NCBI GenBank assembly: GCA_949295035.1
Contig: CASFJO010000014.1
Coordinates: 1 to 42,061 of the forward strand
Direction of reading: 5' to 3'
Length of the DNA: 42,061 bases
DNA from: an uncultured Gemmiger sp.
GTDB taxonomy: Bacteria; Bacillota; Clostridia; Oscillospirales; Ruminococcaceae
A program made the position numbers and the translations under genes. The first letter of the stretch is position 1. Each line of letters starts with the position of its first letter. The notes under the pieces were generated by a model. The model did not search any database. It worked only from the letters and a program-made list of their open reading frames with translations, and was not told where the DNA came from. Of the stretch, positions 1-42,061 are shown one piece after another.

Positions 1-1
1 C

Positions 2-178
2 CTGACCGGTGCGGACATCACCAGCTGGCCGCTGCTGGGGAAGACCCTGCTGGCCGCTGTGAGCAACCCCTATGTGTGCGCGCTGGCCGCGGTGAGCGTC
101 TGGAACGCCCTCAACGATCCCACCACCGCCGGCCTGGGCGATTCCGCCCGGGCCATGGGTTACAACCGGCCGGCATGA
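2..178 (+). CDS. Phage holin, phi-LC3 family (C-terminal part)
   Basis: The last 58 codons of a gene that begins before the window are open from base 2 to the TGA at 176-178. The peptide has a short hydrophobic stretch followed by SNPYVCALAAVSVWNALND and PTTAGLGDS, which is the typical C-terminal signature of phi-LC3-type holins. These small two-helix membrane proteins of Firmicutes phages form lesions that release the endolysin. The upstream transmembrane helix lies outside the window. The next gene starts 22 bases later on the same strand, so the two look like the final genes of a late phage operon. The family call is by motif recognition. Whether the prophage is intact cannot be judged from this end. 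Confidence 0.82.
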   Translation: MTGADITSWPLLGKTLLAAVSNPYVCALAAVSVWNALNDPTTAGLGDSARAMGYNRPA

Positions 179-200
179 CCGAGAAAAAGGAGGAAACAAT

Positions 201-944
201 ATGGCCAACAACACCTATCCGAGCCCCGTTTGGGATGGAGAGGTGGGGGCGTCTGCCCCCACGACCATGGTCAACCGGGAAATAAAACCCAACACGAGCA
301 AAAAAACCACGAGCAGTTCCGCCAAAAAAACGACCTCCGGCAAAAAGACCTCCTCCGGCACGACCGCCGCCCCGGCGGTACAGACCCAGGCGGACGCCTA
401 CGCCATGTTCCTGGACTATATGCAGGAACTGGAGGCGCGGGCCCAGGCGGCCCGCAACGCGGCCTATAATGCGGCCGCCGCTCAGCAGCAGAACAACCTG
501 GCCTATGCCCAGAACCAGCTGAACGCCGCCACCGATCAGGCGCTGCAGGAGGCCTATATCAACCGGATGCTCAGCCTGCGCAACCTGAATCAGGAATTGA
601 GCGCCCAGGGCATCACCGGCGGCACAGCCGAAAGTACCCTGGCAGGGTTGTACAACAACTACGGCAACGCCCGCGCTCAGCTGGAAAGCGAGCGCGCGGC
701 CCAGCAGGGAAACCTGCTGAACACCTATCAGAACAACATGGCCCAGCTGGAAAGCGAACGGGCCGGCGGCGCGGCCGCCACCCTGCAGGATCTGGTGCCG
801 CAGCTGGCGGAACTCTATGCCTCCAACGGGCTGGACCTGCTGAGCCTGATCCAGGGGGCCGCCGCGTCGGGACGAACGGTCATCCGGCGCACGGCTTCTG
901 CCACCGCCTCCCGGCAGGAGGACGATCCGTATCAGCAGGCATGA
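201..944 (+). CDS. Phage-like Ala/Gln-rich coiled-coil protein, function unknown
   Basis: 247 aa, preceded by a good AAAAAGGAGG site seven bases before the ATG. Residues about 30-60 are a Lys/Thr/Ser-rich low-complexity segment. Residues about 65-200 are rich in Ala, Gln and Asn with heptad-like spacing, and carry a near-repeat (AQLESERA occurs twice, near 172 and 196). There is no signal peptide or membrane helix. Its position right behind a holin suggests a late phage protein, perhaps a minor virion or tail-associated component. The segment around RNLNQELSAQGITGG resembles short structural proteins I associate with gut Firmicutes phages, but I cannot name a family. The gene ends at a convergent terminator. 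Confidence 0.6.
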   Translation: MANNTYPSPVWDGEVGASAPTTMVNREIKPNTSKKTTSSSAKKTTSGKKTSSGTTAAPAVQTQADAYAMFLDYMQELEARAQAARNAAYNAAAAQQQNNLAYAQNQLNAATDQALQEAYINRMLSLRNLNQELSAQGITGGTAESTLAGLYNNYGNARAQLESERAAQQGNLLNTYQNNMAQLESERAGGAAATLQDLVPQLAELYASNGLDLLSLIQGAAASGRTVIRRTASATASRQEDDPYQQA

Positions 945-948
945 AAAC

Positions 949-977
949 GGGCCGCCCCGCGCACAGCGGGGCGGCCC
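949..977 (-). terminator. GC-rich hairpin terminator between convergent genes
   Basis: A perfect 12-bp stem (GGGCCGCCCCGC at 949-960 with its complement at 966-977) closes a five-base loop. Read leftward it is followed by TTTT (complement of 945-948), so it fits the end of the amidase gene best. On the plus strand only AAA follows, so termination of the phage operon here is less certain. Confidence 0.75.
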
Positions 978-1010
978 AAAGCCGGTTGGGGGCACAAAAG
1001 AGAGCGGGGA

Positions 1011-1889
1011 TCAGGCGGGCAGCCCATCGGCCCAGGCGCAGATGGCGTTGTAGTAGCACTGCGCGGCCAGCCGCACCCCGTCCTCATCGCCGAACAACGC
1101 CACGTCGGTGGCGCTGGTCACAAAGCACTGCTCCACCAGAAGCGCCGGGCAGCCGGCGTGTTCCAGGATCGAGAAGGTGGGCATGCCGGTCACCGTTTCG
1201 TCGCCCTTTTCCCGGATGATCCGGTTATCGTCCTCATCAAAATATATGTAGCGGATACCGCCGTTCCCCCGCAGGGTGCCGCCGGCCGCCGCGATCTCGT
1301 CGCACACCAGCTGGGCAAACCGCATGCTCTCGTCATAAAAAGCGCTGCCCGGCACGCAGGGATAACTCTCAAAACCATGCACGTCCTGGCTGCTGCCTTC
1401 CCAGCTGTTGCCGTGGATCGAAAGCAGCAGGTCGGCCCCCTGGCGGGCGGCTTCCTCGCCCCGCTCGGTGGGGGTGGAGCGCACGCTCCAGTCCCGGCAC
1501 AAAACCACCGAGAACCTGTCGTCCGCCTCCAGCAGTTCGATCAGGGCCCGGGCGGTGGCCTCGGTCATCTCGGCCTCCTTGATCACCCCTTCGGCCCCGT
1601 TGTCGCTGCCGCCGTGGCCCGCGTCCACCGCGATGCGCAGGGTGTTGTCCTCCTCCGGGGCGGGCTCGTCCACCGTCTGGACCGGGGCGGCTGCGGGCAG
1701 ATCGGACTCTTGCGGCGGCCCGTCAGCGATCAGCGCCGCCAGGCTGAAACAGGCCCACAGGCAGAGCGCGCCGGCCCCGGCCAGCAACAGCACGCGGCGC
1801 AGGGTCCGGGAACGGCGGCGGGCCGAACGGCGGGGAGAATAGTAAACGGTCCGCCTTTTGGGCGAAACACCGGAATGGGTATGGTTCAT
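1011..1889 (-). CDS. Membrane-anchored N-acetylmuramoyl-L-alanine amidase (Amidase_3)
   Basis: 292 aa from the ATG at 1889, chosen because AGAGGTGA lies five bases upstream; a GTG nine bases earlier overlaps that site. The order is: Arg-rich cytoplasmic N-terminus, one membrane helix at about 30-54, a short acidic linker, then an Amidase_3 domain from about 85. Zinc and catalytic residues are visible: His92 in DAGHGG, Glu105 or Glu107, His159 in LLSIHGNS, and Glu253 in LLVEQCF. The enzyme should cut the amide bond between muramic acid and the stem peptide outside the cell. It is not an obvious phage lysin despite lying beside a prophage end: it has a membrane anchor and is oriented against the phage genes. 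Its N-terminus resembles that of the next gene (see findings). Confidence 0.85.
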   Translation of the reverse strand: MNHTHSGVSPKRRTVYYSPRRSARRRSRTLRRVLLLAGAGALCLWACFSLAALIADGPPQESDLPAAAPVQTVDEPAPEEDNTLRIAVDAGHGGSDNGAEGVIKEAEMTEATARALIELLEADDRFSVVLCRDWSVRSTPTERGEEAARQGADLLLSIHGNSWEGSSQDVHGFESYPCVPGSAFYDESMRFAQLVCDEIAAAGGTLRGNGGIRYIYFDEDDNRIIREKGDETVTGMPTFSILEHAGCPALLVEQCFVTSATDVALFGDEDGVRLAAQCYYNAICAWADGLPA

Positions 1890-1918
1890 GGGGGTCACCT
1901 CTTCTATCTTTCCCTTCT

Positions 1919-1980
1919 ATTATACTAGAATAGCAGAAAAAACGCGCAAGGTACGCAAAAAGTTGCAACAAAATCGTAAA
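1919..1980 (-). promoter_or_regulatory. Promoter with phased TTGCG-like repeats upstream of the amidase
   Basis: A TATAAT -10 box is at 1919-1924 (minus strand). Upstream, minus-strand half-sites TTTACG (starts 1980), TTGCAA (1968), TTGCGT (1958) and TTGCGC (1949) follow one another at 9-12 base steps, about one helical turn. No consensus -35 box is present at the right spacing, so an activator binding the repeats is plausible. The same motif order occurs upstream of the neighbouring beta-lactamase-like gene. Confidence 0.5.
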
Positions 1981-1998
1981 TATTATCGTTTTTTGTCG

Positions 1999-2943
1999 TT
2001 ACGATTCCAGCAAGGCGGTGAGGCAGGCGCTGATCTGCCGGTAGTTTTCCCGGCAGGAGGGGGATTCCTGTACCGGGTCGCCCCAGTCGGTCAGCACGGC
2101 GACGTAGTAGGGGTCGGGGGCGTAAACGATGGCGATGTCATGCAGCGCGCCGGTCCAGTTGCCGTACTTTTTGGCCATGGGCCAATCGGTGACCAGGTAT
2201 TCATGGTCCGCGTCCAGAAAGGCCTGCTTCAGTTCCCCGGCCAGAGCGGTGCCGCCGGCAAAGTATTCGTCCAACGCCCGCAGGATCTGCACCGCGTCGG
2301 CCGCCGACAGGGTGCCGGTGATCTTGGTATCCGGGCTCAGCGCCCGGGGCTTTTGGACCGGGGACACCCCCAATTCAGCGAGAAAATCGGAAAATCCGGT
2401 GCTGCTGCTGGCGGGCCAGCGGGTATACAGGGCGGTCACCGCCTGGTTGTCGCTGTGGGCGATCATTGCCGCCATCGCCTGGCGGGCACTGTCCCAGCCG
2501 TTCAGCGGTTCGTCCAGATCCAGCTCCCCCGCCTCCGCCCGCCGGCACAGCCACAACGCGTAGGGCGCTTTCAGCAGGCTGGCGGCGTAGTACTGCTTGT
2601 CCTCATTCTGGGCGAAGGTCAACCCGTCGGAGGGGCGTACCGCCAGCACCGAAACGCTGCCCGGCATCGCCGCCAGACAATCTTCCAGCGCCTTCCGGGC
2701 CGATCCCGCGTCCGGGCCTTCCGGCTGTGCGGCGACATCTTGCCGAACCGGAAGCTCCCGCGCGGAGAACAGCGCGTTCAGCGCGCTCTCGGCGGTAAAG
2801 GCGGCGCCCCGCATCACCAGCAGGCAGAAAGCCAGCGCCAGCAGGCGGTTTCGCCACACGCGGCGCCGGCGGGCCCTGCGCCGCCGGGCCCTGGTATGGG
2901 CGGAGCGGTAAATGGTACGGGCGGGGATATGGGCGGTGTTCAT
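1999..2943 (-). CDS. Membrane-anchored class A beta-lactamase-like serine hydrolase
   Basis: 314 aa from the ATG at 2943, which has GAGGAA six bases upstream; a GTG 39 bases earlier has no site. An Arg-rich N-terminus and one membrane helix (about 32-50) precede an extracellular domain of the Beta-lactamase2 fold. The nucleophile motif SLLK is at 122-125, SDN at 164-166, and the KTG position is occupied by KYG (259-261). I do not see the ExxLN omega-loop motif that supplies the deacylating Glu in true class A beta-lactamases. A penicillin-binding or wall-peptide hydrolysing role is therefore more likely than antibiotic resistance. The gene ends in a 100-base gap containing the amidase promoter. 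Confidence 0.72.
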   Translation of the reverse strand: MNTAHIPARTIYRSAHTRARRRRARRRRVWRNRLLALAFCLLVMRGAAFTAESALNALFSARELPVRQDVAAQPEGPDAGSARKALEDCLAAMPGSVSVLAVRPSDGLTFAQNEDKQYYAASLLKAPYALWLCRRAEAGELDLDEPLNGWDSARQAMAAMIAHSDNQAVTALYTRWPASSSTGFSDFLAELGVSPVQKPRALSPDTKITGTLSAADAVQILRALDEYFAGGTALAGELKQAFLDADHEYLVTDWPMAKKYGNWTGALHDIAIVYAPDPYYVAVLTDWGDPVQESPSCRENYRQISACLTALLES

Positions 2944-2995
2944 GGCGGATTCCTCACTTTCCGCTCTCAGCATATCGCGCACGCCGCGGCCAAGT

Positions 2996-3044
2996 ACGCA
3001 ACAAACCGCAAAGAAACCCGCTCCAACTGCAACAAAACCGTAAA
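2996..3044 (-). promoter_or_regulatory. Phased repeat upstream of the beta-lactamase-like gene
   Basis: Minus-strand half-sites TTTACG (starts 3044), TTGCAG (3032), TTGCGG (3011) and TTGCGT (3001) are spaced 12, 21 and 10 bases apart. TTTACGxTTTTGTTGCA and TTGCGTACyT are shared almost exactly with the amidase upstream region. A weak TATGCT -10 candidate is at 2969-2974. The element partly underlies the divergent promoter at 3055-3084. Confidence 0.45.
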
Positions 3045-3054
3045 TGTTTTAGGT

Positions 3055-3084
3055 TTGACAAAGCCCGCGGCCCGGTGGTATAGT
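3055..3084 (+). promoter_or_regulatory. Sigma-A promoter for the EamA transporter
   Basis: TTGACA at 3055-3060 and TATAGT at 3079-3084 are separated by 18 bases, with the start codon 47 bases downstream. It diverges from the beta-lactamase-like gene. Confidence 0.75.
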
Positions 3085-3130
3085 GGAGCGGAGCGCTTTG
3101 ACGCGCTGCTGTGTGAGGAGGAGAACGACA

Positions 3131-4009
3131 GTGAAATCGCTGACCCTGATCCTGACCGCCCTGATCTGGGGGGCGGCTTTTGAGGCCCAGAGCGTGGGGA
3201 TGGAGTATCTGGGGCCCTTTACCTTTAATGCGGCCCGCTTTCTGATCGGCGGGCTGGTGCTTTTGCCGGCGATCCCGCTGCTGGACCGGCTGAGCGGCCG
3301 CAAACCGGACAAAAGCCCCGCCGCCCGCCGCGCCCTGGTCAGGGGCGGGCTGCTCTGCGGGTTGGCGCTGGGGGCGGCCTCCACCGCCCAGCAGTTTGGG
3401 GTGCAGTACACCACCGTGGGCAAGGCCGGGTTCATCACCGCGCTGTACATCGTGCTGGTTCCGCTGCTGGGGGCCTTTGTGGGCCGTCGGCCCGCCGGGC
3501 GGGTCTGGGGCAGTGTGGCGCTGGCGGTGGCCGGGCTGTACCTGCTGTGCATGGAGGGCAGCCTCCGGCCGGGTCTGGGGGATCTGCTGGTATTGGGGTG
3601 CAGCCTGCTGTTCGCGGTGCATATCCTGATCGTGGACCGGTTCAGCCCCCTGGTGGACGGGGTGCGGCTGAGCTGCCTGCAGTTCTTTGTGGCGGCGGCG
3701 GTGTCGGCCGCGGGAATGTTGGCCTTTGAGCAGCCCGCCCTGCCCGCCCTGGCCGCCGCCTGGGCCCCGGTGCTCTACGCGGGGGTGCTGTCCAGCGGGG
3801 TGGGATACACCCTGCAGGTGGTGGGCCAGAAGGGGATGGATCCCACCGTGGCCAGCCTGCTGCTGAGCCTGGAGAGCGTGTTCAGCGTGCTGGCGGGCTG
3901 GGTGCTGCTGCACCAGAGCATGAGCGGCCGGGAACTGGCCGGCTGCGCGCTGATGTTCGCCGGCATCCTGCTGGCCCAGCTGCCCGCCCGGCGGGCCAAA
4001 ACCGCCTGA
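3131..4009 (+). CDS. DMT-superfamily transporter, EamA family
   Basis: 292 aa from the GTG at 3131, chosen because GAGGAGGAGAACGACA immediately precedes it; an in-frame ATG at 3083 lies on the -10 box and has no ribosome site. The protein is almost entirely hydrophobic, with about ten membrane helices in two EamA halves. The start ALIWGAAFEAQS and the second-half segment LLLSLESVFSVLAGW are typical of the drug/metabolite transporter superfamily. These proteins export or import metabolites such as amino acids or nucleosides. The substrate cannot be read from the sequence. It forms a single-gene transcription unit with its own promoter and terminator. Confidence 0.85.
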   Translation: MKSLTLILTALIWGAAFEAQSVGMEYLGPFTFNAARFLIGGLVLLPAIPLLDRLSGRKPDKSPAARRALVRGGLLCGLALGAASTAQQFGVQYTTVGKAGFITALYIVLVPLLGAFVGRRPAGRVWGSVALAVAGLYLLCMEGSLRPGLGDLLVLGCSLLFAVHILIVDRFSPLVDGVRLSCLQFFVAAAVSAAGMLAFEQPALPALAAAWAPVLYAGVLSSGVGYTLQVVGQKGMDPTVASLLLSLESVFSVLAGWVLLHQSMSGRELAGCALMFAGILLAQLPARRAKTA

Positions 4010-4021
4010 ACGCGCAAACAG

Positions 4022-4050
4022 AAAACCGGCTTCAAGGAGGCCGGTTTTTT
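4022..4050 (+). terminator. Rho-independent terminator after the EamA gene
   Basis: AAAACCGGC at 4022-4030 pairs with GCCGGTTTT at 4040-4048 around a small loop, and the stem runs into TTTTTT. Confidence 0.9.
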
Positions 4051-4052
4051 GT

Positions 4053-4081
4053 TTGCAATCCGCCGCGCCGGATGGTATACT
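4053..4081 (+). promoter_or_regulatory. Sigma-A promoter for the ECF S component-coaX pair
   Basis: TTGCAA at 4053-4058 and TATACT at 4076-4081 are separated by 17 bases. It lies directly behind the previous terminator and 82 bases before the next start codon. Confidence 0.75.
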
Positions 4082-4162
4082 GACCCTGTACTGTATCCCT
4101 GTTTCCGGGGAACAATAACACCGGCGCCGCCCTGGCGGCGCGCAAACCAAAAGGAGAATACG

Positions 4163-4831
4163 ATGAACAAACTGTCTGCGCACGCAAACCCGGGCTCGGG
4201 CGCCCGGGACATGGTTCAGGTGGCACTCTTCGCCGCACTGATCGTCGCCCTGGCCTTTCTGCCCTTTATCGGGTACATCCCGCTGGGCTTTACCAAGGCC
4301 ACTACCATCCACATCCCCGTGATCATCGGATCCATTCTGCTGGGGCCCAAAAAGGGCGCGTTTCTGGGCGGGGTGTTCGGGCTCACCAGCCTGATCAACA
4401 ACACCCTGTACCCCACCGCCACCAGCTTTGTGTTTTCCCCGTTTTATTCGGCGGGGGCCTTCAAGGGCGGCTGGGCCAGCCTGGTGATCTGCTTTGTGCC
4501 CCGCATCCTGGTGGGGGTCACCCCCTGGCTGGTCTGGCGGTTTCTGAGCCCCCTATTCGGCAAAAGCCGCACCGGGCGTCTGGTCAGCCTGGGGCTGGCG
4601 GGCTTTGCGGGCGCGCTCACCAACACCCTGTTGGTGATGAACGGGATCTTTTTGTTTTACGGCGATACCTGGGCCGCCGCCCAGAACAAGGCCGGCCAGT
4701 TCGTCTACGGGCTGATCCTGGGGGTCATCGGCGTCAACGGGGTGCCCGAGGCGCTGGTGGCCGCGGTGCTCACCGCCTTTGTGACCGGCGCGCTGCTGCG
4801 GGCCGGGGTCACCGGCCCGGCCAAACGATAA
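4163..4831 (+). CDS. ECF transporter S component, probably pantothenate (PanT-like)
   Basis: 222 aa from the ATG at 4163, which follows AAAAGGAGAATACG. About six membrane helices are visible. The N-terminal segment ALFAALIVALAFLPFIGY and the following LGPKKGAFLGGVFGLTSL are typical of ECF substrate-binding S components, which capture a vitamin and dock to a shared EcfA/A'/T energizing module. That module is not in this window. The gene for type III pantothenate kinase begins 13 bases after the stop, so the transported vitamin is most likely pantothenate, which the kinase would trap by phosphorylation. The substrate is inferred from context only. Confidence 0.8.
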   Translation: MNKLSAHANPGSGARDMVQVALFAALIVALAFLPFIGYIPLGFTKATTIHIPVIIGSILLGPKKGAFLGGVFGLTSLINNTLYPTATSFVFSPFYSAGAFKGGWASLVICFVPRILVGVTPWLVWRFLSPLFGKSRTGRLVSLGLAGFAGALTNTLLVMNGIFLFYGDTWAAAQNKAGQFVYGLILGVIGVNGVPEALVAAVLTAFVTGALLRAGVTGPAKR

Positions 4832-4844
4832 GGAGGCAAACGCC

Positions 4845-5630
4845 ATGATCCTGGCCGTCGATATCGGAAACACCAACATCGTGCTGGGCTGCCTGGAGCG
4901 GGAGGACGAGGTGACCTTTGTGGAGCGCCTGTCCACCGACCGGGGCCGCACCGTGCTGGAATACGCCATCAGCATCAAAAACGTGCTGGAGTTGTACAAC
5001 ATCGAACCCCGCCGGCTGGAAGGGGCCATCATCTCCTCGGTGGTGCCGCCCCTCACCCGCATCGTGCGGGAGGCGGTGTGCAAGATCACCGGCCGTCAGG
5101 CGCTGGTGGTGGGGCCGGGCCTGCGCACCGGGCTGCACATTTTGATGGACAATCCCGCCCAGGTGGGCAGCGACCTGGTGGTGGACGCGGTGGCCGCCAT
5201 CCATGAGCATCCGGCCCCGCTGGTGGTGATCGATATGGGCACCGCCACCACCCTGTCGGTGGTGGACCGGGACAAAAACTACATCGGCGGCATGATCGTG
5301 CCGGGGATGCGCGGTTCGCTGGATTCGCTGGTGAGCCGGGCGGCCCAGCTGTCCAACATCGACCTGGAGCCGCCCCGCCGGCTGATCGGCAAGAATACCG
5401 CCGAGTGCATGAAGAGCGGCATGATCTATGGCAACGCCGCCTTGCTGGACGGCCTGATCGAGCGGATCGAGGCCGAACTGGGGCAGCCGGTCACGGTGGT
5501 GGCCACCGGAGGGCTGGCCCCGCTGGTGGTGCCCTTCTGCAAAAAGAAAATTTTGGTGGACGACGCGCTGCTGCTGAAAGGCATGCTCATCCTCTACCGA
5601 AAAAATCAGGAAGAGCCCCGCCGCCGCTGA
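4845..5630 (+). CDS. coaX: Type III pantothenate kinase
   Basis: 261 aa, full family length, with AAGGAGGCAAACGCC before the ATG. The ASKHA-fold motifs are in order: DIGNTN at residues 5-10 (phosphate binding), DMGTATT near 130 (second phosphate loop, with the catalytic Asp), and GGMIVPG near 150. The enzyme phosphorylates pantothenate, the first step of coenzyme A synthesis. Type III enzymes differ from CoaA in being resistant to CoA feedback and in needing a monovalent cation. It is translationally close to the S component upstream, and a strong terminator follows nine bases after the stop. Confidence 0.95.
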   Translation: MILAVDIGNTNIVLGCLEREDEVTFVERLSTDRGRTVLEYAISIKNVLELYNIEPRRLEGAIISSVVPPLTRIVREAVCKITGRQALVVGPGLRTGLHILMDNPAQVGSDLVVDAVAAIHEHPAPLVVIDMGTATTLSVVDRDKNYIGGMIVPGMRGSLDSLVSRAAQLSNIDLEPPRRLIGKNTAECMKSGMIYGNAALLDGLIERIEAELGQPVTVVATGGLAPLVVPFCKKKILVDDALLLKGMLILYRKNQEEPRRR

Positions 5631-5638
5631 AACAAGAG

Positions 5639-5671
5639 AAAACCGCCTGCCGCATCCGGCAGGCGGTTTTT
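5639..5671. terminator. Bidirectional terminator between coaX and nhaC
   Basis: A 14-bp stem (AAAACCGCCTGCCG at 5639-5652 with its complement at 5657-5670) around the loop CATC is followed by T on the plus strand. It is preceded by an A-rich stretch that gives U residues on the minus strand. It can serve both convergent genes. Confidence 0.9.
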
Positions 5672-5687
5672 GTTGCCGGCCGTGGCG

Positions 5688-7304
5688 TCAGCGCGCGGCG
5701 CGGCGCCTGTCCGCCCGGCGGCAGACCAGCAGCACCGCGAGCACCAGTACCGCGCCCACCGGCAGGCAGATCCAGGCGCTGCGCACAAAGCCCGCCAGGA
5801 TATAGGTCACAAAGCTGATGGCAGCCACCGTCAAAGCGTAGGGCAGCTGGGTGGAGACATGGTTCACATGGTCGCACCGCGCGCCGGCGCTGGCCATGAT
5901 GGTGGTGTCCGAGATGGGGCTGCAATGGTCGCCGCACACAGCGCCTGCCATGCAGGCGGAGATGGCGATGATCATCAGGGTGGGGTCGGTCTCGGAGAAG
6001 GCCTCCACCACGATGGGGATCAGGATGCCGAAGGTGCCCCAGCTGGTGCCGGTGGCAAAAGCCAGCCCGCATCCCACCAGAAAGATCACCGCCGGCAGCA
6101 GGCTCACCATCGCGCCGGTGCTCTGGCGCACCAGAGCGTCCACAAACACGTCCGCGCCCAGGCTGTCGGTCATGGCCTTCAGGGTCCAGGCGAAGGTCAG
6201 GATCAGGATGGCCGGCACCATCGCCTTGAAGCCCTCGGGCAGGCAGTCCATGCAGGCTTTGAAGTTCAGCACCCGGCGAACCGCGTAGAACACGATGGTG
6301 AACACCAGCGCGAACACGCTGCCCAGCACCAGCCCCAGGCTGGCGTTGCTCTGGGAGAAGGCGGTGACAAAATCGGTGCCGGAGAAGAAGCCGCCGGTGT
6401 AGATCATGCCGATGATGCAGCAGACGATCAGCACCAGCACCGGGGCCACCAGGTCGATCACCTTGCCCCGGGCGCTCACCGCCTCTGCCTCGTCCTCCTG
6501 GCGCGCGCCGCTGGTAAAGAGGTCGCCCCGGCGGGCGTTCCATTCATGGCGGGCCATGGGGCCGTAGTCGGTGTTCAGCAGGGCCAGCCCCAGCATCATC
6601 ACGATGGTCAGCAGGGCGTAGAAGTTGTAGGGGATGGCCTGAATGAAGAGCTCCAGCCCGTTGGCCCCCTCCACAAAACCGGTCACCGCGGCGGCCCAGC
6701 TGGAGATGGGCGCGATGATGCAGACCGGCGCGGCGGTGGCGTCGATCAGGTAGGCGAGTTTTGCCCGGGAGATCTGGTGCTTGTCGGTCACCGGGCGCAT
6801 GACGCTGCCCACCGTCAGGCAGTTGAAGTAGTCGTCCACAAAGATCAGGACCCCCAGCGCGATGGTGGCCAGCTGGGCGCCCACCCGGGTGCGGATGCGG
6901 GTGGAGGCCCATTGGCCGAAAGCCGCCGAACCGCCCGCCTTGTTCATCATGCAGACCATCGCCCCCAGGATCACCAGGAAAATCAGGATGCCCACGTTGG
7001 AGGTGCTGCTCAGCACCTGCATCATGCCGCCCTCAAAGATGTGCAGCACGGTGCCCTCAAACTGAAAGTTCGCGTAGAACAGCCCGCCCACCAGGATGCC
7101 GATGAACAGGCTGCTGTAGGCTTCCTTGGTGATCAGGGCCAGCACGATGGCCACCAGCGGCGGCACCAGCGACCAGGCGGTGGCGTAGAGGGCGGGCCGG
7201 CCGTCGGCCGCGGCCGTGCCGGCGGCGAATACGGCGGGCGCGAGCACCAGCGCCGCGGCCAGCACGGCCAGCGCCGCAACCGCCGGCTTGCGAAGTTGTT
7301 TCAT
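5688..7304 (-). CDS. nhaC: NhaC-family antiporter, probable lysine transporter
   Basis: 538 aa from the ATG at 7304. The reading frame stays open upstream through the riboswitch, but that part is leader RNA. The N-terminus is a hydrophobic signal-like helix, followed by about a dozen membrane segments. The segments DDYFNCLTVGSVMRPV and GDHCSPISDTTI are hallmarks of the NhaC Na+/H+ antiporter family. The gene is the only one downstream of a lysine riboswitch with a built-in terminator. NhaC relatives under lysine riboswitches are known as lysine transporters, so I infer lysine uptake rather than sodium homeostasis. The ribosome site (AAAGGGG, 12 bases upstream) is weak and lies outside the terminator. 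Confidence 0.85.
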   Translation of the reverse strand: MKQLRKPAVAALAVLAAALVLAPAVFAAGTAAADGRPALYATAWSLVPPLVAIVLALITKEAYSSLFIGILVGGLFYANFQFEGTVLHIFEGGMMQVLSSTSNVGILIFLVILGAMVCMMNKAGGSAAFGQWASTRIRTRVGAQLATIALGVLIFVDDYFNCLTVGSVMRPVTDKHQISRAKLAYLIDATAAPVCIIAPISSWAAAVTGFVEGANGLELFIQAIPYNFYALLTIVMMLGLALLNTDYGPMARHEWNARRGDLFTSGARQEDEAEAVSARGKVIDLVAPVLVLIVCCIIGMIYTGGFFSGTDFVTAFSQSNASLGLVLGSVFALVFTIVFYAVRRVLNFKACMDCLPEGFKAMVPAILILTFAWTLKAMTDSLGADVFVDALVRQSTGAMVSLLPAVIFLVGCGLAFATGTSWGTFGILIPIVVEAFSETDPTLMIIAISACMAGAVCGDHCSPISDTTIMASAGARCDHVNHVSTQLPYALTVAAISFVTYILAGFVRSAWICLPVGAVLVLAVLLVCRRADRRRAAR

Positions 7305-7335
7305 GACAGGATACCCCTTTCTGATTCTGCGCAAC

Positions 7336-7377
7336 AAAAAACGCCGTGCGGACGTCCCTTGCGGGAACGCGCACGGC
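7336..7377 (-). terminator. Riboswitch expression-platform terminator
   Basis: On the minus strand GCCGTGCG (7377-7370) pairs with CGCACGGC (7350-7343), with a further paired GTTCCC/GGGAC segment inside. It is followed by GTTTTTTG. It lies between the lysine aptamer and the nhaC start codon, where attenuation would act. Confidence 0.88.
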
Positions 7378-7401
7378 GGAACAGGCGCACGGAGCACCGG
7401 A

Positions 7402-7590
7402 ACCGGACCGACGATAGCGCTCCACGAAGGGTTCGTGACAGTCCGGCGCATCTTCTGCGCCGGCCCAGGGCGCGCCGGCCGGCAAGCCGCGCGTCCTTCG
7501 GCGGGGATCCCTTTCCTCTGCGGCGGCCTTGCCGGGCCGGTGCCGCAGGCTACTCATGAGCCCCGCGCCTCTACCAATCTGTCCGCCCTT
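7402..7590 (-). ncRNA. Lysine riboswitch (L-box) aptamer
   Basis: Read on the minus strand, the element has the conserved core of the lysine riboswitch in order: GGTAGAGGCGCG near the 5' end, then CATGAGTAGCC, GAGGAAAGGGATCCCC, GCCGAAGG, and finally CTGTCAC followed by TGGAGCGCTATC at the 3' end. The two ends (GGAC near 7582 and GTCC near 7405) can close the P1 helix. A terminator follows within 25 bases. In the known family, lysine binding stabilises the aptamer and favours termination. The downstream transporter would then be made when lysine is scarce. Confidence 0.93.
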
Positions 7591-7628
7591 TCACCCGGGG
7601 GCAAAAGGCGTTTGTTGTCGTATAGGGG

Positions 7629-7657
7629 GTTGTATCACATTTTTTGCCGATTGTCAA
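7629..7657 (-). promoter_or_regulatory. Promoter of the lysine riboswitch-nhaC unit
   Basis: On the minus strand TTGACA (7657-7652) is followed after 17 bases by TACAAC (7634-7629), which is preceded by TGA, an extended -10. Transcription would start near 7622, about 30 bases before the aptamer. Confidence 0.7.
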
Positions 7658-7709
7658 CCCGTCTCGCTTTACAAACCGCCCAAAAGGCAAAAAATGGCTG
7701 ACGCCCGGC

Positions 7710-8171
7710 TCATTCCTCCGCCGCGGCCAGCCGGCCGGTGCGGTCGATCTCCTCCAGCATGGCCACCCGGCGGGCATGGCGGCCGCCCTCAAACTCCGCG
7801 TCCAGCCAGGCGTCCAGGATCATCTTGGCCAGCTCCACCCCGATCACCCGGGCCCCAAAGGTCAGCACGTTGGCGTTGTTGTGGCAGCGGGCCATTCTGG
7901 CCGAATAGGGCTCGCTGCAGGTGCACACCCGCACCCCCTTTACCTTGGCGGCGGCCATCCCGATCCCCAGCCCGGTGCCGCAGATCAGCACCGCGCAGTC
8001 CGCCTGGCCGTCGGCCACCATCTTTGCCCCCCGGTAGCCGATCACCGGATAGTCGCAGGGGGGCGCGTCCACCCCGGTGTTCACCACCGTGTGGCCCTTT
8101 TCCTCCAGGTACGCTTGCAGCGCCTGCTTCATCTCAATGGCAACATGGTCGTTGCCGATCACGATCTTCAT
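7710..8171 (-). CDS. rpiB: Ribose-5-phosphate isomerase B
   Basis: 153 aa, normal for the RpiB/LacA-LacB family, with GAAAGGAGAG before the ATG. Family motifs are present: GNDHVA at residues 6-11, CGTGLGIGMAA from 64 with the catalytic-base Cys64, and RCHNNANVL from 96. The enzyme interconverts ribose 5-phosphate and ribulose 5-phosphate in the pentose phosphate pathway. The gene lies 60 bases behind yhhN on the same strand, with a small hairpin (8211-8224) in the gap, and probably shares its promoter. A LacB-type galactose-6-phosphate isomerase subunit is unlikely, since no partner subunit gene is adjacent. Confidence 0.93.
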   Translation of the reverse strand: MKIVIGNDHVAIEMKQALQAYLEEKGHTVVNTGVDAPPCDYPVIGYRGAKMVADGQADCAVLICGTGLGIGMAAAKVKGVRVCTCSEPYSARMARCHNNANVLTFGARVIGVELAKMILDAWLDAEFEGGRHARRVAMLEEIDRTGRLAAAEE

Positions 8172-8231
8172 AAAAACTCTCCTTTCGGTCGCGGTCTTTC
8201 CTTCATGATACCCCCAAACGGGGGCACGGCG

Positions 8232-8903
8232 TCAGGCGGTGAGCGCCAGGCAGAGCATCCCGATGTAGTAGGTCACCAGGTTGGCCGCCCGCAGCCAGCC
8301 GCGTTTTTTATGGTAGAAATACAGAAACAGCAGCAGCGCGTCGGAGGCGAAAAACAGCACCGCCCCCGCGGCGGTCAGGGCGCTGCGGGGAGAGGGCGCC
8401 CCCAGCCAGCCGGCCAGCGCCAGGCTGGTCATCAGCCCCACGCACGCCGCGTAGACAAAAGCCGCCGGCGCTAGCTTTTTCAGCCGGAAGCGGCGCTTGT
8501 CCCGGATGCACAGAGCCACCATCCCGGCCACCAGCGCCGGCATCGCCAGCACCGGCCGCAGCCGCACCCCCGGCGCGCCGGCGAACAGCACGCAGAATCC
8601 CGCGTGGGCCGCCATGAAGGCCACGGTGCCCGCCAGAAAAAACCGGCTGAAAAAGCCCGCGTGCCGGTTGGCCAGCCCCAGCAGAACGTCCCCCGCCAGG
8701 CAGGCCAGCAGGCAGGCCAGCAGCAGGGCAAAGTACCGGCTGCTCACCCCGCTCACCGCGTGGCGGGCCAGGGCGGTGGCCACAAACCCCAGGCTGGCCG
8801 CGGCCTTGGCCGCCGGATACAGGTGAAAATGCCGCCGGCTGTAGGCGATGCGCACCAGCAGCGCCAGCAGAGCAAGGGAGAGCAGTACACAGAAGATGAC
8901 CAT
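8232..8903 (-). CDS. YhhN-family membrane protein (lysoplasmalogenase-like)
   Basis: 223 aa from the ATG at 8903, with AAAGGAA about 11 bases upstream. About seven to eight membrane helices are visible. The sequence contains family landmarks: YPAAKAAASLGFVATAL near 30, GDVLLGL near 71, AVLFFASDALLLF near 185 and YYIGMLCLAL at the end. The conserved Asp residues of GDVLLG and ASDALL are present. Characterised members of the YhhN/TMEM86 family hydrolyse the vinyl-ether bond of lysoplasmalogens. Plasmalogens occur in anaerobic Clostridia, so the role is plausible here, but the activity is inferred. It is the first gene of a two-gene unit with rpiB. Confidence 0.78.
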   Translation of the reverse strand: MVIFCVLLSLALLALLVRIAYSRRHFHLYPAAKAAASLGFVATALARHAVSGVSSRYFALLLACLLACLAGDVLLGLANRHAGFFSRFFLAGTVAFMAAHAGFCVLFAGAPGVRLRPVLAMPALVAGMVALCIRDKRRFRLKKLAPAAFVYAACVGLMTSLALAGWLGAPSPRSALTAAGAVLFFASDALLLFLYFYHKKRGWLRAANLVTYYIGMLCLALTA

Positions 8904-8946
8904 AGGGCAAACGGTTCCTTTCCGGCCGGTGGCCGTTCTGCATCCC

Positions 8947-8976
8947 AGTATACCCCATGGGCGGGGGCGCTGTCTA
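8947..8976 (-). promoter_or_regulatory. Promoter of yhhN-rpiB
   Basis: Minus-strand TAGACA (8976-8971) and TATACT (8952-8947) are separated by 18 bases, 43 bases before the start codon. Confidence 0.65.
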
Positions 8977-9014
8977 CAGAGGAACGCAAAACCGACCCAA
9001 TTCCGCCGCCGGCA

Positions 9015-9043
9015 TTGAAAAACCGCGCGGAATGTGGTATCGT
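9015..9043 (+). promoter_or_regulatory. Promoter of glnS
   Basis: TTGAAA at 9015-9020 and TATCGT at 9038-9043 are separated by 17 bases, with TGG before the -10 (extended -10). It diverges from the yhhN promoter. Confidence 0.65.
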
Positions 9044-9081
9044 ACAAAGATAGGACACTCTGGTATTGAGGAGCGAAAAAC

Positions 9082-10746
9082 ATGGCTGAAAGAATGAACA
9101 ATTTTCTGACCGAGATCATTGAAGCCGACCTGGCCGAGGGCCGGGTCAAGGAGATACACACCCGGTTCCCGCCTGAGCCCAACGGCTATCTGCACATCGG
9201 CAGCGCCAAGGCCATCTGGATCAACTGGGGCATCGCCAACCAGTACGGCGGCAAGTTCAACCTGCGGTTCGACGACACCAATCCGGTGCGGGAGGACGAG
9301 GAGTATGTGAACAGCATCCGGGAGGACCTGGAGTGGCTGGGCGCGGTGCCCAACGGGGGCATCTTCTACGGCAGCGACTACTTCGACAAGTGCTATGAAT
9401 TTGCCGAAAAGCTGATCCGGGACGGCAAGGCCTACGTGGACGATCTGACGAGGGACCAGATGCAGGAATACCGGGGCCAGGACGCGGGCAAGCCCAGCCG
9501 GCCCAGCCCCTACCGGGACCGTACCCCCGAGGAGAATCTGGACCTGTTCCGCCGGATGAGGGCGGGCGAGTTTGCCGACGGGGAAAAGACCCTGCGGGCC
9601 AAGATCGACCTGGCCAGCCCCAACATGAACCTGCGGGACCCGGCCATCTACCGGATCAAGCATGTGAGCCATCACCGCCAGGGGGACAAGTGGTACATCT
9701 ACCCCCTGTACGACTTTGCCCATCCCATCCAGGACGCGCTGGAGGGCATCACCCACTCCATGTGCAGCATCGAGTTTGAGAACCACCGGCCGCTGTACGA
9801 GTGGGTCATCAACAACCTGGAGCTGGGGCCCTATCCCATCCAGCGGGAGTTTGCCCGCCTGAACGTGACCCACACCGTCATGAGCAAGCGGTATCTGCGG
9901 GAGCTGGTGGAGCAGGGCATCGTGGACGGCTGGGACGATCCCCGTATGCCCACCCTCTGCGGGCTGCGCCGCCGGGGCTACAGCCCCTCCAGCATCTTCA
10001 CCTTTGTGCAGAAGGCCGGCGTGGCCAAGAACTACAGCCTGGTGGACAACCGCCTGCTGGACTGGTGCGTGCGCACCGAGATGGAGCTGAGTGCCCCCCG
10101 GCGGATGGCGGTCACCGACCCGATCAAGCTGACCATCACCAACTACCCCGCCGATAAGGTGGAGTATTTCGACATCCCCAACAATCCCAACCGGGAGGCC
10201 GGCGACGCCAGTACCCGCCCGGTGGCCTTCTGCGGCGAACTGTGGATCGAGCGGGCGGACTTTGCCCAGGTGCCGCCGCCCAAATTCCAGCGGCTCAAGC
10301 CCGGCGGCGAGGTGCGGCTCATGGGGGCCTACATCGTGCGCTGCGACGAGGTGGTGTGCGACGAGGGGGGCAAGGTGACCGAACTGCGCTGCACCGCCGA
10401 CCTGGAGACCGGCAACGGCAACCCGGTGGACGGCCGCAAGGTCAAGGGCACCATCCACTGGGTCAGCCGCCGCCATGCGGTGGACGCGAAGGTGCGCCTG
10501 TACGACAACCTGTTCACCCTGGAGAATATGAACGATCTGCCCGAGGACGCGGGCTACCAGGATTATCTCAACCGGGACAGCGTCACCGAACTGCCCGCCG
10601 CCAAGCTGGAGGCCAGCCTGGCCGACGCCAGACCCGGCGAACGGTTCCAGTTCGTGCGGATGGGCTACTTCACCCCGGACAGCCGCAATGCGGGCGTGTG
10701 GAACCGGATCGTCACCCTGAAGGACAGTTTCAGCAAGACCCTGTAA
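9082..10746 (+). CDS. glnS: Glutaminyl-tRNA synthetase
   Basis: 554 aa, full length for bacterial GlnRS, with GAGGAGCGAAAAAC before the ATG. The class I signature HIGH appears in the GlnRS form PPEPNGYLHIG at 30-40, and the KMSKS loop as VMSKR at 266-270. The GlnRS-type anticodon-binding beta-barrel follows, ending in a typical FVRMGYF segment. PPEPNGYLHIG distinguishes it from glutamyl-tRNA synthetases. The enzyme charges tRNA-Gln with glutamine. Many Firmicutes lack it and use GatCAB instead, so its presence fits those Clostridia that acquired glnS. Its stop is followed 18 bases later by yitT on the same strand. Confidence 0.95.
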   Translation: MAERMNNFLTEIIEADLAEGRVKEIHTRFPPEPNGYLHIGSAKAIWINWGIANQYGGKFNLRFDDTNPVREDEEYVNSIREDLEWLGAVPNGGIFYGSDYFDKCYEFAEKLIRDGKAYVDDLTRDQMQEYRGQDAGKPSRPSPYRDRTPEENLDLFRRMRAGEFADGEKTLRAKIDLASPNMNLRDPAIYRIKHVSHHRQGDKWYIYPLYDFAHPIQDALEGITHSMCSIEFENHRPLYEWVINNLELGPYPIQREFARLNVTHTVMSKRYLRELVEQGIVDGWDDPRMPTLCGLRRRGYSPSSIFTFVQKAGVAKNYSLVDNRLLDWCVRTEMELSAPRRMAVTDPIKLTITNYPADKVEYFDIPNNPNREAGDASTRPVAFCGELWIERADFAQVPPPKFQRLKPGGEVRLMGAYIVRCDEVVCDEGGKVTELRCTADLETGNGNPVDGRKVKGTIHWVSRRHAVDAKVRLYDNLFTLENMNDLPEDAGYQDYLNRDSVTELPAAKLEASLADARPGERFQFVRMGYFTPDSRNAGVWNRIVTLKDSFSKTL

Positions 10747-10764
10747 AGGAGCCGGGATATCGCT

Positions 10765-11679
10765 ATGGAAGAAAAGGAACCGATGGGGCACATCCCCCGC
10801 GTTGACGCGGCCGCTGTGCTGCGGCATGCTTTCACGCCCGGCAGCCTGCGCTGGTTTGCCCTGTTGAACCTGGGGCTGCTGCTCACCGCGGCCGGCACAC
10901 ATTTTTTCAAATCTCCCAACCATTTCGCCATTGGCGGCACCACCGGCCTGTCCATCATTCTGGCCGACATCCTGCCGGGCACCAACGTGGGCGGCATGAT
11001 GTTCGCCATCAACAGCCTGCTGGTGGTGCTGGGGCTGGTGTTTTTGGGCCGCAAGGCCATCGGCAGCACCATCTATTCCAGCTTTGCCCTCAGCGCCTAT
11101 ATCAGCCTGCTGGACGTGATCTGGCCCATGGGAGGCCCTTTCACCCAGGATACCATGCTGGAACTCTGCTACGCGGTGATCCTGCCCGCGGCCGGCAGCG
11201 CGCTGGTCTTTAACCTGGGCGCGTCCACCGGCGGCACCGACATCGTGGCCATGATCCTGGCTCAGAAAACCAGCCTGGAGATCGGCCGGGCGCTGCTGCT
11301 CAGCGATTTTCTCATCACCGTCTGGGCGGGCAGCCTGTTCGGGGTGCGCATCGGGCTGTACTGCGTGCTGGGCCTGCTGGCCCGGGCCTTTGTGGTGGAC
11401 GGCGTCATCGACGGCATCAACCAGCGCAAAAAGGTCACCATTGTCAGCAAGGAGGCCGAGGCCATCCGGATGTTCATCCTGGAAAAGCTCAACCGCAGCG
11501 CCACGGTGCACATCGCCTACGGCGCCTACACCCACCGGGAGATCGAGGAGCTTACCACCGTGCTCACCCGGGCTCAGGCGGTGGCGCTGCGCAACTACAT
11601 CCGCCGCATCGACCCCCATGCCTTCATCACCATCGTCAACACCAGCGAGACCATGGGCAAGGGGTTCCGGGCCGTATAA
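10765..11679 (+). CDS. YitT-family membrane protein (DUF161 plus DUF2179)
   Basis: 304 aa. About five to six membrane helices fill residues 28-215, with the family segments FAIGGTTGLSIIL and LGASTGGTDIVAMI. A soluble C-terminal domain (about 222-300, from KKVTIVSKEAEAI) corresponds to DUF2179. The function of the family is not established. The ATG at 10765 has AAAGGAG 13 bases upstream, which is long; the ATG at 10783 has AAAAGGA only four bases upstream, so either may be used. The gene follows glnS closely and ends at a hairpin. Confidence 0.85.
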   Translation: MEEKEPMGHIPRVDAAAVLRHAFTPGSLRWFALLNLGLLLTAAGTHFFKSPNHFAIGGTTGLSIILADILPGTNVGGMMFAINSLLVVLGLVFLGRKAIGSTIYSSFALSAYISLLDVIWPMGGPFTQDTMLELCYAVILPAAGSALVFNLGASTGGTDIVAMILAQKTSLEIGRALLLSDFLITVWAGSLFGVRIGLYCVLGLLARAFVVDGVIDGINQRKKVTIVSKEAEAIRMFILEKLNRSATVHIAYGAYTHREIEELTTVLTRAQAVALRNYIRRIDPHAFITIVNTSETMGKGFRAV

Positions 11680-11693
11680 CATCCCGTTCTGTG

Positions 11694-11730
11694 CCGCACA
11701 GCGTAGCCGCTACGCTGTGCGGTCTTGTCA
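11694..11730 (+). terminator. Hairpin terminator after yitT
   Basis: A perfect 13-bp stem (CCGCACAGCGTAG at 11694-11706 with its complement at 11710-11722) around CCG is followed by a T-rich but interrupted tail. The next gene begins 30 bases later, so some read-through into it is possible. Confidence 0.7.
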
Positions 11731-11759
11731 TTCTGTTTTGAGAAAGGAAGCGTATCTTC

Positions 11760-12332
11760 ATGCCGCAGCTTACCATGGAGCGGGCCCGCGAACTGCTGGC
11801 CTCCACCACCACCGAATCCCATCTGTTTGAACATGCCATCGGCGTGAGCGCCGCCATGGGGGCCATGGCCCGGCATTTTGGCCAGGACGCGGCCTACTGG
11901 GAGGCGGTGGGATATCTGCACGATTACAACTACGAGCAGTTCCCCGAGGAGCATCTGCGCCACACCGAACAGCCCCTGCGGGACGCCGGGGTGGACGAGA
12001 CCGCCATCCGGGCCATCCTGGCCCATGGCTGGGGGCTGTGCAGCGAGGTGGAGCCGGTGACCGAACTGGAGAAGAGCCTGTTCACGGCGGATGAGCTCAC
12101 CGGCCTGATCGCCGCCACCGCCCGGATGCGGCCGGGCGGCCTGTCCGACCTGGAGGCGTCCAGCGTGAAAAAGAAGTTCAAGGACAAGCGGTTCGCCGCC
12201 AAGATCGACCGGGCGGTCATCACCCGGGGCTGCGAGATGCTGGGCATGGAACTGAGCGACGTGATCACCGTTTGCATCGAGGGGATGCGCGCCCACGCCG
12301 ACGAACTGGGCCTGGGCCCCCGGGAGGGCTGA
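11760..12332 (+). CDS. HD-domain phosphohydrolase
   Basis: 190 aa. The metal-binding H...HD...D pattern of the HD superfamily is visible: His25 (LFEHAIGVS), His54-Asp55 (GYLHDYNYE), His89 (ILAHGWG) and Asp111 (TADELTGL). Such stand-alone HD proteins hydrolyse phosphomonoesters or nucleotides; the substrate is not evident. There is no signal peptide or sensory domain. AAAGGA lies 12 bases before the ATG. It follows yitT and a leaky-looking terminator, and may be partly cotranscribed from the glnS promoter. Confidence 0.82.
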   Translation: MPQLTMERARELLASTTTESHLFEHAIGVSAAMGAMARHFGQDAAYWEAVGYLHDYNYEQFPEEHLRHTEQPLRDAGVDETAIRAILAHGWGLCSEVEPVTELEKSLFTADELTGLIAATARMRPGGLSDLEASSVKKKFKDKRFAAKIDRAVITRGCEMLGMELSDVITVCIEGMRAHADELGLGPREG

Positions 12333-12348
12333 GCGCCCGGAATACCAA

Positions 12349-12381
12349 AAAAGCGGCGGCCCGCAGAGGCCGCCGCTTTTT
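12349..12381. terminator. Bidirectional terminator
   Basis: AAAAGCGGCGGCC at 12349-12361 pairs with GGCCGCCGCTTTT at 12368-12380, giving a U-tract in both directions between the convergent HD gene and the ABC pseudogene. Confidence 0.9.
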
Positions 12382-12411
12382 GTATGCCAAAGATCACCTG
12401 CCCGGGGATAT

Positions 12412-14033
12412 TTATTTCAAAATGCCCCGGTGCATGTCCCGGAAAATGCCCGGCTGGCTTTGCAGGGCGGCAAAATCCCCCCGCTGTACGATCCGGCCCT
12501 TGTCCATCACCAGGATCTCGTCGCAGTTCTCCAGGGTGGACAGCCGGTGGGCGATGGACAGCACCGTGATCCCGTATCGGGCCTGGAACTGCTCGATCTG
12601 CTTTTGGATAAGTTTTTCGGTGGTTTTGTCCAACCCGTCCAGGCAGGCCATCCGGGCCGCTTCGGCCACCTCGCCGGGGGAAACGGCCCGGTCCAGCCCG
12701 TAGACGATGCTGTTGTACACCGTGTCCGCGATGAGAAAGGGCGTTTGAGGCACCAGCGCGATCCGGCGGGCGATCTGCGCCCGGGAAAGCCCGGCCAGAT
12801 CATCCCCGCCCAACCGGATGCGGCCCTGGCAGGGCTCCAGCTTGGCGATCAGCTTGATCAGGCTGGATTTGCCGCAGCCGCTGGGGCCCGCCACGCCCAC
12901 GAACCGCCCCGGCTCCACCGTCAGGCTGATGTGGCGCAGCACCGGCTGGTCGGGCTTTTCCGGATAGGCAAAACACACGTCCTCCAGCGCCAGTTCGCCG
13001 GCAGCGCGGTCGGGAGCGGGGCCGTCCGGCGCGGCGCAGGAAAAGTCCGGCGTCAGTTCCGCGATGGCAAAGTAGTCATCCGCCAGCACCAGGCTTTCGG
13101 AAAACTCGTCCAGGATGCGGTGCAGTTCCCGCAGCGGGCTTGTGAGCTGGTTGAAACGCAGATAGGCCGCCAGCACGGTGCCCACGCTGATGATCCCCCG
13201 GCCGGCCAGCAGGATGGCCAGCCCGATCACCAGCACATGGAAAACGGCCTCGTTGATGAATTTCAGGCAGTCGTAAAAGGCCATGGCCCGGTGATGGCGC
13301 ATCTCCCGGCGGCGCAGCTGTTCCGAGCGCGCGCCGATGCGTTCGGCCTCGGTGTGGGCGCTGTTCAGCACCCGGATGGTCTCGATGCCGCCCAGCAGTT
13401 CCACCATGGTGCCGTCCATGGCAGCGCGGGTCTCCATCAGTTCCACCCGGATGCCCTTTTGGGTGGCGATCTGCCGCAGCACGATCAGGATGCCCAGCGG
13501 CACCACCAGCACCACGATCCCCGCCACGGCCAGCGGCAGCTTGACAAAGATCACCGCCACCGCCGCCGGCGCGGTGGCCACCGCCGGCGCAAAGTCCATG
13601 AACAGCAGCTTGATGAGTTTGCTGGTGCCCTCCAGGCTGCGGTTGAGCCGGCCATGGATGTGCCGGTCATCCGGCCGCGAAAATAGCTCAGCGGCGCGGC
13701 CAGCAGCGCCTCGGCGGCCCGCTGGCGGGCGCATTTTTCAATGTGGGTGGCGGTGTCCTCCACCAGCAGGCGGCGCGCCACCTTGATGATCTCGTTGGTC
13801 ACATTGGCGGCCAGGATGGCCAGCAGCACCGGCAGCACCGCGCCAAACCGGAGGGTCCGGGCCGCCAGTACCGTATTGGTCAGATACTCCACCGCCAGCG
13901 GGGTCAGCTGGGTCAGCGCCGCCGAGACCACCAGGATCACCAGCACGCCGCAAAACTCCGCTTTCTGCCGCCGGCCCAGAAACCCCAGCAGCTTTTTTAC
14001 GGTGCGCAGCGCCGAGGGTTTTGCGCGCTCCAT
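12412..14033 (-). pseudogene. ABC exporter (TMD-NBD) with frameshift and nucleotide-binding-domain deletion
   Basis: Read from the ATG at 14033 (AGAGGAA nine bases upstream), the first frame encodes the start of a type 1 exporter membrane domain up to PLSYFRGRMTG. It then leaves frame. The second frame resumes exactly where the family continues (IHGRLNRSLEGTSKL) and runs to 12412. Restoring one base near 13661 would join GRMTG-D-IHGR. The nucleotide-binding domain keeps Walker A (GPSGCGKSS), the Q-loop (VPQTPF) and the switch His (SIAHRLS). The whole segment with the LSGGQ signature and Walker B is absent: ARMAC is followed directly by LDGLDKTTEK near 12640. Roughly 55-60 residues are missing, in frame. 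Without signature and Walker B the product could not hydrolyse ATP normally. Two independent lesions argue for a true pseudogene rather than a sequencing error. It follows the glycosyltransferase by 15 bases. Confidence 0.85.
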
Positions 14034-14048
14034 GCTCCTCACTTCCTC

Positions 14049-15038
14049 TCAGGTGATGCCCCGCGCCCGCTGGATGCGGTAGTGGATATACCGGAAGGTG
14101 TCCGCCACAAGCCATAGTTGAATGTGCAGATAGTGGGGCAGATCCCGCAGCCGGAACCGGGGCTTGTCCAGCCGGGGGATGGCTCTCAGCGCTTCCCGGA
14201 ATCCTTGCGCGTAGGCCGGGCCAAAGCCCCGCAGCCGGAACATCATCGCCTTGAGCAGGTAACCCAGCGCCAGAAAAGGCAGGTTGAGCACAAACATCAA
14301 AAGCGGCATGTTTTTATAGGGCAGCAGGATGCTGTTGCGGCCGCTCTGGACGCTTTTGAAGGGGTTGTACCGCACCGCGCCGGTGGTGGCCCCGCAGATG
14401 TGGTAGCATTTGGCGCCGGGGCAGAACACGTTCCTGTATCCCCGGCTGTTGGCCCGCCAGCTGATGTCCACGTCCTCGTAATAGGCAAAGAACAGTTCGT
14501 CAAACAGGCCGATCTCGTCCAGGATGGATTTGCGGTAGAGCGCCGCGCCCCCGCAGGCGGAAAACACCCGGCAGGGCTTTGTGTACCGGGCGGCGCGCAG
14601 CCCGTCCCCCCGCTTGCAGGCAAAGCCCAGCAGGGTCACATAGTCGCCGGCGTCGTCGGCCAGTTCCCGCTCAAAATGCCGGATCATCAGGCTGCTCACC
14701 GCAAAGACACGCGCATCCGCCTCAGCGGCGGCCACCAGGTTCTCCAGCCAGTCCGGTTCGGCAAAGGCGTCGTTGTTGAACAGCGCCACGTATTCTCCCC
14801 GGGCCAGCCGGATGCCCTGGTTCACCGCGTGGGAAAATCCGGTATTCTCCCCGTTTTCGATCAGGGTGTAGCCCGCATGCCCCCGGTAAGACCGGGCGAT
14901 GGCCAGGCTCTCGTCGGTGGAGCCGTTGTCCACCACGATCAGTTCAAAATCCTTCAGGGTCTGTGACCACACGGATTCAATGGAATCCCGCAGCCAGCCA
15001 GCCCCGTTCAGGTTGGGGATCACGACGGTCACTTTCAC
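14049..15038 (-). CDS. Family 2 glycosyltransferase
   Basis: 329 aa from the GTG at 15038, with AGGAGG ten bases upstream. The GT-A fold motifs are clear: VVIPNLNG at the start, VVDNGSTDES near 36, LFNNDAF near 87 (DxD position), and YYEDVDISWR near 185-195, typical of rhamnosyltransferase-like enzymes. A hydrophobic segment near 245-270 should attach the C-terminal part to the membrane. The enzyme would transfer a sugar from a nucleotide donor to a cell-surface glycan; donor and acceptor are unknown. It is the first gene of a unit whose second member is the broken ABC exporter. Confidence 0.88.
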   Translation of the reverse strand: MKVTVVIPNLNGAGWLRDSIESVWSQTLKDFELIVVDNGSTDESLAIARSYRGHAGYTLIENGENTGFSHAVNQGIRLARGEYVALFNNDAFAEPDWLENLVAAAEADARVFAVSSLMIRHFERELADDAGDYVTLLGFACKRGDGLRAARYTKPCRVFSACGGAALYRKSILDEIGLFDELFFAYYEDVDISWRANSRGYRNVFCPGAKCYHICGATTGAVRYNPFKSVQSGRNSILLPYKNMPLLMFVLNLPFLALGYLLKAMMFRLRGFGPAYAQGFREALRAIPRLDKPRFRLRDLPHYLHIQLWLVADTFRYIHYRIQRARGIT

Positions 15039-15078
15039 GGCCTCAAGCCCTCCTGTACAACAGAATACTTTCCCGCTT

Positions 15079-15087
15079 ATTGTACCA
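15079..15087 (-). promoter_or_regulatory. Extended -10 promoter of the glycosyltransferase
   Basis: Minus-strand TGG followed by TACAAT (15084-15079), 40 bases before the GTG start. No clear -35 box is seen at 17 bases. Confidence 0.5.
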
Positions 15088-15128
15088 TAAAACCCGGCGC
15101 CGGGCCAGAGCCGCGCGGGCCCGGGCGC

Positions 15129-15159
15129 AAAAAAGCCCCGGACGCGGCGGCGTCCGGGG
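15129..15159 (-). terminator. Terminator of the lrp/DUF4358 unit
   Basis: A 10-bp GC stem (CCCCGGACGC at 15136-15145 with its complement at 15150-15159) around GGCG is followed on the minus strand by CTTTTTT. Confidence 0.9.
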
Positions 15160-15174
15160 AAAAGGGTGCGGGGA

Positions 15175-15729
15175 TCAGGCCAGGGCCTGTTTCAGAGCGG
15201 CCAGTTCATCGGCCGCGTTGGGCCCCATCACCAGCACCACCTCGCCGGTGGGCAGGGTGGTCAGCTGGGCGGCCTTGGCGATGGCGTACTGCTCAGGCAG
15301 GTAGTTCTGCTGCAGTTCCATCTGCTGCCGGATAAAGTCCTGCAGGCCCTGTTTCACCGCGTCGGTGCGGCCTTCGGCGGGCAGCGCGATCACCACCGCG
15401 TAGCTTTGGGTCATCATCTGGCTCACGCTGGCCGCCCAGCCCCGGCAGTCGGCCGGGTCCAACCCCAGCAGATCCAGCGAGGCCTGGGCGTTGCTGGCCA
15501 GCTGCTCCTCGCTCAGATCGGCGGTGTAGCCGGCCGTTCCGGCCAGCGTGCCGTCCGCGCCGGCGTAGTAGATGTTCTGGGCGTCGTTTTCCTCCTGAGG
15601 GCGGGCCTGCTGGAGGATGGCCGCGTAGTCCAGCGGTTCGGTGCGGGCGGCCGCGCCGCAGCTGGTCAGGCAGAGGGCCGCGGCGCACAGGCCGGCGGCC
15701 AGCAGGCAAACGATACGGGTACGCTGCAT
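15175..15729 (-). CDS. DUF4358-type lipoprotein
   Basis: 184 aa with AAAGGAG ten bases before the ATG. Residues 1-24 form a lipoprotein signal peptide ending in LTSC, so Cys24 should be lipidated and the protein anchored outside the membrane. The C-terminal half (VVIALPAEGRT, then VKQGLQDFIRQQ, YLPEQYAIAKAA and EVVLVMG) matches the pattern of DUF4358 proteins common in gut Clostridia, whose function is unknown. It is last in a leftward row with lrp and the zinc-ribbon protein, 112 bases after the latter. A weak hairpin in that gap (15786-15812) may reduce expression. Confidence 0.72.
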   Translation of the reverse strand: MQRTRIVCLLAAGLCAAALCLTSCGAAARTEPLDYAAILQQARPQEENDAQNIYYAGADGTLAGTAGYTADLSEEQLASNAQASLDLLGLDPADCRGWAASVSQMMTQSYAVVIALPAEGRTDAVKQGLQDFIRQQMELQQNYLPEQYAIAKAAQLTTLPTGEVVLVMGPNAADELAALKQALA

Positions 15730-15841
15730 ACAGACACAGCTCCTTTCACAAATACAGGGGACACAGGGTCAGTTTGCCCCGGTCAAAGCGGCGGTATGTA
15801 TCGGCGCCGCTTCTGCCGTGTATACGCAGCGGTGCGCCGGA

Positions 15842-16567
15842 TTATTGCACCGTTGCCCCCAGATGGTGGCCGCCGTACCCGTTGCCGCCGCTGTAGTAGC
15901 CGTAGGGGTCGTCGTAGTAGTAGTCGTCGTAGTAATCGTCGTAGTGGTCGAGAAAATCTTCAAAATAGTCAAAGGGATCCTGGCGGTATCCGTATCGCCG
16001 GGGGAATAGCCAGTACCCCAGCGCCCCCACCGCCGCCATGATCACCGAGGACAGGATGCACAGCACCAGCACCAGCGCCACAAAGAGCAGGGCCGCCCGG
16101 GCCAGCCGGCGGCGGTGAACATTTTCTCCTCCGCCAAATCCCCACACAAACATCAGGATCAGCCCCACCACCGGGATGGCAAACAAGATCAGGCAGGCCA
16201 GATAACGGCCGGTGGTCATCTCGTTTTTATCCCGCGCGGGCGCGGGGGCAGGCGCGGGGGCGGCATACCGGGGCGGCTGAGCGGCATAGTGAGGCGGCTG
16301 GGCCGCATAGCGGGGGCCGGGGGACGGCGGAGGCGGAACGGCGCCGCCGGCCGGTTCCGGCGTAGCCTCTTGCGCAGCCGGCGCGGCCTCCTGAGAGGGC
16401 GCGGCCTCCTGAGCGGGCGCGGATTCTTCCGGGGCGGGCGCGGCTTCCTCCGGGACCGGGGGCTGTGGGGCCGGCGCGTCAGGCCGGGCGCAGGAAGCCC
16501 CGCAGGAAGGGCAGAACAGGCAGTTCTCCGGCAGGGGAGCGCCGCACTGCGGACAATATTCGGTCAT
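15842..16567 (-). CDS. Zinc-ribbon membrane protein with Tyr/Asp-rich tail
   Basis: 241 aa with AAGGAGG before the ATG. A zinc ribbon is formed by Cys5, Cys8, Cys19 and Cys22. Residues 28-112 are a Pro/Ala/Glu-rich flexible linker. Two membrane helices follow, at about 121-143 and 158-188. The C-terminus from about 195 is extremely rich in Tyr, Asp and Gly, with runs such as DYYDDYYYDDPYGYY. The ribbon should face the cytoplasm. I do not recognise a characterised family beyond the generic zinc-ribbon domain. The start lies four bases after the lrp stop, so the two are almost certainly co-translated. Confidence 0.75.
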   Translation of the reverse strand: MTEYCPQCGAPLPENCLFCPSCGASCARPDAPAPQPPVPEEAAPAPEESAPAQEAAPSQEAAPAAQEATPEPAGGAVPPPPSPGPRYAAQPPHYAAQPPRYAAPAPAPAPARDKNEMTTGRYLACLILFAIPVVGLILMFVWGFGGGENVHRRRLARAALLFVALVLVLCILSSVIMAAVGALGYWLFPRRYGYRQDPFDYFEDFLDHYDDYYDDYYYDDPYGYYSGGNGYGGHHLGATVQ

Positions 16568-16571
16568 GGTT

Positions 16572-17012
16572 TTATACCTCCTTATCGTATCCGTAGACCT
16601 GACGGTCCACGGGGGTGGACAAAATGATCTGGGTGCTGGTCTGACCGTAGGTCTGCAGCTGGGTGATCAGGTGTTCCAGCGCGGCCATGTCCGGGCAGCA
16701 TACCTTCACGATGTAGCTGTGGCTGCCGGTCACATGAAAGCACTTCTGCACCTGAGGGTCCTCCTGGAGGGCGGCGGTCAAAGCGTCCCGCTGGGCGGGC
16801 AGGGTGGCCACGCTCACCAGCGCGTTGATCTCGTTTTTGTCCTGCGGATTCATCACCACCGTGTACCGGGCAATGACCCCCTCCCGTTCCAGTTTGCGGA
16901 TGCGGCTGCTCACCGCCGGGCTGGTCAGCGAGACCTGGCGGGCGATGTCTTTCACCGGCATCCGGGCGTTTTCACACAGCAGCGCCAGAATGCGGCGATC
17001 CAATTGGTCCAT
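16572..17012 (-). CDS. Lrp/AsnC-family transcriptional regulator
   Basis: 146 aa from the ATG at 17012 (AAAGGAG nine bases upstream; a TTG six bases earlier is disfavoured). An AsnC-type helix-turn-helix occupies residues about 1-60 (LDRRILALLCENAR, then SLTSPAVSSRIRKLE). The C-terminal RAM/effector domain follows, with CFHVTGSHSYIVKV near 95-108. Such proteins form octamers that bind DNA in response to amino acids. It is first in a unit with the zinc-ribbon and DUF4358 genes. The AT-rich 110-base leader is a likely place for autoregulation. Confidence 0.9.
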   Translation of the reverse strand: MDQLDRRILALLCENARMPVKDIARQVSLTSPAVSSRIRKLEREGVIARYTVVMNPQDKNEINALVSVATLPAQRDALTAALQEDPQVQKCFHVTGSHSYIVKVCCPDMAALEHLITQLQTYGQTSTQIILSTPVDRQVYGYDKEV

Positions 17013-17128
17013 GGGCAAAAGCTCCTTTCCCGGCGGGCTGATCGCGTGAAACTCCTGCTTTAATTAAGGAATCCTTCACAAAAGAAACACAAAAGAAAGC
17101 CCGCCCCTCAAAAAAATCTCCTGAATTT

Positions 17129-17157
17129 ATTATATGAACTTTTTTGTAAAAAGTAAA
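17129..17157 (-). promoter_or_regulatory. Promoter of lrp
   Basis: Minus-strand TTTACT (17157-17152) and TATAAT (17134-17129) with 17-base spacing, in an AT-rich stretch unlike its GC-rich surroundings. Confidence 0.75.
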
Positions 17158-17190
17158 GTGGAAAAAGAAAGCGGATCGCGGCGGATGCGT

Positions 17191-17218
17191 TTGACATATT
17201 AAGCGATTCTGGTATAAT
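17191..17218 (+). promoter_or_regulatory. Near-consensus orphan promoter
   Basis: TTGACA at 17191-17196 and TATAAT at 17213-17218 with 16-base spacing, the latter preceded by TGG (extended -10). This is one of the best promoter matches in the window, yet no plus-strand gene follows. A second candidate (TTGTCA at 17224-17229, TATACT at 17248-17253, 18-base spacing) lies just downstream. Confidence 0.75.
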
Positions 17219-17224
17219 CGTAGT

Positions 17225-17300
17225 TGTCAATCAGATATTCCCATCTATATACTTTCCCACCCCTCTATGCAAAAAGGCCCGCCGCAAGGCGGGCCTTTTT
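17225..17300 (+). ncRNA. Candidate small RNA of about 76 nt
   Basis: The predicted start (about 17225) lies only 46 bases before a perfect 13-bp terminator stem with tetraloop GCAA and five U residues (17271-17300). The implied transcript is a short pyrimidine-rich single-stranded 5' part followed by the terminator. No convincing ORF with a ribosome site lies inside. The hairpin could simply terminate hflX from the other side, so the RNA itself is a hypothesis. Confidence 0.4.
17271..17300. terminator. Bidirectional terminator beyond hflX
   Basis: AAAAAGGCCCGCC at 17271-17283 pairs perfectly with 17288-17300 around GCAA, giving a U-tract in both directions. It terminates leftward hflX transcription and any transcript from the orphan promoter at 17191. 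Confidence 0.9.
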
Positions 17301-17350
17301 GCGTCCTGTCCGGGATGCGGGTCTGGGGCCGGAAAGCACCTTGCCGCCCG

Positions 17351-18610
17351 CTAATTGAGCAGATACGCCTGATAACGGTGCAGCTCTTCGGTGGGGCACA
17401 TCCCTTCCAGATAGAGGCCGGTATCCCGATATTCCTCGGCGGTCACGCTGCCCCGGGCGCGCAGCCCCTCCGCCAGGCCCAGCTTATCGTAGGGCAGCAG
17501 CAGTTTTACCGGGCGCACCCGGTCGTGCAGCGCCTTGTCCAGCGCCGCCAGCAGTTCGTCCAGGCCCTGGCCGGTGCGGGCGCTGGTGAGCAGGATGTCC
17601 GGGTCGAAGGCCAGGGCGCCGGTCTTGTCGCACTTGTTGTATACGGTCAGCTGGGGGATGCTGCCGCAGCCCAGGCTTTCCAGCACCTCATCGGTTACCG
17701 CCAGCTGGCTTTCCCGTTCCGGGTCGGCCGCGTCGGCCACCTTTACGATCACATCCGAAAAGGCGGCTTCCTCCAGCGTGCTGCGGAAAGCCTCCACCAG
17801 TTTGTGGGGCAGCCGGCTCACAAAACCCACCGTGTCCACCAGTACGATGCCCAGCCCGCTGGGCAGGGTCAGCCTGCGGGCGGTGGGGTCCAGGGTGGCA
17901 AACAGCATATCCGCCGCGGCGGCCTGTTCGCCGCCGCACAAGGCGTTCATCAGGCTGCTCTTGCCCACATTGGTGTAGCCCACCAGGCTCACCACCGGCA
18001 CCCCGCTCTTCTGGCGGGTGCGCCGGTTCTCGCCCCGGCGTTTCTCCATCTCCCTGAGGCGTACCTCCAGCGCCTGGATGCGGCTGTGGATATGCCGGCG
18101 GTCGTATTCCAGCTTGCTCTCGCCGGCGCCGCGGCGGGCGCCTGTTCCGCCCCCGCCGCCGCCGCCCTGGCGGCTCAGCGCCTGGCCCAGCCCCTGCAGA
18201 CGGGGCAGCCGGTAGCGCAGCAGGGCCAGCTCGGTCTGCAGTTTGCCCTCGTTGGTCACCGCCCGGCTGCGAAAGATCTCCAGGATCAGCATGGTGCGGT
18301 CGATGACCTCCACCTCCAGCCGCTCGCTGAGATTGCGGATCTGGCTGCCGGTGAGCTCCCCGTCAAAGACGGCCTGTTCGGCCTGCAGGTTCTGGCAGTA
18401 GAGTTTCGCCTCGGCCAGTTTGCCCTCGCCCAGCACGGTGCCCGGCTCGGGCGCGTCCTTTTTCTGCACCAGGCAGGCCACCGCCTCCCGGCCTCCCGCC
18501 TCGCACAGCGCGCTCAACTCGTCCATGCTGCGCCCGGCGTCAAACAGGCCCTGATCCAGGCCCAGCAGCACCACCCGCATGGGGGGGCGCGTCTGCTGCA
18601 ATTCTTCCAT
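17351..18610 (-). CDS. hflX: GTPase HflX
   Basis: 419 aa from the ATG at 18610 (GAGGTG eight bases upstream). The N-terminal HflX domain (about 10-145) includes GTVLGEGKLAE. A run of seven Gly at 149-155 and the charged coiled-coil helix (to about 200) lead to the G domain: G1 GYTNVGKSS at 211-219, G3 DTVG at 259-262, G4 NKCD at 325-328, and a C-terminal tail. HflX binds the 50S/70S ribosome and rescues or splits stalled ribosomes under stress. The frame stays open upstream through the antisense of lacZ, but that is a GC-rich artefact; the start is fixed by the promoter and ribosome site. Confidence 0.93.
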   Translation of the reverse strand: MEELQQTRPPMRVVLLGLDQGLFDAGRSMDELSALCEAGGREAVACLVQKKDAPEPGTVLGEGKLAEAKLYCQNLQAEQAVFDGELTGSQIRNLSERLEVEVIDRTMLILEIFRSRAVTNEGKLQTELALLRYRLPRLQGLGQALSRQGGGGGGGTGARRGAGESKLEYDRRHIHSRIQALEVRLREMEKRRGENRRTRQKSGVPVVSLVGYTNVGKSSLMNALCGGEQAAAADMLFATLDPTARRLTLPSGLGIVLVDTVGFVSRLPHKLVEAFRSTLEEAAFSDVIVKVADAADPERESQLAVTDEVLESLGCGSIPQLTVYNKCDKTGALAFDPDILLTSARTGQGLDELLAALDKALHDRVRPVKLLLPYDKLGLAEGLRARGSVTAEEYRDTGLYLEGMCPTEELHRYQAYLLN

Positions 18611-18667
18611 GGCTCGCACCTCGCTTTCGCGTGTAGATCCGGGGCGCGGCGCGCCCCGGTACGCCCT

Positions 18668-18697
18668 ATTATAGCCGCCGGCCCGGCGGCTTGTCAA
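18668..18697 (-). promoter_or_regulatory. Promoter of hflX
   Basis: Minus-strand TTGACA (18697-18692) and TATAAT (18673-18668) with 18-base spacing, diverging from the lacZ promoter. Confidence 0.85.
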
Positions 18698-18706
18698 ACC
18701 AATGCC

Positions 18707-18735
18707 TTGTGGCGGCGGGGCGGCTCTGGTATAAT
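18707..18735 (+). promoter_or_regulatory. Promoter of lacZ
   Basis: TTGTGG at 18707-18712 and TATAAT at 18730-18735 with 17-base spacing and TGG before the -10. I see no clear operator or cre box here. Confidence 0.75.
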
Positions 18736-18790
18736 GAAACCAACAAATCCCAGGCGGGCGTTTTTCCGCCTTTTGACAGGAGGTATCCCT

Positions 18791-21616
18791 ATGCAGCCCG
18801 ATCTTCATTGGCTGGAGGACCCTGCCGTCTGGCAGGTCAATCGGCTGGAGGCTCATTCCGATCATGTGTGGTATCACCAGGGGCAGACCTTGCGCCAAAG
18901 CCTGGACGGCGCCTGGCGCTTTGCCTGGAGCCCCCGCCCCGCCGCCCGGCCCGCGGACTTCTGGCGGGAAGGCGCCGATCTGGACGGTTTTGGTGCCATT
19001 CAGGTGCCCGGGCATATCGAACTGCAGGGCCACGGCCAGGTGCAGTACACCAACACCCTCTATCCCTGGGACGGCGCCGCGCAGCTGCGCCCGCCCCATA
19101 TCGACTGGGACGACGATCCGGTGGGCAGCTATGTGCGGTTTTTCGATCTGGACGAGCCGCTGCGGGGCAAGCGGGTCTGCATCTCCTTTGAAGGGGTGGA
19201 GCAGGCGATGTTCGTGTGGCTGAACGGCCAGTTCGTTGGCTACGCCGAGGACAGCTTTACCCCGTCGGACTTTGATCTGACCCCCTGGATCCGGGACACC
19301 GGCAACCGGCTCTGTGTGGAGGTGTACAAGCGCAGCAGCGCCGCCTGGATCGAGGATCAGGACTTTTTCCGCTTTTCGGGCATCTTCCGCCCGGTCTATC
19401 TGTATGCGAAACCGGCGCTGCACACCGAGGATCTGTGGCTGCGCCCGGTGCTGGCGCAGGACGGCGCCGGCAGTTTGCGGGTACGGCTCAAGCTGAGCGC
19501 GGCATGGCAGGGCCCGGTGACCGACCCGGCGCAGGCCCGGGTGCATTGCCGGGTGGCAGGCCCGGACGGGCAGCCGCTGTTTGACGGGCCGCTGGCGCTG
19601 GCCGCCGCAGCGGGCGGCGCGCTGGAGGCCGGGCCGCTGGCGCTGGGGGCGGTGCGGCCCTGGCGGCACGAGGACCCCTGCCTGTATACGATGACCCTGA
19701 CCCTGGCCGATGCGGCCGGGCGGGAGCAGGAGGTGGTGCCGCAAAAGATCGGCTTCCGCCGGTTCGGCATCGAGGACGGCATCATGAAGCTGAACGGGGA
19801 GCGGCTGATCCTGAAAGGGGTCAACCGGCACGAGTGGAGCGCCGAAAAGGGCCGGGCCATCGACGAAGCGGATATGCGCCGGGATCTGCGGGCGGTGCTG
19901 GACGCGGGGGCCAACGCGGTGCGCACCTGCCATTATCCCAACCAGAGTTTGTGGTATGCCCTCTGCGACGAGGCGGGGGTCTATCTGATCGACGAGGCGA
20001 ATCTCGAGAGCCACGGCTCCTGGAACAAGCTGGGCAAGGTGGACCCGGAATGGAACGTGCCGGGCAGCCTGCCCGAATGGGAGGGCTGTGTGGTGGACCG
20101 GGCCCGGTCGATGTTTGAGCGGGACAAGAACCATCCCAGCGTCCTGTTCTGGTCCTGCGGCAATGAGAGCTACGCCGGCAGCTGCATCCGGGCCATGGCG
20201 GAGTTCTTCCGCAGCCACGACGACAGCCGGCTGGTGCACTACGAAGGTGTGTTTCAAAACCGGGCGTTTGACGACAGCAGCGACGTGGAGAGCCGCATGT
20301 ACGCCACGCCGGCGGATATCCGCGCCTACATGACCGGCCCGCATACCAAGCCGATGCTGCTGTGCGAGTACATGCACGATATGGGCAATTCGCTGGGCGG
20401 CATGGAGGAATACATCCGCCTGCAGGAGGAGTTCAGCCAGTACCAGGGCGGCTTTATCTGGGATTTCAAGGACCAGGCCCTCTGGCACACCGACCCGCTG
20501 GGCAGACGGGTGCTGGGGTACGGCGGCGATTTCGGGGACCGGACCACCGACTACAACTTCAGCGCCAACGGCATCCTGTTTGCCGACGGCCGGGAGAAGC
20601 CGGCGATGCAGGAGGTCCGTTACTGGTACGCGGACGAGGCGGCGCGCGCCGCCCGGGACGAGGCCAACGCCCGCGCCCGGCGGGAGGCGGAACAGACGCT
20701 GCACACCGAGCGCCGGCAGGCGGCCATGAAGGCCGGCGCCGCGCCGGGGCTGCGGATCGTACGGGGCGACGGAAATCTGGGGGTATACGGGCAGGATTTC
20801 GCGGTGCTGTTCTCCTATACGGAGGGCGGGCCGGTGAGCCTGCGATACAACGGAACGGAGTGGCTCTATCGGGCGCCGCGGCCGGCGGTCTGGCGGGCGC
20901 CCACCGAGAACGATATCGGCTGCGGCTTTCCCCGGCGCAGCGCGGTTTGGCGGGCGGCGGACCAGTACGCCCGCTGCACCGGCTGGGAGGTGCTGCACGC
21001 GGAGGCGGATTCCGCGTCGGTCCGGTACCGGTTCTCGCTTCCGGGAACGCCCCAGGCCTCGGCCGAGATCTGCTATACGGTGGACCGGTTGGGCGAGATA
21101 CAGGTGCGGGCGGCGTATCGGGGCGCCCCCGGCCTGCCGGAACTGCCCTGTTTTGGGGTGCGCTTTTCCACCCCGGCCCCGGTGGACCGGGTGGATTGGC
21201 AGGGCCTGAGCGGCGAGACCTATCCCGACCGGTGCAAGGGCGGGGCATTCGGCCTGCACAGCGAGGTCCCGGCCCGGGCCGGGTATCTGGTGCCGCAGGA
21301 GTACGGCTGCCATGTGGAAACGGTGCGGGCGGCGCTGCACCGGCAGGCGCCAACCCTGGCCGGCGCCGGCAAGCTGGAGCTGGCCATGGAACACGAGGCG
21401 TTTGCCTTCTCGGCGCTGCCCCATACCCCCGGCCAGCTGGAGGAGGCCTGGCATCAGGAGGAATTGCCGCCCTCTACCCGCACGGTGGTGTCGGTCTACG
21501 GGGCCATGCGCGGCGTGGGCGGCATCGACAGCTGGGGCGCCGACGTGCAGCCCCCCTGGCGGGTCAGCGCGGAGGAGGACCATGTGCTGACCTTCCGTAT
21601 GCGGCCCGGGCGGTGA
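18791..21616 (+). CDS. lacZ: Beta-galactosidase, glycoside hydrolase family 2
   Basis: 941 aa from the ATG at 18791, with AGGAGGT seven bases upstream. The GH2 order is complete: N-terminal sugar-binding jelly roll (about 45-220, with DDDPVGSYVRFF), an immunoglobulin-like domain (to about 330), the TIM barrel from about 335 (LKGVNRHEW, RTCHYPN), then the LacZ-type C-terminal domains including a small-chain-like beta-sandwich. The acid/base Glu459 lies in CGNES and the nucleophile Glu526 in LLCEYMH. No signal peptide is present, so it acts in the cytoplasm on imported lactose or galactosides. It is a single-gene unit with no transporter or regulator beside it. Confidence 0.93.
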   Translation: MQPDLHWLEDPAVWQVNRLEAHSDHVWYHQGQTLRQSLDGAWRFAWSPRPAARPADFWREGADLDGFGAIQVPGHIELQGHGQVQYTNTLYPWDGAAQLRPPHIDWDDDPVGSYVRFFDLDEPLRGKRVCISFEGVEQAMFVWLNGQFVGYAEDSFTPSDFDLTPWIRDTGNRLCVEVYKRSSAAWIEDQDFFRFSGIFRPVYLYAKPALHTEDLWLRPVLAQDGAGSLRVRLKLSAAWQGPVTDPAQARVHCRVAGPDGQPLFDGPLALAAAAGGALEAGPLALGAVRPWRHEDPCLYTMTLTLADAAGREQEVVPQKIGFRRFGIEDGIMKLNGERLILKGVNRHEWSAEKGRAIDEADMRRDLRAVLDAGANAVRTCHYPNQSLWYALCDEAGVYLIDEANLESHGSWNKLGKVDPEWNVPGSLPEWEGCVVDRARSMFERDKNHPSVLFWSCGNESYAGSCIRAMAEFFRSHDDSRLVHYEGVFQNRAFDDSSDVESRMYATPADIRAYMTGPHTKPMLLCEYMHDMGNSLGGMEEYIRLQEEFSQYQGGFIWDFKDQALWHTDPLGRRVLGYGGDFGDRTTDYNFSANGILFADGREKPAMQEVRYWYADEAARAARDEANARARREAEQTLHTERRQAAMKAGAAPGLRIVRGDGNLGVYGQDFAVLFSYTEGGPVSLRYNGTEWLYRAPRPAVWRAPTENDIGCGFPRRSAVWRAADQYARCTGWEVLHAEADSASVRYRFSLPGTPQASAEICYTVDRLGEIQVRAAYRGAPGLPELPCFGVRFSTPAPVDRVDWQGLSGETYPDRCKGGAFGLHSEVPARAGYLVPQEYGCHVETVRAALHRQAPTLAGAGKLELAMEHEAFAFSALPHTPGQLEEAWHQEELPPSTRTVVSVYGAMRGVGGIDSWGADVQPPWRVSAEEDHVLTFRMRPGR

Positions 21617-21653
21617 AATTGACCGGGCCTGAAATAAAAATACAGAAGACAGA

Positions 21654-21689
21654 AAGGCCGGTGCGTATCCATGGATGCGCACCGGCCTT
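21654..21689. terminator. Long hairpin between lacZ and trkH
   Basis: AAGGCCGGTGCGTATCC at 21654-21670 pairs with 21673-21689, one G-T pair apart from perfect. The plus-strand side lacks a U-tract; the minus side has TTCTGTCTTCTG followed by TTTTTATTT further on. It probably marks the end of both convergent units. Confidence 0.7.
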
Positions 21690-21794
21690 CGCCGTGTCGT
21701 GTCTCAAATCCTCAGGCCCGGAGCGTTCCGGTCCTGATCCTGGGGGCCCGGGGGATATGCTCTGTTCCCCGGATCCGTCTTTCGTGCCTGCCCC

Positions 21795-23261
21795 TCACGC
21801 GGCGGCGCGGCGGGCATGGCGGAGCGCGCCTTTCCAGGTGGGGGGATAGAAGAGCAGCAGCACCGGGAAGAGTTCCAGCCGTCCGGCCAGCATATCAAAG
21901 CAGAGCACCACCTTGGCGAAGGGGGTAAAATGCCCGAAATTCCCGGTGGGGCCCACCAGTTCCAGGCCGGGGCCGATGTTGTTGAAGGTGGCGGCCACCG
22001 CGGTGAAGTTGGTCACCATATCGGTGCCGTCCAGGCTCACCAGCAGCACCGACAGGGTGAAGATCAGCAGATAGCTCACCAGAAACACGTTGACCCCGCG
22101 CACCACCTCGTGGTTCAGGGGCTTGCCGTCCAGTTCCACCTTGCGCACGCTCTTGGGCACCACGTAGCTGTGCAGCTCCTTGAACAGGGTTTTGCACAGG
22201 ATGCCGATGCGGGACACCTTGATGCCGCCGCCGGTGCTGCCCGCGCAGGCCCCAATGAACATCAGCACCACCAGGATGGTGCGGGAGGTTTGGGGCCATT
22301 GGTTGAAGTCCACCGTGGTGAATCCGGTGGTGGTGATGATGGAGGCCACCTGAAACGCGGCGTCCCGCAGCGTTTTGCCGAAGGCCGCGCCGCCCGCGCA
22401 CAGCTGGGCCACGATCACCCCGACGGAGGCCAGCACGATCACAAAATACAGCCGCACCTCTTCCATGCCCAGCGCCTGTTTCCACCGGCGCAGAAGCAGC
22501 AGGTAATAAAAGGTGAAGTTTGTGCCGAACAGCAGAATGAAGATGGTGGTCACCCACTGGATGTAGGCCGAATAACTGGCCATGCTGTCATTTTTGATGC
22601 CGAACCCGCCGGTGCCCGCCGAGCCGAAGCTGGTGCAGAGCGCGTCGAACAGCGGCATGCCGCCCGCCAGCAGCAGCGCCACCTCCAGCACCGTCATCCC
22701 CAGATAGATCAGATAGAGGATGCGGGCGGTCTGGCGCACCTTGGGTTTGAGCTTGCCCACCGAGGGGCCGGGGCTCTCGGCCCGCATCAGGTTCATCCGG
22801 CTGCCGCCGGGCATCTGCAATACCATCAACAGGAACACCAGCACCCCCATGCCGCCCAGCCAGTGGGTAAAGCTGCGCCAGAACAGCATGCAGCGGCTCA
22901 GCGCCTCCACATCGCTCAAAATGCTGGCGCCGGTGGTGGTAAAGCCGGATACCGTCTCAAACACCGCGTCCAGAAAAAACGGGATCTCGCCGCTCAGCCA
23001 GAAGGGCAGGCAGCCCACCAGGCTCAGCACGATCCAGCTCAGCGCGGTGGCCACGCAGCCCTCCCGCACATAGATCATGGAATCTGCCGGCTTGCGCCAG
23101 ACCATCAGCCCGCCCGCCAGCAGCGCGCCCAGCGCCACCGGCACGAACCACCAGCCCGCCGCCTCGCCGTAGAGCAGCGCCACCAGGCAGGGCAGCGCCA
23201 TAAACGCGCCCTCGATGGCCAGGGTCCAGCCCAGTACATACCGGATCATCGGAAGATTCAT
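21795..23261 (-). CDS. trkH: TrkH-family potassium channel subunit
   Basis: 488 aa with AAGGGGG nine bases before the ATG. The four selectivity-filter repeats of the Trk/Ktr superfamily are visible in order: TTTGAS, AGTGGFG, TTTGFTT and NNIGPGL, each with its central Gly. About eight to ten membrane helices and P-loops surround them. The protein forms the K+ pore gated by the TrkA ring encoded 14 bases upstream. The filter glycines indicate a K+-selective pore. Confidence 0.93.
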   Translation of the reverse strand: MNLPMIRYVLGWTLAIEGAFMALPCLVALLYGEAAGWWFVPVALGALLAGGLMVWRKPADSMIYVREGCVATALSWIVLSLVGCLPFWLSGEIPFFLDAVFETVSGFTTTGASILSDVEALSRCMLFWRSFTHWLGGMGVLVFLLMVLQMPGGSRMNLMRAESPGPSVGKLKPKVRQTARILYLIYLGMTVLEVALLLAGGMPLFDALCTSFGSAGTGGFGIKNDSMASYSAYIQWVTTIFILLFGTNFTFYYLLLLRRWKQALGMEEVRLYFVIVLASVGVIVAQLCAGGAAFGKTLRDAAFQVASIITTTGFTTVDFNQWPQTSRTILVVLMFIGACAGSTGGGIKVSRIGILCKTLFKELHSYVVPKSVRKVELDGKPLNHEVVRGVNVFLVSYLLIFTLSVLLVSLDGTDMVTNFTAVAATFNNIGPGLELVGPTGNFGHFTPFAKVVLCFDMLAGRLELFPVLLLFYPPTWKGALRHARRAAA

Positions 23262-23275
23262 CGCCGCGCGCCCCC

Positions 23276-24670
23276 TTACGCCAGGATCTCGGCCAGTTCC
23301 CGCAGGCCGGTATGGGTGGTGACCACGATGATCCGGTCCCCGGCGTGGATGCAGTCGTCGCCGCCGGGGATCAGGATCTTGCCATCCCGGAACAGGCAGG
23401 CGATCAGCAGATGATCCCGCAGCGACAACTCCCGCAGCGGGATGTCCAGCAGGGGAGAACCCTCCCCGGCCAGGAACTCGATCGCCTCCACCCGGTTGTC
23501 AAACATGTGCAGCAGCGCCTCGATGTTGCTGTTCTTGGAGGCGCCCCGGCTGCGCACAAAGGCCAGGATCGCGTCGGTGGTCAGGTGCTTGGGGCAGATC
23601 ACGCTGCCCAGGTCCAGCCGGGATACCGCCTCCGGAAACATGATCCGGTTGATCTTGGTCACCGCCTTGGCGCCGGGCGCCACCGCCCGGGCGTGCAGGG
23701 TGAGCAGGATGTTCTCCTCGTCGATGCCGGTCAGCGGCACCACCGCCTCCGCCTGCAAAATGCCCGCTTCCCGCAGCAGGTCGGCGTCGGTGCCGTCCCC
23801 GTGCAGGATGGTGGCCTTGGGCAGCAGGTTGCTCAGTTCCTCGCAGCGGGCCATATCCGCCTCGATGATCCGCACCTGCACCCCCACCGCCAGCAGCCGC
23901 CGGGCCAGATAATAGGCCGCCTTGCTGCCGCCGATCAGCAGCGCGTTGTGTACCTGCCGGGTCTCAAAGCCCATCCGGGTCAAAAACTGCTTGGAGTCCC
24001 GCGAGGGGCAGATAAAGGTCAGCGCGTCGCCGCTGGCCAGCTGAAAGCCGCCGCCCGGAATGTACACCTGCCCGCTGCGCTCCACCGCGCAGACCAGTAC
24101 CGGGCCGGCCAGTTCCTTGCCCAGCTCCCGCAGATACCGCCCGTCCAGCTTGCTGTACGGGGGGATGCGCACCCGCACCATCTCGGCGTGCCCGCCCGCA
24201 AAGCTGGTCACGCTCAGGGCGGTGGGCAGGTAGAGCAGTCGGGCGATGGCCAGCGCGGCCTCCCGCTCCGGGTTGATCACCATGGACAGGCCCAGCTTTT
24301 CCTTCAGATAGTCCGCGTCCTCGCTGTAATCGGGGGTGCGCACCCGGGCAATGGTGGCGCAGCGCTTGGCCTTCTGGGCCACCGTGCAGCACAGAAGATT
24401 CAACTCGTCCGAGGCGGTCACCGAGATGAACACGTCGGCCTCGTTGATGCCGGCCTCCTGCTGGATGCGGTAACTGGCGCCGTTGCCCACCACGCCGCTT
24501 ACGTCGTACAGGTCGGTCACCGCGCTCACCGCGGCCGCCCGCCGGTCCACCACCGTGATGTTGTGCCCTTCCTGGCTGAGCTTCTCCACCAGGGAAACGC
24601 CCACCTTGCCGCATCCCACCAGAATGATGTTCAGCCCGTCCCGGGTCGCCCCGGCTATTTTGCGCGCCAT
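23276..24670 (-). CDS. trkA: Trk system regulatory subunit TrkA
   Basis: 464 aa from the ATG at 24670 (AAGGTG seven bases upstream). The protein has two tandem RCK units. The first Rossmann domain begins with VGCGKVGVSLVEKL and carries VVDRR, the acidic-residue position that contacts NAD ribose; a TrkA_C domain follows. The second Rossmann domain starts at LLIGGSKAAYYLAR with IIEAD, and ends in a second TrkA_C domain. TrkA assembles as a ring under TrkH and gates it in response to nucleotides. It is the first gene of the trkA-trkH operon. Confidence 0.93.
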   Translation of the reverse strand: MARKIAGATRDGLNIILVGCGKVGVSLVEKLSQEGHNITVVDRRAAAVSAVTDLYDVSGVVGNGASYRIQQEAGINEADVFISVTASDELNLLCCTVAQKAKRCATIARVRTPDYSEDADYLKEKLGLSMVINPEREAALAIARLLYLPTALSVTSFAGGHAEMVRVRIPPYSKLDGRYLRELGKELAGPVLVCAVERSGQVYIPGGGFQLASGDALTFICPSRDSKQFLTRMGFETRQVHNALLIGGSKAAYYLARRLLAVGVQVRIIEADMARCEELSNLLPKATILHGDGTDADLLREAGILQAEAVVPLTGIDEENILLTLHARAVAPGAKAVTKINRIMFPEAVSRLDLGSVICPKHLTTDAILAFVRSRGASKNSNIEALLHMFDNRVEAIEFLAGEGSPLLDIPLRELSLRDHLLIACLFRDGKILIPGGDDCIHAGDRIIVVTTHTGLRELAEILA

Positions 24671-24769
24671 TGCCGCACCTTCGCTTTCTTGTTGTAAAGT
24701 GTGGACGGGCCGCCTGGGCGGCAAGGGCGCCGAAGCCTGCGGCCCCGGCGCCATCCATCCACCCTATAC

Positions 24770-24796
24770 CTTATACCCAACCTGCCGCCTTGTCAA
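24770..24796 (-). promoter_or_regulatory. Promoter of trkA-trkH
   Basis: Minus-strand TTGACA (24796-24791) and TATAAG (24775-24770) with a short 15-base spacer, 100 bases before the start codon. The spacing is suboptimal, so the boundary is tentative. Confidence 0.5.
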
Positions 24797-24818
24797 TGCG
24801 CAGGTTGGCAGGATGCGA

Positions 24819-24851
24819 CAAAAATCCCCCCGCGGCACTGGGCCGCAGGGA
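24819..24851 (-). terminator. Terminator of the metNIQ operon
   Basis: GCGGC (24832-24836) pairs with GCCGC (24842-24846), extended by CCC/GGG around one mismatch. TTTTT follows on the minus strand (24819-24824). Confidence 0.75.
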
Positions 24852-24859
24852 GATACCGC

Positions 24860-25690
24860 TTACCGGGAGAATACGTCCAGGCTGTCGCTCTTGCCCGGGT
24901 ACACGCCCATGGGCTCGTAGTGGATGGTGCCCACGCTCACGATGTGGGTGCCGTTTTCCGCGTTGAAGTCGTCCAGATAGGGCTGGTGCTGGAAGTAGTT
25001 GGCGTCGATGCTGCCGTCCTCCAAACTGGTGTTGGGCATCACGTAGTCGTCAAACTCGGTGATGGTAAGCTCCACGTTGTACTGTGCCAGGATCGGCTTG
25101 ACATACTCCAGGCTCTCGGCGTGGGGGCTGGGGGAGGCGCCCACGTTCAGGCTCACCGGCTCGGCGATCTCGGGGATGGGCAGTTCCCGGGCGCCCATGG
25201 GCATCACCACGCCGTTGTAGCTGGCGGCGATCCAGTCCTGCACATCCTGGCTCATCAGTACCGCCAGCAGCGCCTGCACAGCCGGGTCATTCTCGTTGCC
25301 CTCCTTGACACAGAGCACGTTGCCGTAGGTCTGGGCGGCCACGCTCTCGGCGTCCTCGGTCACCAGTACCTGGCCGCCGATGCCCGCGCCGGAAGCGTAG
25401 TTGCCGTTGATCACCGCGAAATCCAGATCCGGCAGGCTGATGGGCAGGTTGGCGGCCTCCAGGGGCACGATCTCCACATTGTAGGGGTTCTCGGCGATGT
25501 CGTTCTCGGTGGCGGACAGGCCCGCGCCCTCGGTCAGGGTCAGGATGCCCAGATCCTGCAGCAACAGCAGCGCCCGGCCGCCGTTGGTGGCGTCGTTGGG
25601 GATGCCGATCTTGTAGGAGGCGCTGCCGCCGCAGGCGGCCAGGCTCAGCGCCAGTACCAGTACCAGCGCAAGACACAACAGTTTTTTCAT
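24860..25690 (-). CDS. metQ: Methionine-binding lipoprotein MetQ, circularly permuted
   Basis: 276 aa from the ATG at 25690 (AGGAG eight bases upstream). A lipoprotein signal ends at LAAC (Cys20). Residues 25-165 then match the half that is C-terminal in canonical MetQ/NlpA proteins: IPNDATNGGRALLLL at 30-44, ENPYNVEIVPLEAANLP at 67-83, AVINGNYAS at 92-100. A linker (166-178) leads to residues 179-276, which match the usual N-terminal half: NVGASPSPHAE at 182-192, FDDYVMPN at 213-220, DANYFQHQPYLDDF at 229-242, EPMGVY at 259-264. The protein stops at the point where the canonical chain crosses to the second lobe. All ligand-lobe motifs are present once, so this is a circular permutation, not a duplication. 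It should still bind methionine and deliver it to MetNI. Confidence 0.88.
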   Translation of the reverse strand: MKKLLCLALVLVLALSLAACGGSASYKIGIPNDATNGGRALLLLQDLGILTLTEGAGLSATENDIAENPYNVEIVPLEAANLPISLPDLDFAVINGNYASGAGIGGQVLVTEDAESVAAQTYGNVLCVKEGNENDPAVQALLAVLMSQDVQDWIAASYNGVVMPMGARELPIPEIAEPVSLNVGASPSPHAESLEYVKPILAQYNVELTITEFDDYVMPNTSLEDGSIDANYFQHQPYLDDFNAENGTHIVSVGTIHYEPMGVYPGKSDSLDVFSR

Positions 25691-25808
25691 GGGTAACACT
25701 CCTCTATCTCTCTTGGGTTGGGAGAGCGGCGCGGGGCCGGGCGGCCGTCCCGTACCGGCGCGGCTCTCTGTATTCGTCACCGCGGCCGGGCCGCGGGTCG
25801 GACAGGGT

Positions 25809-26477
25809 TCAGCGGCTGCGTTTGTCCGCGTGGCGGGCGATCCGGTTAAAGACGCCCTGGATCAGGCAGACCAGCAAAATCAGCAGCGCCACCGTCACAT
25901 ACATCAGGTCTTTCTGGTAGCGCTGGTAGCCGAAGCGGAAGGCGATGTTGCCCAGGCCCCCCGCGCCCACCGCGCCGGTGATGGCGGTGTAGCCCAGGAT
26001 GGTGATGGTGCTGATGGACAGACCCCTCAGCAGGCTGGGCACGCTCTCCACCAGCAGCACCCGGGTCACGATCTGCCAGTTGGTGGCGCCCATGCAGCGG
26101 GCGGCCTCCACCGTGCCGGGGTCGATCTCCTCCAGGCTCTGCTCCACCATGCGGGCCACAAAGGGGGCCGCGGCGATGGTCAGAGGCACGCAGGCGGCGG
26201 TGGCCCCGATGGAGGTGCCGGCAATGAACCGGGTGAGGGGAATGATAAAGATCATCAGGATCATGAAAGGCAGGCTGCGCAGGATGTTCACCAGCCAGCC
26301 GAACACCGCGTTGAAGCGGGGGGCCTCGGCGATGCCGCCGGCCCTGGTGACGGTGAGCAATACCCCCATGGGCAGCCCCAGCGCATAGGCGAACAGGGTG
26401 GGCGTCAGGGTCATGAACACCGTTTCGCCCACGCCGCCCAGCAGCAGCGATCCGTATTCTTCAAAAAACGCCTGCAT
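25809..26477 (-). CDS. metI: Methionine ABC transporter permease MetI
   Basis: 222 aa, normal length, with AAAGGAGG eight bases before the ATG. Five membrane helices are visible, and the cytoplasmic EAA loop that contacts MetN reads EAARCMGATNWQIVTRVLL near 135-153. NILRSLPFMILM and YTAITGAVGAGGLG are typical of MetI. Its start lies three bases after the metN stop and metQ follows 118 bases later, the usual N-I-Q order. Two copies would form the translocation pore of the importer. Confidence 0.93.
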   Translation of the reverse strand: MQAFFEEYGSLLLGGVGETVFMTLTPTLFAYALGLPMGVLLTVTRAGGIAEAPRFNAVFGWLVNILRSLPFMILMIFIIPLTRFIAGTSIGATAACVPLTIAAAPFVARMVEQSLEEIDPGTVEAARCMGATNWQIVTRVLLVESVPSLLRGLSISTITILGYTAITGAVGAGGLGNIAFRFGYQRYQKDLMYVTVALLILLVCLIQGVFNRIARHADKRSR

Positions 26478-26480
26478 GGT

Positions 26481-27221
26481 TCATGCCTCCTTTTTGCCCA
26501 GCAGCAGCCGGGCGATACTGCTTTGCGGATCGGCAAAGATGGCGGCGGTGTCGCCCTGCTCCACAAAATGGCTCTCGTCGATGACCACCATCCGGTTGCA
26601 GATGCGCCGCACCACGTTCAGTTCATGGGTGATGATCACGATGGTCACACCCAGTTTGCGGTTGATATCCTGCAGCAGTTCCAGCACGCTTTGGGTCGTG
26701 AGCGGGTCCAGCGCGCTGGTGGGCTCGTCGCAGAGCAGCACCCCCGGATCGCTGGCCAGCGCCCGGGCCAGCGCCACCCGCTGCTTCTGCCCGCCGGACA
26801 GCTGGCTGGGATAGCTGGCGGCCTTGTCCGCCAGGCCCACCAGCTCCAGCAGTTCGGCCACCCGGGCGGCCACTGCGGCCTTGTCGAATCTGTCCAGCTT
26901 CAGCGGAAAGGCCACATTCTCGGCCACCGTTTTCTGCATCAGCAGGTTGTAGCCCTGGAACACCACCCCCATGCGGCGGCGGGCAGCGCGCAGTTTCGCC
27001 CCCCGCAGCGCGGACAGGTCTCTGCCGTCCAGCAAAATGCGGCCGGCGGTGGGCTCCTCCAGCAGGCACAAACAGCGCAGCAGGGTGCTTTTGCCGGCGC
27101 CGCTCATGCCGATCACGCCGAAGATATCCCCGTCCCGGATGGTGGCGGACACATCCTCCAGCGCCACTACCCGGCCATTCTTGCCCTGAAATACCTTGCT
27201 GAGATGCTCGATCTCGATCAT
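26481..27221 (-). CDS. metN: Methionine ABC transporter ATPase MetN, lacking the C-terminal NIL domain
   Basis: 246 aa from the ATG at 27221 (GGAGGAG nine bases upstream). Walker A is GMSGAGKST (38-46), the Q-loop lies in GVVFQGYNLL, the signature is LSGGQKQR, and Walker B with the catalytic Glu is LLCDEPTSALD. The hydrolysing site is intact. Well-studied MetN proteins are about 340 aa and carry a C-terminal NIL/ACT-like domain that binds methionine and shuts the transporter. This one ends after the NBD (LLLGKKEA), so that inhibition is absent or done otherwise. Control then rests on the T-box leader. Without the T-box it could be read as any polar amino-acid ATPase. Confidence 0.92.
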   Translation of the reverse strand: MIEIEHLSKVFQGKNGRVVALEDVSATIRDGDIFGVIGMSGAGKSTLLRCLCLLEEPTAGRILLDGRDLSALRGAKLRAARRRMGVVFQGYNLLMQKTVAENVAFPLKLDRFDKAAVAARVAELLELVGLADKAASYPSQLSGGQKQRVALARALASDPGVLLCDEPTSALDPLTTQSVLELLQDINRKLGVTIVIITHELNVVRRICNRMVVIDESHFVEQGDTAAIFADPQSSIARLLLGKKEA

Positions 27222-27257
27222 GCTTTTTCGCTCCTCCCGCGCCGTGAAAACGGCAAT

Positions 27258-27558
27258 AAAAAATCCCCGTCCCTGCATACGAATACAAGGACGAGGATAC
27301 AAAAACCCCGTGGTACCACCCTGGTTCACCGCCCCCTCGCGGGGAAAAACGGCCTTGACAGCTGCGCCGGCAAAAGGCCGGTTACAGCCTGGCGCGATAA
27401 CGGGCGCACCCGTCGCAAGCTTGAGACTCCTGCCTTTCGCCCGCGCGGCTCCGGAACCATCTTCCGCTTCCTGTACCCTGCCCGTTTCCACCCGCGGGGC
27501 TCTCTGTAAAGGCCAATGCCGAAAGCGTACTCTTTCCTTCTCTGCCGATTTGGAATAT
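27258..27558 (-). ncRNA. T-box leader, methionine-specific, controlling metNIQ
   Basis: On the minus strand the leader shows AGAGTACG near its 5' end (stem I base), a long stem I with specifier loop GGAAGATGGTTCC (specifier AUG at 27460-27458), and the T-box antiterminator sequence AGGGTGGTACCACGGGG (27322-27306). Its TGGT bulge can pair with the ACCA end of an uncharged tRNA. A terminator (TCCTCGTCC with GGGACGGGGA at 27297-27264) runs into TTTTTT (27263-27258). Uncharged tRNA-Met should favour antitermination and switch on methionine import. Specifier choice is by eye but agrees with the downstream genes. Confidence 0.92.
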
Positions 27559-27564
27559 GCCATT

Positions 27565-27593
27565 ATGATAGCCGCGTCGCCGGCGCTTGTCAA
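27565..27593 (-). promoter_or_regulatory. Promoter of the metNIQ T-box leader
   Basis: Minus-strand TTGACA (27593-27588) and TATCAT (27570-27565) with 17-base spacing. Start predicted near 27558. Confidence 0.8.
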
Positions 27594-27635
27594 GCACTTT
27601 TTTTCTTGCGGGGGCAAAAACCGCGCCGTGCCGCC

Positions 27636-27701
27636 AAAAAAACGCCCCGCGCAAACACGGCTGCCGGGCTTGCCGGCACGGGCAGCGTTTGCGCGGGGGC
27701 G
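27636..27701 (-). terminator. Long terminator after the amidotransferase gene
   Basis: CGCCCCGCGCAAAC from 27643 pairs with GTTTGCGCGGGGGCG ending at 27701 (one bulged G), with an inner CTGCC/GGCAG helix. TTTTTTT follows on the minus strand. Confidence 0.88.
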
Positions 27702-27711
27702 AAAGCGGGAT

Positions 27712-28833
27712 TTACTTGTTTTCCTCCCAGATGGGATGCTTCAGTACCCAGCGGCCGAAGGCGTCCTTCTCGAACAGGTCCCGGTTGTAGAACTTGTCCA
27801 GAATGGCCCAGAACTCGGCCTCGGAGTAGCCGCAGAACTCGCAGAAATCCCGCACGCAGAGCGGGTCCAGCGCGCCGTCCCGCTCCTTGATGAGGGGGAT
27901 GGCCTCCTCCCGGGTCATCATGCCGTAGCGGATATAGCGGGCGGTGTAGTCGGTGGCGGCGGCGTGGCCGAACTTGGGGTACTTCAGCCAGCTGTGCACC
28001 AGGTAGGCCCGGCTGTCGATCTGGTCGAAGTTCTCGGCGTGGTGGGTGCGGTCCCACTCGTGGGTCAGGTCATGGAAGCCGCGGCTCTTGGCCAGCTGGT
28101 AGTTCTTGTAGCTGTTCCAGGGCAGGAAATAGCTCAGGTAGAACGGGTCCAGACGGGCCAGTTCCTCGGCGGTGGGGGCGTTGGTCAGGGCCAGGTCGTT
28201 CTCGCTCACACCGTAACTCAGCAATTCCTCGGTGGGGAAGCCCACCGCCACGCCGTTCTCGATCTGGCCGCGGGCGGAGTAGGTCTCCTCGTCGGCGTTG
28301 CCGCCGTACTCAAAACTCACATTCTCCCCGTAGCAGAGCAGCGGGGTGTTGAACTTGAGGGCCATGTGCAGCGGGAAGGTGTAGATCAGCCGGTCCACGT
28401 ACCAGGTGGGCTTGCCGTACTTTTCAAAGAAGGCCCGCATCAGGATCTTCTGGGCCTTGATGTTGGGCTTGCAGCTGATGATGGTGCAGCCGAACGCCTC
28501 CGAGATGTTCTTCAGGTTGTGCTTGCCCGCCTCGGTCATGGGGAAGTTGTCCTCCACGCTGAAGAGGATCGGGTTCATCTTCATGACCTCTTTCAGGATA
28601 TACACCTGGAAGTGGCTGTCCTTGCCGCCGCTCACCGCCACGGCGCAGTCGTAGCCGCCGGGGCCGTTGCAGCCCCGGTACTTGTCGCACAGAGCCTCAA
28701 ATTCCTTCCAGCGGGCGTCCCAGTCCACCTTGGCGCGGCTCTCGTAATGGCGGCAGGCGCTGCACACGCCCTCCTGGTCAAAGGTGATGCCGGGCCGGGT
28801 GTCCGGCATGGTGCACTTCTTGCAGTATTTCAT
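27712..28833 (-). CDS. N-acetyl sugar amidotransferase (WbpG/PseA type)
   Basis: 373 aa with AAGGAGG before the ATG. Zinc-type Cys pairs at 4/7 and 24/27 (YCKKCTMPDTRPG, VCSAC) precede an ATP-pyrophosphatase PP-loop, SGGKDS at 68-73. Family landmarks include CYGENVSFEYGG and a Cys-rich CVRDFCEFCGYS near the C-terminus. Characterised relatives convert a sugar carboxyl or acetamido group to an amidino form, using ammonia from HisH/HisF-like partners. No such partner genes are in this window. It lies behind the flippase of a surface-glycan cluster but has its own -10 box, so it may be transcribed separately. Confidence 0.87.
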   Translation of the reverse strand: MKYCKKCTMPDTRPGITFDQEGVCSACRHYESRAKVDWDARWKEFEALCDKYRGCNGPGGYDCAVAVSGGKDSHFQVYILKEVMKMNPILFSVEDNFPMTEAGKHNLKNISEAFGCTIISCKPNIKAQKILMRAFFEKYGKPTWYVDRLIYTFPLHMALKFNTPLLCYGENVSFEYGGNADEETYSARGQIENGVAVGFPTEELLSYGVSENDLALTNAPTAEELARLDPFYLSYFLPWNSYKNYQLAKSRGFHDLTHEWDRTHHAENFDQIDSRAYLVHSWLKYPKFGHAAATDYTARYIRYGMMTREEAIPLIKERDGALDPLCVRDFCEFCGYSEAEFWAILDKFYNRDLFEKDAFGRWVLKHPIWEENK

Positions 28834-28884
28834 TCCGCAGTATTCCCTCCTTGCAGCGGCGCGCGGGCCGCGTTGTCACCGTTT

Positions 28885-28893
28885 ATTATACCA
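28885..28893 (-). promoter_or_regulatory. Extended -10 promoter of the amidotransferase
   Basis: Minus-strand TGG-TATAAT (28893-28885) in the 104-base gap after the flippase, 52 bases before the start codon. No good -35 box is seen. Confidence 0.5.
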
Positions 28894-28937
28894 TGGGCGG
28901 CATGGTTCTACCAGTGGTTTGCGAAAAAGCGGGTCTG

Positions 28938-30164
28938 TCAGGCGAATTGCCGCCGCCCCGCCAGCCAGAGAAAGGCCCCCAGTGCAAGCGCCTGGGCGCC
29001 GAGACCCGCCATGGTGGCCAGGGCGGTGCCCCAAAGGCCGAAAGCCGGGATCAGCAGCAGGCTGGCGGCGAGGGCCGCCGCCAGCCCGATCAGGTTGCCG
29101 GCGATCAGCGCCCCCATGGCCCGGGCGATGGTGAGCAGGTTGCACAGCACGGTGGCCGCCACCGTGAGCACGGCGCAGAGCACCAGCGGCTGCAACAGGC
29201 CGGTGTATTCCAGGATTTCCGGGGTGCTGGGATAGAGCAGGCTCAGCCCCCAGCGGCCCAGCAGGGCAACCCCCGCCGCGCCCGCGGCCCACAGCGCCGC
29301 CAGCGCCAGCAGCCCCAGCCGCAGCGCTTTGCGCCAGCCGGCGGCGTCCCGGTCGTTCCACAGGCGGGCAAAGGTGGTGATGAAGGGCACGAACAGGTAC
29401 ACCGCCGCCACCTGCAGCAGCATCACCGGCAGAAAGACGTTGGCGAAATAGTTCAGCGCCACGCTGCCCAGGATGCGCTCGCAGAAATACCGGGGCGCCG
29501 ACCCGATGCTGGTATTGAGGCTGGCGTAGACCGCCAGCGGCAGGCAGCGCCAGAGCAGCGAGGCCACGCTGCCGCCCGCCCGGTTGGCAAAGTCCGCCCG
29601 GCGGCGGGCCAGCGGCACGTCCACCGCCAGCACATAGCCGGCGTTCAGCGCCAGCAGCACCGCCAGGGTCACGATCAGGTCGTTGGTGAGCAGCAGCCCG
29701 GCCACCACCGTGCCGGCGGTGAGCAGACCCCGGACCCCGAAGCTGATGCCCACGATGTCCATCCGCTCGGCCTTTTGCAGGTAGGCGTGCCACACGTCGG
29801 ACCAGCTCTCCACCAGCCGGTAGCCGGCATAGAGAAAGATGACCCACCGCTGGGCGGCGGAGTAGGCGTTCGCAAAGGCAAAGGCCATGCAGCCCGCCCA
29901 GGCAAGCGCCACCGTCAGATACCGGCTGAGCAGGTAGATACGATCGGCATACTGGCCGCGCAGATCGCTCACCTGGAAGGTGCGCATGCCGAAGCTGGCG
30001 GCGCTCAGCGCCACGTTGGCGATGGTCATGGCGGTGGCCAGCAGGCCGTTGGCCTCCACGCCGGCCAGGGCGGTCACCAGCAGGTTCATCACCGCCTGGC
30101 ACACATAGAACACAAGGCTGCCCGCCGTGTTGAAAACAAGATTTTTTCGAAGCTGGCTGTTCAT
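28938..30164 (-). CDS. Polysaccharide flippase (Wzx-like, MOP superfamily)
   Basis: 408 aa with GAGGTGA four bases before the ATG. The protein is almost wholly hydrophobic, with about twelve membrane helices, and starts with a short charged segment (MNSQLRKNLVFNTAGSLVFY) typical of Wzx/O-antigen transporters. It should flip lipid-linked glycan repeats across the membrane. The start lies four bases after the stop of the preceding surface-carbohydrate gene, so translation is coupled. A MATE drug exporter is less likely given the neighbours. Confidence 0.83.
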   Translation of the reverse strand: MNSQLRKNLVFNTAGSLVFYVCQAVMNLLVTALAGVEANGLLATAMTIANVALSAASFGMRTFQVSDLRGQYADRIYLLSRYLTVALAWAGCMAFAFANAYSAAQRWVIFLYAGYRLVESWSDVWHAYLQKAERMDIVGISFGVRGLLTAGTVVAGLLLTNDLIVTLAVLLALNAGYVLAVDVPLARRRADFANRAGGSVASLLWRCLPLAVYASLNTSIGSAPRYFCERILGSVALNYFANVFLPVMLLQVAAVYLFVPFITTFARLWNDRDAAGWRKALRLGLLALAALWAAGAAGVALLGRWGLSLLYPSTPEILEYTGLLQPLVLCAVLTVAATVLCNLLTIARAMGALIAGNLIGLAAALAASLLLIPAFGLWGTALATMAGLGAQALALGAFLWLAGRRQFA

Positions 30165-30168
30165 CCGG

Positions 30169-31482
30169 TCACCTCACGAAGGGGCGGATGCGGTCTTCCA
30201 TCGCCCGGATCTGCGCTTTGGGGATATAGGCCTTTTCCACATAGCCGTAGATGCGCTGGGCAAAATCCGCCAGACCCTTGTGGAAGAAGAATACCTTTCG
30301 GGGCGGCAGCCGCAGCGCGAACAGGATATGCACCCCCCACAGCGCAAAGAATTTCAGCCAGTTGAAATGGGGGATGAATCCCTCACCCATGGGCGTGTCC
30401 CGGGGCGGTTCGGTGTACACCTGTTCCAGCAGGTCGGCCATCCGCTTGTAGGCGGGCAGATCGCTGGGATCAAAATACCCCTCGACGATTTCCCGGGCAA
30501 TGGGGAAGGGCGGGTTTTCCTCGGCCATGGCGGCGCAGAAGGCTTCGTAATCGGTGATATACGCCGCCCCCGCGTAGATCACCGGGTCGTACTCGTGCTC
30601 GATGGGCACCGGGCGCAGGATATGGCAGCTCTTGCCCGCCATATACACCTCGGCGATGGCGGTGCTCATCCAGATGCCGATGGAATCCGCCGCCACGATC
30701 CACTGCTTCACGCTGTCGGAAAAGATCACGTGGAAGTTGGGCCGCCGGGCCGCCAGTTCGGCCAGGGCGGGGCTGTTCCACTCGCTGGGATGCCGCCGGT
30801 AGACCAGTTCCACCTCCGGGTGATCGGCCAGGTACCGGTCAAACCAGTCCAGCGTCTGGGCCATGCTCACCCGGTTGGTGGCGGCAAAGCCGGTGAAATC
30901 GGTGCCCGCCATCTCGCTGAGTTCCTTCACCTCCCGCTCGGTCATGCTGGCGTAGCCGAAGCTGGAGATGTAGAGATGCAGCCGCTTGTTCGGGTCCAGG
31001 CCGTGCTCGGCGCACAGGGCGGCCTTGCTCTTGAAGTAGCCGGCAAATTCCGGCCGGAGAAAGTCCATCATCACCGCGCCGGTCACCGGGGTGTTCTTGG
31101 GCTCCATGCCGTGGGCGATCAGCCGGTCGGCGGTGCGGCGACCCCAGCAGGTCTGGACGCACTTCTTGGCGTTGCCGTTCATGTTGAACCAGTCGCCTTC
31201 CTCCTGGGTGTCACTGAGCATCTGCTCCCAGTGCAGGTTCACGATCCGGTCGCACCGGCCGATGTTGTTGTACACGTGGCTGTTGATGGCCTCGTTGTCG
31301 TACATGCAGCTGCTCACCAGCACCCGGGGCTTGTTCCAGGTGAACAGGCCGGGCTTTTTGCGGTCCAGCAGCTGGCGGATGGCCACCTTGTAGCCCCGCC
31401 GCTCCAGTTCCAGCTTGAGCAGCAGGTCGCTCTCATATTCCCGCACCGTGTGCTCGTACAAAATCAGAAAATCCAGCGCCAT
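30169..31482 (-). CDS. Surface carbohydrate biosynthesis protein
   Basis: 437 aa. The start (DFLILYEHTVREYESD, LLLKLELERRGYKV) is characteristic of a family named only as surface carbohydrate biosynthesis protein, which resembles GT-B glycosyl- or glycerophosphotransferases. A nucleotide-sugar-like segment follows at YRRHPSEWNS and SDSVKQWIVAADSIGIWMS, near 245-285. There is no signal peptide and the protein is soluble apart from a modest hydrophobic stretch near 390. The exact reaction is unknown. It is tightly packed between the SGNH gene and the flippase. Confidence 0.7.
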   Translation of the reverse strand: MALDFLILYEHTVREYESDLLLKLELERRGYKVAIRQLLDRKKPGLFTWNKPRVLVSSCMYDNEAINSHVYNNIGRCDRIVNLHWEQMLSDTQEEGDWFNMNGNAKKCVQTCWGRRTADRLIAHGMEPKNTPVTGAVMMDFLRPEFAGYFKSKAALCAEHGLDPNKRLHLYISSFGYASMTEREVKELSEMAGTDFTGFAATNRVSMAQTLDWFDRYLADHPEVELVYRRHPSEWNSPALAELAARRPNFHVIFSDSVKQWIVAADSIGIWMSTAIAEVYMAGKSCHILRPVPIEHEYDPVIYAGAAYITDYEAFCAAMAEENPPFPIAREIVEGYFDPSDLPAYKRMADLLEQVYTEPPRDTPMGEGFIPHFNWLKFFALWGVHILFALRLPPRKVFFFHKGLADFAQRIYGYVEKAYIPKAQIRAMEDRIRPFVR

Positions 31483-31497
31483 GCGCCGCGCCTCCTT

Positions 31498-32529
31498 TTA
31501 TCCGTTGCCGCCCAGCGCGGCGTCCGCGTCCGCCAGCATGGTGGCGGTGTACTGGGGCAGGCCGTACACGGTGTCGATGTGGAACCCGTCAAAAAACTGG
31601 TCCTCCCGCAGCCCGTGCCCGCCGCCCAGCTCATAGTCCAGCACTGGTGCGCCGGTGGCCCGCAGCTGGTCCAGCACCGCGGCAAACTCCGCCCCAATGC
31701 CCAGCGGCTCCAGCACGCAGTCGGTGATGCTCTGGTCCACCGGCGGGGCCACGAACACCAACTCCACCCCGTTTTCGGCGCACCAGGCGGCCACCTCCTT
31801 CAGCCGGGCCAGCTGCTCGGTGTTCACCTCCCACTGCCGCAGTCCGGCATGGGCCGGGTCGGTCATGTAGGCCACCGCGCCGGCCGGGTCGGCGGGGATG
31901 TCCGCGCCGGATGTCGCCACCCCGTAGATGGTGGCGGCGTAGTCGATCAGCTGCCGCCGGTAGGGCAGGGGATCGCCGGCCTCATCCTGGTAATCCGCCG
32001 GGGTGTAGGTGGCGGTCTCGGTATCGCCGGCCACCGGGGCGGTGCCGGTCAGGGTGTTTTTCAGGTTGGCCAGCATCTCCAGGTTGTAGCTCAGGTTCAG
32101 CATATAGGCCAGCGGATTTTGGGCCACCGTGCGGATGTTGCCCGCCCGGTCCTTGTCGTAGTACCGGTTCAGGGTGTAGAAGCTGACCTCCAGATACACC
32201 CGTTTCAGGTCCGGATTTTCCTCGGCGGCAAACCAGAACAGGTCGATCATCTCCTGTTCGCTGGCCCCGCCGAAAGCCAGATTGGCGCACCGTGCGCCCA
32301 AGATCTCCCCGGCCAGCTCCATGTCCAGATGGGCCATCCGGGAATCCCCCAGAAAGATCACATCCTCCGACTGCTGCAGATAGCGGCGCACCCGGTAGAT
32401 GGGCTGGTTGGTATCGGTGGCGCCGGCGCGCAGGCCAAAGTAGTTGTAGGGTTCAAAGGCCGCGAACAGCGCCAGATACAGCGCCACCGGCAGCACAAAC
32501 AGGCACAGCCTGCCAAGCAGTTTTTTCAT
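31498..32529 (-). CDS. SGNH-type hydrolase-like protein, partner of the MBOAT enzyme
   Basis: 343 aa; the ribosome site AAGGAGG overlaps the stop of the MBOAT gene. An N-terminal membrane helix (about 8-26) is followed by an outer domain with an SGNH block I, FLGDSRMAH (Ser63), and a C-terminal block DGFHIDTVYG with the Asp-x-x-His pair. This layout (MBOAT plus single-helix SGNH protein, as with DltB/DltD or AlgI with AlgJ/AlgX) transfers acyl groups to extracellular polymers. I infer O-acetylation of a surface glycan. Gly and Asn blocks II and III are less clear by eye. Confidence 0.78.
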   Translation of the reverse strand: MKKLLGRLCLFVLPVALYLALFAAFEPYNYFGLRAGATDTNQPIYRVRRYLQQSEDVIFLGDSRMAHLDMELAGEILGARCANLAFGGASEQEMIDLFWFAAEENPDLKRVYLEVSFYTLNRYYDKDRAGNIRTVAQNPLAYMLNLSYNLEMLANLKNTLTGTAPVAGDTETATYTPADYQDEAGDPLPYRRQLIDYAATIYGVATSGADIPADPAGAVAYMTDPAHAGLRQWEVNTEQLARLKEVAAWCAENGVELVFVAPPVDQSITDCVLEPLGIGAEFAAVLDQLRATGAPVLDYELGGGHGLREDQFFDGFHIDTVYGLPQYTATMLADADAALGGNG

Positions 32530-32541
32530 GCCGCGCCCTCC

Positions 32542-34005
32542 TTAAAATCCGCCGTAGGCAAAACTGACGCTGCCCACCAGGTTGCCGTTCTGCATCAGGA
32601 AAGCCGCGAAGATGAACGCCAGGAACAGATAGTACAGCACCCAGCGGCGCGCCGTGCCCAGCCGGGCAAAGGCGATCTCCGCTCCGCCGCCGGCCAGGCC
32701 CTGCATCCGCCAGGTGTCCCAGGCCAGCAGCCCCAAAACCGCCAGCACGCAGAAGGCCCCGTACCCCAGCATGAGCAGGGGGGTGGCGTCAAAACCCGCC
32801 GCCACCGCCGCTTGGCACTGGGCGATCACATCGCCCCCCGCGAACTGCGCGGTGAGCAGATAAAAGGCGTCGGCCAGGGTCTCGCAGCGGAAGAACACCC
32901 AGCAGACGTTCACATACACAAAGGTCAGCGCCACATGCAGCCAGCGCGCCGGGCCGGCGGCGCGGCGGCGGCCCAGCCCGGTGACCACCTCGATCACCCG
33001 GCCCGCGCCGTGCAAAAGCCCCCAGACCAGAAAGCTCAGGCCCACCCCGTGCCACAGCCCGCTGACGAGGAACACCGCCAGCAGGTTCAGCACCCGGCGC
33101 ACAGAGCCCCGGCGGCTGCCGCCCAGAGGGATGTAGACGTAGTCTTTCAGCCAGCTGGACAGGCTGATGTGCCAGCGGTCCCAGAACTCGCCCAGGCCGG
33201 CGGCGCCGTACGGCACCCGGAAGTTCTCCGGCAGCCGCAGACCCAGGATCAGGGCGCTGCCCCGGGCGATGTCCGAATAACCGGAAAAATCCGCGTAGAG
33301 ATACACCCCGTACCCCAGCGCCGCCAGGGTCAGGGCGGGGCCGGAATAGGCGGGCAGGTCGCTGTACACCGTGTTCACGAACTTGAACAGCATGTCCGCC
33401 ACCGCGATCTTTTTGAAGTAGCCCACCAGCATCACCTGCAAACCGTTCACCACCCGGCCCTCCTCAAAACGGGCAGGAGCATGCAGCTGGGGCAGGATGT
33501 CCCCGGCGCGGCAGATCGGCCCGGCGGTAACGGTGGCGAACAGGCTGGTATAGGCCAGCAGATAGAGAAAATTGCCCTCGGCGGGGATCTTTTTGCGGTA
33601 CACGTCCACCAGATAACTCACGGCGGTAAAGGTGTAGTAGCTGATGCCCAGCGGCATGAGCAGCTGCCCGCCGCCGGACGCCGGCAGGCCCAGCGCGGCC
33701 AGAGCCTGCGCCAGCGCCGGAAAAAACCGGTTGTACTTGAAAAAGCACAGCAGCGCCAGGCAGGCCAGCAGGGTGCCGGTCAGCCAGGCCCGGGGATGCC
33801 GCCCGCGCCGGATGCCCAGACCGCCCGCCCAGGCGGCCAGCGCGGCCAGCACCAGAAACACCGCCAGCCCCGGGGTGCCGCCGAAGGCGTAAAACACCCC
33901 GTTGGCCGCCAGCAGTACCCATACGCGGGCGGGCCGGGGCGCGGCCAGCCAGGCCAGCGCGGCCAGCGGCAGAAAAAGCAGATAGGGCAGGGTGTTGAAA
34001 CTCAT
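32542..34005 (-). CDS. MBOAT-family O-acyltransferase
   Basis: 487 aa from the ATG at 34005; MSFNTLPYLLFLP is the usual MBOAT start. An earlier in-frame ATG lies just past the -10 box and is excluded. The ribosome site GGAG is 11 bases away. About eleven membrane helices are visible. Family motifs: DFSGYSDIARGSALILGL near 239-256, EFWDRWHISLSSWLKDY near 273-289 (His279), and SGLWHGVGLSFLVWG with the conserved His319. The enzyme moves an acyl group across the membrane for transfer by the SGNH protein encoded next. It heads the surface-glycan operon. Confidence 0.92.
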   Translation of the reverse strand: MSFNTLPYLLFLPLAALAWLAAPRPARVWVLLAANGVFYAFGGTPGLAVFLVLAALAAWAGGLGIRRGRHPRAWLTGTLLACLALLCFFKYNRFFPALAQALAALGLPASGGGQLLMPLGISYYTFTAVSYLVDVYRKKIPAEGNFLYLLAYTSLFATVTAGPICRAGDILPQLHAPARFEEGRVVNGLQVMLVGYFKKIAVADMLFKFVNTVYSDLPAYSGPALTLAALGYGVYLYADFSGYSDIARGSALILGLRLPENFRVPYGAAGLGEFWDRWHISLSSWLKDYVYIPLGGSRRGSVRRVLNLLAVFLVSGLWHGVGLSFLVWGLLHGAGRVIEVVTGLGRRRAAGPARWLHVALTFVYVNVCWVFFRCETLADAFYLLTAQFAGGDVIAQCQAAVAAGFDATPLLMLGYGAFCVLAVLGLLAWDTWRMQGLAGGGAEIAFARLGTARRWVLYYLFLAFIFAAFLMQNGNLVGSVSFAYGGF

Positions 34006-34066
34006 GGGCAAGACCGCTCCTGTATCGTAATGACCGACGTTTCGGCAAAAAAGCTCATACACTTTT

Positions 34067-34095
34067 ATTATAGTGTACCCCGGCAGGTTTGTAAA
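34067..34095 (-). promoter_or_regulatory. Promoter of the surface-glycan operon
   Basis: Minus-strand TTTACA (34095-34090) and TATAAT (34072-34067) with 17-base spacing. The -35 box abuts the gltA terminator. Confidence 0.8.
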
Positions 34096-34100
34096 GAAAA

Positions 34101-34126
34101 GCCGCGCCCCCGAAAAAGGGCGCGGC
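34101..34126 (-). terminator. Terminator of gltA
   Basis: GCCGCGCCC (34101-34109) pairs with GGGCGCGGC (34118-34126); TTTTCTTT follows on the minus strand. Confidence 0.85.
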
Positions 34127-34140
34127 AGAAGGAAAACCGG

Positions 34141-35508
34141 TCATTTGCGATCGCCGATGGGCACATAGTCCCGGCGGGGCAGCACCGACACATAGGCGGG
34201 GCGGATGATCTTGCCCATGTTGATGAGCTCTTCCAGCCGGTGGGCGCTCCAGCCGGCCACACGGGCCACCGCGAACATGGGGGTGTACAGCTCGGTGGGC
34301 AGGCCCAGCATGTGGTACACAAAACCGCTGTAGAAGTCCACATTGGCGGAAACGCCTTTATAGATCTTGCGCTCCTGGGCGATGACCTCCGGGGCCAGCC
34401 GCTCCACGGCGGAGTACAGGCCGTACTCCTTTTCCATATTCTTTTCGGCGCAGAGTTTGTGCACAAAGCCTTTGAGCAGGGTGGCGCGGGGGTCGCTGAT
34501 GGAATAGACCGCGTGGCCCATGCCGTAGATCAGGCCGCTCTTGTCGAACCGCTCCTTGTGCAGCAGCCCGAACAGGTAATCCCGGATGGCGTCCTCGTCG
34601 GTCCAGTCGGGCAGGGACTGCTTCATGTCCTCAAACATCTGCATCACCTTGATGTTGGCGCCGCCGTGGCGGGGCCCCTTCAGGCTGGCCAGCGCCGCGG
34701 CCATGCAGCTGTAGGTGTCGGTGCCCGAGCTGGTGACCACATGGGTGGTGAAGGTGGAGTTGTTGCCGCCGCCGTGCTCGGCATGCAGCACCAGGCACAG
34801 ATCCAGGATATGGGCTTCCAGCGGGGTGTAGGAGGAGTCCGGCCGCAGCAGGGTCAGGATGTTCTCCGCGGTGGACAGATCCGGCCGGGGGGCGTGGATG
34901 TACAGGCTGTTGCCCTCTTTATAGGAGTAGGCCTGATATCCGTACACCGACAGCAGCGGGAAGATGGCCAGAAGGTCAATGCACTGGCGCACCACATTGG
35001 GCAGGCTGATGTCGTCCGGGTTGTCGTCGTAGCTGGCCATGGTCAGCACGCTGCGGGCCAGGGTGTTCATCATATCCTGGCTGGGGGCCTTCAGGATCAC
35101 GTCCCGCACAAAGTTGGAGGGAAGCGTGCGGTAGAATGCCAGCTGCCGGTCAAAGTCCGCCAGCTGTTCGGCGGTGGGCAGCTGCCCGAACATCAGCAGG
35201 TAGGCGGTCTCCTCAAAGCCGAACCGGCCGCTGTCGATAAAGCCGTGCACGATATCTTCAATGGCATAGCCCCGGTAGAACAGCTTGCCGGGCACCGGCA
35301 CCGATTCTCCGTTCCTTTTTTCCTTGGCGTAGATCTCGCTGATCTCGGTCAGGCCGGCCACCACGCCGTTGCCGTTCAGATCGCGCAGGCCGCGCTTTAC
35401 ATCGTAGCGCACATAATCCTGCGGGTCGATGGTGTTGTTGGCCCGGCAAACACTGGCCAGCTGCTCCAGTTCGGACGTTACCTTGGAATATTCAGATACG
35501 GCGGTCAT
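34141..35508 (-). CDS. gltA: Citrate synthase
   Basis: 455 aa from the ATG at 35508, with AAAGGAGGG upstream. The catalytic triad is visible: His245 in HAEHGGGNNS, His332 in GMGHAVYS, and Asp391 in SANVDFYSGFVYHMLG. The protein is longer than the E. coli-type enzyme owing to an N-terminal extension, as in a Clostridia subgroup. It condenses oxaloacetate and acetyl-CoA. No other citrate-cycle gene is adjacent, so it probably feeds glutamate synthesis. A 2-methylcitrate synthase role cannot be excluded by motif alone. Promoter and palindrome upstream suggest repressor control. Confidence 0.9.
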   Translation of the reverse strand: MTAVSEYSKVTSELEQLASVCRANNTIDPQDYVRYDVKRGLRDLNGNGVVAGLTEISEIYAKEKRNGESVPVPGKLFYRGYAIEDIVHGFIDSGRFGFEETAYLLMFGQLPTAEQLADFDRQLAFYRTLPSNFVRDVILKAPSQDMMNTLARSVLTMASYDDNPDDISLPNVVRQCIDLLAIFPLLSVYGYQAYSYKEGNSLYIHAPRPDLSTAENILTLLRPDSSYTPLEAHILDLCLVLHAEHGGGNNSTFTTHVVTSSGTDTYSCMAAALASLKGPRHGGANIKVMQMFEDMKQSLPDWTDEDAIRDYLFGLLHKERFDKSGLIYGMGHAVYSISDPRATLLKGFVHKLCAEKNMEKEYGLYSAVERLAPEVIAQERKIYKGVSANVDFYSGFVYHMLGLPTELYTPMFAVARVAGWSAHRLEELINMGKIIRPAYVSVLPRRDYVPIGDRK

Positions 35509-35545
35509 AAGACGCACTCCCTCCTTTGACTTGATGTTGCAATGT

Positions 35546-35558
35546 TTAATCTGATTAA
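35546..35558 (-). promoter_or_regulatory. Palindrome at the gltA start site, candidate operator
   Basis: TTAATC-T-GATTAA is a perfect 6-1-6 inverted repeat. It lies eight bases downstream of the -10 box, so it covers roughly +1 to +15 of the transcript, where a repressor would block initiation. Confidence 0.45.
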
Positions 35559-35566
35559 CGATCTTT

Positions 35567-35575
35567 ATTATACCA
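35567..35575 (-). promoter_or_regulatory. Extended -10 promoter of gltA
   Basis: Minus-strand TGG-TATAAT (35575-35567). The -35 position (TTATTT) is poor, as usual with an extended -10. Confidence 0.65.
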
Positions 35576-35665
35576 GAAACGACCTCCGGAAATAAGTACA
35601 AATTGTAACTTTTCTGTCATGAAGCGTCCCCGATCGCGGCCCTGAAAAATTTTTCGGGAAAAGGC

Positions 35666-35694
35666 TTGCAATTTGCCGTGCCGCCTGCTATAAT
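35666..35694 (+). promoter_or_regulatory. Promoter of tRNA-Tyr
   Basis: TTGCAA at 35666-35671 and TATAAT at 35689-35694 with 17-base spacing, 32 bases before the tRNA. Confidence 0.85.
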
Positions 35695-35726
35695 AATCTA
35701 GCACTCGTTGAGAGCGGCGAACATGT

Positions 35727-35812
35727 GGGAGTGTTCCCGAGCGGCCAATGGGGGCAGACTGTAAATCTGTTGCATAATTGCTTCGGTGGTTCGAATCCAC
35801 CCGCTCCCACCA
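35727..35812 (+). tRNA. tRNA-Tyr (anticodon GTA)
   Basis: The acceptor stem GGGAGTG (35727-35733) pairs with CGCTCCC (35802-35808), followed by discriminator A and an encoded CCA. The anticodon arm CAGA-CTGTAAA-TCTG places GTA at 35761-35763. A long variable arm (class II, expected for Tyr), and the T arm GGTGG-TTCGAAT-CCACC complete the cloverleaf. Confidence 0.97.
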
Positions 35813-35813
35813 A

Positions 35814-35854
35814 CAAGAACCCCCTGCCGTAACCCGGCAGGGGGTTCTTGTTTT
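35814..35854 (+). terminator. Terminator of tRNA-Tyr
   Basis: A 15-bp stem from CAAGAACCCCCTGCC (35814-35828) with its complement ending at 35850, followed by TTTT. Confidence 0.92.
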
Positions 35855-35902
35855 GTCTGGCGCGCGGCTCTTGTACAACCGTTGAATAAAAAGGAGAAGG
35901 AC

Positions 35903-36433
35903 ATGCTGCTGGCATACAAGAATCTGCTCATTCGCAACGCGACCGAGGACGATGCGGAACAGCTTGCCCGGTGGTGGAACGACGGAAAGATCATGGCGCA
36001 TGCGGGGTTTCCCCATGGAACGGGCGAAAAAGCGGAGGATATCGCGGCCGGCCTGCGGAGAAATTCGGACAAAACGGGCAGGCAGCTGATCATTGAGACG
36101 GATCATGCGCCCATCGGGGAGATGAACTATCGCAGCCCGGATGGTCGAACAGCGGAGATCGGCATCAAGATCTGCGATGTTTCCAGGCAGGATCAGGGCG
36201 CGGGAAAGATCCTGCTGAGCCTGCTGATCGCGGCGCTGTTCCGGGATCTGGGCTTTGAGAAGATCGTTCTGGACACCAATCTGAAAAACAAGCGGGCGCA
36301 GCATGTGTATGAGCGGCTTGGATTTACGAAGCTGCGGGTCAACGAAAACGCCTGGACGGACCAGCTGGGAGAGTGGCAGTCATCCGTTGACTACGAACTG
36401 TACCCAAAAGATTTTATCAACTTTGCCCGATAA
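35903..36433 (+). CDS. GNAT-family N-acetyltransferase
   Basis: 176 aa from the ATG at 35903, with AAAAGGAGAAGG upstream; the frame is open further back but only into the tRNA and terminator. The sequence resembles RimJ/RimL or aminoglycoside-6'-type GNAT proteins: the N-terminal IRNATEDDAEQLARWWND, a central acetyl-CoA loop region (DQGAGKILLSLLIAALF near 100-116), and KNKRAQHVYERLGF near 128-141. The acceptor (protein N-terminus, amine or drug) is unknown. Its base composition is visibly less GC-rich than its neighbours and it sits right behind a tRNA gene, which hints at horizontal acquisition. No own promoter is obvious between the terminator and the start. Confidence 0.85.
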   Translation: MLLAYKNLLIRNATEDDAEQLARWWNDGKIMAHAGFPHGTGEKAEDIAAGLRRNSDKTGRQLIIETDHAPIGEMNYRSPDGRTAEIGIKICDVSRQDQGAGKILLSLLIAALFRDLGFEKIVLDTNLKNKRAQHVYERLGFTKLRVNENAWTDQLGEWQSSVDYELYPKDFINFAR

Positions 36434-36685
36434 CATCGGAATAACAAACTACGGGCGGTTTGCGTCAGGGCCTTTGGTTTGCGGCCGGGGCCCTAAGCCG
36501 CAATGGCGCCGATCGGGCGTCAAATCACGGGGAAAACCGGATCTGCCGCATAAAGCATAAAAATATTGCACCACAATGCAAAATTGTCTACTTTTTAATC
36601 AGCGTTTCGGCAGGTATGATGAAAACAGACGCTGCTGCGCTTAAAAGCGGCAGGAACCATCGACCAACGAAACGGAGGAATCCCC
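36434..36685. other. Intergenic region before the giant surface protein
   Basis: 252 bases without a gene. It contains a GC hairpin (TTGCGGC at 36479-36485 with GCCGCAA at 36497-36503) lacking a U-tract, an AT-rich stretch at 36558-36600, and a TATGAT -10 candidate at 36615-36620 without a clear -35 box. This probably holds the promoter of the next gene. Confidence 0.5.
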
Positions 36686-39600
36686 ATGAAGCGACTGCCC
36701 CATGCGCGATCCGCCGCCCGGGCGGGCAGACGGCTGCTCTGCCTGCTTTGTGCCCTTGCGCTGTTCGCAAGCGGCCTGCCTGGGCTGGCTCTTCCGGTCC
36801 GGGCCGCCGGAACTTTACCGCGGCTGTCCAACCTGATCCTGGACCGGGTGTATGAACTCCAGGCTCCGGGCGGATATCCGGAGGGGGCCGACCCCAACGA
36901 TATCGGCTTTGATCCCGATGTCACCCAGTATACCGGCACTGCCTATCGCTCGGTGAGCGAGGTGCAGGTATATCCCTTTGCCGAATCCCCGAGCGCGCAG
37001 GTCACGGTAAACGGCCAGGCGCTGAACGGTCAGGGCTTTGTCAAGCTGAGCGTGGCCGAGCCGGGGGAATATCCGGTGGAGGTCAAGGTCACGGACAACG
37101 GCGTCAGCAATGTGTACACCGTTACCATCACCAAGACCGACGCCGACTACCGGGGCCGGGTGCCGATCGCGGAGTACCCGGAGATCCTGCAGGCCTTGAA
37201 GGTCACGACCGATAAAGGCAACGAGGACAAGCTGCTTGAGGTGCTCAAAAAAGAGAATATGGTGGTGCTGCCCGAGAGCACCAAAGCGGACGGCAGCTAT
37301 GTGACCACCACCGAAAGCTACTGGAGCGTGCCGGGCAGTGTTCTGCCCGACGGCACCGGCACCGACGAGCCGGTGGAACTGTTCACCGTGGACCTGGGGG
37401 ATGTGTACAGCGTCAGCCGCATCCGGGCGGCTTTCGGGCCCTCCAACCTGGCGCTGGGCACCAACCGGGCCAAGATCTCGGTCAGTACCGACGGTGTGCA
37501 CTGGGAGACCCCGGTCACGGAAGGCAATCTGAATACCGGCACGCAGTATCACCAGAATGTTACCCGCTATGAACTGGGCGTGTCCTACGACGCGCGCTAT
37601 ATCCGGTTTTCGGTCGGCCGCTGGCAGCGCCCGGCGAGCGAACTGCGGATCTACCAGTTCATGATCTTTGTGGATTCGGGCGAAGTGCCTGAAAAGCTGC
37701 CCGCCCCCGACGGCGCGTCGATACCTTGGCAGCATGAGGACCGGCATCAGTACCTGGCCTCCGGCCAGGCTACCGTGGTGGAACGGGGCCTGCCCATGCT
37801 GGGCTGGACCCCCAGCAGCGGCTACGGCCGGGGCACTCCTACCGTGGAGGAGTCCGAGCAGTTTGGCTATGACGGCCCGCTGTTCTATGACCCCGACTTT
37901 GAAAACGCCGACTACATGCTGTACAATCCGGATTCCCTGTGGGGCATCGCCAAGGCGCCCTTCGGCGGTAACAATATGGGCAATGCCGGTGAACCCCGGG
38001 AGTTTGTGCCGGAATCCATGCTGCCCTACATCCGCAACGCGATCAGCTTCTGCTTTGGTGATGAAGGCGGCTACAGCACCAGCGAGGCCGAGGCGTTTGG
38101 AGAATGGTTCACATGGACCCGCCAGCATTATCCCGGCGTGATCCTGCATACAAACCAGTTCCCCAACCAGTGGGGTGAGAACCAGCTGCAAGAGTATTTG
38201 CGGATTGCCCAGCCGGATCTGCTCACATGGGATGACTATTACGGAGACAGCAGCTGGGCCAATCCCTCCAGCATCAACCTGTCCAACGCCAACGTGCAAA
38301 AAGGCGCGGCCCGCCAGCTGCTGAATCTGCCTACCTGGGACCGCTACCGCCGGCTGGCCTACGGCGGGGTGGACGGTACCGGCGCGCAGCCGATCCTGTT
38401 CGGCCAGTATCTGGACGCCTTTGCCTTCAACCATACCCAGTCCAACAAAAATCTGGTGCTGAACACCTCGATCCTGTCCGGTATGAAGTGGCTGAACTTC
38501 TTCCGGGTGGAGTACCAGTTTGACCGCTCCTATCTGTGGGACGAGGACGGCACCCCTACCCGCGGCCTGCTGGAATGGGGCGAACTGATCGACCGGGTGC
38601 ATGCCATCGACGACCAGCTGACCCGGCTGAACAACGACTGGATCATGTTCAAGATCGGTGAGCTGGGCCGGGAGAACAACGCCACCGCGTCCGGTTTCCG
38701 GAGAGGGGATTTTGAGTCGTCCGAATCCGCGGCCAAGAACCAGGAGTTCGGGCTGGCGGCCGTGGATGTGGAGAGCCTGTCCACCGCGCACAGCAGCAAG
38801 ACCGGCGATGTGGTGCTGGGCTACTTCAACACCCTGCCCGGCCTGTATGAGAGCGAGATCAAAGAGTACTTTGCCGATTCCACCGCGCCCAAGGCGTTCA
38901 TGGTCATGAACGGCCTGGTGGCCGGCACCGCCGAGAAGTACAACCAGTTCAACATCCCCGCCCGGGAGGCGGGCTCGTCCGCGAATACCCGCCAGCGGAT
39001 CACCATCACAGCCGATCCCGCGTTTGTGGACGCCAATTACACCCTGTATGAGGTGGACAAGGACAACAACGGCGCGCTGAAGCCGGTCACCCTGGACGAA
39101 CAGGGCCGCTTTACGGTGGTGCTGGGCGGCGGCGAGGCCAATCTGTACTTCTGGGCGATCAACACCACCGCCTCCGCCACCTCCCAAAAAGAGGGCGCGT
39201 ACGCTTCTTTCGCCTTTGACGGCCATCCCGCCACCTACTGGCAGCCCCAGCAGGAGGCCGACAGCTATACCCTGGAAAAGACCTTCGCGGCCACGTCCCT
39301 CAACCAGGTGACCGTGACCGAAAAGGGCTCCGCCATCCAGGCCATGGCTGTGGAGTATAAAAATGCGGCCGGCGAGTGGGTCTCTCTGGGCTCGGCTGTG
39401 TCCGAGGCCGGGATCTGGAACTGCACGGCAGCGGATACGGTGCAGGCAAGCGGCATCCGGCTTCGCATCACCGCGGCGCAGGGCCTGCCCGCCGTGTATG
39501 AGGTGAGCACCGCGCTCACCGCCGTGGACCCCACGCAGCCCACCACCCTCACGGTGAACGACAACACCATGGGCACCGGGCTGTTCCGGTTCAACTACGA

Positions 39601-42061
39601 TGAGCTCTGGTCCTATCGGGAGACCGAGAGAAACGGCTCGAGCATGAAACAGTATCCCGTGGAAAATGACGGGCATTTCTCCAACTGGGACGGCGCCGAG
39701 GCCACCTTTACCTTCTACGGCACCGGCGTGGAACTGCTGCTGCGGGCGGATCAGGCTCAGTACATCAAAGCAGCCATCACCAGCGGGGAAGGGGAACCCC
39801 AGTGGCAGACCGGCACCCAGAACCAGGGGAGCCTGGTGTTTGACAACCTGCCCCAAGGCGTTCACACCTTGACGATCCGCAAGGCGGGCACCAGCCAGGC
39901 CGGCATCGACGGCGCCCGGGTCACCTGGGTGGGCCAACTGCCCGCCGACCTGACCGAGACCAACAGCCAGGGCCCGGCGGCGGTGCAGGAATACCTGAAC
40001 CAGCGGGTCACCGACGTCTCCGCCCGCAACCATTTCCTCTACGATCCGGCCCCCGTCACAGAAAAGAACATGGGGTCTGACAACAGCGGATTCAACGCGG
40101 ACCCGGATGAGCAGAACGGCTGGGTCGCGCACGTACAGGACGCGCAGAATCAGAACCTGGGCTTTACCCGCACCAAAAAGGCGGGCGCATCCTTCAGCGT
40201 GCAGTTCTATGGTACCGGCGTGCAGCTGTATGCCGGCGTCACCCCGATGGGCGACAAAAGCGATACCAATGTGTACGGCCAGTTTACCTTTGAGTTGGAC
40301 GGCGAACCGGTACAGCCCGAGACGCTGACCACCGATACGCTGGGCACCAACGGCAAGGTGTCCGCCCGGATGTGGCGGGTGGAGGCCCCCGATACCCAGA
40401 GCAACCAAAACCATCTGCTGACCGTGACGGTCACCGGCGGTTACAGCCGCGTGGACTATGCGGTGGTGGAGCGGATGTGGGAGAGCGAACCGGCTGCCGA
40501 CAGCCTGGCGGTATCGGTGGCGGCCAGTGAAAACGGCAGCGCCCGTCTGCTCACCGCGGCGCAGCAGAAGCCCGGCGGCAGCGCGGTGATCGAGCTGCTG
40601 CCCAATAAGGGGTATCAGGTCAGCAAGATCCTGGTGAACAACCGCTCCTGGAGCATTCCGGAGGACGGCCGCCTGCTGCTGACCAACATCCAGCAGAACA
40701 CCCAGGTGCAGGTGGTGTTTGCCCCGGCGGTGTACGAGATCCGCCTGAACACCGGCGAGGGCGGCGTTGTGACCCCTTCCAGCCTGAAGGCGGTGCAGGG
40801 AGATACGGTCACCTTGCGGGTGGAGGAGTTCACGGGCTACCGGCTGGTGGACGGTTCACTGAAGGTCACCGGCCCGAACGGCGCGGAACAGACCCTTACC
40901 GAAACGGAACCCGGCGTCCTTACCTTTGCCATGCCCGCGGGTGCGGTGGATGTCGCCGCGCAGTTTGCGGCCGAACCGTACCCGGTGCAGATCGCGGCCG
41001 GCATCACCGGCGGTCAGCTGACCGTCTCGGTGGAGGGGACCGCCGCCTATCGGCAGGAGGTCGTGGTGACCGCGCAGCCCGACGCCGGTATGCGCCTGGC
41101 CGCGGGCAGCCTGAAGATCCTGCTGGCGGACGGCGGCACCCTGCTGCCGGAAACCATGCCGGACGGCACGTTCAAGTTCCGGATGCCGGCCCAGGGGGTG
41201 ACTCTGGAGGCGGCGTTTGAGCCGATCCCCGACTATACGGTGCAGGCCGAGGCTGTTGGCAACGGCCAGGTCGAAGTGCTGCAGAGCGAAGTCTTTGACG
41301 GCGGCGAAGCGCAGATCCGGATGCTACCCAATGAAGGGCATATCGTGGGCGGCATTGCGGTAAACGGGCAGCCCTGGGCGGTGCCCGCCGAGGGGGATAC
41401 CCTCACCGTGAGCCCGGTCACCGGCGATCTGCGGATACAGGTGACCTTTGTGGGGGCCGATACGGTCATGCACACCCTGAGCGCCGCGGCCAATGAGGGC
41501 GGCGCTGTCAAGCCGGCCGCGCAGAAGGTCCAGACGGGCGGCACCGCGGTGGTGCAGGCGATCCCGGATCCGGGCTTCCGGGTAGAGCGGGTGACCCTGG
41601 GCGACCAGGCCGCCGTACTGAATGAGGCAAACGGCACCTGGACGGTTGCCAACGTTGCCGCGAACGGGGAGATCCGGGCGGAGTTTGCCAGGCAGACCTG
41701 GCCGGTCACCGTGGCGGCGGCAGAAAACGGGACCCTGACCGCTTCCGCCGGCGAGGCCGGTCTGAACGATACCGTCACCGTGACGGCGCAGCCTGCTGTC
41801 GGGTATCGTTTCCGGGACGGAAGCCTTGTTGTGGCGGACGCCAGCGGCGTCCAGCAAAATGTGACGGTGCAGCAGGCGGGTGTAAGTTATACGTTCCTTA
41901 TGCCGGCGGGCCCGGTCAGCGTATCCGGCCAGTTTGAGCCGGCCGCCGTCCCCGGCCCTGATCCGGAGCCTTCGCCCGACGCGGAGCCTTCGCCCGCCCC
42001 GGTGCCCAGCCCGGCTCCGGTGCCCACGCCGGACGCCCAGCCCACGCCCGATCCGACCTCG
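36686..42061 (+). CDS. Giant secreted multidomain surface protein, glycosidase-like (3' end outside window)
   Basis: 1792 codons are open to the window edge; the ATG follows ACGGAGGAATCCCC. Residues 1-41 are a Sec signal ending VRA-A. A cadherin-like beta-sandwich (about 47-150) and a discoidin/F5-8C-like domain (about 220-330, DARYIRFSVG) follow. Residues 340-660 look like a TIM-barrel glycoside hydrolase, with acidic motifs FGDEGG (Asp459/Glu460), TWDDYY (516-517) and FFRVEYQF (Glu609). I cannot assign a GH family. Then come a second discoidin domain (about 839-945, FAFDGHPATYWQP), two beta-sandwich domains each containing FYGTGV (about 958-1265), six InlB B-type repeats (from 1272) and a Pro-rich linker. 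A C-terminal wall anchor is expected beyond the window. The role is probably surface glycan binding and hydrolysis. Confidence 0.78.
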   Translation, partial: MKRLPHARSAARAGRRLLCLLCALALFASGLPGLALPVRAAGTLPRLSNLILDRVYELQAPGGYPEGADPNDIGFDPDVTQYTGTAYRSVSEVQVYPFAESPSAQVTVNGQALNGQGFVKLSVAEPGEYPVEVKVTDNGVSNVYTVTITKTDADYRGRVPIAEYPEILQALKVTTDKGNEDKLLEVLKKENMVVLPESTKADGSYVTTTESYWSVPGSVLPDGTGTDEPVELFTVDLGDVYSVSRIRAAFGPSNLALGTNRAKISVSTDGVHWETPVTEGNLNTGTQYHQNVTRYELGVSYDARYIRFSVGRWQRPASELRIYQFMIFVDSGEVPEKLPAPDGASIPWQHEDRHQYLASGQATVVERGLPMLGWTPSSGYGRGTPTVEESEQFGYDGPLFYDPDFENADYMLYNPDSLWGIAKAPFGGNNMGNAGEPREFVPESMLPYIRNAISFCFGDEGGYSTSEAEAFGEWFTWTRQHYPGVILHTNQFPNQWGENQLQEYLRIAQPDLLTWDDYYGDSSWANPSSINLSNANVQKGAARQLLNLPTWDRYRRLAYGGVDGTGAQPILFGQYLDAFAFNHTQSNKNLVLNTSILSGMKWLNFFRVEYQFDRSYLWDEDGTPTRGLLEWGELIDRVHAIDDQLTRLNNDWIMFKIGELGRENNATASGFRRGDFESSESAAKNQEFGLAAVDVESLSTAHSSKTGDVVLGYFNTLPGLYESEIKEYFADSTAPKAFMVMNGLVAGTAEKYNQFNIPAREAGSSANTRQRITITADPAFVDANYTLYEVDKDNNGALKPVTLDEQGRFTVVLGGGEANLYFWAINTTASATSQKEGAYASFAFDGHPATYWQPQQEADSYTLEKTFAATSLNQVTVTEKGSAIQAMAVEYKNAAGEWVSLGSAVSEAGIWNCTAADTVQASGIRLRITAAQGLPAVYEVSTALTAVDPTQPTTLTVNDNTMGTGLFRFNYDELWSYRETERNGSSMKQYPVENDGHFSNWDGAEATFTFYGTGVELLLRADQAQYIKAAITSGEGEPQWQTGTQNQGSLVFDNLPQGVHTLTIRKAGTSQAGIDGARVTWVGQLPADLTETNSQGPAAVQEYLNQRVTDVSARNHFLYDPAPVTEKNMGSDNSGFNADPDEQNGWVAHVQDAQNQNLGFTRTKKAGASFSVQFYGTGVQLYAGVTPMGDKSDTNVYGQFTFELDGEPVQPETLTTDTLGTNGKVSARMWRVEAPDTQSNQNHLLTVTVTGGYSRVDYAVVERMWESEPAADSLAVSVAASENGSARLLTAAQQKPGGSAVIELLPNKGYQVSKILVNNRSWSIPEDGRLLLTNIQQNTQVQVVFAPAVYEIRLNTGEGGVVTPSSLKAVQGDTVTLRVEEFTGYRLVDGSLKVTGPNGAEQTLTETEPGVLTFAMPAGAVDVAAQFAAEPYPVQIAAGITGGQLTVSVEGTAAYRQEVVVTAQPDAGMRLAAGSLKILLADGGTLLPETMPDGTFKFRMPAQGVTLEAAFEPIPDYTVQAEAVGNGQVEVLQSEVFDGGEAQIRMLPNEGHIVGGIAVNGQPWAVPAEGDTLTVSPVTGDLRIQVTFVGADTVMHTLSAAANEGGAVKPAAQKVQTGGTAVVQAIPDPGFRVERVTLGDQAAVLNEANGTWTVANVAANGEIRAEFARQTWPVTVAAAENGTLTASAGEAGLNDTVTVTAQPAVGYRFRDGSLVVADASGVQQNVTVQQAGVSYTFLMPAGPVSVSGQFEPAAVPGPDPEPSPDAEPSPAPVPSPAPVPTPDAQPTPDPTS
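40504..41940 (+). repeat. Six tandem InlB B-type repeats within the surface protein
   Basis: Divergent repeats of about 80 aa begin near nucleotides 40504, 40734, 40979, 41232, 41468 and 41698. Each starts with a Val/Ile-rich strand and a turn such as AASENG, NTGEGG, AAGITGG, AVGNG, AANEGG or AAENG. Each contains an xxPxxGYRV-like centre and closes with an AxF strand (VVFAP, AQFAAE, AAFEPI, VTFVG, AEFARQ, GQFEPA). They form a stalk between the catalytic-like part and the Pro-rich wall linker. The repeats have diverged at DNA level. Confidence 0.75.

Follow-up and report, generated by a model that had tools for sequence, protein, structure and literature searches.

A circularly permuted MetQ-type methionine-binding lipoprotein that probably arose more than once in Clostridia and Coriobacteriales

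Organization of the metNIQ locus

The window analyzed here is a stretch of 42,061 nucleotides from an uncultured Gemmiger sp. Profile searches identified metN, metI, and metQ on its minus strand, which confirmed the intact metNIQ operon setting described in an earlier note that was based on the sequence alone. The metN gene (26481–27221) encodes an ATPase of 246 residues with the ABC domain only. A Pfam search did not find a NIL domain in this protein, and its best NCBIfam match was to positions 1–238 of 343 of TIGR02314 (MetN), below the curated cut-off. The metI gene (25809–26477) encodes a permease of 222 residues (NF008049, 227.7 bits; cut-off, 212). The last gene of the metN-metI-metQ operon is metQ (24860–25690), identified by open reading frame and profile searches and encoding a protein of 276 residues.

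A probable T-box leader is located upstream of metN on the same strand (27284–27551). Its score with RF00230 was 78.1 bits (E = 5e-17 when 1 kb was searched), under the gathering score of 93, and no T-box reached the gathering threshold in positions 20000–30000 of the window. Two of 14 other loci had a T-box at this threshold: the Faecalibacterium-type permuted locus L076, upstream of metQ (97.9 bits), and the canonical locus L222, upstream of the operon (102.8 bits). The specifier position, read by eye, was AUG in the window and L076. Elsewhere in the window (17267–21682), open frames of 1449 and 1443 residues face each other on opposite strands.

Reversed order of the two halves of MetQ

The metQ coding sequence is a single open frame starting with ATG at 25690 and ending with a stop at 24860. 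According to its translation, residues 1–20 (25631–25690) comprise a signal peptide and a lipobox ending at Cys20, which was invariant in an 18-row alignment of permuted proteins. A profile search of the genome gave two matches to PF03180 (Lipoprotein_9), at 25196–25612 (residues 27–165; HMM positions 99–235, 119 bits) and at 24869–25150 (HMM positions 1–94, 107.6 bits). Read along the minus strand, the profile's second half comes before its first, and both halves were above the cut-off. They are separated by a linker of 13 residues between the old C- and N-termini (residues 166–178; 25157–25195). The whole protein matched PF03180 with an E-value of 2.9e-67 and 226.7 bits, with residues 27–165 as the best stretch, and the canonical order was absent as one collinear match. 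Chance is ruled out as the source of the half-profile matches by their scores.

A phmmer search against solved structures gave a two-stretch match in 22 of 22 sequences among the matches listed, and the reversed order was visible in both alignments shown (4ib2 and 4k3f). In an example pairing, residues 180–275 of the query corresponded to residues 12–107 of the chain, and residues 26–165 to residues 110–251. The reversed half order in one frame with a lipobox, as proposed in the earlier note, was therefore upheld by PF03180 and phmmer, and the search against MetQ/NlpA profiles suggested there as a check returned two out-of-order partial matches (HMM 99–235, then 1–94). That the halves come from unrelated families was ruled out, since both match PF03180 and MetQ structures.

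The compared system is canonical MetQ/NlpA (PF03180 and TIGR00363), represented by Ruminococcus gnavus RUMGNA_00858 (PDB 4ib2) and the MetQ proteins of Neisseria meningitidis and Escherichia coli. The window protein shares both halves, the ligand residues, the lipobox, and the metNI operon with this system, but differs from it in the reversed halves, the new linker, and the short tether. It fell under the NCBIfam cut-offs of PRK11063 (146.5 against 374 bits), TIGR00363 (129.7 against 228.85), and NlpA (105.5 against 487); caution is needed in annotation where such MetQ models are used, as judged from this one scanned protein. The window protein is a MetQ by homology that breaks the canonical half order and very probably works like MetQ.

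The source genome is a draft of 97 contigs with 91.8% completeness, a state that leaves room for an assembly or binning artefact at the metQ locus. However, the same order was found in all three sampled genomes of the same genus (G001, G002, and G003) and in other genera of the family, including the two-contig G022 and the one-contig G390. By tblastn, the permuted gene was also located in the replicon records for Vescimonas fastidiosa MM35 and Subdoligranulum variabile. The V. fastidiosa gene carries the annotation 'MetQ/NlpA family ABC transporter substrate-binding protein' and is followed by genes for an ATP-binding protein and a methionine permease. This recurrence across assemblies refutes an artefact in practice, and we assign it next to no probability.

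Distribution of the permuted order

In a phylum-wide sample, 3 of 398 genomes, including the window, gave one collinear full-length match to a profile of permuted proteins. In the family sample, 171 of 396 genomes had a PF03180 match; the permuted order was confirmed in at least 22 of these, window included, and at least eight further genomes had two PF03180 matches of like score. An order-level scan of 394 genomes with a profile built from 18 permuted proteins gave any match in 125 genomes and one collinear full-length match of at least 394 bits in 31, with one additional weak match (G698). Around Slackia, at least 10 of 149 genomes, Slackia included, had a full-length match with at least 59% identity. 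A distant full-length match in G1237 (36% identity) may represent a further permuted form. A scan of named organisms yielded 80 loci, including those of Fournierella, Oscillibacter, Faecalibacterium prausnitzii, and Slackia faecicanis. The homologue collection suggested in the earlier note thus traced the permuted order across many Clostridia and Coriobacteriales. The gene is not the isolated case it had been taken for: its order of halves is common to many genomes, which fall into sets with at least two, probably three, separate origins.

The permuted genes were divided into three sets. Set A consists of the window, Fournierella, and related genera and has an MPMGA linker. Set B contains all other permuted genes, from Faecalibacterium and many Clostridia, with the linker motif DGY..DY..L.G. 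Set S consists of Slackia and L240–L248 from the order of Slackia (Coriobacteriales). Two set B genes (L169 and L183) were on contigs binned as Treponema, indicating that transfer or mis-binning occurs.

Only two architectures were observed in 219 sources (the window and L001–L218): of 190 distinct genes, 101 were permuted and 89 were canonical. An extra half was found in none of these 190 genes, and no rearrangement intermediate was detected within their open frames; tandem duplication followed by loss of the outer halves, the route assumed in the earlier note, was therefore not borne out. The Streptomyces loci L196 and L208, which were long at first look, were rejected as permuted because each has two canonical metQ genes in tandem or nearly so; the downstream copy of each neighboring pair has NLYQ instead of NYFQ. 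In L078 (3367–5031, minus strand), one lipoprotein carries an SBP_bac_3 domain ahead of a full canonical MetQ, and open frames of 572–581 residues surround MetQ in G181, G248, and G300 from the genus of L078.

Predicted fold and position of the break

The structure prediction suggested in the earlier note produced a confident AlphaFold model of the window protein (pLDDT 93.0, pTM 0.83). The model of an F. prausnitzii protein belonging to set B (87.2 and 0.77, respectively) had a confident core, with low values in the signal and tether. Each half of the window model opens with a strand-helix-strand series. Among the best 50 matches, Foldseek aligned approximately one half at a time to solved MetQ structures, as with 4ib2 (143 columns, TMq 0.44), which is the behavior expected of a sequential aligner. 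The fold itself is presumably that of canonical MetQ.

In canonical genes, four residues separate the two half-profiles in 110 of 113 cases. In 12 of 12 set A and 10 of 10 set S proteins, the permuted chain terminated 3–4 residues after the point where the first-half profile stops, and in 88 of 88 set B proteins it did so 3–7 residues after that point. The cut is in the same short loop in A, B, and S. The earlier note had placed the new termini at the crossover between the lobes; they appear to lie close by, but just past it, inside lobe 2. Assuming the type II binding-protein topology, we place the break after the crossover strand and ahead of the first strand of lobe 2. From this position, both hinge crossovers should survive and the hinge would be unchanged, with lobe 1 continuous, lobe 2 split, and the anchor on lobe 2. 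The idea that the permuted chain crosses between the lobes once only was dropped in light of the crossover positions in type II proteins.

Linkers and the lipid tether

The linkers differ between the sets. The Pro/Glu linker at residues 166–178 noted earlier was present in set A and is a feature of that set, but B and S had other linkers. The B linkers were approximately seven residues longer than the A linkers in the 18-row alignment. A like length of the linkers in the three sets was considered and dropped, since such figures depend on the half-profile ends.

The spacer between the lipid-bearing Cys and the core was 4–5 residues in 11 of 11 set A proteins (median, 4), with medians of 5 in set B (range, 2–30; 81 loci) and 4.5 in set S (range, 3–16; 10 loci). 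The canonical medians were 14 for eight sisters of A, 15 for ten proteins from the order of Slackia, 32.5 for 12 proteins picked as near B, and 18 for 82 others. Because both half-profiles begin at comparable strands, to within approximately two residues, the tether lengths can be compared with that precision. Mann-Whitney tests of permuted versus canonical spacers, which ignore kinship, gave p-values of 0.0002 for A, 0.003 for S, and 0.00002 for B. The comparison covered loci other than seven of the 88 set B loci without a lipobox, the cut set A locus L140, and canonical L078. According to the available text of PMC8416018, full stimulation of MetNI in N. meningitidis requires the MetQ lipid, and the position of the anchor may therefore matter. 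An advantage of the shorter tether is a guess.

The lipoprotein signal is present in the window protein (Cys20), and a recognizable lipobox was missing in 7 of 88 set B loci. In these (L183, L192, L193, L195, L198, L199, and L201), the lipobox Cys was unrecognizable and a signal peptide was present; the proteins are apparently secreted and not anchored.

Ligand residues and selection

In N. meningitidis MetQ, methionine is contacted by R156, N213, and N238 on one lobe and by Y81, F98, H100, and Y103 on the other (PMC6739813, available text). Motif matching by eye gave R39, N95 or N97, and N124 as the window equivalents of the former and Y216, F233, H235, and Y238 as those of the latter. All mapped contact residues were invariant in 50 of 50 permuted proteins. 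The dN/dS ratio was 0.11–0.45 in 28 pairs among eight set A genes, indicating purifying selection. A PF03180 search did not find a second NlpA-family gene in the window draft genome, and no further PF03180 gene above the cut-off was found in 40 of 40 selected permuted genomes. One genome from the Slackia sample, G1207, carries two permuted metQ genes.

The earlier expectation that function is kept agrees with the invariant ligand residues, the dN/dS values, and the status of metQ as the sole NlpA-family gene found in the genome, and retention of function is very probable. Most likely, the ligand of the permuted MetQ is methionine and its docking on MetI follows the usual mode. A shifted ligand, such as an analogue of methionine or a different sulfur-containing amino acid, would be in line with the MetN proteins of sets A and S, which lacked a NIL domain when scanned. 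However, the constancy of the ligand residues, the AUG specifier read by eye in the T-boxes of the window and L076, and the lack of another MetQ in the 40 selected genomes make a shift quite improbable.

Phylogeny of the permuted MetQ proteins

A MetQ tree was constructed from 107 sequences (9 from A, 22 from B, 10 from S, and 66 canonical). The 22 B rows and 7 of the 10 canonical Coriobacteriales were chosen for it, the long rows L232, L198, L226, L041, and L195 were left out, and nine canonical rows were thinned. Set A (support 100/99) grouped as sister to canonical proteins from two genera within its own family (100/96); the named locus L202 points to Ruthenibacterium as one of these genera. 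Set B was supported at 100/98 and had weakly supported canonical neighbors (91/55), and S was placed among canonical Coriobacteriales (99/92), in two places. In a further row set, L011 was dropped for a short half and one row was kept per cluster of approximately 80% identity (121 of 189). Another was made without canonical L012, L013, L014, L016, L078, L134, and L227, and included 27 sampled B rows and 60 of the 61 remaining canonical rows.

The AU tests, several in number, were performed on groups chosen with the trees already known. The p-values were 0.00076 for A, B, and S as one clade, 0.0026 for B with S, and 0.039 for A with S. For S as one clade, p was 0.354, with which a single origin of S remains compatible. 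A with B gave p = 0.136 in the broad MetQ set and p = 0.0435 in a focused set of 77 hand-picked rows with more relatives of A, in which A and its canonical sister were joined at 99/96. The MetQ tests thus reject a common origin of all three sets but are borderline for A with B. Trees of the single halves, which have few columns, needed 5 and 4 changes. In a count of consensus columns, A agreed with its sister in 12 and with B in 9, and A against S stood at 7:4. The counts were clear for S (9:0 against B and 13:0 against A) and largely so for B against A (6:1). The ratio of 12:9 is weak as support for separate origins of A and B, as is 7:4 for A and S.

Operon order and history of MetN and MetI

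The order metN-metI-metQ was found in 10 of 12 distinct set A loci (the other two were metI-metQ and metQ alone) and in 9 of 10 distinct set S loci (the other was metI-metQ). In set B, 78 of 88 loci were metQ-metN-metI, three were metQ-metN, and seven had metQ alone. Canonical loci had N-I-Q or I-Q in 98 of 111 cases and Q-N-I in seven. A tree of MetI and MetN was built from 78 of 113 loci with usable MetI and MetN, including every third B locus. Set A was within a clade supported at 99 together with its own canonical sisters; with N-I-Q kept, A was most simply permuted in place. Set B was beside Flavonifractor-type canonical operons (98), which are N-I-Q, so the operon order of B changed too. 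Set S stood apart in this tree, which was built without canonical operons of Coriobacteriales. Permutation in place is evident only in the case of A. MetN, MetI, and the order of the operon genes set A and B apart. In AU tests on MetQ, MetN, and MetI together (without L232, L226, L041, L047, and rows lacking exactly one complete MetQ), A with B gave p = 2e-57 and A with S gave p = 1e-52, which reflects operon history and not that of MetQ alone.

Among the MetN proteins scanned, the NIL domain was absent in 2 of 2 from A (the window and L139), 1 of 1 from S (L158), and 2 of 2 from canonical sisters of A (L223 and L237). It was present in 3 of 3 from B (L142, L144, and L170) and in canonical Flavonifractor L200.

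These data bear on the possibility that the permutation occurred once and that metQ alone was then transferred into other metNI operons, each time replacing the resident canonical gene. The p-value for A with B in the broad set, the nine consensus columns that A has in common with B against its canonical sister, and the Treponema-binned contigs in set B, by transfer or mis-binning, are in keeping with such an event. It is opposed by the tests of A, B, and S together and of B with S, by the focused set, by the different linkers, and by the location of metQ at opposite operon ends in A and S versus B, and we consider it unlikely.

Origin and meaning of the permutation

At least two origins are shown for MetQ itself, and three are favored. 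We conclude with good confidence that the gene encodes a working, circularly permuted methionine-binding lipoprotein of MetNI and that the same change has at least two, probably three, origins (A, B, and S). In each case, a short linker would connect the former termini of MetQ, and the chain would instead be open in the loop that follows the SLDEL-type helix and leads into the initial strand of the second half. The binding site would keep its canonical three-dimensional form, so that methionine would be bound and handed to MetNI. The lipid anchor, carried in canonical MetQ on a longer tether that leads into the first strand of lobe 1, would precede that of lobe 2 by 4–5 residues. Set A would have been permuted in place inside a metN-metI-metQ operon, and B and S separately.

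The MetI permease is a symmetric homodimer. A more tentative proposal, which we hold to be possible but doubtful, is that MetQ was permuted at least three times at a site pseudo-two-fold-equivalent to the old termini. The lobes would then swap roles and the anchor would move to lobe 2, a change tolerated or favored because either lobe could face the anchor side when MetQ docks on the symmetric MetI dimer.

Circular permutations in nature tend to be seen as single events. The fold of the permuted DNA methyltransferases has been permuted more than once; these are enzymes with a fold unrelated to that of MetQ. Among binding proteins, the closest precedent found is the Treponema pallidum glucose-binding protein TpMglB-2 (Tp0684), a natural circular permutant of 'Type Ic / Cluster Bc', for which a new topological class was proposed and a link with tethering suggested; its permutation is reported to occur in treponemes and Gram-positive bacteria (PMC4990184). 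Both TpMglB-2 and the window MetQ are naturally permuted, lipid-anchored ABC binding proteins, but TpMglB-2 has a type I fold, a sugar ligand, and a fourth crossover added by the permutation, and no claim of repeated origin was found in the available text of that paper. Pfam gave PF03180 only for the window protein at E-values up to 0.001, with no relation to MglB or type I proteins. In the open-licence literature searched, no report of a permuted MetQ was found, and it was not mentioned in the available parts of PMC12667903, PMC9732360, and PMC12357092.

It seems that the same protein was permuted repeatedly in the same loop, with the tether shortened in each set. Matched canonical and permuted pairs, such as the Ruthenibacterium-type and Fournierella-type proteins, would allow a direct test of what the placement of the lipid anchor and the identity of each lobe contribute to an ABC importer. 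The permuted proteins include a MetQ of F. prausnitzii. Five Faecalibacterium-type permuted MetQ proteins (L076, L077, L079, L170, and L180) start with RRDFLK or RRSFLK before the lipobox, which we take to resemble a Tat signal motif.
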